Part shown: positions 1-64,000 of the stretch, in pieces
Numbering within the stretch: the stretch's first letter is position 1
Layout: each line of letters opens with the position of its first letter
Assembly (NCBI GenBank): GCA_013042375.1
Contig: JABDQH010000073.1
Span: 62,001-126,000 of the forward strand
Source of the DNA: Woeseiaceae bacterium
GTDB taxonomy: Bacteria; Pseudomonadota; Gammaproteobacteria; Steroidobacterales; Woeseiaceae
DNA length: 64,000 nt
Direction: 5' to 3'
Notes under the pieces: model-generated
Seen by the model: the letters and a program-made list of their open reading frames with translations, nothing else
The model's database searches: none
Told to the model about the DNA's origin: nothing
Program-made: the position numbers and the translations under genes

Positions 1-4541
<4,541 letters not shown>

Positions 4542-4571
4542 ATAAATATATAAACATTTATTTATATTTAT
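4542..4571. promoter_or_regulatory. AT-rich palindromic operator at the start of the arsR-metF-metH operon
   Basis: Perfect 9-bp inverted repeat: ATAAATATA at 4542-4550 and TATATTTAT at 4563-4571, separated by 12 bp, ending one base before the ATG of the ArsR-type regulator. The segment stands out in otherwise GC-rich DNA. A candidate -10 TATACT on the minus strand at 4580-4585 puts the transcription start near 4573, so a protein bound here would block the promoter exit and the translation start together. ArsR proteins commonly bind AT-rich palindromes and autoregulate; that this protein binds here is inference. Confidence 0.6.
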
Positions 4572-4579
4572 GGCCCGAC

Positions 4580-4585
4580 AGTATA
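4580..4585 (-). promoter_or_regulatory. Candidate -10 element of the arsR-metF-metH operon
   Basis: TATACT read on the minus strand, a 5/6 match to the sigma-70 -10 consensus, 38 bases upstream of the regulator ATG. The -35 position at 17-bp spacing (4603-4608) is a poor match (TGTTCC), so recognition would rest mainly on the -10 or on an activator. Confidence 0.35.
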
Positions 4586-4641
4586 TCCCTTTGTCCGGGT
4601 GCGGAACACCCTGTTAACCCGGATTTGTGACCGGCGCACGC

Positions 4642-5502
4642 CTAGTGGAGTGAATCGGGTGCCTCGATGCTGCCTGCCGTGAAGATGCGTTCGACATCGA
4701 CGGCGTCGAAATGGCGGCGGCGTCCGCAGTACTCACAGACGATTTCGATATCGCCCTGCTCGGCGAGGGCCGCGCGCGACTCGTGCTCGCCCAGCATCCT
4801 GAGGACTTCCGCGACCTTGCGCGCCGAGCAGCGGCAGCGGAACGTCACGGGTTTCCGGCTGTAGACGCGCACGTCGTCCTCGTTGAAGAGCTTTGCCAGC
4901 AACTCGATACCGGCCTCGCCCGAGAAGTCTTTTTGCGACAACGTCGCCGCGAGGTAGCCGAGCCGGTCCCAGTCATCGGCATCGATCGGCTGCCCGGGCA
5001 TCTGCTGCAGCAGGATGCCGCCGGCGACCTCCTCACTCGCGACCAGCGCGAGATGGCTCGGCACCTGCACCGAGCGCTCGAAATAGTGCTCGAGGCTGGC
5101 CGCCAGCGAATCGCCGTCGATGGCGACGATGCCCTGGTAGGGCCGCTCGCCGGCGTCCACGGTGATCGCGCAATGGGCGTCGCGCGTCAGTTCGACGAAG
5201 TCCTGCGCCGCTGCACGGTTTTCCATGGCGGCCATGCCGCGCATCTGGTGCCTGGACGTGCATTGCACGACGAGCATCTGCAGCGCGCCGCTACCCTGGA
5301 TCTGCAGCGTGATCGCGCCGTCGAACTTGAGACTCTGCGCGATGAGCCCGGTCGCGGCGGCCGCGTGCCCGAGCGTTTCGGCGAGGAGCGGCGAATAGGC
5401 GTGGTCGCGCTGCATGCGTCGCCACGAACGCTTCATATGGATCAGCGCGCCGCGCACCGGCAGCGACTCGAACGCAAATGGAATGACGCTGTCGGCAGAC
5501 AT
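4642..5502 (-). CDS. hslO: Hsp33 redox-regulated chaperone
   Basis: 286 residues, near the E. coli length of 292. Hsp33 is a cytoplasmic holdase activated by oxidation of a C-terminal zinc centre. The four zinc cysteines are present as C-x-C (RCRCS) and C-x2-C (CEYCG) in the last 70 residues, and the N-terminal chaperone domain carries the typical ALIHMKRSW and LQIQGSGAL segments. It starts one base after the gatB stop, so it is the last gene of a gatC-gatA-gatB-hslO transcript. This pairing with the amidotransferase genes is not the E. coli arrangement. Confidence 0.95.
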   Translation of the reverse strand: MSADSVIPFAFESLPVRGALIHMKRSWRRMQRDHAYSPLLAETLGHAAAATGLIAQSLKFDGAITLQIQGSGALQMLVVQCTSRHQMRGMAAMENRAAAQDFVELTRDAHCAITVDAGERPYQGIVAIDGDSLAASLEHYFERSVQVPSHLALVASEEVAGGILLQQMPGQPIDADDWDRLGYLAATLSQKDFSGEAGIELLAKLFNEDDVRVYSRKPVTFRCRCSARKVAEVLRMLGEHESRAALAEQGDIEIVCEYCGRRRHFDAVDVERIFTAGSIEAPDSLH

Positions 5503-5503
5503 G

Positions 5504-6936
5504 TCAGCCCGACAGTTTGTCTTTGAGAATCCGGTTCACCTGGCCCGGGTTTGCCTGGCCTTTGGTCTCCTTCATGACCTGCCCGACGAAGAAGCCGATG
5601 AGCTTGTCCTTGCCCGCCTTGTACTCGGCGACCTGGCCCGGGTTTGCCGCGATGACCTTGTCGACGACGACCTCGATGGCCGAGGAATCGGTTATCTGCC
5701 TGAGCCCCTGCGCCTCGATGATCTCGTCGGCCGTGCCCTCACCGCTCCACATCGCCTCGAACACCTGCTTCGCGATCTTGCCCGAGATCGTATGGTCGTG
5801 GATGCGCGTCACGAGGCCCGCGAGATCCCGGGCCGTAATTCGACTCTCGCCGATGTCGAGCCCGTCCTTGTTCAGGGCGCCGGACAGGTCGCCGACGACC
5901 CAGTTCGCCACGAGCTGTGGCTTGGCCCCGGTCGCGCCGACCGCGGCCTCGAAATAGTCGGCAACGGGTCGCGACATGGTCAGCTGCAAGGCATCGTCGG
6001 CCTTGAGCCCATAGTCGTCGATGAAGCGGTGGCGCTTGGCGTCCGGTAGCTCCGGGAGCTGTTCGCGCACGGCCTCGATGTATTCGTGGCTGATCTCGAC
6101 GGGCAACAGGTCGGGGTCCGGGAAGTAGCGATAGTCATTCGCCTCTTCCTTCGAGCGCATTGAGCGCGTCTCGTCCCTGGCCGAATCATAGAGACGCGTC
6201 TCCTGCACGACCGCACCGCCGTCTTCGATCAGGTCGATCTGGCGCTCGATCTCGAAGTTGATTGCACGCTCGACGAAACGGAAGGAATTGAGGTTCTTGA
6301 TTTCCGTGCGGGTACCGAACTGCTGCTGTCCTTGCGGCCGCACCGAGACGTTGGCGTCGCAGCGGAACGAGCCTTCCTGCATGTTGCCATCGGAAATGCC
6401 AAGGTAGCGCACGATCGTGTGAATCTTGCGCATATAGGCCACGGCTTCCGCCGCCGATCGCAGATCCGGCTCGGACACGATCTCGAGCAGTGGCGTGCCC
6501 GCACGATTGAGGTCGATGCCCGAGGAACGGTCGAGTCCCTCGTGAATCGACTTGCCGGCGTCTTCCTCGAGATGCGCCCGCGTGATGCCGATGCGTTTCT
6601 CGTTGCCCTCGCCATCCTCGATGAACAGCTCGCCGTGCTCGACGATCGGCAGTTCGTACTGGCTGATCTGGTATCCCTTGGGCAGGTCGGGGTAGAAGTA
6701 ATTCTTGCGCGCGAACACCGAGCGCGGCGCAACGGTCGCATTCACGGCCAGGCCGAACATCGCGGCCATGTGCACGACCTCCTCGTTCAGAACCGGCAGA
6801 ACGCCCGGATAGCCGAGGTCGACGAGGCAGGCCTGCGTGTTGGGCTCGGCCCCATAAGCCGTTGATGCGCCAGAGAAAATCTTGGACCGCGTGGCAAGCT
6901 GTGCGTGAACCTCGAGGCCGATGACGACTTCCCAGG

Positions 6937-6940
<4 letters not shown>
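5504..6940 (-). CDS. gatB: Aspartyl/glutamyl-tRNA amidotransferase subunit B
   Basis: 478 residues. GatB is the kinase/transamidase subunit of GatCAB, which converts misacylated Glu-tRNA(Gln) or Asp-tRNA(Asn) to the amide form. Signature segments are [13 protein letters not shown] at the N-terminus, [35 protein letters not shown] and the C-terminal YqeY-like tail with GQANPGQVN. An ATG six codons upstream exists, but the start at 6940 begins the conserved region and overlaps the gatA stop as ATGA. Its presence implies that at least one amide aminoacyl-tRNA is made indirectly. Confidence 0.97.
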
Positions 6941-9893
<2,953 letters not shown>

Positions 9894-9923
9894 AGTCCGC
9901 CCAGACTATCGACGAGCTTATCG

Positions 9924-10787
9924 ATGGTCGCGTCGCGAAGAAATAATACGAACCCGGCGCGCATCCCGGCACTGGGATTGCGCACCCTGGTCCTGATCGG
10001 CGTCAGCATCGTCCTCATGTACCTCGATCATCGCGAGAATCACCTCGACGGAATTCGCAAGACGATCGGCGCCGCGGTGTATCCCGTGCAGATCGTCGTC
10101 GACGCGCCGGCACGTTTCTGGGGCTGGCTCGGCGAGTCCACGACGTCGCGCAACGAACTGGAACTCGAAGTCGGGCGGCTCAAGGCGGAACGGCTCCTGA
10201 CCAATGCACGCCTGCAGCGGCTCACGGCGCTCGAAGCCGAGAATGCGCGGCTGCGGGCTTTACTCGAGGCGCGCACGCGCGTACGCGACGAAGTGCGGGT
10301 CGCGGAAATCCTGGCCGTGGACGCCAATCCCTACGAACACAATCTCGTCATCGGCGTCGGCAGTCGTGACGGCGTGTACGACGGCCAGGCCATCGTCGAC
10401 GCTAGCGGCGTCGTCGGGCAGGTGATCGAAACCGGCTTGCTGACGGCCCAGGCCGTACTCATCAGCGACGCGGACCACGCGCTGCCCGTCGAGGTCAACC
10501 GCAACGGCCTGCGTACCATTGCCGTCGGCACGGGCGAGATCGATCGCCTCGACCTGCCGTTCCTGCCGAACAACGCGGACGTTCGTGCCGGCGACCTGCT
10601 CGTAACCTCCGGACTGGGTGGCGCCTTCCCCGCCGGCTATCCCGTTGCTATCGTCGACCAGGTCACGCGTATCCCGCAGGAGCCGTTCGCGGACGTGACG
10701 GCAACGCCGGCCGCCGCGCTCGACCAGGTGCGCGAAGTCATGCTGATCTGGTCCCAACCGCCGGTTGGCGAGGGGACGGAAGAATGA
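9924..10787 (+). CDS. mreC: Rod-shape-determining protein MreC
   Basis: 287 residues: a short basic N-terminus, one membrane segment at about 19-36, a coiled coil at about 70-115 (repeated E, L, A and R heptads) and a periplasmic beta domain. MreC is the periplasmic scaffold that activates PBP2-RodA. The C-terminal tail is acidic. It overlaps mreD by 4 bp as ATGA, so the two are translationally coupled. Confidence 0.95.
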   Translation: MVASRRNNTNPARIPALGLRTLVLIGVSIVLMYLDHRENHLDGIRKTIGAAVYPVQIVVDAPARFWGWLGESTTSRNELELEVGRLKAERLLTNARLQRLTALEAENARLRALLEARTRVRDEVRVAEILAVDANPYEHNLVIGVGSRDGVYDGQAIVDASGVVGQVIETGLLTAQAVLISDADHALPVEVNRNGLRTIAVGTGEIDRLDLPFLPNNADVRAGDLLVTSGLGGAFPAGYPVAIVDQVTRIPQEPFADVTATPAAALDQVREVMLIWSQPPVGEGTEE

Positions 10788-11275
10788 CGGCTGCGAACGC
10801 GAACCGCCGCCTGCCCGTCATCGTTACGCTCGTCGTGGGCCTGATGCTGTCGATCATGCCGCTGCCCGGCCTTTTCGAGACGCTGCGTCCCGACTGGCTG
10901 GCGCTGCTGGTCATATTCTGGGCCATGCAGCTGCCGCGCACATGGAGCGTCGGCACGGCATGGATCATAGGCATCGTGCTCGACGTCGCGTACGGCACGC
11001 TGCTCGGCCAGCACGCGGTGGCGCTGTGCGTCATCGCGTTCGTCACCGTGCGGTTTCACCTGCTGATGCGCGTCTTTCCGCTCTCGCAGCTGACCGCCAC
11101 GGTATTCGCGCTGCTTGCCCTGTACCAGTTCATCCTGTTCTGGATTAACGGCGTCGCGGCAGTTACGGCTCCGGCGATCAGCTACTGGGGCCCGGTCGTT
11201 ACGGGCACGCTGATCTGGCCGTTTCTCTACATGTTCCTGTCGGGCATTCGCTACCGCGCGCACTCGGGAGCCTGA
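10784..11275 (+). CDS. mreD: Rod-shape-determining membrane protein MreD
   Basis: 163 residues, strongly hydrophobic with about five membrane segments, the size and topology of MreD. It includes the RPDWLALLVIFWAMQLP segment typical of the family. MreD links MreC to the elongasome in the inner membrane. The start overlaps the mreC stop, and the stop codon directly abuts the mrdA ATG. Confidence 0.94.
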   Translation: MTAANANRRLPVIVTLVVGLMLSIMPLPGLFETLRPDWLALLVIFWAMQLPRTWSVGTAWIIGIVLDVAYGTLLGQHAVALCVIAFVTVRFHLLMRVFPLSQLTATVFALLALYQFILFWINGVAAVTAPAISYWGPVVTGTLIWPFLYMFLSGIRYRAHSGA

Positions 11276-13174
11276 ATGTACGTCTCCGGCGTCTCGATCA
11301 AGGATGTCCATTCCGAGAAGCGCATCTTCCTGGCGCGCGTCATTCTTGCCGCGGTCGTGTCGATCCTGTTGGTCGGCACCGTCGTCGCGCGTCTCGTGCA
11401 ATTGCAGATCGTCGACTACGAGCTGTTCGCCGAGAAATCGCAGGGTAATCGCTTTCGCATGGAACCCGTGCCGCCGACGCGCGGCCTGATCTTCGACCGC
11501 AAGGGCAACGTCGTCGCGGAGAATTTTCCCGCCTACCAGCTCGAGCTGGTTCCGGAGCAGGTCGGCGACATCGACGACACCCTGCAGCGTCTGGCAGCGC
11601 TCGGGGTGATCGAAGACGAGGATATTCCGCGCTTCAAGGAACTCAGCGGCAGCGGGCCGCGCTTCAAACCCGTGACGCTGAAACTGCGGCTGACCGAGGA
11701 AGAAATCGCCAGTTTCGCGATCAAGCGCCCGCGCTTTCCGGGCGTCGACTTTCGCCCGCGTCTCGTCAGGGTGTATCCCAACGGGAACTACGTCGCGCAT
11801 GCGGTCGGCTACGTCGGCGCGCTCAGCACAGACGATCTCGAGCGCCTCGATCCTGCACAATATGCAGGCGCGTCGCACACGGGCAAGACCGGCGTCGAGG
11901 TCGCGTTCGAGTCCGACCTGCACGGCGACCCGGGATTCCGCCACCTGGTTACCAACGCGCGCGGTCGCCAGATCCCCAGCGACACGAGCGAACTGCTGGG
12001 CGCACTGCCGCCCGGCGAGGTGCCTGTCCCGGGCGCCAACGTCTACCTGAGCATCGACCTCGAACTGCAGCGCATTGCCACCGAGGCGCTGGCCGGGCGC
12101 CGCGGCGCGCTCGTCGCGCTCGACCCGTGGAGCGGCGAAATCCTCGCGCTGGTCAGCGCGCCGTCCTTCGACCCAAACATGTTTGCCGTGGGCATGACGA
12201 CGTCACAGTTTCGCGAATTGCAGGACAATCCGGACCGCCCGCTGTTCAATCGTGCAGTCAGAGGAGCCTACCCGCCCGGCTCCACGATCAAACCGATACT
12301 GGCGCTCGCCGCACTCGAAACCGGCGCGACCAACCTGACCCGCAAGACCCTGTGCAGGGGCTATTTCTCGTTGCCGGGCGACGAGCATCGCTATCGCGAC
12401 TGGAAACCCGAGGGCCACGGCCGCGTCGACCTGCACGATGCGATCACGCAATCCTGCGACGTGTATTTCTATGAGATCAGCCGCGACATCGGCATCGATG
12501 CGATGCACGACTACCTCGGCCGTTTCGGCCTCGGCTCCGAGACCGGCATCGACATCGGCGGCGAACACAAGGGCATCGTGCCGTCACGCCAGTGGAAGCG
12601 CGATAATTTCAGCGACCCCGACAACCAGCGCTGGTATCACGGCGAGACCGTCATCGCATCGATCGGCCAGGGCTACATGCTCGCGACGCCGCTGCAACTT
12701 GCCTCCGCCGTCAGTGCATTGGCCACGCGTGGCCAGCGATACCGCCCGCACATGGTCGCGGCGATCGAGGATGGGCTGACCGGCGAACGCCGTCTCATAC
12801 AGCCCGAACGCCTGCCCGACGTCGAGATCAGCAACGATTTCTACTGGCGCAACATCATCGAGGCAATGCACGACGTGATGCAGGGCCCGCAGGGCACGGC
12901 GCGCGCCGTCGGCCGCGGGGCGCCGTACGAGATGGCCGGCAAGAGCGGCACGGCCCAGGTGGTGTCGATAGCACAGGACCAGGAGTACGACGAGGCCGAA
13001 CTCGAGGAACGACAACGCGACCATGCGTTGTTCCTTGCGTTCGCGCCGCTCGACGAACCGCGCATCGCAGTGGCGCTGATCGTCGAGAACGGCGAGAGCG
13101 GCAGCTCCGTCGCCGCACCCATCGCGAAAGCCGTCATGGATGCATGGCTGGGGTACGGTGACGATGCGCGCTAG
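11276..13174 (+). CDS. mrdA: Penicillin-binding protein 2, peptidoglycan transpeptidase
   Basis: 632 residues, the size of PBP2, the class B transpeptidase of cell elongation. N-terminal membrane anchor at about 18-38, the pedestal region with PPTRGLIFDRKGNVVAEN, then the transpeptidase domain with SxxK in PPGSTIKP, the SCD motif in TQSCDVYFYE and the KSGT motif in MAGKSGTAQV. It follows mreD without a gap and overlaps rodA, its glycosyltransferase partner. Confidence 0.97.
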   Translation: MYVSGVSIKDVHSEKRIFLARVILAAVVSILLVGTVVARLVQLQIVDYELFAEKSQGNRFRMEPVPPTRGLIFDRKGNVVAENFPAYQLELVPEQVGDIDDTLQRLAALGVIEDEDIPRFKELSGSGPRFKPVTLKLRLTEEEIASFAIKRPRFPGVDFRPRLVRVYPNGNYVAHAVGYVGALSTDDLERLDPAQYAGASHTGKTGVEVAFESDLHGDPGFRHLVTNARGRQIPSDTSELLGALPPGEVPVPGANVYLSIDLELQRIATEALAGRRGALVALDPWSGEILALVSAPSFDPNMFAVGMTTSQFRELQDNPDRPLFNRAVRGAYPPGSTIKPILALAALETGATNLTRKTLCRGYFSLPGDEHRYRDWKPEGHGRVDLHDAITQSCDVYFYEISRDIGIDAMHDYLGRFGLGSETGIDIGGEHKGIVPSRQWKRDNFSDPDNQRWYHGETVIASIGQGYMLATPLQLASAVSALATRGQRYRPHMVAAIEDGLTGERRLIQPERLPDVEISNDFYWRNIIEAMHDVMQGPQGTARAVGRGAPYEMAGKSGTAQVVSIAQDQEYDEAELEERQRDHALFLAFAPLDEPRIAVALIVENGESGSSVAAPIAKAVMDAWLGYGDDAR

Positions 13175-14303
13175 CGAGACGCGGCGGCTCATAACCCCGA
13201 GGGCTGCGCCGCTCTCGGACTTCGCGCTGCTGTTGCGCCGCCTGCATATCGACGGGCCGCTGCTGCTCGTGCTCATGCTGATCTGCGCCTTCGGCCTCAT
13301 CATCCTGTACAGCGCCGTTGGCGAGAGTAATCGCCTGTTGCTCAACCAGGCGATCCGACTCGGCATCGCGTTCGTCGCCATGCTGATCGTCGCGCAGCTG
13401 CCTCCGGATTTCCTGCGCCGCTGGACGCCCTGGGGGTTTGCGGCGGGCCTCGTGCTGCTGGTCCTCGTGCTGTTCAAGGGCGAGGTGGTCCAGGGTGCGC
13501 GCCGCTGGCTCGACATGGGTATCCGCTTCCAGCCGTCCGAGGCCATGAAGCTCGGCGTGCCGATGATGGCCGCCTGGTTCCTGCATGAGCGCACGATCCC
13601 CCCCAAGCTGCGCGTCATCGCGATGATCGCCGTGATGATCGCCGTGCCGACCATTCTCATTGCCCGGCAGCCCGACCTCGGCACGTCGCTGCTGATCGCG
13701 GTATCCGGGATCATCGTCATCGTACTCGCGGGCATGTCGCTGCGACTCATGCTCGGCCTCGGCATAGCCGCAATTCCCGGCGCGTTCCTGCTGTGGAACT
13801 TCATGAAGGACTACCAGAAGCAGCGCGTCCTGACCCTGCTCAATCCCGACAGCGACCCGCTCGGCGCCGGCTACAACATCATCCAGTCAAAGATCGCGAT
13901 CGGTTCGGGCGGGCTGTTCGGTAAGGGCTGGACGAACGGTTCGCAGGCACAGCTCGAGTTCCTGCCGGAACGCCACACCGACTTTATTTTCGCGGTGCTC
14001 GGCGAAGAATTCGGACTGCTCGGCGTGCTCGCCCTGCTGGTTCTCTACATGATCGTCATCGGCCGCGGCCTGTTCATCGCCGTGCAGGCGCACGACACCT
14101 ACTCTCGCCTGCTGGCGGGCTCGATCAGCCTGACGTTCATGGTTTACGTGTTCGTCAACACGGCGATGGTTACGGGCCTGATACCTGTCGTCGGCGTACC
14201 TTTGCCGCTGGTATCGTTCGGCGGTACATCGATGGTGACGCTCATGGCCGGTTTCGGTATTCTGATGTCCATCCATACGCACCGGAAACTCCTGCCGCAT
14301 TGA
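13164..14303 (+). CDS. mrdB: Peptidoglycan glycosyltransferase RodA
   Basis: SEDS-family glycosyltransferase of the elongasome with about ten membrane segments. The C-terminal hallmark is visible (TGLIPVVGVPLPLVSFGGTS). Two in-frame ATGs are possible, 13140 and 13164. The second is preferred because it overlaps the mrdA end by only 11 bp; with it the protein is 379 residues, close to the E. coli length of 370. It ends in a 4-bp overlap with the next gene's TTG. Confidence 0.95.
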   Translation: MRASETRRLITPRAAPLSDFALLLRRLHIDGPLLLVLMLICAFGLIILYSAVGESNRLLLNQAIRLGIAFVAMLIVAQLPPDFLRRWTPWGFAAGLVLLVLVLFKGEVVQGARRWLDMGIRFQPSEAMKLGVPMMAAWFLHERTIPPKLRVIAMIAVMIAVPTILIARQPDLGTSLLIAVSGIIVIVLAGMSLRLMLGLGIAAIPGAFLLWNFMKDYQKQRVLTLLNPDSDPLGAGYNIIQSKIAIGSGGLFGKGWTNGSQAQLEFLPERHTDFIFAVLGEEFGLLGVLALLVLYMIVIGRGLFIAVQAHDTYSRLLAGSISLTFMVYVFVNTAMVTGLIPVVGVPLPLVSFGGTSMVTLMAGFGILMSIHTHRKLLPH

Positions 14304-15313
14304 TTATTAGACGCTGGTTCGCGGTCGCCACACTCCTGATCGTTCCCATCTCCGGCTCGTACGCCGATGACAGCGCGCCGCTCGACGTCACGCAGGGCGA
14401 CGTCGTGGCCTTCATCGATGAGATGGTGACGGAACACGGCTTCGAACCCGAGTCGTTGCGCGCGACGCTGTCCGAGGCGAGCGTCAAGCAGTCGATCATC
14501 GAGAAGATCTCGACGCCCGCCGAAAGGCGCCTGTCGTGGGGCGAGTACCGCAAGATCTTCATCACCCGGGAACGCATCGCGGCCGGCACGACATTCTGGC
14601 TCGAGAACCGCGCTATGCTCGAGCGCATTCACAAGGAAACCGGCGTTGCCGTCGAGATGATCGTCGGCATCATTGGCGTCGAGACCTACTACGGCCGCAT
14701 CACGGGCAAGGATCGAGTGCTCGATGCACTGGCGACACTCGCGTTCCACTACCCTCCGCGCGCGAAGTTTTTTCGCCGCCAGCTCGTCGAATTCCTGATT
14801 CTCGCGCGCGAGGAGGAGCTCGACGCCACCCAACCGATGGGTTCCTACGCGGGTGCGATGGGCCGGCCGCAGTTCATGCCGTCGAGCTTTCGTGCCTATG
14901 CCGTCGATGCAACCGGGGATGGCAAGCGCGATATCTGGAACAACTGGGCCGATGTTGCAGGCAGTGTCGCCAACTATTTCGTCGAGCACGGCTGGCGCAG
15001 CGGCGAGCAGGTCGTGGCGCAGGCGACGCTGGGACATGGGTGGCATGGCGGCGCACCCGACGCGAAGAACAAGCTGTCCGCTAAACAGACCGTGGCAGCG
15101 CTGAGCAACAAAGGCGTCATGTTCGCGACCGACCTGCCAGGCGACAGCAAGGGCGAGCTTCTGACATACGAGAGCGCCAGGGGTAAGGAGCACTGGGTCG
15201 GCTTCCACAATTTCTTCGTTATCACGAGATACAACCGCAGCTCGATGTATGCGCTCGCGGCCTACCAGCTCGGCCAGGAAATCGCCGGCAAGGTAGCGAA
15301 GCATGCGGGCTGA
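14300..15313 (+). CDS. mltB: Lytic murein transglycosylase B
   Basis: 337 residues. An N-terminal hydrophobic segment and SYADDS suggest a cleavable signal; no lipobox Cys is seen, unlike E. coli MltB. The catalytic Glu sits in GIIGVETYYGR, and MGSYAGAMGRPQFMPSSFR is the family signature. The enzyme cleaves the MurNAc-GlcNAc bond with anhydro product. The only plausible start is TTG at 14300, overlapping the rodA stop as TTGA. Its place between rodA and rlpA is common in gammaproteobacteria. Confidence 0.93.
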   Translation: MIIRRWFAVATLLIVPISGSYADDSAPLDVTQGDVVAFIDEMVTEHGFEPESLRATLSEASVKQSIIEKISTPAERRLSWGEYRKIFITRERIAAGTTFWLENRAMLERIHKETGVAVEMIVGIIGVETYYGRITGKDRVLDALATLAFHYPPRAKFFRRQLVEFLILAREEELDATQPMGSYAGAMGRPQFMPSSFRAYAVDATGDGKRDIWNNWADVAGSVANYFVEHGWRSGEQVVAQATLGHGWHGGAPDAKNKLSAKQTVAALSNKGVMFATDLPGDSKGELLTYESARGKEHWVGFHNFFVITRYNRSSMYALAAYQLGQEIAGKVAKHAG

Positions 15314-16130
15314 GCCCGCGCTGCTCATCGCCGGCGCACTCTTGCTCGCGGGTTGCGGCGGCGGCAACTACCTGAAAGGTGACGGCCCGCCGTCGGGCAG
15401 CATGCGCATTCCCGATTTGCCCGACGATGCCGTGCCAAGGCCCGAACCTCGCAGCAAATACGGCAATGGGCCCGTATACGAAGTACTGGGCAAGCGCTAC
15501 ACCGTCATGGAGTCGAGCGAGAACTACCAGGAGCGCGGTGTCGCCTCGTGGTACGGCAAGAAATTCCACGGCAACCTGACGTCAAACCGCGAGGTCTACG
15601 ACATGTACGCGATGACGGCGGCACACAAGTCATTGCCGTTGCCGACCTACGTACGCGTGCATAACCTGAAGAACAACAAGTCGGTCGTCGTGCGTGTCAA
15701 CGATCGCGGGCCATTCCTGCACAACCGCCTGATCGACCTCTCCTACGCCGCCGCAATGAAGCTCGATATGCTGCGCGACGGCACCAGCCTCGTGGAGGTA
15801 ACGGCGATCAACTTCGAAGAACCTGCGGGCGATCGCCCGGTACGCCGTGCGACGCCGCCGGCGCCCGCCGAACCGATCCGGGCTACCCCTGCGGCAATTC
15901 CCGTCTTTGTCCAGGTCGGCGCATTCGGCGATCGCGCCAACGCGGAGCTGCGGCTCAACGAACTGTCCCGGGCCGGCATCGGCAACGCCTTCATCGACGA
16001 GGAGCGTACGCCGGAGCGCGCGCTGTACCGCGTCCGGATTGGCCCTGTAGCCAGCGTCGCTCAGTACGACATGCTCGTCACAAAACTCGAGCGCATCGGG
16101 ATAGACGATCCGTACCTAATCAACGATTAG
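15303..16130 (+). CDS. rlpA: Septal ring lytic transglycosylase RlpA, lipoprotein
   Basis: 275 residues. Lipobox LLAGC places the lipidated Cys at about residue 18. The double-psi beta-barrel domain follows, with GVASWYGKKFHG, TSNREVYDMYAMTAAHK and VRVNDRGPF, including the residues linked to activity in the Pseudomonas enzyme. A linker rich in Pro and Ala leads to a C-terminal SPOR domain (PVFVQVGAFGDRANA), which binds denuded glycan at the septum. The start overlaps the mltB end by 11 bp. Confidence 0.95.
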   Translation: MRAEPALLIAGALLLAGCGGGNYLKGDGPPSGSMRIPDLPDDAVPRPEPRSKYGNGPVYEVLGKRYTVMESSENYQERGVASWYGKKFHGNLTSNREVYDMYAMTAAHKSLPLPTYVRVHNLKNNKSVVVRVNDRGPFLHNRLIDLSYAAAMKLDMLRDGTSLVEVTAINFEEPAGDRPVRRATPPAPAEPIRATPAAIPVFVQVGAFGDRANAELRLNELSRAGIGNAFIDEERTPERALYRVRIGPVASVAQYDMLVTKLERIGIDDPYLIND

Positions 16131-16147
16131 GCGCGTACAATACGCGC
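16131..16147 (+). other. Hairpin immediately after the rlpA stop codon
   Basis: Perfect 7-bp stem with a 3-nt loop (GCGCGTA, CAA, TACGCGC), beginning at the base after the rlpA TAG and 30 bp before the dacA-type gene. No T-run follows, so it is not a standard intrinsic terminator; it could stabilise or process the mRNA. Confidence 0.35.
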
Positions 16148-16177
16148 CCAGATTCTCAAGTACCGCACCGAGGCCCC

Positions 16178-17323
16178 ATGTCCGCACGATTTTCCTGCGC
16201 CCTGATCGCATTCGTTTTCGTTTTTGCAACAGATAGTTACGCGCAGACGGTGTTGCCCACGCCGGCACCGCCGATCATCGGTGCGAAGAGCTACCTGGTT
16301 ATCGACGCAACGACCGGACACGAACTGGCGTCGCTGGAGCCCGATATTGCCCTGGCGCCCGCCAGCCTGACCAAGATCATGACCTCGTACGTGGTCTTCA
16401 AGGCCCTGGAGCAGGGCCAGGTCAGGCTCGAGGACGAGGTTACGATCTCGGAGAAGGCCTGGCGCATGCCAGGCTCGCGCATGTTCGTCGAAGTCGGCAA
16501 ACGCGTAACGGTCAAGGACCTCCTGATGGGCATGATCGTGCAGTCCGGCAATGATGCAAGCGTGGCCCTGGCCGAGCACATCGCGGGCGATGAGTCGGTG
16601 TTCGCCGAGATGATGAACCAGCACGCGGCGCAGCTCGGCATGCTCGCCACCCGGTTTGCGAACGCGACGGGCCTGCCAGCCGAGGGACACGTGACCACGG
16701 CGCGCGATCTCACGACGCTCGCGCGGGCGATGATCGCGGAGTTTCCCGAGTACTACAGCTGGCATGCGATCAGGGATTTCACGTTCAACGAGATTACGCA
16801 GAGCAATCGCAACAAGCTCCTGTGGCGCGATCCGTCGGTCGACGGGCTCAAGACCGGCCATACCGACGACGCGGGTTACTGCCTCGTCGCCTCGGCCGAG
16901 CGCGACGGCATGCGCGTTATCTCGGTTGTGCTCGGCACGGCGAGCGAGAAAGCGCGCGCCGACGGCAGCCAGGCGCTGATCAACTATGGTTTTCGATTCT
17001 TCGAGACACGCCTCTTGTTCGCGGCTGGCGAAGAAGTGACGAATGCGCGCGTCTGGAAGTCGGCCAACGAGACCTCGGGGCTCGGCGTGCTGGAGGATCT
17101 CTACATCACCGTGCGCCGTGGTACGTATGGCCAGCTCGCTTCGGCCGTTGATATCCCGGCCATCGTCGAGGCGCCATTGGCGGAGGGACAGCCTGTCGCC
17201 GAGTTGCGCGTCAACTTCGGTGACAAGGAGATCCTGCGCACGCCGTTGCACGCGCTCGACGACAACCCGCGCGGCTCGTTCTGGCAGCGGACCGTCGACA
17301 GCATCAGCCTGATGTTCGAGTGA
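16178..17323 (+). CDS. dacA: D-alanyl-D-alanine carboxypeptidase (PBP5/6 type)
   Basis: 381 residues with an N-terminal signal (cleavage near SYAQ). It trims the terminal D-Ala from pentapeptide stems in the periplasm. Active-site motifs: SLTK (SxxK), SGND (SxN) and KTGHTDDAGYC (KTG), in the family's order and spacing. A C-terminal beta domain and an amphipathic tail (SFWQRTVDSISLMFE) fit the membrane anchor of PBP5. The stop is followed at once by ybeD, the classical dacA-ybeD-lipB order. Confidence 0.96.
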   Translation: MSARFSCALIAFVFVFATDSYAQTVLPTPAPPIIGAKSYLVIDATTGHELASLEPDIALAPASLTKIMTSYVVFKALEQGQVRLEDEVTISEKAWRMPGSRMFVEVGKRVTVKDLLMGMIVQSGNDASVALAEHIAGDESVFAEMMNQHAAQLGMLATRFANATGLPAEGHVTTARDLTTLARAMIAEFPEYYSWHAIRDFTFNEITQSNRNKLLWRDPSVDGLKTGHTDDAGYCLVASAERDGMRVISVVLGTASEKARADGSQALINYGFRFFETRLLFAAGEEVTNARVWKSANETSGLGVLEDLYITVRRGTYGQLASAVDIPAIVEAPLAEGQPVAELRVNFGDKEILRTPLHALDDNPRGSFWQRTVDSISLMFE

Positions 17324-17325
17324 GA

Positions 17326-17589
17326 ATGAGCGACGAATCGGCCATCGAGTTCCCGTGCACCTTCCCGATCAAGATGATGGGGCGCGATACGCCGGAATTC
17401 CGGGCAACGGCGCGCGCGCTCGTCGAGAAACACGCGGGCGTCGTTCCCGATGAGGCCGTACAGGCCACACTGAGCCGCAACGATCGTTTCGTTTCGGTCA
17501 CTGTCACGATCTTCGCAACCAGCCAGCAACAGCTCGACGACATCTACCAGGACGCGACCGACCACGCCGACGTCCTTTACGCGCTGTGA
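17326..17589 (+). CDS. ybeD: YbeD/DUF493 family protein
   Basis: 87-residue ferredoxin-like-fold protein of the DUF493 family, found between dacA and lipB in many gammaproteobacteria. Conserved [13 protein letters not shown] and [22 protein letters not shown] segments are present. A GTG two codons upstream overlaps the dacA stop as GTGA; the ATG at 17326 is preferred for its position after GAG. Molecular role is not settled. Confidence 0.9.
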
Positions 17590-18227
17590 AGACGCGCTTT
17601 CTCGGTCACCAGGAATACGTCCCCTGCTGGAAGGCCATGCAGGCATTCACGGACGAGCGCGACGCATCGACGCCGGATGAGATCTGGTTCTGCGAACACC
17701 AGCCCGTATTCACGCTCGGCCTCAACGCGGCGCAGGAACACCTGCTCGCGCCCGGCGACATCGAGGTCGTGCAAATCGATCGTGGCGGCCAGGTCACCTA
17801 CCACGGGCCCGGCATCCTCATGATCTACCCACTGATCGATATCAGGCGTGCCAGGATCGGCGTGCGCCAGCTCGTCACGGCGCTCGAGCAGGGCGTCGTC
17901 GACCTGCTGGCCGGGCACGGTATCGACGCGGAATCCAAACCCGAGGCGCCGGGCGTTTACGTCGATGAGAAGAAGGTCGCGAGCGTCGGCCTGCGCATTC
18001 GGCGCGGCGCGAGCTTTCACGGCATGGCGCTCAACGTCGACGGCGACCTCGAGCCGTTCTCGCGCATCAACCCCTGCGGCTATCGCGAGCTCGAGATGAC
18101 CGACATGAAACGGCTCGGCGTCGACGCAACGCTCGAGGAAACGGCCGATGCGTTTCTGCCGCTCTTCCTGAACCGTATCGGACTCAGCAATCATAGCGCT
18201 GGGCGGGAAACGACAATCCACTCATGA
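17586..18227 (+). CDS. lipB: Octanoyl-ACP:protein N-octanoyltransferase
   Basis: 213 residues. Transfers octanoate from ACP to lipoyl domains, the first step of lipoate attachment; GcvH encoded at 50913-51305 is one likely acceptor. Active-site residues are visible: the Lys in [12 protein letters not shown] and the Cys in INPCGY, with the [11 protein letters not shown] signature. GTG start overlaps the ybeD stop as GTGA. lipA, its usual partner, does not follow; a CPBP protease gene takes its place. Confidence 0.96.
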
Positions 18228-18934
18228 ACCGAAAAGCCTCCGCTACCGTGCATTCACGCTACGACCTCAAGGTCGTTGGAATCGTGACGCTTTTCGCCAC
18301 GGGTTTACTGGTGTCCGGGGCCTTGCGTTTCATGGCTGTTCACGATGAAGACCCACTGCCTATCGCCACCTACGCGACCGAGATCTACATCGCGATCACC
18401 GTTCTCGCAGCGATATTGCTCGTGCGCTGCGGGCTTCCCGTCATGCGCCTGGGCTTCAATTTTGCGTTCGGGCCCTTGAGATACCTTGCCCTCGCAGCAA
18501 TCGGCGTAGGGCTCATACGCCTGACCGGCTTGATGCTCGAGCCACTCACGGAGCATCTGTTCGGCGGGACCCGCGACCTGACCCGGTTCTCGGACGTAGC
18601 TGGTTCCAGGAGCGCATTGATCAAATTGATGTTGCTGAACTGGACCGTAGCGGCTTTTGGCGAGGAGCTGGCATTCCGCATCGTGCTGATGCGCGGCATT
18701 GCCTTCGCGCTGCGCGATACCCGCACAGCTTTCGTACTCGCACTGATCGCACAGGCTGTCATATTCGGCGTGGTGCACGCTTACCAGGGGCCGGCCGGTA
18801 TCATCGGAACCACGATCAACGGACTTATTTTTGGCGGCCTGACGCTGGCGGCGCGCGGGACTATCTGGCCCGCAGCAATAGCCCACGGTGCGAACAACTC
18901 GATCGGGATAATGCAGTTGTATTGGGCGGCCTGA
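18224..18934 (+). CDS. CPBP-family intramembrane glutamic protease
   Basis: 236 residues with about seven or eight membrane segments. The three CPBP (Rce1/Abi) motifs are present in order: EELAFR (EExxxR), GVVHAY (FxxxH-like) and HGANNS (HxxxN/B). Such proteins are putative membrane endopeptidases; the substrate here is unknown. The start overlaps the lipB stop by 4 bp, so it is co-expressed with lipB. AmpE- or bacteriocin-immunity-type roles are possible but not indicated. Confidence 0.85.
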
Positions 18935-18953
18935 CACGTGGAGCACGATTGAC

Positions 18954-19577
18954 ATGGAAGACCTGTGGCTGTCGCTGGCCAAGCGACTGCAGAGCATTGC
19001 GTCGACGGGCCTGCACTATTGCCAGGGAGAGTTCGACAAGGAGCGCTACGCGGAAGTTGCGAGCATCGCCAATGACATGCTGGCGTCGCTCGGTAACGTC
19101 CCGGTGGCGAGAATCGCCGAACTGGTGCCTGACTTTGCGACCGGCTACGCGACGCCGAAGGTCGAAGTCCGCGGCGCCGTCATCCGCGATGAACACATAC
19201 TGCTCATCCGCGAAGCCTGCGACGGTTTGTGGGCCATGCCGGGCGGCTTCGCCGACGTCGGGATTTCGCCGGCCGAGAATATCGTAAAGGAAATACGAGA
19301 AGAGGCGTCGCTGACCGTCAGCGCCTCGGCAGTCTACGGCATTCGCCACAAGGCGAAGCACGAGTACGACCCGGACGTGCGCGACTTCTACAAGATCTTC
19401 TTCCTGTGCGAATCGCTCGATGCCGCCGATCCCGAACCAGGCCTGGAGGCAACCGAGGCCCGTTTCTTCGGCCTCGACGATTTGCCGCCGCTGTCTACGG
19501 GCCGCGTCCTGGTAAAGGACATCGAGGCCGCTTTCCGGTTCCGCGATGACCCGCAGAACCTGCTCCTGTTCGACTAG
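18954..19577 (+). CDS. Nudix hydrolase with N-terminal helical domain
   Basis: 207 residues: an N-terminal helical extension of about 60 residues (Nudix_N type, often on ADP-ribose pyrophosphatases) and a Nudix domain. The box (GGFADVG to KEIREEAS) keeps the metal-binding Glu residues of the REUxEE helix, with Lys for Arg, but has Ile where the first conserved Glu is expected and Ser for the late Gly. Substrate unknown; a nucleotide sugar or ADP-ribose is likely. Its TAG stop lies on the CTAG shared with the convergent murU stop. Confidence 0.85.
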   Translation: MEDLWLSLAKRLQSIASTGLHYCQGEFDKERYAEVASIANDMLASLGNVPVARIAELVPDFATGYATPKVEVRGAVIRDEHILLIREACDGLWAMPGGFADVGISPAENIVKEIREEASLTVSASAVYGIRHKAKHEYDPDVRDFYKIFFLCESLDAADPEPGLEATEARFFGLDDLPPLSTGRVLVKDIEAAFRFRDDPQNLLLFD

Positions 19578-20224
19578 GGGTCGAAAGACTCGAGGCGCTC
19601 CGGCGTCCCGATGTCCGCCCACGGGCCTGCGTACAGCGAGCCCGATATCTCGCCGCGATCCGCCGCCGCCCGCCACAATGGCGCGACCGAGAACCGCCCT
19701 GCCTCACAGCCATGGAAAAACTCCGGCCGGTACACGCTGACGCCGCTGACCGTAAAGCGCGGCTCGTCGGCGTTGCGGACCAGTCCGTCCACGAGGTCGA
19801 AGTCTCCGTGTTCGCGGTAGGCAGGCGTGGGCACGAGCACGAGATGCGCCTGGTGGTCGTCGCGCAGCGTTAGCTCCGGCACCGGCATCTCGGTGTAGAT
19901 GTCGGCATTGATCACGACGAACGGGTCGCTGCCCAGCAGCGGCAAGGCCTTGAATATCCCGCCGCCCGTTTCGAGGACGTCGCCGCGCTCGTCGCTATAC
20001 ACGACTTCGAGGCCGTAGCGCTGACCCGAACCGACGCGCTCGACGATCTTGTCGCCGAGCCAGCCGAGGTTGATGACGACCTCGCGGATGCCGGCGGCAC
20101 GCAGATGCTCGAGATGCCGCTCGAGCAGGCTCTGGCCGCCGACCTCGACCAGCGACTTGGGTATCCTGTCGGTGATGGGCCGCAGGCGCTCGCCGCGCCC
20201 CGCGGCCAGGACCATCCCTTTCAC
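19574..20224 (-). CDS. murU: N-acetylmuramate alpha-1-phosphate uridylyltransferase
   Basis: 216-residue sugar nucleotidyltransferase with the family start MVLAAGRGERLRPITDRIPKSL and the metal Asp in VVINADIYTE. Acting after AmgK, MurU makes UDP-MurNAc from MurNAc-1-phosphate, so recovered wall sugar bypasses de novo (fosfomycin-sensitive) synthesis, as shown in Pseudomonas. It overlaps amgK by 4 bp (ATGA). The 216-residue size matches MurU better than longer GlmU- or RmlA-type enzymes. Confidence 0.93.
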   Translation of the reverse strand: MKGMVLAAGRGERLRPITDRIPKSLVEVGGQSLLERHLEHLRAAGIREVVINLGWLGDKIVERVGSGQRYGLEVVYSDERGDVLETGGGIFKALPLLGSDPFVVINADIYTEMPVPELTLRDDHQAHLVLVPTPAYREHGDFDLVDGLVRNADEPRFTVSGVSVYRPEFFHGCEAGRFSVAPLWRAAADRGEISGSLYAGPWADIGTPERLESFDP

Positions 20225-21243
20225 ACGCTCGCGTCCATTGCCGGCAGAACACGACCTTCGATCAGGGTCACGAGAAACTCGATCTCCGGGTAGTGCGGCC
20301 CGAGTTCGACGATGTATGACAGTGTCCGCGGAACATCGTCGAGGAATCCGGGCTTGCCGTCACGGTGATTCAGGCGCGCGAAGATACCGGCAGCCTTGAG
20401 GTGGCGCTGCACGCCCATCAGGTCGAAGGCGCGCAGGAAGCCCTCCTCGGCCACGCGTTGCCGCACAGACTCATCCAGCCCGCGATAGAACTGCAGGGCC
20501 CATTCACCGACCTGCTCCGCCGGCCACTTGACGTAGCAGTCCTTTAGCAGCGAGACGAGATCGTAGGTCAGCGGTCCCTCCATGGCATCCTGGAAATCGA
20601 GGATCCCGGGATTGTTTTCGTCGCAGACCATCAGGTTGCGCGAGTGATAGTCGCGGTGCACGAATACCTGCGGCTGATCGAGCGCATTGGCGGCCAGCAG
20701 GTCGCAGCACCGCCTCCACGAGGATTCCGTTGCAGCATCAAACTCGATACCCAGATGCGTGCCACACAACCAGTCCCTGAACAGCGACATCTCGAAACGG
20801 AAGCGCGCGTCGTCGTACGCAGGCAGCAGTCCCTGGAACGCCGTGCCGTCTGCCTGCAGTACCTGCAGCGCGCGCAGCGCATCGTCATAGAGCCGCAAGG
20901 CCGACGCCGGGTCGTCTTCGAGGACTTGCAGGTACTCGCGTGTTCCGAGGTCGCTGAGCAGCAGGAAACCCTTGTCGAGATCGGCCTCGATCACGCGCGG
21001 CGCTTTAAGCTGCATCGATTCGAGAAAACCGGCGACACGCACGTACGGCCGCGAGTCTTCCTTGTCGGGCGGCGCGTCCATGACGATGAAACTGTTGTCG
21101 CCTTGCCGCAGTCGAAAATAGCGACGGAAGCTGGCATCGGACGAGGCAGGAACCGGCTCGCAACCGGCGACGACGTCGATGCCGCCGATCCAGTCCCTGA
21201 GCGCGTCCAGGCGGGCGTCTGCGGCGGCTCGTGAATTCTCGAT
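20221..21243 (-). CDS. amgK: N-acetylmuramate/N-acetylglucosamine anomeric kinase, probable ATC start
   Basis: Aminoglycoside-phosphotransferase-fold kinase that phosphorylates C1 of MurNAc/GlcNAc. Catalytic loop HRDYHSRNLM and metal motif ILDFQDAMEG are clear. The first ATG in frame (21081) would remove the N-lobe start; homologous-looking sequence continues upstream in frame (PASSDASFRRYFRL, LDALRDWIGG) up to a TAG near 21286, with no ATG, GTG or TTG between. The best start is ATC at 21243, with GGAG 7 nt upstream, giving 340 residues, the usual AmgK size. CTG at a Leu a few codons later is the alternative. Confidence 0.85.
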   Translation of the reverse strand: MENSRAAADARLDALRDWIGGIDVVAGCEPVPASSDASFRRYFRLRQGDNSFIVMDAPPDKEDSRPYVRVAGFLESMQLKAPRVIEADLDKGFLLLSDLGTREYLQVLEDDPASALRLYDDALRALQVLQADGTAFQGLLPAYDDARFRFEMSLFRDWLCGTHLGIEFDAATESSWRRCCDLLAANALDQPQVFVHRDYHSRNLMVCDENNPGILDFQDAMEGPLTYDLVSLLKDCYVKWPAEQVGEWALQFYRGLDESVRQRVAEEGFLRAFDLMGVQRHLKAAGIFARLNHRDGKPGFLDDVPRTLSYIVELGPHYPEIEFLVTLIEGRVLPAMDASV

Positions 21244-21360
21244 GTCGGTTCTCCGTAACGCATTGAAGGACTTAAGAAACTATGCGAAGGTAACAAATAC
21301 CAATGGCTGTTAACATCCCGCTCGAACTGTCCCCGGCCCACAGCTGATTCAAAATACGAT

Positions 21361-23559
21361 TTGTCCGCGAAGTCCCAGATATCTGCCGTCACGCTGCTGC
21401 TCGCGACCTGTGCGCACGGTGCCGACGAGCTGTCGTGCGAAAACTCGCTTGGCAGGGCGATCGCGATCGACTCGCCGTTACGCGAGATCGTGCTCGACAA
21501 TCCGGAAACGATCCAGTTCGAGGCGGGCCGTATCGAGGCACAGCTCGGTGACGAGCCGTCGGCAGTCCTTTCAGGCGGCGTCGTCCTGCGGCGTGATGAC
21601 AAGATCGCGGGCGCGGACACGGCGCGTTACGACCCCGAGCAACGCGCGATATTCCTCGAGGGCGGCGTCCGCTACGAAGACCCGGGAACGCGGATTCGCA
21701 GTGATGCGGCGGAGTTCGGCTACGACGCCGGTCGCATCCGCTTCGAGGGGGCCGAATTCTCCCTCGGCGGCAACAATGCGCGCGGCGCGGCGGAGCTGCT
21801 GGAGATCAACCAGGCAGGCACGCTGACGCTCGCCGGCGTCGAGTACACGACCTGCCCGCGCGACTCCGAAGACTGGGTGCTGCTGGGGAAGTCGATCAAA
21901 CTCGATACGCGCGAGAGCGTAGGCAGAGCCAGGGGCATGAAACTGCGCTTCATGGGCAGAACGGTTCTGTACCTGCCGTATATCTCGTTTCCGCTTAGCG
22001 ATGCGCGCAAATCGGGGCTGCTGACGCCCGAGGTAGGCAGTGCCGGACGCAGCGGAAACCAGATTCGCCTGCCGATCTACTGGAATATCGCGCCCAACTA
22101 CGACGCAACCATTACGCCACGGCTACTTACGACGCGCGGCCTGCAGCTGGAAACGCAGTTCCGGTACCTTACGCGCCGCGACGAAGGCACGATCACGGCC
22201 GACTACCTGTCGAATGACCGCATTCTCAACGAATCGCGCAGCCACCTGCGCTTCGACCACCGCACCCTGTTCGACAATGGCTGGCGCAACCGCATCAGCT
22301 TTCGCGAGGTCTCTGACAACCAGTATTTCGAGGATCTCGGCGGCAGCCTGAGCATCTCGAGTATCACGCACCTCGACCGGCACGTGCGCTTCGACTACTA
22401 CTCCGAACGCGTCTCGCTGCTCGCACAGTTGCAGAATTTCCAGACTATCGACTCAGCTATCCTGCCCGAGGAAGAACCCTACCAGCGGCTCCCGCAATTG
22501 CTCGTGAGCGCGAACTGGCCGTCGGGCATCCTCGACCTGGCGTTCGACGGCGAACTCGTCAATTTCGATCGTGACGCGGGCGTCACGGGATGGCGCTTCA
22601 ATGCGGCGCCGTCGGTATCGATCCCCGTGTCCCGCCCGGGTTGGTTCGTCACGCCCGCGGTGACCATCGACTATACCCGCTACCAGCTCGATGACACGCA
22701 GCCCGGCGAGTCAACGGAACCGACCCGCAGCGTACCGATCGGCAGCCTCGATACCGGCCTCTTGCTCGAGCGAACGATGGCCAACGCCGATCGCATCCAG
22801 ACGATCGAGCCGCGACTGCTCTACGTCAACATTCCATACCGTGCCCAGGACGGCCTGCCCGTTTTCGACACGATCACGCCCGACCTCAACCTCGTGCAGC
22901 TCTATCGCAAGAATCGCTTTTTGGGCGGCGACCGCATCGGCGACACGGAACAGCTCAGCGTCGGCGTGACGTCGCGCATTCTCGACGTCTCCAGCGGGCG
23001 CGAACTCATGACGGCCACGGTCGGCCAGACACGCTACTTCGACGATCGCCTCGTCGCGCTGCCGGGCATGGCCGCGTCGACATTCGAGACCTCCGACTAC
23101 ATCGCCGAGTTGAGCTTCCTGCTCTTGAGGAACGTCAATTTCGACTTCGGCCACCAGTGGGGCACGGGCGAGAACGGCACGACGCAATCGGAAGCCCGCC
23201 TGCAATACCGACCGGCCAACGACAAGATCCTGAACCTCGCGTATCGCTTCCGCCGCGACTCACTCGAGCAGGGCGACCTGTCATGGTCGTGGCCCGTATC
23301 GCAACAGTGGAACTTCGTGGGCCGGTATAACTTTTCGTTCCGCGACCAGGAGGTCCTCGAGCAGTTCTTCGGTCTCGAGTACGAGAGCTGCTGCTGGGGC
23401 CTGCGGCTGGTCTCGCGGCGCCATATTTCCACGCGCGATGGAACTCGCGATTCGTCCTTCGGTCTGCAGCTGGTACTGAAGGGAATGACGAGCGTCGGCA
23501 CCGCGGCTGACAAACTGCTCGAACGTGGTATTCTTGGCTATTCCGCAGATCTCCGGTAA
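21361..23559 (+). CDS. lptD: LPS-assembly outer-membrane protein LptD
   Basis: 732 residues with an N-terminal signal from a TTG start. With LptE it forms the outer-membrane gate inserting lipopolysaccharide. The N-terminal jellyroll domain (to about residue 200) is followed by a long beta-barrel rich in alternating aromatic strands. The conserved cysteines for interdomain disulphides are present: one just after the signal (LSCEN), one in TTCPRD, and the adjacent pair in YESCCWG near the C-terminus. The TTG lacks a clear Shine-Dalgarno. lptD-surA-pdxA-rsmA-apaG-apaH is the classic order. Confidence 0.96.
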   Translation: MSAKSQISAVTLLLATCAHGADELSCENSLGRAIAIDSPLREIVLDNPETIQFEAGRIEAQLGDEPSAVLSGGVVLRRDDKIAGADTARYDPEQRAIFLEGGVRYEDPGTRIRSDAAEFGYDAGRIRFEGAEFSLGGNNARGAAELLEINQAGTLTLAGVEYTTCPRDSEDWVLLGKSIKLDTRESVGRARGMKLRFMGRTVLYLPYISFPLSDARKSGLLTPEVGSAGRSGNQIRLPIYWNIAPNYDATITPRLLTTRGLQLETQFRYLTRRDEGTITADYLSNDRILNESRSHLRFDHRTLFDNGWRNRISFREVSDNQYFEDLGGSLSISSITHLDRHVRFDYYSERVSLLAQLQNFQTIDSAILPEEEPYQRLPQLLVSANWPSGILDLAFDGELVNFDRDAGVTGWRFNAAPSVSIPVSRPGWFVTPAVTIDYTRYQLDDTQPGESTEPTRSVPIGSLDTGLLLERTMANADRIQTIEPRLLYVNIPYRAQDGLPVFDTITPDLNLVQLYRKNRFLGGDRIGDTEQLSVGVTSRILDVSSGRELMTATVGQTRYFDDRLVALPGMAASTFETSDYIAELSFLLLRNVNFDFGHQWGTGENGTTQSEARLQYRPANDKILNLAYRFRRDSLEQGDLSWSWPVSQQWNFVGRYNFSFRDQEVLEQFFGLEYESCCWGLRLVSRRHISTRDGTRDSSFGLQLVLKGMTSVGTAADKLLERGILGYSADLR

Positions 23560-23565
23560 CAAATT

Positions 23566-24864
23566 GTGTTAAAACTCAAAGCCTTATGCGCTTTCGCCGC
23601 ATTGGCGAGTGCGCCCCTGACGCTCGCCGAAGAACTCTCCGAGACCGGCGAGTTCATCGACGGCATCGCGGCCATCGTCAACGAAGGCGTGGTGCTCACG
23701 AGCCAGCTGGAGTCGCAACTTGACACCATCCGCAGCAACGCCGCAACCCAGGGCATGCAACTCCCGCCCGAAGACGTGCTGAAGGACCAGCTCCTCGAGC
23801 GGCTGATCATGTCCGAGATACAGCTGCAGCGCGCGGATCGCATCGGGCTGGCAATTTCGGACGAGATGTTGAACCGCTCGATTGCGGGTATTGCCGAGCA
23901 AAACGGCGTTGCATTTGAAGAAATGCCGCGCCTGCTGGCGCTAGACGGCCTCGACTACGCCGAATTTCGCCGCTCGCTGCGCGACGAGATCACGATCAGC
24001 CAGCTGCGCCGCATTGAAGTCGGGCAGAGCATCAACGTGGCGGAGCGTGAAGTCGAGCAATGCATCGCCGATCTCGAAGGCAACGTCGTTGCGAACTCCG
24101 AATACCTGCTGTCGCACATCCTGCTGTCGGTCCCCGAGTCGGCGTCCGCCGCAGAGATTGCCGAGACCGAGACGCTTGCCGACGAGATCTATGCGCGGGC
24201 ACAGGATGGGGCGGATTTCCGCGAGCTGGCGGTCCGTTACTCGTCGGGCCCGACCGCCCTCGAGGGCGGTTCGCTCGGCTGGATGCAGGGCCAGCAGGTA
24301 CCGACCCTCTTCACGGACGTTCTGCAGGACATGGGCAAGGGCGACGTGTCGCAGCCGATCCGTGCGGCAAGCAGCTTCCATATCGTCAAGGTCGACGACC
24401 TGCGCAGCGCGGTGCAGCGCAGCGAAGTGGAGCAGGCAAGGGTGCGCCACATCCTCGTCCAGCCCAACGAGCTCATCGACGACGCCACAGCCAGGCAGCA
24501 GCTCGAGGATGCACTCGAGCGGATCCGCGCCGGCGAGGAGTTCGGCGAGATCGCGAAACTGCTGTCCGATGATCCGGGCACGGCCAACCTCGGCGGCGAC
24601 CTCGGCTGGGCCGGGGAAGGCGTCTATGCACCCGAGTTCGAGGAGAACATAGCAGCGAGCGAAATTGGCGTCGTCAGCGAGCCATTTCGCACGCAGTTCG
24701 GCTGGCACATTCTCGAAGTGTTGGAGCGCCGCGTCTACGACAACACCGAGGATCTCAAGCGGCAGAATTGCGACGTCAGGATTCGTAACAGCAAGGCGGA
24801 AGAAGAGTCGCAGCTGTGGATGCAGCGCCTGCGCGATGAGGCCTTCGTCGAGAAACGCATCTGA
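23566..24864 (+). CDS. surA: Periplasmic chaperone and peptidyl-prolyl isomerase SurA
   Basis: 432 residues, E. coli SurA 428. Signal peptide of about 21 residues, N-terminal SurA chaperone domain, two parvulin domains (SEYLLSHILLSVPES, about 175-285; VRHILVQPNEL, about 290-390) and a C-terminal helix. It escorts outer-membrane proteins such as LptD, encoded just upstream, to the BAM machine. GTG start 6 bp after the lptD stop. Confidence 0.96.
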   Translation: MLKLKALCAFAALASAPLTLAEELSETGEFIDGIAAIVNEGVVLTSQLESQLDTIRSNAATQGMQLPPEDVLKDQLLERLIMSEIQLQRADRIGLAISDEMLNRSIAGIAEQNGVAFEEMPRLLALDGLDYAEFRRSLRDEITISQLRRIEVGQSINVAEREVEQCIADLEGNVVANSEYLLSHILLSVPESASAAEIAETETLADEIYARAQDGADFRELAVRYSSGPTALEGGSLGWMQGQQVPTLFTDVLQDMGKGDVSQPIRAASSFHIVKVDDLRSAVQRSEVEQARVRHILVQPNELIDDATARQQLEDALERIRAGEEFGEIAKLLSDDPGTANLGGDLGWAGEGVYAPEFEENIAASEIGVVSEPFRTQFGWHILEVLERRVYDNTEDLKRQNCDVRIRNSKAEEESQLWMQRLRDEAFVEKRI

Positions 24865-24866
24865 AT

Positions 24867-25775
24867 GTGACATCGTCGAAACCACTCGTTCTGACCGCCG
24901 GCGAACCGGCCGGCATCGGACCCGAGCTGTGCAATGCACTCGCCGGCACGGGGTTCCGGGACAAGGTGATCGTCGTCGGCGACCGCCGCCTGCTCGACGA
25001 GCGTCTCGAGGTCATCGATACGCCCTTCCCCGCCGCGGTAGAGCCCGGCCGGCCCGCCTCCGCGAATGCCGCCACGCTGCTCGAGGGACTGCGCATCGCG
25101 GCCGAGGGGTGCATGCGCGGCGACTTCGCTGCCATGGTCACGGCGCCGCTCGCAAAGAGCGTGATCGCCGACAGCGGCGTCCCGTTCACGGGGCACACCG
25201 AGTATCTCGCCGAGGTCACGGGGGCCGACTTCCCGGTCATGATGCTCGTCGCGGACGAGCTGCGCGTAGCGCTCGCCACGACGCACTTGCCGCTGCGGGA
25301 CGTCCCCGACGCGCTCACGCCTCAACTGCTCGAGCGCGTGCTGCGCATCCTGCACGCCGACCTTTGCGAGAAGTTCGGCATCGCGGATCCCGAGATCGTC
25401 GTCTGCGGTCTCAACCCGCACGCGGGCGAGGACGGCCTTCTCGGGCGCGAGGAAATCGACTTCATGGCGGCCACGCTCGAGCGCCTGCGTGACGACGGCA
25501 TGTCGCTGCGCGGACCGCTGCCAGCCGATACGGCGTTCACACCCGCGTCCGGGCACAAGGATGCCATCCTCGCGATGTATCACGACCAGGGCCTGCCCGT
25601 GCTGAAGTACGCGGGCTTCGGCCATGCCGTCAACGTGACGCTCGGCCTGCCGATCATCCGCACCTCGGTTGATCACGGTACGGCATTCGATATCGCGGGC
25701 ACGGGCCAGGCCGATCCGGGCAGCCTGCTCGCCGCCGTCGAACTGGCGGCCCTGCTCGCCGGGCAGCGCGAGTGA
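24867..25775 (+). CDS. pdxA: 4-hydroxythreonine-4-phosphate dehydrogenase
   Basis: 302 residues; oxidises 4-phosphohydroxy-L-threonine in vitamin B6 synthesis. Motifs: TAGEPAGIGPE, PFTGHTEYL, ALATTHLPLRD with metal His residues, GLNPHAGE, and MYHDQGLPVLKY. It is about 27 residues shorter than E. coli PdxA, with the loss in the early variable segment between residues 45 and 65; the catalytic parts are intact. GTG start two bases after the surA stop; 4-bp GTGA overlap with rsmA. Its PLP product is also needed by KynU and GcvP in this window. Confidence 0.95.
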   Translation: MTSSKPLVLTAGEPAGIGPELCNALAGTGFRDKVIVVGDRRLLDERLEVIDTPFPAAVEPGRPASANAATLLEGLRIAAEGCMRGDFAAMVTAPLAKSVIADSGVPFTGHTEYLAEVTGADFPVMMLVADELRVALATTHLPLRDVPDALTPQLLERVLRILHADLCEKFGIADPEIVVCGLNPHAGEDGLLGREEIDFMAATLERLRDDGMSLRGPLPADTAFTPASGHKDAILAMYHDQGLPVLKYAGFGHAVNVTLGLPIIRTSVDHGTAFDIAGTGQADPGSLLAAVELAALLAGQRE

Positions 25776-26551
25776 AACACCGCGCGCGCAAGCGCTTCGG
25801 CCAACACTTCCTGACCGACACGGGTGTCATCGATGCCATCGTGCGCGCCGTGCACCCGGCCGAGGACGACGTCATCGTCGAGATCGGTCCGGGCCGGGGG
25901 GCGATCACCGAGGCGCTCGCCCGGCGCGCCGGGCACCTGCATGCCATCGAACTCGACCGCGACCTCGCCGCACGGCTGCGCGAGCAGTACGCCGAGCGGC
26001 CCAACGTCACGATTCACGAGGCCGACGCGCTGGCGTTTGATTTCGCCTCGCTCGGCGAGCGTCTGCGGGTCGTCGGCAACCTGCCGTACAACATCTCGAC
26101 GCCGCTGCTGTTCCACCTGCTGCAGTTCGGCGACTGCATACTCGACATGCATTTCATGCTGCAGAAGGAAGTCGTGGATCGCATGGCCGCGGCGCCCGGC
26201 AGCAAGGCCTACGGTCGTCTTGGCATCATGCTCGGTTGCCACCTCAGCGTCGAACCGCTGTTCGAGGTGCCGCCCGAGGCGTTCAGCCCGCCGCCCGAGG
26301 TCACGTCGGCCGTCGTGCGCCTGGACCCGCTGCCGCCCGGCAGCCTCCACATCGCCGACGAAGCCGGCCTTTCCGCACTGGTCGCGGCCGCCTTCATGCA
26401 GCGGCGCAAGACGCTGCGCAACGCCCTCAAGGGCAAGGCCGATCCGGCCGATATCGCGGCGGTCGGCATCGACGGGGGGCTGCGACCCGAGCAGGTGTCG
26501 ATCACGGCGTACGTCGCCCTCAGTAATCACCTGCACGGCAAATCACGATAG
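25772..26551 (+). CDS. rsmA: 16S rRNA (adenine1518-N6/adenine1519-N6)-dimethyltransferase
   Basis: 259 residues. KsgA/RsmA dimethylates two adjacent adenines in the 16S 3'-end helix during 30S assembly. SAM motif I VIVEIGPGRGAITE and catalytic motif IV NLPYNIST are intact. The N-terminus has the family start KRFGQHFL. GTG start overlaps pdxA. The next gene, apaG, starts one base after the stop. Confidence 0.97.
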   Translation: MKHRARKRFGQHFLTDTGVIDAIVRAVHPAEDDVIVEIGPGRGAITEALARRAGHLHAIELDRDLAARLREQYAERPNVTIHEADALAFDFASLGERLRVVGNLPYNISTPLLFHLLQFGDCILDMHFMLQKEVVDRMAAAPGSKAYGRLGIMLGCHLSVEPLFEVPPEAFSPPPEVTSAVVRLDPLPPGSLHIADEAGLSALVAAAFMQRRKTLRNALKGKADPADIAAVGIDGGLRPEQVSITAYVALSNHLHGKSR

Positions 26552-26552
26552 A

Positions 26553-26942
26553 ATGGCGCGCATGGACGATCACGACTGCGACATTCACATCCACGTCGCG
26601 ACAGACTATGTCGACGACCAGTCGGAGCCCGATGCGGATCGCTACGTGTTCGCGTACACGATCACAATTTCGAACCAGGGACAGGTTCCCGCAACGCTCA
26701 TGAGCCGTCACTGGATCATCACCGACGCCAACGGCAAGGTACAGGAGGTCAACGGCGACGGGGTCGTGGGCGAACAGCCGCACCTCAATCCCGGCGAGCA
26801 GTTCCGCTACTCGAGTGGCGCGGTCCTGGAAACGCCGGTCGGCGCCATGCAGGGCCTGTATCGCATGGAAACGGACGGCGGCGCACGGTTCGACGCGCCG
26901 ATCCCGCCGTTCACGCTCGCCGTCCCGGGCCTGCTTCACTAG
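26553..26942 (+). CDS. apaG: ApaG protein (Co2+/Mg2+ efflux-associated)
   Basis: 129 residues from ATG 26553 (an ATG at 26562 would give 126). ApaG has a fibronectin-III-like fold and a loosely defined role linked to metal resistance and nucleotide metabolism. Conserved YVFAYTITISNQG, LMSRHWIITDANGK and GEQPHLNPGEQFRYSSG segments are present. It lies between rsmA and apaH as in E. coli. Confidence 0.94.
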   Translation: MARMDDHDCDIHIHVATDYVDDQSEPDADRYVFAYTITISNQGQVPATLMSRHWIITDANGKVQEVNGDGVVGEQPHLNPGEQFRYSSGAVLETPVGAMQGLYRMETDGGARFDAPIPPFTLAVPGLLH

Positions 26943-26961
26943 GTAGGGCCTGTATACGACC

Positions 26962-27780
26962 ATGGCCGTCTACGCAATTGGCGACATCCAGGGCTGCTAC
27001 GACCCATTTCGACGGCTGCTCGATACGATCCGCTTCGACCCGGACAGAGATACCCTGTGGCTGGTGGGCGACCTCGTCAATCGCGGCCCGAAGTCCCTCA
27101 AGACGCTGCGTTTTGTCAGGGACCTGGGCGACTCGGTGGTAACCGTCCTCGGCAATCACGACCTGCACCTGCTCGCGCTGCAATCGGGCGCCATACCCCG
27201 CGGCAATCGCTTCCGCACGCTGCGTAAACTGCTGGCGGCGCCTGATGCAGATGAACTGTGCGACTGGCTGCGCCATCGCCCGCTGGTCCACTACGACAAA
27301 AAGCTCGACACGCTGCTCGTGCACGCCGGCATACACCCGAGCTGGAGCATAAAGAAAGCGCTGAAACGCGCGGCCGAGGTCGAGGCCGCGCTGCAGGCCG
27401 ACGGCTACCGGGAGCTGCTCGCCAAGATGTACGGCAATACGCCGGCCTGCTGGTCGGGCAGCCTCGTCGGCTACAAGCGCCTGCGCTTCATCATCAACTG
27501 CTTCACGCGCATGCGCATGCTGACCGGCAACGAGTGCCTCGAGCTCAAGTTCAGCGGCTCGCCGTTTCGTGCGCGCAAGAGCCTGACGCCATGGTACCAA
27601 GCCGAATCGCCCGCATGGGGCGCGACGCGCATCGTATTCGGCCACTGGTCCGCGCTCGGCCTGCTCGTGCTGCCGAACCTCGTCAGCCTCGATACGGGCT
27701 GCGTCTGGGGCCGCCAGCTGACGGCCGTCAGGGTCGACAAGCGACTGCCGCGCGTCGTCCAGGTCGAGGGGCAGGAGTGA
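26962..27780 (+). CDS. apaH: Symmetrical bis(5'-nucleosyl)-tetraphosphatase
   Basis: 272 residues, E. coli ApaH 280. Hydrolyses Ap4A to two ADP; a calcineurin-type phosphoesterase with the metal motifs GDIQGC, GDLVNRGPKS and GNHDLHLL and a later HAGIHP. Removing Ap4A also controls 5'-Np4 RNA caps in E. coli. It is the last gene of the lptD operon; the convergent DHDPS-like gene ends 7 bp away, with no terminator hairpin seen between them. Confidence 0.96.
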   Translation: MAVYAIGDIQGCYDPFRRLLDTIRFDPDRDTLWLVGDLVNRGPKSLKTLRFVRDLGDSVVTVLGNHDLHLLALQSGAIPRGNRFRTLRKLLAAPDADELCDWLRHRPLVHYDKKLDTLLVHAGIHPSWSIKKALKRAAEVEAALQADGYRELLAKMYGNTPACWSGSLVGYKRLRFIINCFTRMRMLTGNECLELKFSGSPFRARKSLTPWYQAESPAWGATRIVFGHWSALGLLVLPNLVSLDTGCVWGRQLTAVRVDKRLPRVVQVEGQE

Positions 27781-27787
27781 TCAGGCC

Positions 27788-28750
27788 CTAAGCGAGCTGC
27801 AGGCCGCAGGTCTCGAAGGCCTCCCGGATAGCCCCCTTTTCGGCGTCGGTCAGCTCCAGCATCGGCGACCTCACCCGGCCGCCGACCTGGCCCAGGAGTT
27901 CCTGCCAGTACTTGCCGAAAGCCTGCGGCTTGTCGGCCGGCCGCGTGCGCTGCATCGCGTCGCGCACGGGATCGAGGCTGTCGCGCACGCGCCGCGCTTC
28001 CTCGAACCTGCCTTCGAACGCCAGCCGCGTGTACTCGTCCATGCGCTTGTCGACCCGCGTTTGCAGATGATACGGCGGCGAGGAGCAGAGGTAGAGACGC
28101 CAGCCCAGTTCCTCGATGTTGTCGAGCCAGTCGACCTCGGCCGAGGTCGACACCTGGATCTTGTCGCCGGCCAGGTGCGTGAGCGCCACGTACATCTCGC
28201 GCGGCACCGAGTACTTGATGGCGACGATATTGGGCAGCTCGGCGATGCGCGCGCATTCCGCGGGCCGCATCAGGTAGCCCGAATCCGGATGGCTCCACAT
28301 GGCAATGCCGATGTCGACCCGGTCGCACAGCGCCTTGTAGTACTGGTACAGGACCTCGCCGCGGTCATGTATGAAACTCAAGACCGGCGCGTGCACGACG
28401 ATGTAATCCGCGCCGCAGTGTTGCGCATGCGCCGACAGGTCGAGCACCGTGTCGAAGTTCTGGTCCGACACCGAGACCATGACACCCGCCTTGCCGGCGC
28501 ACTCGTCGACCGCAATCTCGAAATTGTGCTTGCGCTCCTCGAGGTTCATCGAGAAGAACTCGCCCTGTTTTCCGGCGATGAACAGGCCCTTGATGTCGAG
28601 GTCGTCGATCCAGTGACGGATATTCGACCTGAGGCCCGCTTCGTCCAACGACAGGTCGTCGCGGAACGGGTTCAGTGCAGCCGCCCAGATGCCGCGCATG
28701 TTCTCGCGGGCGTGGTCCTTCGCATCGAGCTTCGAGTATTTTCTGGTCAT
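27788..28750 (-). CDS. DHDPS/NAL-superfamily lyase of unknown substrate
   Basis: 320-residue (beta/alpha)8 class I aldolase-type protein. The Schiff-base Lys is kept in IVAIKYSVP. Two positions that define dihydrodipicolinate synthase differ: the GTTGE loop reads GKQGEFFSM, and the catalytic Tyr of PYY aligns with Phe in VLSFIH. It is therefore unlikely to be DapA; the reaction is unknown. It is divergent from an aldehyde dehydrogenase across 27 bp, which suggests that a 2-keto acid or its aldehyde product is passed between them. Hydroxyproline- and sugar-acid-degrading DHDPS homologues pair with dehydrogenases in this way. Confidence 0.8.
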   Translation of the reverse strand: MTRKYSKLDAKDHARENMRGIWAAALNPFRDDLSLDEAGLRSNIRHWIDDLDIKGLFIAGKQGEFFSMNLEERKHNFEIAVDECAGKAGVMVSVSDQNFDTVLDLSAHAQHCGADYIVVHAPVLSFIHDRGEVLYQYYKALCDRVDIGIAMWSHPDSGYLMRPAECARIAELPNIVAIKYSVPREMYVALTHLAGDKIQVSTSAEVDWLDNIEELGWRLYLCSSPPYHLQTRVDKRMDEYTRLAFEGRFEEARRVRDSLDPVRDAMQRTRPADKPQAFGKYWQELLGQVGGRVRSPMLELTDAEKGAIREAFETCGLQLA

Positions 28751-28777
28751 CGCCGAAATATACTTATAATTGGTTTC
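28751..28777. promoter_or_regulatory. 27-bp divergent promoter gap, probably leaderless on both sides
   Basis: The whole gap between two opposed ATGs. It holds TATAAT (28765-28770, plus strand), 7 bases from the dehydrogenase ATG, and TATATT (28757-28762, minus strand), 6 bases from the lyase ATG. If these are the -10 boxes, both transcripts start at or next to the ATG and the -35 regions fall inside the opposite gene. The -35 matches are weak. Confidence 0.4.
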
Positions 28778-30214
28778 ATGAGCACCTATCCCGACCTGCA
28801 CCTGTATATCGACGGTGAGTTTCGCAAGACGAAGCGCGACCTGCCCGTCCTGAACCCGGCAACCGAGGAGGAGATTGGGCGTCTGCCGCATGCGGACACC
28901 GGCGACCTGGACGATGCCCTGGCAGCGGCCGCCCACGGCTTCAAGGCCTGGAGCCAGACGGCCCCGGTCGACCGCGCCAACGTCCTGTACAGGGCCGCCG
29001 CGCTCATGCGCGAGCGCCAGGAAGAGATAGCCACAGCGATCACGGCCGAACACGGCAAGCCGCTGACGCAGGCGCGCCTCGAGGTGATCCGCGGCTGCGA
29101 GTTTTTCGAATGGGACGCCGGCGAGGCGACGCGCACCTACGGCCGCGTCATCCCGAGCGCCCCGGGTATTCGTTACAGCGTGCACCATCAGCCGATCGGC
29201 ACGGTTGCGGCGTTCTCGCCGTGGAATTTCCCGATGAGCCAGCCCTGCCGCAAGGTCGCCGGCGCGGTTGCCTCGGGCTGCTCGATCATCCTCAAGGCGT
29301 CCGAGGAGACGCCCGCGGGCGCACTGCATATCGCCAGGGCACTGCAGGATGCCGGCCTGCCGCCGGGCGTGTTGAACCTCGTGTTCGGCACGCCGGCACA
29401 AATTTCGGATCACCTGATCCGGGACGAACAGGTCCGCCTCGTGGCATTCACCGGATCTACCGCAGTCGGCAGGCATCTCACGACGCTGGCCGCACAACAC
29501 ATGACCCCTGTGCTCATGGAGCTGGGCGGCCATGCGCCCGTCATCGTCTGCGAGGACACCGACGTCGAGGCCGCGGCCATGAGTGGCGCCATGCGCAAGA
29601 TGCGCAATGCGGGCCAGGTCTGTACCTCGCCGACGCGGTTCTTCGTGCACGAGAGTATCTTCGACGAATACGTCGAGGTGTTCGTACGCCGCGCCGCCAG
29701 CACGGTCGTTGGCAACGGCACCGACCCCAACGTCGAGATGGGACCGCTCGCCAACGACCGCAGGATCACGGCACTGACGGAACTCGTCGAAGACGCGCGC
29801 GAACAGGGCGCGGACTTGCGTACCGGCGGCGGCCGACTCGGCGACAAGGGCTATTTCTTCGCGCCGACCGTGCTCGTGAACGTCCCCGAGTCGGCGCGCG
29901 TCATGCAGGAAGAGCCTTTCGGACCGCTCGCGATCCTCAACCCGGTGGCCTCACTCGAGGAGGGCATCGAGAAAGCGAACTCGGTGCCCTACGGGCTGGC
30001 CGCCTACGGCTTCACCAACCGCGCCGACTACGCGGATCGCATGATCGAGGGGATCGAGGCCGGCAATGTGTCGATCAACACGCTCGAGGCATCGCTGCCC
30101 GAAACGCCGTTCGGCGGCGTCAAGTCGAGCGGCTACGGCCGCGAAGGCGGTACCGAGGGCCTGCACAACTACATGATCACGAAGAACATCTCGCACAGCT
30201 TCAAGATCGTCTAG
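28778..30214 (+). CDS. NAD(P)-dependent aldehyde dehydrogenase, succinate-semialdehyde type
   Basis: 478-residue ALDH-superfamily enzyme. Catalytic Cys is in GQVCTSP, the general-base Glu in MELGGHAPV, and the cofactor loop is FTGSTAVGRH; PWNFPMSQPCRKVAGA is the conserved oxyanion-hole region. Closest in style to succinate- and alpha-ketoglutarate-semialdehyde dehydrogenases. Substrate is not certain. It faces the DHDPS-like lyase, which suggests oxidation of a semialdehyde produced in the same catabolic path. No Shine-Dalgarno is visible before the ATG, in line with a leaderless transcript. Confidence 0.88.
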   Translation: MSTYPDLHLYIDGEFRKTKRDLPVLNPATEEEIGRLPHADTGDLDDALAAAAHGFKAWSQTAPVDRANVLYRAAALMRERQEEIATAITAEHGKPLTQARLEVIRGCEFFEWDAGEATRTYGRVIPSAPGIRYSVHHQPIGTVAAFSPWNFPMSQPCRKVAGAVASGCSIILKASEETPAGALHIARALQDAGLPPGVLNLVFGTPAQISDHLIRDEQVRLVAFTGSTAVGRHLTTLAAQHMTPVLMELGGHAPVIVCEDTDVEAAAMSGAMRKMRNAGQVCTSPTRFFVHESIFDEYVEVFVRRAASTVVGNGTDPNVEMGPLANDRRITALTELVEDAREQGADLRTGGGRLGDKGYFFAPTVLVNVPESARVMQEEPFGPLAILNPVASLEEGIEKANSVPYGLAAYGFTNRADYADRMIEGIEAGNVSINTLEASLPETPFGGVKSSGYGREGGTEGLHNYMITKNISHSFKIV

Positions 30215-30239
30215 CCAGCCAGGCCAGGATGGCCGCCTT

Positions 30240-30905
30240 CTATTGCTGTTGCCCCTGGTTCATGAGGTCTTGCAAGCCCGGCATGTTGGACAGGTCCGGA
30301 CCTGCGGTGATCGGGACATCCTGGTAGAGCGTGTAGTTCTCCTCGGGGCCGCCGTCACCGATGGAAACATTGGTCGCGACCATGAGGTTTCCCATGATGG
30401 ACTGTTCGAGCATCAGGCCCTCATCGGTCAGGCAGACCGTACCTAGCATGGGCGCGCTGTAAACATCGCACGAGGTGTCGGCGATGGTCTTCGTCGCTCC
30501 GGTTGGCGTATAACCCATTGCGGCAATGAACGCGTCTGCCGTGTCGCCGGGACCCGAGTTCTGCATGGCGTTGACCATCTGGTCGTACATCGGATTGGTC
30601 ATCTTGGTCCCGGTATTCGTACTGAGATCGATGACATAGATCGTAGGACCAATCGTGATGCTGTGCTGGTTCGTTGACTGACTAAAGCCGCCAAAGCTCA
30701 TGGTGATGTCCTGGATCTCATACTGCTCATAGGCGTAATCGCGATGGCAGCGCGTGTATGTTCCCTGCTGCATGTCGCCCGACGCTGCATAGTCAATGCA
30801 GACTGCCTCGACGAGGGACAGCATCGGGGTATTGTCATCTGCGACTATGAAAGCGCCAGGTACTGCAACCAGAACAAGAAGGGCAACGGTATCTTTAAGC
30901 TTCAT
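30240..30905 (-). CDS. Secreted protein of unknown function
   Basis: 221 residues from ATG 30905, which has a GAGGAG about 7 nt upstream. Signal peptide MKLKDTVALLVLVAVPGAFIVA with cleavage near residue 22. The mature part is acidic, rich in Met, Asn, Gly and Thr, has four cysteines in two pairs and ends in a Gln-rich tail. Beta-rich segments such as SITIGPTIYVIDLSTN recall small periplasmic proteins of the DUF4412 kind, but I cannot assign a family. It lies 25 bp beyond the convergent dehydrogenase. Confidence 0.7.
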   Translation of the reverse strand: MKLKDTVALLVLVAVPGAFIVADDNTPMLSLVEAVCIDYAASGDMQQGTYTRCHRDYAYEQYEIQDITMSFGGFSQSTNQHSITIGPTIYVIDLSTNTGTKMTNPMYDQMVNAMQNSGPGDTADAFIAAMGYTPTGATKTIADTSCDVYSAPMLGTVCLTDEGLMLEQSIMGNLMVATNVSIGDGGPEENYTLYQDVPITAGPDLSNMPGLQDLMNQGQQQ

Positions 30906-31142
30906 GTGAATCTCCTCTCGTACTCCGCCAACTCTGCGAATCAAAGAACTGGCGGTAAGCGCCCCGTGGGCGCCACCAAGACCTCCACCACCTGCATACT
31001 CAGCCAATCTGCCACGACAAACAGCGCTGTGATGCAACGAACAACACAACGCCCGAGTACCGATGACAGATTTATATCGACAATAATTGCCGACAGCCAG
31101 GCCTTGCACAATCCGTACTGGCCGCAAGCCGGCAGGCGGCCG

Positions 31143-31361
31143 CTACGGTTCGCTTTTTCGGCCAGTCAGGTTCGGTCGCCACGCGCCGGTGATTGCGTAG
31201 AACAACAAATAAACGCCGAGCAGGATACCGCCAATCGCCATGTAGCCAGCCAGGAGAACGCTCACATCGTATTCCATTACCAGCAAATTAAGAGCCAGTA
31301 CGGCTGTGCCGACCAGGATGGCCAGACCGACCGCACCGCAAACGATTCTAAGTGCCATCAT
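31143..31361 (-). CDS. Small two-TM membrane protein
   Basis: 72 residues with two hydrophobic helices (about 5-28 and 36-60) and a short basic tail ending RPNLTGRKSEP. No family recognised. No clear Shine-Dalgarno; a second ATG follows at once. Together with the neighbouring small membrane proteins it marks an accessory stretch. The 237 bp between it and the upstream start at 30905 hold no other gene that I can see. Confidence 0.5.
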   Translation of the reverse strand: MMALRIVCGAVGLAILVGTAVLALNLLVMEYDVSVLLAGYMAIGGILLGVYLLFYAITGAWRPNLTGRKSEP

Positions 31362-31501
31362 TGTTGCGAATACCGCGCATCCGTTTCACTCAGGAGCGGT
31401 CATTCTACCGTGATTCACCTGGACCGCCGGAATCGCCCAAGAGTGATTATCGCCACAGCGCGGATCGCAGCCCGCTTATCGACTGTGCGAAACTGCCCGC
31501 T

Positions 31502-32305
31502 ATGTTCGTCAGACACTATGGGAAAGCAGGACCATTGGTACTCGTGCTACATGGCGGTCCCGGCGCGACAGGAGAGGTGGCTCCGCTAGCTAGAGGCATT
31601 TCAGGATATTGCCGCGCGATCGAACCATGGCAACGAGGCAGCGGAAGGCTACCTTTGACTGTCGCTCGTCACGTTGCCGACCTTCACGAGCTTGCTACCG
31701 ACCTGAGCGGAGATTCTCCTGTGGCAATTGTCGGCCACTCCTGGGGCGCCATGCTGGCGCTTTGTTATGCCGCCGAGCACCCGGGCAGAGCCGGACCGGT
31801 CGTCCTGGTCGGTTGTGGCACGTTCGATCAGGCTGGACGGAGACGAATGCAGGCAACTATCGAGGAACGCACGGATGACGACTTGCGGGACCGTATTCGC
31901 CGGGTATCGACTCACGCCACCGATCCGGCCGATCAGTTCATTCAGGTCTGCAAGCTGACACGACATATATTTGACTGCGATCCCATCGAGCCGTACGCCG
32001 ACAAAGATGAGTCTGAGCCATTTGACCTGCAGGCTCACGATGAGACGTGGAACGACATGCGAAGACTGCAGGACGACGGTACTTACCCTCGCGCGTTCAC
32101 GGCCATCGAATCCCCGGTTCTGATGTTGCACGGACAATATGACCCCCATCCCGGCACGATGATTCGGGACAGCCTGCTTCCCTACGTTCCTCAGCTGGAG
32201 TACCACGAGTATGAGCGTTGTGGACACAGCCCATGGATAGAGAAATCTACTCGCGACGTGTTCTTTGCCGATGTTTGCGAGTGGCTGAAAGAGAGGTCAA
32301 CCTAG
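31502..32305 (+). CDS. Alpha/beta hydrolase
   Basis: 267-residue hydrolase with HGGPG (oxyanion segment, as in proline iminopeptidases), nucleophile GHSWG, acid in HGQYDPHP and base in CGHSPW: an intact Ser-Asp-His triad. The ATG at 31502 starts 17 residues before HGGPG; the frame upstream lacks homology-like sequence. Substrate unknown; esterase or peptidase activity is likely. It is the only plus-strand gene of the 30-35 kb accessory stretch. Confidence 0.85.
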   Translation: MFVRHYGKAGPLVLVLHGGPGATGEVAPLARGISGYCRAIEPWQRGSGRLPLTVARHVADLHELATDLSGDSPVAIVGHSWGAMLALCYAAEHPGRAGPVVLVGCGTFDQAGRRRMQATIEERTDDDLRDRIRRVSTHATDPADQFIQVCKLTRHIFDCDPIEPYADKDESEPFDLQAHDETWNDMRRLQDDGTYPRAFTAIESPVLMLHGQYDPHPGTMIRDSLLPYVPQLEYHEYERCGHSPWIEKSTRDVFFADVCEWLKERST

Positions 32306-32441
32306 ACCTGTCGTGATCATTCCGGCGCTGTGCCTTGCGTCGTGCGCTCCCTTTGGAAACGGCTGCGACTAATTCGGCGACTTCAGAATTTCCATAGGTC
32401 GCACTGTCACATCCTCAGCTCTTCCCACGGCACCGGCAAAC

Positions 32442-32849
32442 TCACTTGTCCAGGATCTCTTTCCTTGCGTCCGCCAGCCCCGAGGTCAGTAGCACCCAGC
32501 CGCCGACGAGCGTCCCGCCGATGGGCCAGGGAAGGCCGACCACGATACCGGCCACAAGTGCCTTTAAGGCAGCACTCCACGACGCATCGTTTGCCGCCTT
32601 CCTCTGAGCCAGGAACGTGCCCCCGCTACCCAGCACAAAGCCGAGGATCATCACGGCAGGCGTCGCTAGCCAAGCCGAAAGGACGTTCGAAGAAAACAAC
32701 AGCCAGTCCAGTACAAGGATCCACACGCCCGTGGCGGGGAGGATGAATCGCCGCTGCTTTGGTTTGAAGAGCCAGCGCACGAGACCTCCGGACTGGTGCG
32801 ACGGTGCTCGCTCCTCCGCTTCCGAATTTTCGTCTTTGATCTTGGTCAT
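32442..32849 (-). CDS. Membrane protein of unknown function
   Basis: 135 residues: a charged N-terminus of about 35 residues, then three or four membrane helices (about 38-56, 60-80, 90-120), including the Gly- and Pro-rich segment ALVAGIVVGLPWPIGGTLVGG. No family recognised. The ATG lies 10 bp after the stop of the next upstream gene on the same strand, so the two may be co-transcribed. Confidence 0.6.
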   Translation of the reverse strand: MTKIKDENSEAEERAPSHQSGGLVRWLFKPKQRRFILPATGVWILVLDWLLFSSNVLSAWLATPAVMILGFVLGSGGTFLAQRKAANDASWSAALKALVAGIVVGLPWPIGGTLVGGWVLLTSGLADARKEILDK

Positions 32850-32859
32850 GACAGGGCCA

Positions 32860-33345
32860 TCATTTCCTGATTAGATGTTTTTGAAACACCCGCCAGGCAC
32901 ACCATGCGGCCCAAAACCCCGCAAGTTGAGCTACGCCGGTTAGTTCAAACAGCATGTTGTCTGGCAAATGGTAGGTGGGAGCAGGAAAAAGTCGTAACAG
33001 GACCTCTTGAGATACTCCGCCGAAAAACAGAATATTTTTCAGCACATGCGAGTAGACACACTCGAATAGAGTAAATCCGGCCTGGAAAACTACGCCGCTA
33101 AACAAGACGAACCACGCCGCGATATTGGCGACTGGCCGATTTGCATACTTCCAAAGCAAAAACAACATAGAAAGAACGAACAGTACGAAAGCCGGTATCC
33201 ACAGCGAGACAGCCAGCCGCCATGGAGTCTCATACGCAAGAGCACCGTATACGTGATGGCCACTGGATATTAGTCCCGCGACCGAAACGCTAACTGCCGC
33301 AGTGACGAATGTCCTTCTTGACTGAGCGTGACCTGATGAACTCAT
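32860..33345 (-). CDS. Membrane protein of unknown function
   Basis: 161 residues from ATG 33345, preferred over 33414 because GAAGGG lies about 9 nt upstream. Four hydrophobic helices (about 10-30, 45-65, 72-95, 130-150) with a conserved-looking SGHHVYGALAYETPWR loop between the first two. Family not recognised. Codon use is less GC-rich than in the flanking housekeeping genes. Confidence 0.6.
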   Translation of the reverse strand: MSSSGHAQSRRTFVTAAVSVSVAGLISSGHHVYGALAYETPWRLAVSLWIPAFVLFVLSMLFLLWKYANRPVANIAAWFVLFSGVVFQAGFTLFECVYSHVLKNILFFGGVSQEVLLRLFPAPTYHLPDNMLFELTGVAQLAGFWAAWCAWRVFQKHLIRK

Positions 33346-33466
33346 CGCGTATCGCCCTTCTTCGTTAGCTACCTTGGCAAATTCCACCGGCTGCAATGGG
33401 CCGGTTTCAATCATCCAAATTCAAGACGTTTGGCCGGCGACTCTCGGCCAGAAGGGGATCGTGGCA

Positions 33467-33658
33467 CTAGTTACGACGGAGCCGGAATGCCCACAACGCC
33501 AATCCCGTCGGTACGACGAAACCCACCCATGAAACGAGCATCGGGACTTCAAATTCATCGACCTGGACAGGCACTCCGAAAACAATCCTCAGTAGATGAG
33601 CCATTGCAACCATAGAAAAAAGAATGCCCGATACAACGCAATAGTCCTGATGCCCCAT
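33467..33658 (-). CDS. Small two-TM membrane protein
   Basis: 63 residues with two helices (about 9-27 and 41-58) separated by a short loop VPVQVDEFEVP and a basic end RLRRN. Excellent AGGAGG ribosome-binding site 7 nt before the ATG supports the gene. Proteins of this length and pattern (VSG, HLLRI, PMLVSWVGF) occur widely in proteobacteria, with no known function. Confidence 0.65.
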   Translation of the reverse strand: MGHQDYCVVSGILFSMVAMAHLLRIVFGVPVQVDEFEVPMLVSWVGFVVPTGLALWAFRLRRN

Positions 33659-34075
33659 CTCTGTCCTCCTGCACCGCGATGACCTGTCCGCCGTCGGAGC
33701 ATGTCAATGCCTAGTCACGAATGACTGGAAAGGGTCAATAGCGAAGATTATAGCGCGATCCGCCTGGGCGACTGGTTCCGAGAGGCAACGATTAGCTCAC
33801 AGATTGCAACCAGCGCATAGATTCCGGTATTGCGACGGGCCCGACTATGACGGTTTCGCGAAAATCTCGGAGGCCATTGCCAGCCAATCGATCGCGAAGA
33901 CCAAGAAATAGCCAGACCTCTATCGGCAAGCCGACCGCACGAGTGCGGCCATTGTAGCGTAAGCGGATTGGGCGGCTACATTCAGCCAGAGGAAGTCATC
34001 GAGCCCGATCATGTCGCTACGTCTCAGGCTGGGATTGGAACTATTAACGGAAGCGCTGCACTCGGAATACTCGAC
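33659..34075. other. 417-bp stretch without a convincing gene
   Basis: No frame here looks coding on either strand. It contains a 6-bp hairpin (CCGCAC, GA, GTGCGG) near 33937 and generally lower GC. A 110-codon plus-strand frame starting at 33968 mostly overlaps the real minus-strand gene that ends at 34076 and is rejected. The stretch may be gene debris. Confidence 0.4.
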
Positions 34076-34573
34076 CTATCGGTGGCGCTTAACTCGAATA
34101 GTCCTTTCTTCGCCATCAATCCGCATTTTGTAGCCAAACGAGTCCGTCATTATCGTTGCGTTGAAATTGCATTCTTTAAAACGAAGATTGCGCCTGTTTA
34201 CTTCTTTCCAAACTTGGCCATTGTCGAAAAAGAAATACCAGTCACCGCGACCGCCTTTCTTGCACGACGTAATCAATCCGACGTATTGAGCGGTCGTTGA
34301 ACGACCAAGTTCATCAGGTAGCGGCTGAGCGTTCGATCGAGTCGCCGATTCGGCTTCTGCCTGAGCCACCTTTTCCTGCGGCGGCTTCTGGTCGGCTGGC
34401 TCTTCTCGAAGCACGCGGTCACCGAGGTCGTCAAAACAGGCGAGGCGCGCTTCTTTATCCGTCATTCTTGCGCAGACTTTGAGTTCTTCGACGGTGTCCA
34501 CCGGTTGCGCGGCACCGGAGCATGTGAACACCGCTATAAGGAGAATGAAAATGGCCGTGTTTGATCGAGTCAT
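34076..34573 (-). CDS. Secreted protein with N-terminal CxxxDxxARLxCFD motif
   Basis: 165 residues from ATG 34573, which has GGAGAGGG just upstream. Signal peptide of about 22 residues, then VCARMTDKEARLACFDDL, a Cys-bearing helix found at the mature start of many periplasmic proteins, a charged Gln/Glu/Ala linker and a C-terminal beta domain (DWYFFFDNGQVWKEV to EERTIRVKR) with two more cysteines. Role unknown. Confidence 0.75.
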   Translation of the reverse strand: MTRSNTAIFILLIAVFTCSGAAQPVDTVEELKVCARMTDKEARLACFDDLGDRVLREEPADQKPPQEKVAQAEAESATRSNAQPLPDELGRSTTAQYVGLITSCKKGGRGDWYFFFDNGQVWKEVNRRNLRFKECNFNATIMTDSFGYKMRIDGEERTIRVKRHR

Positions 34574-34704
34574 GCCCTCTCCGTCTTTCGCCATAATTGA
34601 TATTTGGCGTAGTTTCTATACTGGACTAAAGCCATGTCCGTTTTGTGGTTCTGATCGGCCTGGGCAGCTGCTTCCGGCCGGGCGCGGTCCCCAAACAGGA
34701 TACG

Positions 34705-34893
34705 CTATCCCATCCAGAATCCCTTCCGATGTGATACTCCTAACGTCTTACGGCAGGATGGACAAAAATAGATATACCGCTTTCCGAAAACGCCCCCGGA
34801 AAGCTCATTGTATGAAACCGTATTGATGTCCCTTTCGCAATGAGGGCACTTGGGCACGATCTCTGTTTCCTGCTTTAGGTTTAGTGTGCGCAT
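34705..34893 (-). CDS. Small zinc-ribbon protein
   Basis: 62 residues with two CxxC knuckles, CPHC near residue 16 and CPSC near 44, about 27 residues apart, predicting one structural zinc ribbon. Ends in a basic tail. Function unknown; it could bind nucleic acid or protein. It lies 38 bp downstream of the corrected stop of the channel gene. Confidence 0.65.
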   Translation of the reverse strand: MRTLNLKQETEIVPKCPHCERDINTVSYNELSGGVFGKRYIYFCPSCRKTLGVSHRKGFWMG

Positions 34894-34931
34894 ACGCTAG
34901 ATTCCAATTGACGGCTGGCCGCCATAAGCGG

Positions 34932-35305
34932 TCATTCTAGCTCACTGGTGGAAACCGTCGCCCTGCGGCCATAGGCGGTGACAGTGGCCACGATTGCCCC
35001 GAAAAACATCATTGAGCCGACAACAATCCACAGGCCTCCGATTACTTCTGAGATTCCATTAACGGGCATATCGGCAATACCAGCGGTAGAAAAGCAGCTA
35101 TACCCCAGTAAAGTGCCCTGCCGAAGGTTGTAATCGTCGTTCCGTCCGCTCCCCGTTCCGCGAAATACAGACCTGCCGAGAAAAGCACCCAGAAGACCAA
35201 TAGCAAAAACGTCATCTTCAGCACGGGAGTATGTGTCATCAAATCCCGTATGAATTTACGGCTCTGACGGCTTCTATGCCTCGCGCTGCTTTTCCTGTTG
35301 CTCAT
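34932..35305 (-). pseudogene. 2-TM potassium-channel-type gene, frameshifted
   Basis: The annotated frame gives only 87 residues and ends in unrelated sequence after FGRALYWGIAAF. Adding one T to the TTTT run at 35090-35093 (minus strand) restores a 124-residue protein with stop at 34932: basic N-terminus, TM1 (MTFLLLVFWVLFSAGLYFAE), pore helix, filter-like STAGIAD in place of TVGYGD, and TM2 (LWIVVGSMMFFGAIVATVTAY). This is the Ion_trans_2 pore layout with no cytosolic domain. The ATG at 35305 has an AGAGAG ribosome-binding site. Real mutation, sequencing error and recoding cannot be separated here. Confidence 0.85.
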
Positions 35306-35392
35306 ATATTTATCTCTCTGCGCGGGATTTCATTTTACATCGGCATGACAGGCTGCTTTCGGCCAACAGCCCGGATCAATCACGGGGCGTTG

Positions 35393-36238
35393 TCAGAGTT
35401 CGGTCCTGATTGCCAACAGCTCGGGGAAGAAGCTCGTATCGATCGCTTTCTTGAGGAACGGCACGCCCGACGATCCACCGGTTCCCTTCCTGTGGCCGAT
35501 GATTCTCTGCACCGTGTACATGTGCTTGAACCGCCACGACTGGAACGCGTCCTCGATGTCGACGAGTTTCTCGGCCAGCTCGTAGAACTCGAAATACCGG
35601 TCCGGGTCGCGGTAGATCGCGAGCCAGGCCGCCTGCACGGAATCGTTGGCCTCGTAGGGCCCACCGAAATCGCGCTCGAGCTTGTGCGCGTCGATGTCGA
35701 AGCCTCTATCGCTCAGCTTGCGCAGGACGACGTCGTACAGGCTCGGGCGCACGAGCACGTCGCGGAGTTCTTCGTAGACGTCGCTGTCGTGGCGATGCAC
35801 GTCGATCAGGCGTTTGTTCTTGTTGCCCAGCAGGAACTCCAGCTTGCGGTAGGCATAGGACTGAAACCCCGATGCCGGGCCCAGCTTGTCGCGAAACTTG
35901 AGGTAATCGACCGGCGTCATCGTCGAGAGGATCGACCAGGAATGGGTCAGCTGGTTCAGGATCAGCTTGACGCGCGCGATCACCTTGAAGGCCTGTCGAA
36001 AATCGTCGTGCTCGAGATTGCGAATCGCGGCCTCGACCTCGTGGCCGGCGAGTTTAAGCCACAGCTCGCTGGCCTGGTGGATGATGATGAACAGCATCTC
36101 GTCATGCTGGTCCGACAGCGGGTACTGGGCGTTGAGGACGTCCGCCAGGTGCAGGTACTTGCCGTAGGTGAGTCGATCCGCGAGTTCGGTGTGGATGCCC
36201 TCCTCGAGTTCGCGGTAGTTCCCGGGTGTCTTGGTCAC
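35393..36238 (-). CDS. kynA: Tryptophan 2,3-dioxygenase
   Basis: 281 residues. Haem enzyme opening the indole ring to N-formylkynurenine. Family segments: LTYGKYLHLADVLNAQYPLSD, HDEMLFIIIHQASELWLK (including the distal His region) and RFKHMYTVQRIIGHRKGTGGSSGVPFLKK near the C-terminus with the haem-ligating His. GTG start overlaps the kmo stop as GTGA. It is the first pathway step but the last gene of the operon. No kynurenine formamidase gene is in the cluster. Confidence 0.96.
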   Translation of the reverse strand: MTKTPGNYRELEEGIHTELADRLTYGKYLHLADVLNAQYPLSDQHDEMLFIIIHQASELWLKLAGHEVEAAIRNLEHDDFRQAFKVIARVKLILNQLTHSWSILSTMTPVDYLKFRDKLGPASGFQSYAYRKLEFLLGNKNKRLIDVHRHDSDVYEELRDVLVRPSLYDVVLRKLSDRGFDIDAHKLERDFGGPYEANDSVQAAWLAIYRDPDRYFEFYELAEKLVDIEDAFQSWRFKHMYTVQRIIGHRKGTGGSSGVPFLKKAIDTSFFPELLAIRTEL

Positions 36239-37599
36239 TGATGTGCTCCGAATGTCTGCAATGCCAGGTCGTGGAGCCGCTCCATCACGTACTCCTCGTC
36301 CCAGTCGTCAGCGATGCCCGGCATTGCCATAATGCTCTCCATGACCTCGTTTTGTTCGTCGCCGACGCGCAGTGCCTCGGCATAGGGCACGTCCGGCGAG
36401 AACGTCACCATCGAGTAGAGCGGCGTCCACAGCTTAGGGTAGCGCTCGCTGAACTTGGCCTCGATCTGCTTGCGCAGCTGGAAGCGCTTGTCGCCGGACA
36501 GGTCGCTCATCTCGACGAAGTTGCGCTTCGACAATTCGGCGATCGCGTCGCCGTTTGGCTTGCGGGCGTTCTCGTAGGCCGGAAATATCCGCTCCCAGTC
36601 ATGATCATACCGATCGATCAGTGCGTGCAGCTCCGCGCAGTCTTCGAAGCCGCAGTTCATGCCCTGCCCGTAGAACGGCACGATCGCGTGCGCGGCATCG
36701 CCGATGAGCGCCACCTTGCGATTGAATGACCAGGGGAACACCTGCACCAGGAACAGCGGCGCCGCCGTCTTCTCGAGGAACACGTCGACGGGGCGCTCGA
36801 GGACAGCCATGGCGTCGGCGAAGTTCGCCTCGAAGAACGCCTCGACCGCGGGCCACTCGCGCAGCGATTCGAACGACGGGTCGCCCGCATGGTTGAGGAA
36901 CAGCGTGCACGTGAACGTGCCGTCCGTATTCGGCAGCGCAATCAGCATGAAGTCCTTGCGCGGCCAGATATGCAGCGCGTTCGTCTCGAGCTGGTGCGAA
37001 CCATCGGCGTTGGCCGGTATGTTGAGCTCAATGTAGCTCTGCGGCATATAGGTCTGGCTGTAGCTGAACCTCGGCAGGTTGTGCGCGAGCCGCCGGACTT
37101 TCGAGTACGCGCCGTCTGCGCCGAACGCGTAGTCGGCCTCGACGACGCGCTGTTCGCCATTCGCGAGCTCGAACGTGGTCACGGCCGTTGTGAAATCGAT
37201 GTCGACTAGACGGTGCTCGAAATGCGTCGCGATGCCGGCTTCGTCCTCGGCCAGGTTCAGCAGGTGCTCGTTGATGCCGCCGCGCGACACCGACCAGATG
37301 GCATCGCCTTCCTGACCGTACGGCAGCTTGCTGAGCTCCCCGTCCGCGCCGTGAATCGCGCGATGGTACATCGGAATGGCCTGCTGCCTTACCTCGTCGC
37401 CGATACCGATCTTCTCGAGCGACGACCAGCCGCGATCTGACAAGGCGATGTTGATCGATCTGCCCTGGTAGACGCTGGTCTGTCGCGAATCGGGCCGGCC
37501 CTCGTAGAGCCCGACCGCGTAGCCGTGCCGTGCCAGCGAGATGGCGAGCAGGGATCCGACCGGGCCGCCGCCGACCACGGTGAACGCCACCCGGCTCAC
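36235..37599 (-). CDS. kmo: Kynurenine 3-monooxygenase
   Basis: 454-residue FAD monooxygenase hydroxylating kynurenine to 3-hydroxykynurenine. Dinucleotide motif [16 protein letters not shown], the family start [13 protein letters not shown], and the second FAD motif [23 protein letters not shown] are intact. GTG start at 37599 overlaps the kynU stop as GTGA; the long frame upstream is not coding in this frame. With kynU and the dioxygenase gene it leads to quinolinate. Confidence 0.96.
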
Positions 37600-38882
37600 G
37601 CCCCGCCTCCCGCCAGCAGTGTCCGCAGCAGCCTGCCGAAGACATGTACGTCTTCGAAGGAGTTGTAGAGCGGTACCGGCGCCATGCGGATGATGCAGGG
37701 CTCGCGAAAATCGGCGATCACACCGGCGGCGACCATGTCGTCGAACAGCCTGCGTTCGCGCCCGGCGACGTCCATCGAAATCTGGCAGCCGCGCCGCGCC
37801 GGATCCCGCGGCGTGATGATGCTGATGCGCGCATCCGGAAACTCGTCCGCCAGCGCATCGACCGTGTATTCGAGGTAACCCGTGAGCTTCTCGCTTTTTT
37901 CGCGCAACCCCGGCATGCCGGCCTCGGCAAACAGGTCGAGCGAGGCCTTCGTCGCCGCCATGCCAAGAATCGGCGCATTGCTGAGCTGCCAGCCTTCCGC
38001 GCCCTCCATGGGGCGAAACCCGCTCTCCATCTGGAAGCGCGTCGCCTTGTCGTGTCCCCACCAGCCGCCGAAGCGCGGCAGCTCGAAGCGCTTGCCATGG
38101 CGCTCGTGCACGAAGATCGCGCCGACGTTGCCGGGGCCCGCGTTCAGATACTTGTAGGAACACCAGGCCGCGAAGTCGACGTTCCAGTCGTGCAATGCGA
38201 GCGGCACGTTGCCGGCCGCATGCGCCAGGTCGAAACCCGCGACGGCGCCCGCATCGTGTGCGGCCCTGGTGAGCCGCTGCATGTCGAACAACTGGCCCGT
38301 GAAGTAATTGACGCCGCCGAAGAACACGAGCGCGAGCTCGTCGGCGTGCGATTCGATGGCCGCGAGGATGTCTTCCTCGAGGACCACGCGCTCGCCCTCC
38401 CTGGGCTGCACTTCGACGATGGCGTCGTCGGGCTCGAAGCCGTGAAACCGGGCCTGCGTTTCGAGCAGGTAGCGGTCCGACGGGAACATCTTCGCCTCTG
38501 CGATGATCTTGTAGCGTTCCTTCGTCGGACGATAGAACGACACGAACAGCAGGTGGATGTTGGTCGTCAGCGAATTCATGCAGACGACCTCGGATTCTTG
38601 CGCACCGACGATAGCGGCCATCGGCGGCGTCAGGCGCTCGTGATAGCTGTACCAGGGGTTGGTCGAATGAAAGTGCCCTTCGACGCCGTACTTCGCCCAT
38701 TCGTCGAGTTCCAGCTCGACGGCGGCACGCAGCGACTTGGGCTGCAGCCCGAGCGAGTGCCCGGTGAAATACACGAGCTCGTCCGTGCCGAGTGACGGGA
38801 AGTGGAAGCGCTCACGGAATTTTCGCAGCGGGTCGGCCGCGTCCTGTGCCCTGGCGAACTCGAGTGTCGGTTCGTAATGCAC
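37596..38882 (-). CDS. kynU: Kynureninase
   Basis: 428-residue PLP enzyme converting 3-hydroxykynurenine to 3-hydroxyanthranilate and alanine. PLP Lys lies in [24 protein letters not shown] and [13 protein letters not shown] are family signatures. The start is GTG at 38882, one base after the dioxygenase stop; the upstream extension of the frame is out of character. The set kynU + kmo + 3-HAA dioxygenase argues for the 3-hydroxylated branch and not anthranilate catabolism. Confidence 0.96.
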
Positions 38883-38883
38883 G

Positions 38884-39564
<681 letters not shown>

Positions 39565-40047
39565 TCACCGGCGCTCGTAGGTCCTGAACGAGTAGTCGTG
39601 CTCGTTGCGCTCGTCGGCCTCGTGTGTCTCGTCGGCGACGAGCCGCCAGTCGTCGACCGAGACGTCGGGGAAGTACGCATCGCCGTCAATCTCGGCGTGC
39701 ACGCGCGTCAGGTACAGGCGCCCGGCGTCGGGAAGAAACAGCGCGTACACCTGGCTGCCGCCGATAACCATGATTTCGTTGACGTCGCCGGCCGCGGCGA
39801 GCGCCGCCCGTTTCGAGCCGACGACGTCACAACCCGGGGCCGCGAACCCCGCCTGGCCCGTGATGACTATGTTCTGCCGGCCCGGCAGCGGCCGGCCGAT
39901 GGACTCGTAGGTCTTGCGGCCCATGACAATGGGCTTGCCCATGGTGACGGTCTTGAAGCGCCTGAGGTCGTCGGACAGCCGCCACGGCAGCTCACCCTGC
40001 GAGCCGATCACACCGTTCTCGGCGGCGGCAACGATGACCGAAATCAT
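39565..40047 (-). CDS. folA: Dihydrofolate reductase
   Basis: 160 residues, E. coli 159. NADPH-dependent reduction of dihydrofolate, the trimethoprim target. Motifs: [27 protein letters not shown] with the catalytic Asp, [17 protein letters not shown] and [15 protein letters not shown]. Overlaps thyA by 4 bp (ATGA), so the THF consumed by thymidylate synthesis is regenerated from the same transcript. No trimethoprim-resistance change is evident by eye. Confidence 0.97.
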
Positions 40048-40838
40048 ACGGCCACGGCGGCCTTGATGTGCGGGTGCGCCTCGTAGTTGAGGATCTCGAA
40101 GTCGTCGTACTCGTACTCGAAGATGCTCGGCGGACGCCGCTTGATCGCCAGCGTCGGCAGCGGCAGCGGCTCGCGCGCCAGCTGCTCGTCCGCCTGCTCG
40201 AGGTGGTTCAGGTACAGGTGGCAGTCACCACCCGTCCACACGAAATCGCCGACCTTGAGGTCGACCTGCTGCGCCAGCATGTGCGTCAGGAGCGCGTAGG
40301 ACGCGATATTGAACGGCACGCCGAGGAAGATGTCGCAGCTGCGCTGGTAGAGCTGGCAGGACAAACGACCGTCGGCGACGTAGAACTGGAACAGGCAGTG
40401 GCAGGGCGGCAGCGCCATGTTGTCGATCTCGGCGACGTTCCAGGCCGAGAGGATGATACGGCGCGAGTCCGGAGTCTCCCGCAGCTGCCGCACGACCTCG
40501 GCGACCTGGTCGATCTTGCGTCCGTCGGGTGTCGGCCAGCTGCGCCACTGCACGCCGTAGATGGGCCCGAGATCGCCATCGTCGTCGGCCCACTCGTCCC
40601 AGATCGACACGCCGTTTTCCCTGAGGTAGCGAATATTGCTGTCGCCCGAGAGGAACCACAGCAACTCGTGAACGATCGACCGGATGTGCAGCTTCTTGGT
40701 CGTCACGAGCGGAAAGCCTCTGGACAGATCAAAACGCATCTGGTGCCCGAAAACGCTCAGCGTGCCGGTGCCCGTACGGTCTTCCTTGCGCGCGCCCGTA
40801 TCGCGCACGAGGCGCATCATGTCGAGGTACTGCTGCAT
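40044..40838 (-). CDS. thyA: Thymidylate synthase
   Basis: 264 residues, exactly the E. coli ThyA length. Methylates dUMP using methylene-THF, which becomes DHF. Catalytic Cys is in [12 protein letters not shown]; the phosphate-binding [11 protein letters not shown] and [13 protein letters not shown] segments are intact. Its ATG follows the lgt stop with no gap: lgt-thyA-folA, as in many gammaproteobacteria. Confidence 0.98.
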
Positions 40839-41621
40839 CTATCTCGCCGCTCCGTTGGTGCGATAACCCATGGCCAGCATGATAACCCCGGCGACGATCA
40901 TCGGCACACTCAGGACCTGGCCCATGGTCACCCAGCCGAGCGACAGGTAGCCGATGTGCGCATCGGGGACGCGGTAGAACTCCACGAAGAATCGGAACAC
41001 GCCATAGAGCATCAGGAACAGGCCCGAGGGCGCCATGTACGGCCGCGGTTTCGAGGTGAACCACCAGACGATCGCGAACAACAGGAAACCCTCGAGCAGG
41101 GACTCGTACAGCTGCGACGCGTGCAGGACCTGGCCGTCGACCTTGAAGCCCCACGGCACGTTGGTCGGCTTGCCCCACAGTTCGCCGTTGATAAAGTTGC
41201 CGATGCGCCCGAACCCGAGGCCGAGCGGCACGAGCGGCGCGACGAAGTCGGTCATGCGCCACATCGTGTGGCCGAGCTTGCGACCGTGCAGCCACATCGC
41301 CAGCAGGACGCCGAGCGCCCCGCCGTGGAAGGACATGCCACCCTCCCAGATCCTGAGCAGGTACAGCGGGTCCTCGAGGAACTTGTCGAAGTTGTAGAAG
41401 AGCATCGAGCCGATGCGCCCGCCGATGATTACGCCGAGCATCGAATAGAACACGAGATCGTCGACCTGCTCCGCGTTGACCGGTGAATCGGGCCGCCTGC
41501 AGCGCTTCTTCGCCAGCCACCAGGCCAGCAGGAAGCCGACGACGTACATCAGCCCGTACCAGCGGACCGCAATCGGGCCGATCGAAAAAATTACCGGGTC
41601 GATGTCCGGGTATGTCAGCAT
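40839..41621 (-). CDS. lgt: Phosphatidylglycerol-prolipoprotein diacylglyceryl transferase
   Basis: 260 residues from ATG 41621; an ATG 18 codons upstream would add a polar extension without homology. Lgt attaches diacylglycerol to the lipobox Cys of prolipoproteins such as RlpA here. About seven membrane helices; the signature [13 protein letters not shown] and the early HGG in MSFHGGALG are present. Divergent from the DUF255 gene across 46 bp. Confidence 0.96.
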
Positions 41622-41667
41622 TGCGTCCAGCTCGGCAATTTCACAAGCCGGTATCATAGAGCAAACC

Positions 41668-43686
41668 ATGTCCAATCGCCTCGCCAGGGAAACCAGCCCC
41701 TACCTGTTGCAACACGCCGACAACCCCGTCGACTGGTATCCGTGGGGCGAGGAGGCGTTCGCGCTCGCCAGGGAGAGCGGCAAGCCCGTGCTGCTGTCGA
41801 TCGGTTACTCGGCCTGTCACTGGTGCCACGTAATGGCGCACGAGTCGTTCGAGGACGAAGCGACGGCCGAGCTCATGAACGAGTTGTTCGTCAACGTGAA
41901 GGTGGATCGCGAAGAGCGGCCCGACGTCGACAAGATCTACCAGACCGCACACCAGCTGCTCACGCAGCGCGGCGGCGGCTGGCCGCTGACCATGTTCCTC
42001 GACGGCCAGGACTTGCGGCCCTTCTTCGGCGGCACCTATTTTCCCAACGAGGCGCGCTACGGCATGCCGGCCTTCGGCGACCTGCTGCGCAAGGTCGCCG
42101 ACTACTACGGCCAGAACCGGGACAGCGTCCGGTCGCAGGGTGAGCGCATCGTCGAGGTGCTCGCGAAACTTCAGCCTCCGCCCGCCGCCGGTGACGTCGA
42201 ACTGCACGACGGCCCGTTGGCCGCCGTCCGCGACGCACTCGCCGGGACCTTCGACCGTGAGCATGGCGGATTCGGCGGGGCACCCAAGTTCCCGCATCCG
42301 ACGACGCTCGAGCGCCTGCTCCGGCACTGGCGCGGGACGGCTGACGATCCCGAGCCCGACGTCGAGGCGCTGTACATGGTCGCGCTGACGCTGGCCCGCA
42401 TGGCCGAGGGCGGGCTGTTCGATCACGTCGGCGGCGGCTTCTATCGCTACTCGGTCGATCAGTACTGGCAGATTCCCCATTTCGAGAAGATGCTCTATGA
42501 CAACGGTCCGCTGCTCGCCATCTATACGCAGGCCGCTGTCGCGACGGGCGAAGACCTGTTCCGCGCGACCGCCAACGCCACGGCCGACTGGATGCTGGCC
42601 GACATGCGCGCCGCCAATGGCGGTTTCTTTGCGACGCGGGACGCGGATTCCGAGGGCCACGAAGGCCTCTATTACCTGTGGAAGCCCGACCAGGTTCGCG
42701 ATCTGCTCGGCGACGACTACGACGTGTTCGCCCGCCGCTTCGGACTGGACCAGCCCGCCAACTTCGAGGGACGGTGGCACCTCACGGTGCGTGAGCAGGT
42801 GAGCGATGATGAAGAAAAGATCATCGCGCGAGCCCGCACGACCTTGCTCGAGCAACGTGCGCAGCGCGTGCCGCCGGCACGCGATGAAAAACAGCTCACG
42901 GCGTGGAATGCGCTCGCGATACGCGGGCTGGCGATCGCGGGCCGTGCCCTCGATCGCGCCGAGCTGATCGACGCCGCGGTCGCCGCCGTCGATTTCCTGC
43001 GCGAGACGATGCTGCGCGACGGACGGCTGCTCGCGAGTTACAAGGATGACGAGGCGAAGTTCGCGGCCTACCTCGACGACCACGTCTTCCTTCTCGATGC
43101 GCTGATCGAATTGCTGCAGGCGCGCTGGAGTGCCACTCACCTCGAATTTGCACAGCAGGTCGCGGACTTGCTGCTCGAGCACTTCGAAGACAAGCAGGAC
43201 GGTGGCTTCTGGTTTACGGCCGACGACCACGAGCAGCTCATCAGCCGTTTCAAGCCGCTCGCCGATGAGGCGGTGCCGTCGGGCAACGGCATCGCGGCAC
43301 TCGCGCTGCAGCGGCTCGGTTTCCTGCTCGGCGAAACGCGCTACCTCGAAGCCGCCGAGCGCACGCTGCGCGCGGCCTGGCGCGCGCTGCAGGACGTTCC
43401 GCACGGGCACGTAAGCCTGCTGGCCGCGCTGGAAGAGTACCTCGCACACCCCGAGATCATCGTGATTCGCGGGGAAGGCGCGGACATCGCCCGCTGGCGC
43501 GAATCCGCCGCCGGCGTCTACGCGCCGCGCCGGCTCGTGTTCGCTATTCCGGCCGGCGAAGCGGGCCTGCCGGGCGCGCTCGCGGAGCGGGCCCCGATCG
43601 AGGGCGAAACGGTTGCGTACCGCTGCGTCGGCACGCACTGCGAGCTGCCCGTCACGAGCTGGGAGGCGCTCGCAGCGCAACTCTAG
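41668..43686 (+). CDS. DUF255 thioredoxin-domain protein (YyaL/SPATA20 type)
   Basis: 672 residues. The N-terminal thioredoxin-like domain has the family start [21 protein letters not shown] and a CHWC active site in [11 protein letters not shown]. It is followed by an (alpha/alpha)6 barrel related to N-acylglucosamine 2-epimerase ([36 protein letters not shown]). No signal peptide, so probably cytoplasmic. The function of this widely conserved family is not established. The ATG at 41668 begins the conserved region. Confidence 0.9.
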
Positions 43687-43690
43687 CGGC

Positions 43691-44644
43691 CTAGCGGTGC
43701 GCGGTCAGCACCTCGCCCGTTGACGCGCGCACGGGCCGGCCATTGGCGTCGCGGAATGACACGGGCACGGAATCGATGCGCATACCCATGTTGCGCTCCA
43801 CGGCGAAGTGCAGGTGCGGGCCCGACGAGAAGCCGGAGTTGCCCGAATCCGCAATGTATTCGCCCGCCTCGACGCGGTCGCCGGGCTGCACGCGAATCGA
43901 GTTGCGATTGAGGTGTGCGTAGACGGCAAAAGTCCCGTCGTCGTGCAGGATGCGCACGAGGTTTGCGAGCTTGGCATACGCGTCCGGGTCCGGCCCGCCG
44001 GCGAAGTTATTGCTGGCCACCTCGAAAACGACGCCGCCGCGCGCGGCGATGACGTCGGTACCGATCGGCATGGCGAAGTCGATGGCATACATGCTGTCGC
44101 GCGTGCGGTGGGTAGCGGAAACCGGGAACGTCTGCGTGACTTCGTGGCGGGTGCCCAGGGAATACGGTACGCGGTAGGTCACATCGCTGGCCGGCCGCGC
44201 GGCCGGGTCGCCGGGCAGCCAGACGTAGCGATACTGTGCCGACGGCGCCGCTACCGTACCGAGCACCGGCAGCTCGAACAGGACGAGGTCGCTGCGGGCC
44301 GGGATGACCCACAGGAGATCGTCGTCGGGATGCGGATAGTCGACGCCCGCGATATTGTCGAAGAACAGCTTGAGTTCGACCGGCGCGTGATAGCGGTTGC
44401 TGGCAATGAACTGGAGCCCGCTGCCCGTGAAAGAATGGCTGACCGAGACGCTGCCGCGGCGCGCACGACGCTCGACGGAGCGGGTCTCGGCGTTGCGACC
44501 GTCGGCGGGCGGCCTGTCCGAGAAGATCCACTCGCCGTTCTCGCCACGGTACTTGTACAGCGTCTGCGCCGATGCGATTCCCGAGAACAGGAGCGCCGCG
44601 CCGAGCACCGCGACGGCCACGCCGAATTGCAGTCTACGAGCCAA
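43691..44644 (-). CDS. M23-family metallopeptidase with N-terminal DUF4124
   Basis: 317 residues. Signal peptide to SGIASAQ, a DUF4124-like segment (LYKYRGENGEWIFSDRPP), a beta-rich middle domain, and a LytM/M23 domain (about 185-300) with the metal-site His (SATHRTRD), Asp in YAIDFAMPIGTDV and HLH in GPHLHFAV. Likely a periplasmic endopeptidase or an EnvC-like factor; the zinc residues look complete, so activity is likely. TTG start at 44644 overlaps the upstream protease end by 11 bp. Confidence 0.88.
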   Translation of the reverse strand: MARRLQFGVAVAVLGAALLFSGIASAQTLYKYRGENGEWIFSDRPPADGRNAETRSVERRARRGSVSVSHSFTGSGLQFIASNRYHAPVELKLFFDNIAGVDYPHPDDDLLWVIPARSDLVLFELPVLGTVAAPSAQYRYVWLPGDPAARPASDVTYRVPYSLGTRHEVTQTFPVSATHRTRDSMYAIDFAMPIGTDVIAARGGVVFEVASNNFAGGPDPDAYAKLANLVRILHDDGTFAVYAHLNRNSIRVQPGDRVEAGEYIADSGNSGFSSGPHLHFAVERNMGMRIDSVPVSFRDANGRPVRASTGEVLTAHR

Positions 44645-47432
44645 GATCGACGCGTCTCCAGCCGTCGTCGGTGCGACGAATTTCGTAGGCGGGCCAGTAC
44701 TGGGTGTCCAGCTTCAGCGTAATGACCTCGGGCGTTTCGTTCCACGAGACGGTCTTGAGCCGCACTGACTCGCGATGCCCGATATCCTTGACGGCATCGA
44801 TAAACGCCTGCAGATCGGGCGTCGGAGTCTCGTTGACTTCGACGACGCGGCGCCCGGCCCACAGGCCGTAGCGCGTCGCGGGCGATCCGTAGCTGAAGTA
44901 GGCGACGTACACGCCGTCCGGGGAGACTCCGCGCTGCGCCGCCATGGCGCGATGTGGATCCTGGATCAGCGCGCCGGCCCACGATATGGCGCGCGAGATG
45001 CCCTTGCCGTCCAGCGCGGCCGTCCGCACCGGCATCTCGAGTACTTCACCGTTGCGCCACACCGTCACCTTGACCTCGGGCTTCTGTGCGGCGTGCTCGA
45101 GCTCTCGGAACGAGGTCACGACCTCGTCGTCGATCGCGAGCAACATGTCGCCGTTCCTGAGCGACTCCGCGGCGGGCGACCCGGCGACGATGCGCGTAAT
45201 GCTGAGTGCGCGGCGCCGCACCGGGTTGTTCTCCTCGAGGCGACGCACCCAGTCTTCGTCCACACCCATCTTGCGCGCCGCGAACAGCGGGGAGTAGACG
45301 AATTCGGCCTCGAGCGAGTAGATCGGCTGACCGCGGCGCACGATATCGACGAACTGCTCGGCCACTTCGGCACCGATGCCGCGGTTGAACTGCGCGAGGT
45401 CGCCGCCCGCCTGCACCGCAAAACTCGACCAGGTGGCGCGCACTTCGCCATCGTCGTTGACGAGCACGCCGTCGAAGTCGTTCGGTGCATTGACGAGCGA
45501 GATGCCCTCGATGTTCGAATCCCGGAAACGCAGCGTCCGCGACAGTGGCAGCATGAGCGGATCCACCGAGGCCACCGTGCTTTCCTGGTGCACGAGCTGG
45601 TGATCGCCCTTGATGCCGACCACCCACACCTTGTCACCGGGTCGCACCGTCGACGTATCGAAGCGTGCCTCGCGTACCGGCGTGGAGCCTATGCTGTCCG
45701 GGTCGTAGGACACGATTGCGTAGTTATGCAGCGGATGCAGCTGTTCGATCCTGGCCTTGACCTCGAGCGAACCCGCGAAGGTGACGGTCACGTCGCCGAT
45801 CGCGAGCGGCACCGTGTTGCGGTCGACGAGTACGAAGCCGCGCTTCTTGTCGACGATAAGACCGGTGCCGTAGTAGTGGCGATCGCCGACACCCGACAGC
45901 GTGTACGGGAGATCGAAGGTGACGACCACGAGCGATGGCGCAATGGCGCGTGCAACCGGGTCGCGGAAAGCGGTCAGGCGCGTGCTGCCCGTTTCGGGGA
46001 GCGCGGGCGGCGGGCCGTCCACGAGGTCGCGGCAGGGCCATATGCCGATGGCATCGTCGCGCGCGCAGCGCCGTGACGGGAACCACACGCGGTCCATTTC
46101 GAGCAGGCGGACGATCGGGTTCTGCGGGTTCTCCATCGTCACGTAACGAACCAGGGCACGCTCACCGTCCGCGAGTTCTGCGAGAGACGCCTCGAAATCG
46201 TCGAGCGTGTCGACCGGCTTGCCATCCATCTCGATGACGACGGCACCGCGCGGTATGCCCGCACGCGACAACAGGTATCCGGGATTCGCAACGTACACAC
46301 CGCTCGCCGGGCGATTGTAATGCCGCGCCTGCTGATAGGAGAGCCGATTGACAATGGCGTCACCGAACTCGATGTACTCATCGGGCGTGATCTCGTGCAG
46401 GTCGTCCACCCGGACGCGGGCGTCGACACGGCGCCCTCCCCGCTCGACGCGAATATCGACCTCCCGGCCCACGTGGTTGTCGAGCACGGCGGCGAGCGGC
46501 ACGAATTCCGTGATCGACTCGCCGTTGATGCTGATCAGGATATCGCCCGGCGCGAGCATGTCGGATGCGGCCGAGCCCGGTATCACCTGGCCGACCGTCA
46601 GCATGCCGGTCTGCCCGGGCTGCTGTTCGCGGACGAAGCGCTCGGACGCTTCGGTCAGGCCGAGACGGCGCAACTCGTCGAAGGGTTCGCTGCGAAAAGT
46701 GGTCTGCAACGTGCCGCGAGTCACCTGTTCGTCCTGCTGCAGCTTCTCGAGCACGCGCTCGATGCGATCGAGCGGCAGGAAGAAACTGCTCGCCGCCGAG
46801 TTGTTCGCGCCCGCATTCAGGGCGACGACCTCGCCCTCGATGTTGACCACGGGCGATCCCGACGAGCCACCCGAGGTACCCGACGCCGCCTGCAGGTAGA
46901 ACGTGTTGAAGTCGTTGTACTTGCCGCGCCCGTACTCGGGAGCCTTGCGATCGAGTCGCGCGATCGTGCCGGCCAGGATCGAGAGCTGTTCGCCGGCGTC
47001 GTTGCCAATGACCCTGATTTCCTTGCCGATACCGGCCGCTTGCGGCTCCAGCGGTAGCTCCACGGGCTCGATGTACCTGAGATCGGCCGGGTCGTAGCGG
47101 AAGAAGCCGAAGTCGTGCACCGGATCACGGTACACGGGCGTCAGCGCAACCTCTTCGTTATTACGAAAGACGGCCTCGGCGATCACGGGACCCGGCGTCA
47201 CGACGTGACGATTCGTCAGGATCAGGCCGCGCTCGGCGTCGACGACGAATCCCGTCGCCTGGCTCGACGTGTTCCATTCCGTATCGAATGCACGCGTCGA
47301 GTCAACACGGATCGAAACGACGCCCGAGGAGATTCTCTCGAGCGTCTCAGTCCAGGCACGTTCCTCGGCCGCAAGGACCGGCAAGCAAAACAAGAACGCG
47401 GCAAGCGCCGCGAGTATTCTGTCGTGAGTCAT
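44634..47432 (-). CDS. Tandem trypsin-like/PDZ serine protease, Nma111p-like
   Basis: 932 residues with a signal peptide (about 1-21). First HtrA-type protease domain (25-235) has a full triad: His76 in TNRHVV, Asp107 in DPVHDFGF and Ser191 in GGSSGSPVV. PDZ domains follow, with carboxylate-loop GSAASDMLAPGD near 285. A second protease-like domain (about 490-690) lacks the triad: FVLVDRNTVP replaces the His region and no GxSGG is present. C-terminal PDZ units follow. This order matches the yeast nuclear protease Nma111p/Ynm3, including HPLHNYAIVSYDP. Probably periplasmic quality control. Confidence 0.88.
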   Translation of the reverse strand: MTHDRILAALAAFLFCLPVLAAEERAWTETLERISSGVVSIRVDSTRAFDTEWNTSSQATGFVVDAERGLILTNRHVVTPGPVIAEAVFRNNEEVALTPVYRDPVHDFGFFRYDPADLRYIEPVELPLEPQAAGIGKEIRVIGNDAGEQLSILAGTIARLDRKAPEYGRGKYNDFNTFYLQAASGTSGGSSGSPVVNIEGEVVALNAGANNSAASSFFLPLDRIERVLEKLQQDEQVTRGTLQTTFRSEPFDELRRLGLTEASERFVREQQPGQTGMLTVGQVIPGSAASDMLAPGDILISINGESITEFVPLAAVLDNHVGREVDIRVERGGRRVDARVRVDDLHEITPDEYIEFGDAIVNRLSYQQARHYNRPASGVYVANPGYLLSRAGIPRGAVVIEMDGKPVDTLDDFEASLAELADGERALVRYVTMENPQNPIVRLLEMDRVWFPSRRCARDDAIGIWPCRDLVDGPPPALPETGSTRLTAFRDPVARAIAPSLVVVTFDLPYTLSGVGDRHYYGTGLIVDKKRGFVLVDRNTVPLAIGDVTVTFAGSLEVKARIEQLHPLHNYAIVSYDPDSIGSTPVREARFDTSTVRPGDKVWVVGIKGDHQLVHQESTVASVDPLMLPLSRTLRFRDSNIEGISLVNAPNDFDGVLVNDDGEVRATWSSFAVQAGGDLAQFNRGIGAEVAEQFVDIVRRGQPIYSLEAEFVYSPLFAARKMGVDEDWVRRLEENNPVRRRALSITRIVAGSPAAESLRNGDMLLAIDDEVVTSFRELEHAAQKPEVKVTVWRNGEVLEMPVRTAALDGKGISRAISWAGALIQDPHRAMAAQRGVSPDGVYVAYFSYGSPATRYGLWAGRRVVEVNETPTPDLQAFIDAVKDIGHRESVRLKTVSWNETPEVITLKLDTQYWPAYEIRRTDDGWRRVDLGS

Positions 47433-47533
47433 ACAGACCTTTCGACCAAAAACTGCAGGACAAGGTCCCTGATCCGCCTATTTGAGCAGAATCAGGGGCA
47501 TAGCGCGAATACGCGCATCACAGTCAGTGCTGC

Positions 47534-47578
47534 GTGGGAGGGCCTTGAGGCCCGATTCGCGGCTAAAGCCGCTCCCAC
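47534..47578. repeat. REP-like palindromic element, copy 1
   Basis: 45 bp bounded by GTGGGAG and CTCCCAC, with two inner hairpins: GGCC-TTGA-GGCC and GCGGC-TAAA-GCCGC. It folds as a three-way cruciform. The GTGGGAGCGGC end resembles Pseudomonas-type REPs mobilised by RAYT transposases. It lies in the 149-bp gap between the HtrA start and the gcvPB stop; a copy with an extra hairpin is at 54506-54568. Confidence 0.8.
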
Positions 47579-47581
47579 GGC

Positions 47582-49042
47582 TTACCCGTCGTAGCGCAGA
47601 TCGAGCTCGCGGGCAGCCCTGACGTCGTCGAGGCGTCGAACCGGCATCGTGTACGGCGCTTCCTTGTACTCTACGCCCTCTTCCTTCGCTGCCGTCGCAA
47701 TGGCGACCATCGCCGCGACAAAGTTGTCGAGCGTCTCCTTGCTCTCGGTCTCGGTCGGCTCGATCAGCAGGCACTCGGGCACGAGCAGTGGGAAATAGGT
47801 CGTCGGCGCATGGAAATTGCGATCGAGCAGCGCCTTCGCGAGGTCCATCGCCGTCAGGTGGTAGTCGCGGGCCTCGTGCTTGAGCGTCACGATGAACTCA
47901 TGGCTGGCCCGGCGCTCAGGGTATGCGAGTTCGAATCCCGCCTCGCGCAGCCGCACCATCAGGTAGTTGGCATTGAGCGTCGCGTACTCGGCAATGCGCT
48001 CCATCCCGTCGCGGCCGACGAGGCGCATGTACACGTAGGCGCGCAGCAGGACGCCGGCATTGCCCATGAAGCCGGACAGGCGCCCGATCGTCTGCGGGAA
48101 GTCGTCCTCGGTCGCCCAGTCGAACAGGGTCTCGCCGTCGACCTGCGTTTTCTTGACCATCGGCACGGGGAGGAACGGCAACAGACGCTTGTTCACCCCG
48201 ACGGCGCCGGAGCCCGGACCGCCGCCGCCGTGCGGCGTCGAGAAAGTTTTGTGCAGGTTCATATGGATGACATCGAAATCCATGTCACCCGGGCGTACCT
48301 TGCCGAGGATCGCGTTCAGGTTGGCGCCGTCGTAGTACAGCAGGCCGCCCGCCTCGTGAACACGATCGGCGATATCCTTGATATGCCGCTCGAACACGCC
48401 GAGCGTCGACGGATTGGTCAGCATGATGCCCGCCGTATTCGGCCCGAGTACCGTCTCGAGGGCGGCCATGTCGACGTCGCCGTCCTTTCCTGTCGGGATT
48501 TCCTTCACGGTGCAGCCGCACATCGTCGCCGTGGCCGGGTTGGTGCCATGCGCCGCGTCGGGCACGATGATCTCGGTTCGATGCGTGTCGCCGCGCGCGT
48601 CGTGATAGGCCTTGATCATCGCGACACCCGCGAGCTCGCCCTGCGCGCCGGCCATCGGCGTCAGCGATACGCCCCGCATGCCCGTGACGTCCTTGAGCAT
48701 CTGCTGCAGTTCCCACATGCACGACATGAACCCCTGCCCGTGACTGACGGGGCCCAGCGGGTGCCTGCCCGCGAACTCGGGCAACAGCGCCAGCGTGTTA
48801 CAGACGCGCGGATTGTATTTCATCGTGCACGAGCCCAGCGGGTAGAACTGCGTGTCGATCGAAAAATTCTTCTGTGACAGGCGCGTGTAATGACGCACGA
48901 CCTGTAACTCCGATGCTTCGGGAAGTCGCGGCCGGTCCTCCCGCAGGAGTTGTTGCGGAATGTTCGTGTCGCCGGCGTCGGCCGGGGCTTGTGCGAAGGC
49001 GCGACGCCCCCCGCGCGATTTTTCGAATATCAGTTCAGACAT
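47582..49042 (-). CDS. gcvPB: Glycine dehydrogenase (decarboxylating) subunit 2
   Basis: 486 residues, the C-terminal half of the P-protein in organisms with a split enzyme. PLP Lys lies in [18 protein letters not shown]. GcvPA and GcvPB together decarboxylate glycine and load aminomethyl on lipoyl-GcvH. The start overlaps the Tpx-like gene end by 8 bp, so PB is separated from PA by one inserted gene. The REP element follows 3 bp after the stop. Confidence 0.96.
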
Positions 49043-49565
49043 TGAGTTCTATTCCCAGCGCACGAAAGGCCGCCACGTAATCAGGCTCGGTCCTGATGTC
49101 CTCGATGTGCTCGCGATGCACGATCGTGTTGTTCTCGTCGATGACGAGCACGGCGGGCGAAAACATACCGGCCAGCGGCCCATCGAGAATCCGCACCCCG
49201 TAGTTTTCGCCGAAGCCCGCATGCCGAATGGCGGACAGGCCTTCGGCACGCTGCAGGTCGTGTGCCTCCCTGAAACGCTTGTGTGCGTAAGGCAGGTCAT
49301 AGGACACGACGAGAAACGCGAGATCGTCAACGCTGGCGGCGTACTCGTCGAAGCGAATGACGGTGCGCGCGCAGACCTCGGTGTCGACGCTGATACCGAT
49401 GTACATGATCTTGCGCCTGCCCATCCAGTTGGCGAACGAAACGTCCTGCAGCTTGGTATTGACGAGCGACACGTCGGGCGCGTGCGCGCCGACGCGCGGC
49501 AACTCCCCGTGCGTCCTGTAGCTCGAGTTCTCGAAGCGAATTTTGGCGACGATTGTCCCGGACAT
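49035..49565 (-). CDS. tpx: Tpx-type thiol peroxidase with a single cysteine
   Basis: 176 residues, E. coli Tpx 168. The peroxidatic Cys65 sits in the family motif ([15 protein letters not shown], compare DTPVC in Tpx). The resolving Cys of the RFC-GAEG loop is absent: RFREAHD takes its place, and no other Cys occurs in the protein. It would have to be a 1-Cys peroxidase resolved by an outside thiol. It is embedded in the glycine-cleavage operon: TGATG overlap with gcvPA and 8-bp overlap with gcvPB. No signal peptide. Confidence 0.85.
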
Positions 49566-50911
49566 CAGCGCATTGCCTCCCCGAACGCCGCGATGCAGGC
49601 GTCGATGTCGGCGACGGTCTTCGTCTCTGTCGCACACACGAGCAGAGCATCGGTGCCGGCGTATTCGCTGAGGTCGTAACCTGCGAGGATGCCTTGCGCG
49701 TCCAGCGCCTCGAGCACGGGTGCGACCGGTCGATCGAGCCTGAGCGCGACTTCGTGGAAGTACGGCGCATCGTAGAGGCGTTCAACGCCGTCGAGCGCAC
49801 ATAATCCGTCGACGAGGCGCGTCGTGTTCGCATGCGACAGGCGCGCCACGCGCGCAATGCCGTCGTGGCCAAGCAGCGACATGTAGATCGTTGCCGCCGT
49901 CACCATGAGACCCTGGTTGGTACAGATATTCGACGTCGCCTTCGTCCGCCGGATGTGTTGTTCGCGTGCCTGCAGCGTCAGCGTGAAACCCGGCTTGCCG
50001 TCGAGGTCGACGGTGCGGCCGACAATGCGGCCGGGCATCTGCCGAACGTGTTTTTGTTTGCACGTCATATAACCAAAGTAGGGTCCGCCCGACGACAGCG
50101 GTATTCCAAGCGGCTGCCCTTCGCCGCAGGCGATTTCGACACCCTCCTCGCCCCAGTGTCCCGGCGCCTTGAGCAGCGCGAGTGACATCGGGTTCGCGAT
50201 GCCGATCACGAACGCGCCTTGCGCATGTGCCCAGTCCGTGAGCCTGTCGACGTCCTCGAGCGTGCCGTGAAACGTCGGCTGCTGGATCGCGACCGCGACC
50301 GGCTCTCGCCCCTCGGGCAACGCGTCGAACGCGATGTTACCCGTAGCCGCGTCGCGCGGCAGCCACTCGAAACCCAGCCCCTGGCCGCCCGTGATCGCGT
50401 GCGCGACTTTCTCGTAGACCGGATTGACGCCGGGCGCGAGCAGGATGCGGCGACTCTTGACCTTGCGATTTGCCCGCACGGCCATGAGCGCGGCTTCGGC
50501 GAGGCCCGATGCACCGTCGTACAGTGACGCATTGCTGACGTCCAGGCCGGTCAGCGCCGTGATCATGGTCTGGTACTCGTAGATGGTCTGCAGCGTCCCC
50601 TGGCTCGCCTCGGCCTGGTAAGGCGTATAGGCGCTGTAGTACTCGCCGCGCGTCGCGATGTCCCAGACTACCGCGGGGATATGATGCTCGTAAGCGCCCG
50701 CCCCGATGAAACTGAGCGGCGTTCCGTCGAGGCTCGCGCGCTCGCGCATCAGCCGCACGATTTCCATCTCGCTGAGCGCGTCGGGGATGTGCTGCAGGTG
50801 ATCGATGCGCAGCTCGGCCGGAATCTCGTCGAACAGGTCTTCGATCGAGTCCGCGCCGATGGCGTCGAGCATCTCCCGGGTGTCTTTTTCCGTGTGCGGG
50901 ATGAAGGGCAT
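49565..50911 (-). CDS. gcvPA: Glycine dehydrogenase (decarboxylating) subunit 1
   Basis: 448 residues, the N-terminal half of the P-protein. Signature segments: [53 protein letters not shown], and [20 protein letters not shown]. It has no PLP Lys, as expected for subunit 1. The ATG at 50911 lies next to the gcvH stop; the long frame upstream runs antisense-like through gcvH and is rejected. Confidence 0.96.
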
Positions 50912-50912
50912 T

Positions 50913-51305
50913 CTAGTCCTCGAGTTCGTCGAGCAACGCCTGGTAGGCATCGGGCGCGAGGAGCTCACCTTCGTCAAACTCGCCGACATTGATGCGCACG
51001 ATCCAGCCATCGCCATATGGGTCCTGGTTGATCTTCTCGGGATCGTCCGCGAGGTCTTCGTTGATCGCGGCAATACTGCCCGCGATCGGCGCGTAAACGT
51101 CGGACGCTGCCTTAACCGACTCGACGACGGCCATCTCGCCGCCTGCCTCCACGTCCTGTCCCTCCTCGGGAAGTTCGACATACACGAGATCGCCGAGCGC
51201 GTGTGCGGCGTGCTCGGTAATACCGACGGAGACCGTGCCGTCGTCTTCGCGACGCAGCCACTCGTGATCGTTCGTGTAGAGGAGATCGCCCGGCAATTCA
51301 GTCAT
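50913..51305 (-). CDS. gcvH: Glycine cleavage system H protein
   Basis: 130 residues, the usual size. Lipoyl carrier of the cleavage complex; the lipoylated Lys is in [14 protein letters not shown]. Conserved [20 protein letters not shown] start. A strong GGGAG lies 7 nt before the ATG. LipB encoded at 17586-18227 can supply octanoate to this Lys. Follows gcvT after 26 bp. Confidence 0.97.
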
Positions 51306-51331
51306 TGTGTTACTCCCGTTCCGGTTGTTAT

Positions 51332-52423
<1,092 letters not shown>

Positions 52424-52444
52424 ACGATCCGACCATCGAGTGTC

Positions 52445-52481
52445 AAAAAAAAAGGGCGGCAGGCACCACTGCCTGCCGCCC
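52445..52481 (-). terminator. Intrinsic terminator controlled by the glycine riboswitch
   Basis: Perfect 12-bp GC-rich stem (52454-52481) with a CCAC/GTGG 4-nt loop, followed on the minus strand by nine T residues (52445-52453). It abuts aptamer 2 directly and precedes the gcvT ATG by 21 bases, so transcription of the gcv operon depends on reading through it. Confidence 0.92.
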
Positions 52482-52661
52482 CTCTGTCCTTTGGTACCTG
52501 AGAGATCAACGACCGCAGTCGCATTCCCCTTCGGTGGGCCGCAGCGGCCTCTCTCCAGAGCTGATCAGCGTACGCGGTCCTTCTGCCTGAGCGTTTCCGA
52601 GCGAGTTGCGCCTTCGGCGCCCCGATGGAACGGGGTCTCTTCTGCGCACGCTATGGATCAG
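52482..52661 (-). ncRNA. Tandem glycine riboswitch upstream of gcvT
   Basis: Two aptamers in tandem on the minus strand. Aptamer 1 (52651 to 52568) has an 8-bp P1 (GCGTGCGC/GCGTACGC), a CCGAAGG core and CTCAGGCA-GAAGGAC. Aptamer 2 (52560 to 52482) has a 5-bp P1 (CTCTG/CAGAG), ACCGAAGGGGAA and CTCAGGTACCAAAGGAC. The leader CTGATC (52656-52661) pairs with the linker GATCAG (52561-52566), the P0/kink-turn contact known in this class. A terminator follows at once, so glycine should switch the operon on. Confidence 0.95.
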
Positions 52662-52668
52662 TGTGCGC

Positions 52669-52674
52669 ATGATA
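52669..52674 (-). promoter_or_regulatory. Candidate -10 element of the gcv operon
   Basis: TATCAT on the minus strand, which would start transcription near 52662, just before the leader strand of the riboswitch P0 helix. The -35 at 17-bp spacing (52692-52697) reads TGGCAA, a weak match. The same bases read TTGCCA on the plus strand, a possible -35 for the divergent DUF885 gene. Confidence 0.4.
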
Positions 52675-52747
52675 GCCAATGGGTTTAGCGGTTGCCACCG
52701 GCACGACGGACAGTGACAATGCCGCCTCCACAATTCAGGGAGTTGCG

Positions 52748-54493
52748 ATGAAAAGGACCGGGATTGTCTGTACTTTGCTGCTGCTCGTGGCAGCGGGATC
52801 CGCGCTGGCCGACGCGACCGACGACTTTCGTGCGCTGCTCGACGAGCACTGGGAATGGACACTGAAAAACCGGCCGGTGCTGGCGTCGACGATGGGCGAC
52901 CGCCGCTACAACCGCGACTGGACCGACACCAGTCCTGCCGCCATCGAGCGGCGCCGCAAGGAGACGCGTGAGTTCCTGCGCCGCGCCTACGCCATCGACC
53001 GGGACGCGCTGGCCGACGACGACCGGCTCAATCACGAGCTGTTCCGTCGCATGCTGCAGGACGACGTCGACCAACACCGCTTTGACGGCCACCTGCTGCC
53101 GTTCTCGCAGCGCGGCGGCGTGCAGAATCTCGACAACACGACGAATCGGCTGCGCCTCGAAAGCGTGGCCGACTACGACGACTGGCTCGCGCGTCTCGGC
53201 AAGATCGATGACGTCGTCAACCAGACGATCGCGCTCGCCGAGAAAGGCCGCAGGTCCGGCATCACGGCGCCCAGGGTCCTCATGGAGCGCATCCCGGACC
53301 AGATCGCCGTGCAGCTGGTCGAGTCGCCTGCCGACAGCCCGTTCTTCAGGCCGTTTGCGAACCTGCCCGAGCGGATTCCACCGGCCGAGCGCGAGCGCCT
53401 GCGGGCGACCGCCAGCGACGTCATCGAGAAGACCGTGCTGCCCGCCTACCGCAGGCTCGATAGCTACTTCAGCAACAAGTACCTGCCCGCGGCGCGCGAC
53501 ACGATCGGCCTGTCGGCCTTGCCGAACGGCTCGGACTGGTACGAACTGCGCGCGCGGACCTACACGACGACACGGATGACGCCGGACGAGATTCACCGCG
53601 TCGGTCTCGACGAGGTCAGGCGCATTCGGGGCGAGATGGAGGAGATCATCGCGGAGGTGGGCTTCGATGGCGGTTTCGCCGATTTCCTCGAGCACCTGCG
53701 CACCGACCCGCAGTTCTACTTCGACGATCCCGACGACCTGTACCAGGCCTACCTCGCGACCAGCAAGCGCATCGATCCCGAGCTCGTCAGGCTGTTCGGC
53801 AAACTGCCGCGCATGCCCTACGGCGTCAAACCGATCCCCGCCGCCATCGCGCCGGACACGACGACAGCTTATTACTCGCGGCCGGCCGGCGACGGCAGCC
53901 GCGCGGGCATTTACTGGGTCAATCTTTACAGGCCCGAGGTGCGGCCCAAATACGAGATCGAGGTCCTGAGCGTCCACGAGGCCATGCCAGGCCATCACCT
54001 GCAGCTCGCGCTGCAGCAGGAACTCGGCGAGCTGCCGATGTTCCGCCGCTTCATGGGGTTCACGGCCTTCGTCGAAGGCTGGGGCCTCTACAGCGAGCGC
54101 CTCGGCTACGACCTCGGGCTATACGAAGACCCCTACTCACGCTTCGGGCAACTGACCTATGACATGTGGCGCGCCGTCCGGCTCGTCGTCGACACGGGCA
54201 TGCATTACAAGGGCTGGACGCGACAGCAGGCCATCGACTTTTTCAAGGACAACGCCGCCAAGACCGAGCACGACATCGTCAACGAGATCGACCGCTACAT
54301 CTCGTGGCCCGGCCAGGCGCTCGCCTACAAGATCGGCCAGCTGAAGATCCTGCAGCTGCGCGCGCGCGCCGAGGTCGAGCTCGGCGAACGATTCGACATC
54401 CGCGCGTTCCACGACGAATTGCTCGGCGCGGGGGCGCTGCCGCTCGACCTGCTCGAGCGGCGCATGGACCGCTGGATGGCGGCACAGCAGTAG
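52748..54493 (+). CDS. DUF885-family putative metallopeptidase, secreted
   Basis: 581 residues from ATG 52748, with a GGGAG about 6 nt upstream. Signal peptide to SALADA. DUF885 proteins have a gluzincin-like HExxPGHH motif, here HEAMPGHHLQ near residue 415, with a downstream Glu in FVEGWGLYSERLG as third ligand candidate. Probably an exported zinc carboxypeptidase or oligopeptidase. Shares its upstream region with the riboswitch-controlled gcv operon. REP copy 2 lies 12 bp after the stop. Confidence 0.88.
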   Translation: MKRTGIVCTLLLLVAAGSALADATDDFRALLDEHWEWTLKNRPVLASTMGDRRYNRDWTDTSPAAIERRRKETREFLRRAYAIDRDALADDDRLNHELFRRMLQDDVDQHRFDGHLLPFSQRGGVQNLDNTTNRLRLESVADYDDWLARLGKIDDVVNQTIALAEKGRRSGITAPRVLMERIPDQIAVQLVESPADSPFFRPFANLPERIPPAERERLRATASDVIEKTVLPAYRRLDSYFSNKYLPAARDTIGLSALPNGSDWYELRARTYTTTRMTPDEIHRVGLDEVRRIRGEMEEIIAEVGFDGGFADFLEHLRTDPQFYFDDPDDLYQAYLATSKRIDPELVRLFGKLPRMPYGVKPIPAAIAPDTTTAYYSRPAGDGSRAGIYWVNLYRPEVRPKYEIEVLSVHEAMPGHHLQLALQQELGELPMFRRFMGFTAFVEGWGLYSERLGYDLGLYEDPYSRFGQLTYDMWRAVRLVVDTGMHYKGWTRQQAIDFFKDNAAKTEHDIVNEIDRYISWPGQALAYKIGQLKILQLRARAEVELGERFDIRAFHDELLGAGALPLDLLERRMDRWMAAQQ

Positions 54494-54505
54494 CGAACGA
54501 CAACT

Positions 54506-54568
54506 GTGGGAGGGCCTTCAGGCCCGATTCGCGGCCCAGGTGCCCTCGGGGCATGAAGCCGCTCCCAC
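54506..54568. repeat. REP-like palindromic element, copy 2 with extra hairpin
   Basis: 63 bp with the same GTGGGAG/CTCCCAC ends, GGCC-TTCA-GGCC arm and GCGGC/GCCGC arm as copy 1, but the second loop is replaced by a 22-nt insert with its own hairpin (TGCCC-TCG-GGGCA). It sits between two convergent genes, where it may act as a bidirectional transcript end. Confidence 0.78.
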
Positions 54569-54587
54569 ATCCGTGGCTCCCGGACGG

Positions 54588-57500
54588 TTATTCCTTCGAC
54601 CATTCCGGTATGCGTCCCGGCGTCCACGGTGCACCCTTGAGTTCGAGCGTGTCTTCCAGCGCCTCGACGTCGGTCGCCAGCGTACGCAAGGACTGCAGCG
54701 CAACAGCAAACTCCCGCGCGGCGACCGCATAGGAGTCGCGGTAATTGCCGCCCACCGCGGACTGCGAATATACGAGCCTGTTATAAAGCGACGAGACCCG
54801 GGATGCGATCGGCAGCGGCACGGGCTCGTTACGCCCGCCAATCGTGCTGTCGCCCTGTAGCGCTACGCCGAGATCTGCCAGGCGTTCCTCGAGTTGTCGC
54901 AGCACGTCGCGCTCGACATCCCCCGCAGCAGGCGTCACGGGAATCGCCGCACGCACGTGCGCGAGCCGGTTCTGCAGTTCGCTCATCGCCTTGTTGCTGC
55001 CCTGCACGGCGCGCTGCAGCTCGGCGACCCTGACCTGGAAGTCCTGCAACGCCTTGCGGTCGCTCGTAATCTCGGGGCTGGCATCGAGTGACTTGACCGT
55101 GAACGAAACCGCGTCGCCTGTTTCTTCCAGCACACCGTCGCGCTCCACCCCGAGGCGCGCCGTGTACGTGCCGGGCAGTACCAGCGGCCCTGCAGGGTCG
55201 CTCATCCAGTACGGTCGATCTTCGGCCGGCGCGATATTCACCGGATCGGGCGGCGGCAGGCGCAGGTCCCAGGCCGTGCGATGCAGTCCGCCGCCCGTAT
55301 TCGCGGCAACCTGGCGCACGAGACGGCCGCCGGCATCGCGAATCAATATGTAGAGCGCCGGGCCCTGTTCGCGATCCTCAATACGCAGATCGTCCCACGC
55401 GGGGTACGGCGTATCGCCGCCCTCTTCCTCGATCTCGATTTCCTGCTCGCGCCGTACTTCCTTGCGCGACTTCAGCCCGTCTTCGAGGTAATAGGTGAAC
55501 ACGGCGCCAAACTCGGGGTTGGGTGCCGTGAAGAAGCCATGGCCAATAGAGCCTTTCTCCTGGCCGCCCCAGAGATCGCCCTCGATGTACAACCACGGGT
55601 CGCGCGGCGCAAACAGGTGCAGTTCGTCGAGATCGGCTGCACGGGTACGCAACGGCGTGTAGTCGTCGAGGATGTAAATGCCGCGACCGAACGTGCCGAC
55701 GACCAGGTCATTCTCGCGTTCCTGGATCTCGATGTCGCGGACCGAGATCGTCGGGAAACCGCTCTTCAGCTGGCTCCAGGAGCCGCCGCCGTCCTGGCTG
55801 GCGAAGACCCCGTACTCGGTGCCCAGGAACAGCAGGTTCGGATCGACGTGATCCTCGACGATGCTGTGCGCAAAGCCGCGCTCGGGCAGGTCGCCGCTGA
55901 TCGACTTGAAGCTGCGGCCGCGATTGGTCGACTTGAGGACATAGGGCTTGTAGTCGCCGCGCTTGTGATTTTCCATGACCGCGTACACCACGTCGGCGTC
56001 GTGCGCGGACGCGAGTACGTCGTCGATATAGGTCATGTCGGGCACGCCGGCAAACTTGGTCGTGCGCCGCCAGCTCTGGCCGCCGTCCTCGGTCACGTTG
56101 AGCACACCGTCGTCAGTCCCGACATAGATCAGGCCTTCCTGCAGCTTGCTCTCGCTGATCATGATCGCGCTGCCATAGATCGAGGTCGAGTCGTTCTTGG
56201 CAATCGTGTCGATACCCCAGACGCGACCCATGACGTCGAGCTTGTTGCGATCGAGCTGCCGGGTCAGGTCCGGGCTGACCTTGCGCCAGCTGTCGCCGCG
56301 ATCGTCGGAGCGGAACAGGTACTCGGACGCGTAGTAGAGGCGCTTCGGATCGTGCGGGCTGACGATGAGCGGCGTATTCCAGTTCCATTTGTAGTCGTTC
56401 TCACCGCTCTCCGGCAGCGGCGCAATATAGACGCGCTCCTGCGTGCGACGGTCGTAGCGCGCCAGTCCGCCGTACTGGTATTGCGCATAGAGTATGTCGG
56501 CATCGGTCGGGTCGAACTGCGGCTCGTAGCCGTCGCCGCCCAGCACCAGGTTCCAGTCCGAGTTGGTGATGCCGTGCTCGTTCGTCGTGCGCGACGGCGC
56601 GCACAGCGAGTTGTTGTCCTGCGTGCCGCCGCAGACGTTGTAGAACGGCTCGTTGTAATCGGGCTGGATACGGTAGAACTGCGTGATCGACAGGTTGCGC
56701 ACATGCCGCCACGTGCTGCCCCGATCCCAGGTCTCGTAGATGCCGCCGTCGCCACCGATGTACAGATGCTTCGTGTTGTCCGGATCGATCCACAGGGCGT
56801 GGTCGTCAACGTGCCGCCATTGGTTGGATAACGCGCTGAACGTTACGCCGCCATCCTCGGACATCATCGTGAAGGTGTTGAGTGCATACAGGCGCTCGGC
56901 GTTCTGCGGATCGACGACGATCTCGTTGTAGTACTGCGGACTCGTCGTCATGTAGCTCGAGCGCTTCTCCCAGTTGCTGCCGAAATCGGTCGAGCGGTAA
57001 ACGCCCTTTTCGTCGTCGTTCGCCTCGACGATCGCGTAGATCATGTCGGGGTCGCTCGGCGCGCCCGCCAGACCGATGCGGCCCATATGGTCTGACGGCA
57101 GCCCCGCCGTTACTTCTGTCCAGGTCTTGCCGCGATCCGTCGATTTGTGAATGCCGCTGCCCGGACCACCGTTGATCAGTACCCACACGTGGCGGCGGCG
57201 CTGGTAGCTCGACGCCACGATGACGTCGGGATTGCGCGGATCGACGACGAACTCGTTGACGCCCGTATGCTCGTCGATCTCGAGAATTCGCTCCCAGGTT
57301 GCGCCGCCGTCGAGCGTGCGATACAGGCCGCGGTCGCCGCCGTCCTTCCACAGCGGCCCCTGCGCGGCGACCAGCACCTCGTCCGTGTCCTCGGGATTGA
57401 TCCAGATCTGGCTGATGTGTCCCGAGTCCCCGAGACCCATGTTCGTCCACGTCTTGCCGCCGTCGATGGATTTGTAGACGCCGTCTCCGGCGGCCACGCT

Positions 57501-57860
57501 GCGCTGTGCGTTGTTCTCGCCCGTGCCGACCCAGATCGTGTTGCTATCGTGAGGATCGAGTTCGACCACGCCGATCGCGTACGAGCCCTCGTTCTCGAAT
57601 ATCGGCTGCCACGTGATGCCGCCGTTATCCGTCCTGAAGAGGTTGCCCGACGCGACGCCAACCAGGAACTCGTGGTCTCCGCCCGGGTAGAACGCGAAGT
57701 CCGAAATGCGGCCCGAAGTGATCGCCGGGCCAATGTGCCGCAGCGGCAGCGACGCGAGCGGATTGCCCTCTTCCTCGTCGTCGGCAACCGCGGGGGAGAA
57801 TACGAAGCCGAGTATGCAGGCCATACCCAGGAACATTGGCAAGCGCAGAAGATTGCTCAT
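54588..57860 (-). CDS. Secreted Asp-box (BNR/sortilin-like) beta-propeller protein
   Basis: 1,090 residues with a signal peptide (about 1-26). At least eleven Asp-box repeats (S/T-x-D-x-G-x-T/S-W/F), such as RTDNGGITW, KSIDGGKTW, RTLDGGATW and RSDDRGDSW, fall between residues 75 and 720, predicting one or two large propellers like those of VPS10/sortilin and sialidases. The C-terminal 300 residues hold a beta domain and a helical, coiled-coil-like segment (VRVAELQRAVQGSNKAM). No sialidase Arg triad was recognised. GAGGT lies 7 nt before the ATG; 12 bp after the ATP-grasp gene. Confidence 0.85.
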   Translation of the reverse strand: MSNLLRLPMFLGMACILGFVFSPAVADDEEEGNPLASLPLRHIGPAITSGRISDFAFYPGGDHEFLVGVASGNLFRTDNGGITWQPIFENEGSYAIGVVELDPHDSNTIWVGTGENNAQRSVAAGDGVYKSIDGGKTWTNMGLGDSGHISQIWINPEDTDEVLVAAQGPLWKDGGDRGLYRTLDGGATWERILEIDEHTGVNEFVVDPRNPDVIVASSYQRRRHVWVLINGGPGSGIHKSTDRGKTWTEVTAGLPSDHMGRIGLAGAPSDPDMIYAIVEANDDEKGVYRSTDFGSNWEKRSSYMTTSPQYYNEIVVDPQNAERLYALNTFTMMSEDGGVTFSALSNQWRHVDDHALWIDPDNTKHLYIGGDGGIYETWDRGSTWRHVRNLSITQFYRIQPDYNEPFYNVCGGTQDNNSLCAPSRTTNEHGITNSDWNLVLGGDGYEPQFDPTDADILYAQYQYGGLARYDRRTQERVYIAPLPESGENDYKWNWNTPLIVSPHDPKRLYYASEYLFRSDDRGDSWRKVSPDLTRQLDRNKLDVMGRVWGIDTIAKNDSTSIYGSAIMISESKLQEGLIYVGTDDGVLNVTEDGGQSWRRTTKFAGVPDMTYIDDVLASAHDADVVYAVMENHKRGDYKPYVLKSTNRGRSFKSISGDLPERGFAHSIVEDHVDPNLLFLGTEYGVFASQDGGGSWSQLKSGFPTISVRDIEIQERENDLVVGTFGRGIYILDDYTPLRTRAADLDELHLFAPRDPWLYIEGDLWGGQEKGSIGHGFFTAPNPEFGAVFTYYLEDGLKSRKEVRREQEIEIEEEGGDTPYPAWDDLRIEDREQGPALYILIRDAGGRLVRQVAANTGGGLHRTAWDLRLPPPDPVNIAPAEDRPYWMSDPAGPLVLPGTYTARLGVERDGVLEETGDAVSFTVKSLDASPEITSDRKALQDFQVRVAELQRAVQGSNKAMSELQNRLAHVRAAIPVTPAAGDVERDVLRQLEERLADLGVALQGDSTIGGRNEPVPLPIASRVSSLYNRLVYSQSAVGGNYRDSYAVAAREFAVALQSLRTLATDVEALEDTLELKGAPWTPGRIPEWSKE

Positions 57861-57872
57861 TGGTCTACCTCA

Positions 57873-58823
57873 TCAGAGTTTGAATTCCTGCCGGCAAACG
57901 CCCGCGCGTTTTTCCGGCGTTGCTGCATCGTCATAGATTGCCTCGATGCGCGCGATGCGATCCGCCAGGCCGGCACGGTTCGCAATCTGGATGCTGAGCC
58001 CTGGCCGCGCATTCATCTCGAGGATCAGCGGCCCGCGGTCACGATCGATCACCATGTCGACACCGAGGTATCCGAGGCCGGTGACCTCGAATCCGCGCGC
58101 CGACGACGCGAGAATAAAGTCCCACTGCGGGATCTCGAGGCCGGCCACGAGCGCCCCCGTGTCCGGGTGTTCGTCGACGATCTCGTTGTCGAGTACACCG
58201 GTCGTCGTAATGCCGGTTCCCATGTCGATGCCGGCACCGACCGCGCCCTGGTGCAGGTTGGCTTTGCCGTCCGAGGCGCGCGTCGGCAGGCGCACCATGG
58301 CCATCGCAGGATAACCGCGGTAAACGACGACGCGAATGTCGGGCACACCCTGGTAGGACACCTCCGTGAACACGGGGTCGAACTGCACGCAGTACTCGAT
58401 CAGGGCCTTGTCAGGATTGCCGCTCAGGCTGTACTGGCCGCCGACGATGTTGGACAGGTGATAGAGAATTTCGTCTTCCGAGACGACCACGCCGCTCGAC
58501 AGGCGGAAACTGTCGCGCTTGCGCTCGCTGCGACCCGTTATGACGAAAATGCCGTCGCCGCCACTGCCCTGTGCCGGCTTGATCACGAAGCTCTCGTGAT
58601 TCTCGACGATAGCCGTAAACGACCGTACCTCGCCCTGGTTACGAATGATGCCATACAGATCCGGCACGGCCATGCCGGCCGCCAGGGCGAGTTCCTTGGT
58701 CAGCACCTTGTCATCGACACGCGGATAGAGCCGCCGCGGATTGAGGCGCATGATGAAGTCGGAGTTACGCTCGTTGAGTCCGAGCACACCGGCTTGATGA
58801 AGTTTTCTTGCCGCGTCCAGCAC
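57873..58823 (-). CDS. RimK-like ATP-grasp amino-acid ligase (alpha-L-glutamate-ligase-related)
   Basis: 316 residues from GTG 58823. ATP-grasp core: ESFVIKPAQGSGGDGIFVI (P-loop-like grasp), EYCVQFDP, DIRVVVYRG and the metal Glu/Asn of LILEMNARPGLSIQIANR. The N-terminal GVLGLNERNSDFIMRLNPRRLYP matches a subgroup related to RimK that is encoded next to a 7-TM inactive transglutaminase. It should form an amide bond from ATP and an amino acid or peptide; donor and acceptor are unknown. Starts 8 bp after its partner gene. Confidence 0.88.
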   Translation of the reverse strand: MLDAARKLHQAGVLGLNERNSDFIMRLNPRRLYPRVDDKVLTKELALAAGMAVPDLYGIIRNQGEVRSFTAIVENHESFVIKPAQGSGGDGIFVITGRSERKRDSFRLSSGVVVSEDEILYHLSNIVGGQYSLSGNPDKALIEYCVQFDPVFTEVSYQGVPDIRVVVYRGYPAMAMVRLPTRASDGKANLHQGAVGAGIDMGTGITTTGVLDNEIVDEHPDTGALVAGLEIPQWDFILASSARGFEVTGLGYLGVDMVIDRDRGPLILEMNARPGLSIQIANRAGLADRIARIEAIYDDAATPEKRAGVCRQEFKL

Positions 58824-58831
58824 CCCGGTAA

Positions 58832-60349
58832 CTAACCTCGCAATTCCTTGAACCGATGCAGCTCGGTCAGGCGGTAGCCCGTATAGCGTCCTGCCAGCAC
58901 AACCAGCGCGAGCACGACGAGCAGCAGTTCGGGAAATGTGAATACGATGTGTTCGAGCCACGGCAAGCCCATGAACGCATAGGCCGCAACCGCCACGAGC
59001 AGGCTGCCGAGTCCCGCCCGCATGGCGTCGGCGGCGCCGCGCTCCTCCCAGACCACCGACATGCGCTCGATGGTCATTGCGATGATCACCATCGGAAACA
59101 GCGCCACGGACAGACCGGTCTCGAGCCCGAGCCGATGCGACATCAGGCTGATGAACAACATGAGCAGGACCACGACGATCAGCACGGCGCTGAGTCGCGG
59201 CACGAGCAGCAGGCGCAGCCTCTCGAGCAGAAAGCGAATGCTGAGGCCGAGCGCGACGAGCAAGGTGAACAGGATGACGCCCCACAGCAGCCTGGTCTCG
59301 CGAAACGCAAGCGCGATCAGCACCGGCATGAACGTGCCGAAGGCATCGATGCCGACGATATTGCGCATGACGACCATGACCAGCGCACCGATCGGGATCA
59401 TGAGCAACACGCTGTACACAGCCTGCGTCTGGATCGGCAGGCTGTATAGCGAAAAGTCGAAGGCGCTGGTGCCTTGTTGACGGGCCTGCGTTTCCGCGAT
59501 GGCGATCGCATCGAGCTGGTTGCGCTGCACCGCAAATTCGACCCGCACCCGGCTGCCGCCTTCGACGTTCGCGAGCGGTTCGTTGCCGCGCCACCATACG
59601 AAGTAGCGATCCGGCAGAGTCTGCTCTCCCGTGGCCGGGTTGAAGTACAGCCAGCGATCGCCATCGTGAACCTCGAGCCACGGCAGGAGCGGCGCGTTGC
59701 GCTGCCGGCCGGCGAGCGCGAAGCCGTGAACCGTGCGTGCAGGAATGCGTGCCGAGGCAAGCAGGGTCGTCGCGACAGCAACGAATTCGGCCTCGCTGGT
59801 GACGTCCGACAGCAACAGTTCGACGTTGGCGTCGGGGGAGGGATCGTTCAGCCGGCGCAACAACTCGGTCGTGAACGATGCCGTGTCGGCTGACCGGTCG
59901 CGCACATCCGAGACCAGCACGTCGGCGGCCGTGGCGAGCGGCTCCTCGATAACGGGGCGCGGAGGGAACGGCGGCACGGTATCGGACTCGTCGACGGCAT
60001 CGTCCTCGTAAACCGAAATACGATAATAGATCGTCTGCTCGCCGTCGGCCCGGCGGATCGTCCACTGCGCTTCGCGCCCGCCGCTACCGTAATTGAGGCT
60101 GAAGCCATAGCCGCGGGAGACCGAATTTTCGTTGAGCGTCCTGAAACCCGGCGTCAGCGTCGGCACATGCAGCTGCGCCTTGATCGTGCCCGGGCCACTA
60201 TCGAAACGAACGGCCGCCTCGATCGTCCAGACGGGCCTCTCATGGTCCTCGCCGAGCGGGAAGCCGAGAACCTGCCACTTGTACAGGAAGATGGACGCAC
60301 CTATTACGGTCAGCAACGCGGCGAGCATATAAACATATCGCTGCTTCAT
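58832..60349 (-). CDS. Inactive transglutaminase-like protein with 7-TM C-terminal domain
   Basis: 505 residues: one N-terminal TM (about 8-25), a periplasmic region of about 280 residues with a transglutaminase-like core (ATTLLASARIPARTVHGFAL, LPWLEVHDGDRWLYFNPATGE) in which the catalytic Cys is missing, and seven TM helices from about 305 to 495. This protein is known as a constant partner of the RimK-like ligase next door. It may bind or present the ligase's peptide product at the membrane. 22 bp after ubiI. Confidence 0.87.
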   Translation of the reverse strand: MKQRYVYMLAALLTVIGASIFLYKWQVLGFPLGEDHERPVWTIEAAVRFDSGPGTIKAQLHVPTLTPGFRTLNENSVSRGYGFSLNYGSGGREAQWTIRRADGEQTIYYRISVYEDDAVDESDTVPPFPPRPVIEEPLATAADVLVSDVRDRSADTASFTTELLRRLNDPSPDANVELLLSDVTSEAEFVAVATTLLASARIPARTVHGFALAGRQRNAPLLPWLEVHDGDRWLYFNPATGEQTLPDRYFVWWRGNEPLANVEGGSRVRVEFAVQRNQLDAIAIAETQARQQGTSAFDFSLYSLPIQTQAVYSVLLMIPIGALVMVVMRNIVGIDAFGTFMPVLIALAFRETRLLWGVILFTLLVALGLSIRFLLERLRLLLVPRLSAVLIVVVLLMLFISLMSHRLGLETGLSVALFPMVIIAMTIERMSVVWEERGAADAMRAGLGSLLVAVAAYAFMGLPWLEHIVFTFPELLLVVLALVVLAGRYTGYRLTELHRFKELRG

Positions 60350-60371
60350 CTGTTTCCCAGCTGCCCGTAAG

Positions 60372-61574
60372 TCAATCGACGCCCAACGCGACCTTGACCG
60401 CGTGTTCTCTTATCGGTCCGCCGCGGTTGAAAACGCGCATGCCGGCCGCGCGAATTCCCTCGACGAACTTCGAGTCTGTCGCAAACAGGCGGTTCAGGCC
60501 AGTCATGAAATGCAGCATGGTCGCATTGGCACCCTTGCGCGCCCTCTCGTAGCGCCTCAGGACGGGTCGATCGCCGGGATGCAGGCCCGCACCGAGGGCG
60601 CGGTGCACCTGCCGCGCGAGCTCCGCGGCGTCCTGCAGCCCGAGGTTCGCGCCCTGCCCCGCGAGCGGATGAATCGCGTGTGCGGCGTCGCCAATGAGTG
60701 CCAGGTTCGGCAGCACATACTGCTGCGCATGACGGGCGCACAGCGGGAATGCGCCCCTGGGCCCGGCGACGCCGAGTTCCCCGAGGACGTAGTCCGATGC
60801 GTCACTCAGCATGCGCCCGAGCGCCACGTCGTCGGCATCGAGCGCCGCCTGTGCCCGCCCGGGCGTTGTCGACCAGACGACCGACACGCGGCCATCGGCG
60901 AGCGGCAGCATGCCGAGGGGGCCGTCGCGCAGGAAGCGCTGCCAGGCCGTGGCGCGATGCGGCTTCTCCGGTCGCAGGTGCGTGACAAATGCCGTCTGCT
61001 CGTAGGGCCACTCCTGCGCCTCGATACCGGCCGCCGAGCGCACGAACGAGCGCGCCCCGTCCGCGCCGACAACGAGGTCCGCCGCAAGCCGTGTACCGTT
61101 CCCGAGTTCGATGTCGTAGCACCGCGCCTCGCGCCTGACGGCCCGGATCGGGCACGCGAACCTGAGGTCAACCGGGGCGTCGTCGAGCCGTTGCAGCAGC
61201 GCGGCCTGCAGCAGGACATTCTCGACGATAAAGCCGAGCTGCGGCACGCCGAACTCCGCCGCATCGAAACGCAATGCCGTGGCGCTGTCCGGCGAATCGT
61301 TCTCATCCCAGACGCGCATGCTCTCGTAGGGACTCGCACGCATCGCCGCTACATGGTCCCAGGCGCCGACCTCCTCGAAGAGCGCGGCCGTCCCCGTGGC
61401 GATCGCAGAGACGCGCAATGCGACGTCGCCGTCGGGCGAGAAGTCCGGGCGCGGCGCGGCGTCGACGACCGTCACTTCCAGAGCTTCACCCGGCACGCCC
61501 CGGCCGAGCAGCATCGCCGCCATGAGGCCGGTCACGCCGCCGCCGACCACGACGACCCGGTAGCGCCTGTTCAT
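60372..61574 (-). CDS. ubiI: UbiH/UbiI-family FAD-dependent ubiquinone hydroxylase
   Basis: 400 residues. FAD monooxygenase of ubiquinone synthesis (C5 hydroxylase, formerly VisC). Motifs: VVVVGGGVTGLMAAMLL, DLVVGADGARSFVR and [24 protein letters not shown]. Position after ubiH supports UbiI, the E. coli pepP-ubiH-ubiI order; by sequence alone UbiF/COQ6 cannot be excluded. 4-bp overlap with ubiH. Confidence 0.9.
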   Translation of the reverse strand: MNRRYRVVVVGGGVTGLMAAMLLGRGVPGEALEVTVVDAAPRPDFSPDGDVALRVSAIATGTAALFEEVGAWDHVAAMRASPYESMRVWDENDSPDSATALRFDAAEFGVPQLGFIVENVLLQAALLQRLDDAPVDLRFACPIRAVRREARCYDIELGNGTRLAADLVVGADGARSFVRSAAGIEAQEWPYEQTAFVTHLRPEKPHRATAWQRFLRDGPLGMLPLADGRVSVVWSTTPGRAQAALDADDVALGRMLSDASDYVLGELGVAGPRGAFPLCARHAQQYVLPNLALIGDAAHAIHPLAGQGANLGLQDAAELARQVHRALGAGLHPGDRPVLRRYERARKGANATMLHFMTGLNRLFATDSKFVEGIRAAGMRVFNRGGPIREHAVKVALGVD

Positions 61575-62803
61575 CTGACGGGCACGCCTCGCGAGAGACG
61601 CGGCAGGCGTCCCGCGAGACCCATCGTGTGCCGCGCGAATACCCTGCGCACACCGGGAACGAGATCGAAACCGAGCATGCCGATGTTGCGCAGTACGCGC
61701 AGTGGTCGTCGTTCGCTGCCGAACAGCTTCACGAGACTGTCAGTGAAGCGCACGAGCTTCTTCTGATCGGCACGCCGCCAGTCGGCGTAGCGCGAGAGTA
61801 TGGCCGTGGCGCCCGGGTCGAAATCCCCGGACTGTGTGCGTGCGTCGGCGATGCAGTCGACGATCGCCGCGACGTCACGCATGCCGAGATTGAAACCTTG
61901 TGCCGATACGGGGTGCAGGCCGTGCGCAGAATTTCCGATGAGGACGCTGCGCGTCGCCGTGAGGCGTAGCGCCTTGCTCAGTATCAACGGGTAGGACACG
62001 CGCTTGCCGATACGCGAGAAGCGCCCGAGCCGGTGACCGAACTGGGCCTGCAGCTCGCCAAGAAAGGCGTGGTCGTCGAGCGCCATGACGCGGTCGGCAT
62101 CGTCAGCCGAAACGGTCCAAACGAATCCGGCCCGTCCGTCCGCGACGGGCAGGACGGCGAGCGGCCCCTGCGGCGTGAAGCGCTCGTAGGCCACATTGTC
62201 GATGGCTTTTTCGGTCAACAGGTTGCCGATGACCGCCCGCTGCCCATAGCTGCTTTGCTGCGCCGTGATCCCGAGCATGTCGCGCACCGTCGAATTGGCG
62301 CCGTCGGCAGCGACGAGCAGCGCACAGGCCAGGGTCTGGCGCTCGCCCGACGCAAACTCGACGCTGGCCCTGGCGGCGTCTTTTGCAAGCTCGACGTCGA
62401 CGATGCGCGCGGGACACAGCACGTCAATAGACTGTTCGTCGAGGGCCGCCTGCAGCACGCCGCCGAGCACGCGGTTAATGACGACGTAGCCGAGCGCCTC
62501 GACGCGCTGCTCGTCGGCGTCGATATGCGAGAAACCGAAGCGTCCCTGGTCCGAGACGTGAATCGCCCGAATCGGTGTCGACGCCGCGACGATGTCGGGC
62601 CACAGGCCCATCGCCTCGAACATGCGCTGGGTGCTGCGCGACAGCGCCGTGGAGCGATCGTCAAAACTCGGTTGCGCGGCCTCGCGGCGCGCGACGGCCT
62701 CGACGACGGCGACGCGCAGGCCGAGCGGCGCCAGCGCGAGCGCAAGACTGGTACCGATCATGCCGCCGCCGGCTATGACGATGTCGTAGTCGCGTTTGTT
62801 CAT
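61571..62803 (-). CDS. ubiH: 2-octaprenyl-6-methoxyphenol hydroxylase
   Basis: 410 residues. C1 hydroxylase of the ubiquinone pathway. FAD motifs DIVIAGGGMIGTSLALALA, LVAADGANSTVR and LIGNSAHGLHPVSAQGFNLGMRD, the latter with GNSAH in place of GDAAH, a UbiH-like variation. The start overlaps the pepP stop as ATGA. Oxygen-dependent, which fits the aerobic kynurenine route in this window. Confidence 0.92.
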   Translation of the reverse strand: MNKRDYDIVIAGGGMIGTSLALALAPLGLRVAVVEAVARREAAQPSFDDRSTALSRSTQRMFEAMGLWPDIVAASTPIRAIHVSDQGRFGFSHIDADEQRVEALGYVVINRVLGGVLQAALDEQSIDVLCPARIVDVELAKDAARASVEFASGERQTLACALLVAADGANSTVRDMLGITAQQSSYGQRAVIGNLLTEKAIDNVAYERFTPQGPLAVLPVADGRAGFVWTVSADDADRVMALDDHAFLGELQAQFGHRLGRFSRIGKRVSYPLILSKALRLTATRSVLIGNSAHGLHPVSAQGFNLGMRDVAAIVDCIADARTQSGDFDPGATAILSRYADWRRADQKKLVRFTDSLVKLFGSERRPLRVLRNIGMLGFDLVPGVRRVFARHTMGLAGRLPRLSRGVPVR

Positions 62804-64000
62804 GCGCTCTGCACCATCGCTTCGACGCCGTCGGGATCCTTGACCAGGCCCTTGCTCAGCACGTCGGGCCCCTTGTTGGTCACGGCCACATCATCCTCGA
62901 TGCGAATACCGATGTTGCGGAACGCCTTCGGGATACCGCGCTTTTCCGGAATGTAGATGCCCGGCTCGACCGTCGTCACCATGCCCGGCTCGAGCATTCG
63001 CCATTCCTCGCCGACCTTGTAGTCGCCGACGTCGTGGACATCCATTCCGATCCAGTGGCCCGTGCGGTGCATGTAGAACTGCCGGTAGGCGCCGTCCCGA
63101 ATCAGCTTCGGCAACGTACCGTCGAGCAGCCCGAGTTTCTTCAGCCCTTTGGCAATGACCTTGACGGCCGCGTCGTGGGGATCGTTCCAGTGATTGCCGC
63201 GCGTGGTCTTGTCGATCGCCGCAAGTTGCGCATCGAGCACAATCTCGTAGACAGCCCGCTGCTCGGGCGTGAACCGGCCGTTCACCGGGAAGGTCCGCGT
63301 GATGTCCGAGGCGTAGTAGTCGAGCTCGCACCCGGCGTCGATGAGCAGCAGGTCGCCGTCGCGCAGCACGGCGCTGTTGTCGACGTAGTGCAGCGTGCAC
63401 GCATTCGCGCCGCCACCGACGATCGGGCTGTACGAAACCCATGCTCCGTTGCGGCGGAACTCGTGGCGAAACTCGGCCTCGACTTCGTACTCATAGAGCC
63501 CCGGCCGCGTCATGCGCATGGCGCGCTTGTGCGCCTCGACAGCGACCTTCGCCGATTTGCGCATCGCCGAGATTTCGGAGCGGCTCTTGTAAAGCCGCAT
63601 GTCGTGCAACAGGTGGTCGAGCGCCACGAATTCCTGCGGCGTATGCAGCCCCCGCGACGTGCCCGAGCGCAGCGAATTCACCCAGTCGGCAATATGGCTG
63701 TCAAAATCCGGGTACAGGCCCATCGTGTAGTAGACGCGGTTGCAGCCCTCGATCAGGCCCGGGATGATCTCATCGATGTCATCGACTGGGAAAGCATCAT
63801 CGGCGCCGAACTCCTCGACGGCGCCATCCTGGCCGGCGCGCGATCCATCCCACAGTTCCCTGCCGGGATCCCGCTCCCGACAGAACAACAGGTACTCGCC
63901 CTGCGGCCTGCCCGGCGCGAGTACGGCAACGGCCTCGGGCTCGGTGAAGCCGGTCAGGTAGTAGAAATCGCTGTCCTGGCGGTAGCGATATTCGACGTCG
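62800..64000 (-). CDS. pepP: Xaa-Pro aminopeptidase (5' end outside window)
   Basis: 400 codons visible; the frame continues to the right edge (RYRQDSDFYYLTGFTEPEA is the N-terminal domain), so roughly 40 N-terminal residues are missing. Releases N-terminal residues before proline. Metal ligands of the pita-bread fold: Asp in LLIDAGCELDYYASDITRTFP, His in HRTGHWIGMDVHD, Glu in TVEPGIYIP and Glu in IRIEDDVAV. pepP-ubiH-ubiI is a conserved gammaproteobacterial order. Confidence 0.96.
   Translation of the reverse strand, partial: DVEYRYRQDSDFYYLTGFTEPEAVAVLAPGRPQGEYLLFCRERDPGRELWDGSRAGQDGAVEEFGADDAFPVDDIDEIIPGLIEGCNRVYYTMGLYPDFDSHIADWVNSLRSGTSRGLHTPQEFVALDHLLHDMRLYKSRSEISAMRKSAKVAVEAHKRAMRMTRPGLYEYEVEAEFRHEFRRNGAWVSYSPIVGGGANACTLHYVDNSAVLRDGDLLLIDAGCELDYYASDITRTFPVNGRFTPEQRAVYEIVLDAQLAAIDKTTRGNHWNDPHDAAVKVIAKGLKKLGLLDGTLPKLIRDGAYRQFYMHRTGHWIGMDVHDVGDYKVGEEWRMLEPGMVTTVEPGIYIPEKRGIPKAFRNIGIRIEDDVAVTNKGPDVLSKGLVKDPDGVEAMVQSA

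Follow-up and report, generated by a model that had tools for sequence, protein, structure and literature searches.

The rlo operon of P. aeruginosa PA14 (PA14_41690/41710/41730; PA1768-PA1767-PA1766 in PAO1) was characterised genetically as rloABC in 2025 in mBio (PMC12239564). Growth on hypo-osmotic medium depends on three secreted, retropepsin-like RloA proteases, which are redundant with one another and oppose RloBC: the deletion of rloB or rloC fully restores growth of the triple rloA mutant under hypo-osmotic conditions, and RloBC without any RloA is harmful on low salt (PMC12239564). In vitro, RloA cleaves runs of at least eight glutamates (8-Glu substrates), and the operon has effects on tolerance of osmotic stress, on biofilm and cell shape, and on sensitivity to antibiotics (beta-lactams) (PMC12239564). 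A suppressor screen in P. aeruginosa recovered insertions in the same operon, PA1766-PA1768 (PMC7314104), and in a vesicle-producing bacterium the disruption of an inactive-transglutaminase/7TM gene altered the number and size of vesicles (PMC12096838).

We analysed a 64,000-nucleotide stretch of a Woeseiaceae genome (hereafter the window, G000:C31:62001-126000; the source MAG is 2.76 Mb in size and 84% complete), and found that it contains a gene pair that corresponds to RloB and RloC of the rlo operon, in a lineage without RloA. The minus-strand gene order is pepP (which runs past the window edge), ubiH (61571..62803; TIGR01984 and PRK05732 above cut-off), ubiI (60372..61574; a UbiH/UbiF family hydroxylase, TIGR01988 at 394 bits), the rloB-like gene (58832..60349), the rloC-like gene (57873..58823) and a beta-propeller gene (54588..57860), followed by a convergent DUF885 gene on the plus strand (52679..54493; PF05960) and by gcvT on the minus strand (51332..52423), which marks the far side of the block; the ubi genes and gcvT are context rather than parts of the system. 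The rloB-like ORF begins 22 bp after ubiI and encodes 505 amino acids from an ATG. For the rloC-like gene, alignment to relatives gave as the best start the GTG at 58823, 8 bp past the rloB stop (the open frame reaches 58835), which yields 316 amino acids, and the ORF ends at 57873, 12 bp ahead of the propeller gene. The initial annotation had placed an ATP-grasp gene and a Cys-free transglutaminase-like membrane gene between ubiI and a propeller gene, and the genes, strand and spacings were all confirmed. The propeller protein itself is a large BNR/Vps10-type protein (PF15902, BNR repeats) with a signal-like N-terminal stretch, and the DUF885 protein has an HEAMPGHH motif and a signal-like N terminus.

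The rloC-like protein matched TIGR02291 at 436.5 bits, above the cut-off of 314.2, and PF14397 at 1e-86. The AF2 model (pLDDT 94) had as its best solved match ArgX with bound glutamate (Z 18.5 over 218 residues, 3.4 Å); the comparison with the poly-alpha-glutamate synthetase RimK gave Z 17.7 over 214 residues at 2.9 Å, and D-Ala-D-Ala ligases come next in the list of folds. The RimK segments DIR, NLH.G, GVD and E.N align to RloC, and across 48 homologues they show little or no variation, so the ATP-grasp catalytic residues are retained across relatives and not lost, and the earlier proposal of a cytosolic RimK-like ligase is borne out as a RimK/ArgX-type enzyme. The RimK N-terminal domain (PF18030) had no match in RloC, nor in the window's own genome as assembled (84% complete). 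The fold and motifs of RloC, together with the preference of RloA in vitro, suggest that RloC is specific for glutamate.

The rloB-like protein has an N-terminal transmembrane segment, a periplasmic transglutaminase-like domain and a C-terminal 7TM-family domain. It matched PF14400 (8e-49) and PF14402 (5e-104), both by a wide margin over the cut-off, and, over its full length, the NCBIfam model for RloB, NF052267 (519 bits, which is below that model's narrow 'exception' cut-off of 900). In the AF2 model (pLDDT 85), residues 37-279 resemble the transglutaminase-like structure 3isr (Z 14.5 over 219 residues, 3.9 Å), and a profile comparison matched the periplasmic domain to the periplasmic transglutaminase TgpA (6g49) at E 0.015, with the Cys-bearing stretch of TgpA aligned to a Glu in the RloB profile. 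The whole protein contains zero cysteines and therefore cannot be a Cys-dependent transglutaminase, in agreement with the Cys-less domain that had been described at first reading; RloB may bind the product of RloC or hand it on. The membrane part also matched 8ahx, a subunit of RNF (Z 8.7), and AcrB (Z about 7), but these matches were set aside and not used, because helical bundles reach such Z values by their common arrangement.

The linkage of the two genes was evaluated in 80 related loci. It was found that rloC directly follows rloB in all 76 relatives with room for it, and so the pair is conserved as a unit. Upstream of rloB, ubiI was present in 68 of the 73 relatives with room, and in relatives with enough flank gcvT lay no more than 9 kb from rloC in 55 of 57. 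The propeller gene adjoined rloC in just 4 of these 57, which are close relatives, and was rejected as a conserved partner. In some Steroidobacter relatives (L118:8340-10004, and also L116, L119 and L123), an AidB/acyl-CoA dehydrogenase-like gene lies between ubiI and rloB, with its stop overlapping the rloB start.

The same block also exists without the pair. In E. coli K-12 the order is pepP-ubiH-ubiI-gcvT-gcvH-gcvP, and no rlo gene separates ubiI from gcvT. A genome of the window's genus (G069, 96% complete) has no RloB and continues from pepP-ubiH-ubiI directly to DUF885 and gcvT, an empty site. The pair is not linked to ubi genes wherever it occurs, and the RloA-bearing operons examined had neither ubiI nor gcvT nearby. 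Because rloBC is placed in a widespread ubi-gcv block that is also present without it, its association with the ubiquinone genes is a matter of position; the link with ubiquinone implied by the initial annotation was not upheld, and the position of rloBC in the ubiquinone operon looks incidental.

To survey the class, we used 281 Gammaproteobacteria, all of which except the window's own genome are at least 95% complete, and retained 53 genomes with a strong RloB match, leaving out matches below 300 bits as a more distant type. In 50 of these 53 genomes a same-strand PF05618 (RimB/RloA family) gene ends 770-908 bp before the 7TM domain. The three exceptions were the window, G099 (same genus) and G325 (same order), and so all are in the window's order. 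The proteins encoded at the site upstream of rloB mostly start with a signal peptide or lipobox, as judged by eye and not with a predictor. Within the Woeseiaceae, the upstream protein of genus g11 matched 9G58/9G59, the crystal structures of RloA, at 2e-16; the RloA-bearing operon of g11 belongs to a different part of the tree, and the genus has no pair linked to ubi genes. In the distant PF14402 type (about 50-190 bits; G342:C5, G208:C1, G262:C248, G372:C9), the PF05618 gene is often close by but on the other strand, and not upstream in the same orientation; this is possibly a second Rlo-like arrangement.

The first reading of the sequence had noted that a RimB-type protease is not in the window. 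This holds, and PF05618 was absent not only from the locus but also from the rest of the 84% complete genome. An RloA profile gave no credible match in 26 RloA-less genomes (one match was at chance level, E 0.27), compared to about 1e-57 in three control genomes; among the 26 are Woeseiaceae genomes that are 96-100% complete and isolates of Steroidobacter and Peristeroidobacter with genomes of 7-8 Mb. The absence of RloA from the window's own incomplete genome is thus supported by its being lineage-wide, and is not proven by that genome alone. In the window's genus, the sampled PF05618 genes resemble RimB; most have no signal peptide (by eye) and most are unlinked. A PF05618-like gene occurred near rloBC in only 3 of the 80 related loci (L075, L078 and L086, of one subclade), and there it belongs to the RimB type without a signal; RimB was therefore rejected as the partner of the pair. 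In L086 (7323-9734; G038:C3), from one Woeseiaceae subclade, rloC is followed in one run by rimB, a succinylglutamate desuccinylase/aspartoacylase-family gene and rimK, and RimB-type fragments lie at about the same position in L075 and L078. Because RloA is absent from the locus, the genome and the 26 relatives, this is an RloBC pair and not a full rloABC operon.

In a wider sample that included Woeseiaceae, Steroidobacteraceae and isolates, the RloA-less sequences formed one side of a single branch, with an SH-aLRT value of 100 in the RloB tree and 98 in the RloC tree. The choice of RloA-less sequences for this sample depended in part on their similarity to the window; the class survey did not select in that way and shows the same split (G325). 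A single loss of RloA would be the simplest reading of these trees, for which no root was inferred. Marine life alone does not explain the RloA-less state, because Steroidobacter isolates, whose sources are soil and comparable habitats, share it.

The RloA-less pair appears to be maintained by selection. Pairwise dN/dS values were 0.06-0.18 for both rloB and rloC, and the residues conserved in RloA-bearing operons are also kept in the RloA-less pair. The kept residues, the low dN/dS and the lineage-wide absence of RloA together indicate a natural, selected "rloA-minus" lineage. Requiring 85% conservation in both groups, we found no residue differences in RloB or RloC that split RloA-bearing from RloA-less sequences. 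The best reading is that this is the same ligase/membrane machine, in which RloA has become dispensable or an unlinked hydrolase has taken its place. Since loss of RloA is harmful in P. aeruginosa, the lineage must differ from that species in something outside what the RloB and RloC sequences reveal, and must either limit the product or use another hydrolase. We propose tentatively, at somewhat less than even odds, that stable, lineage-wide RloBC without an RloA-type protease means that product length is intrinsically limited or controlled by another hydrolase, and that the product would be a finished envelope component and not an intermediate in need of trimming.

Two other accounts of the missing protease were weighed. 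An RloA that is present but too diverged for recognition, or that lies in unassembled sequence, would fit with the incompleteness of the window's MAG and with adjacent RloA sequences being only about one third identical to each other; we regard it as very improbable, because none was found in the 26 genomes, nearly complete Woeseiaceae and large isolates among them, in a search that recovered the controls strongly, and the few PF05618-like genes near rloBC are of the signal-less RimB type. That an unlinked periplasmic hydrolase with no homology to RloA, either a different aspartyl peptidase or a metallopeptidase, has specifically taken over its role is rather unlikely. It would reconcile the harm done by unopposed RloBC in P. 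aeruginosa with the purifying selection on rloBC seen here without RloA, yet no consistent substitute emerged among the candidates looked at, PF13650 and the neighbouring DUF885. The PF13650 aspartyl protease family is absent from G000, G101 and G004 and occurs in RloA-bearing genomes too, and DUF885 was rejected because it remains beside gcvT where rloBC is missing, both at the empty G069 site and in the g11 genomes; it belongs to the gcv neighbourhood across the Woeseiaceae, with or without rloBC.

Our preferred explanation, to which we assign a probability of about 60%, is that the pair is RloBC in an RloA-less lineage, in which RloC would join glutamate, RloB would couple this to the membrane, and trimming would be unlinked or unneeded. 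RloC would use ATP to join glutamate to some acceptor in the cytosol by a RimK/ArgX-type carboxylate-amine ligation, giving a product that is probably poly-alpha-glutamate. RloB may present or export this product to the periplasm, with its transglutaminase-like domain acting in binding without catalysis, and the product may there affect the envelope and its osmotic properties. In species that have RloA, this secreted retropepsin-like protease would trim the product, and in the RloA-less lineage an unlinked hydrolase would do so, or the product would be limited in length so that no trimming is needed. An unlikely substrate, but one that the Pfam name of PF14397 ('sugar-transfer associated ATP-grasp'), the D-Ala-D-Ala ligases in the fold list and the altered cell shape and beta-lactam sensitivity of P. 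aeruginosa rlo mutants bring to mind, is a lipid-linked or peptidoglycan intermediate: RloC would then ligate an amino acid to a glycan or cell-wall precursor instead of making polyglutamate, and RloB would flip it or hand it over. No glycosyltransferase or wall gene turned up as a conserved neighbour of rloBC, however, the nearest structures to RloC are ArgX and RimK, and RloA prefers oligo-Glu in vitro. We give almost no credence to a role of rloBC in ubiquinone metabolism, which is suggested by the frequent presence of ubiI upstream and contradicted by E. coli and G069, which have the block without rloBC, and by the RloA-bearing operons examined, which lie away from ubiI and gcvT.

The pair had been put forward as the best candidate for an undescribed system, but RloB, RloC and the rlo operon are already known from P. 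aeruginosa; what is new here is that a whole lineage keeps RloBC without the secreted RloA. The accompanying remark that no product is known for such a pair is still true of RloB and RloC in any species. The RloA-less lineage naturally separates the synthetic half, RloBC, from the protease, and a comparison of both kinds of RloBC, or a search for the product in RloA-less species, could reveal both the product and the need for RloA.

In comparison to known systems, RloC shares the ATP-grasp ligase fold and catalytic motifs of RimK in the RimK-RimB system of S6 polyglutamylation, and a RimB relative, RloA, is its usual partner in other species; it differs in having no match to the RimK N-terminal domain, in being partnered by a membrane protein and in having no protease here. 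ArgX/LysX, which add Glu or aminoadipate to LysW, include the best structural match to RloC, solved with Glu bound, although the identity is about 15% and no carrier-protein gene was recognised at the rloBC locus. TgpA and other membrane proteins with transglutaminase-like periplasmic domains share the fold of the periplasmic domain of RloB, which differs in lacking the catalytic Cys and in its membrane domain. The closest system is rloABC of P. aeruginosa PA14: the window's locus differs from it in that RloA is missing, both upstream and in the rest of the lineage, and in its site between ubiI and gcvT, and shares with it the domain make-up of RloB and RloC, the order rloB-rloC, and the combination of a cytosolic ligase with a membrane protein that bears an inactive periplasmic transglutaminase domain.
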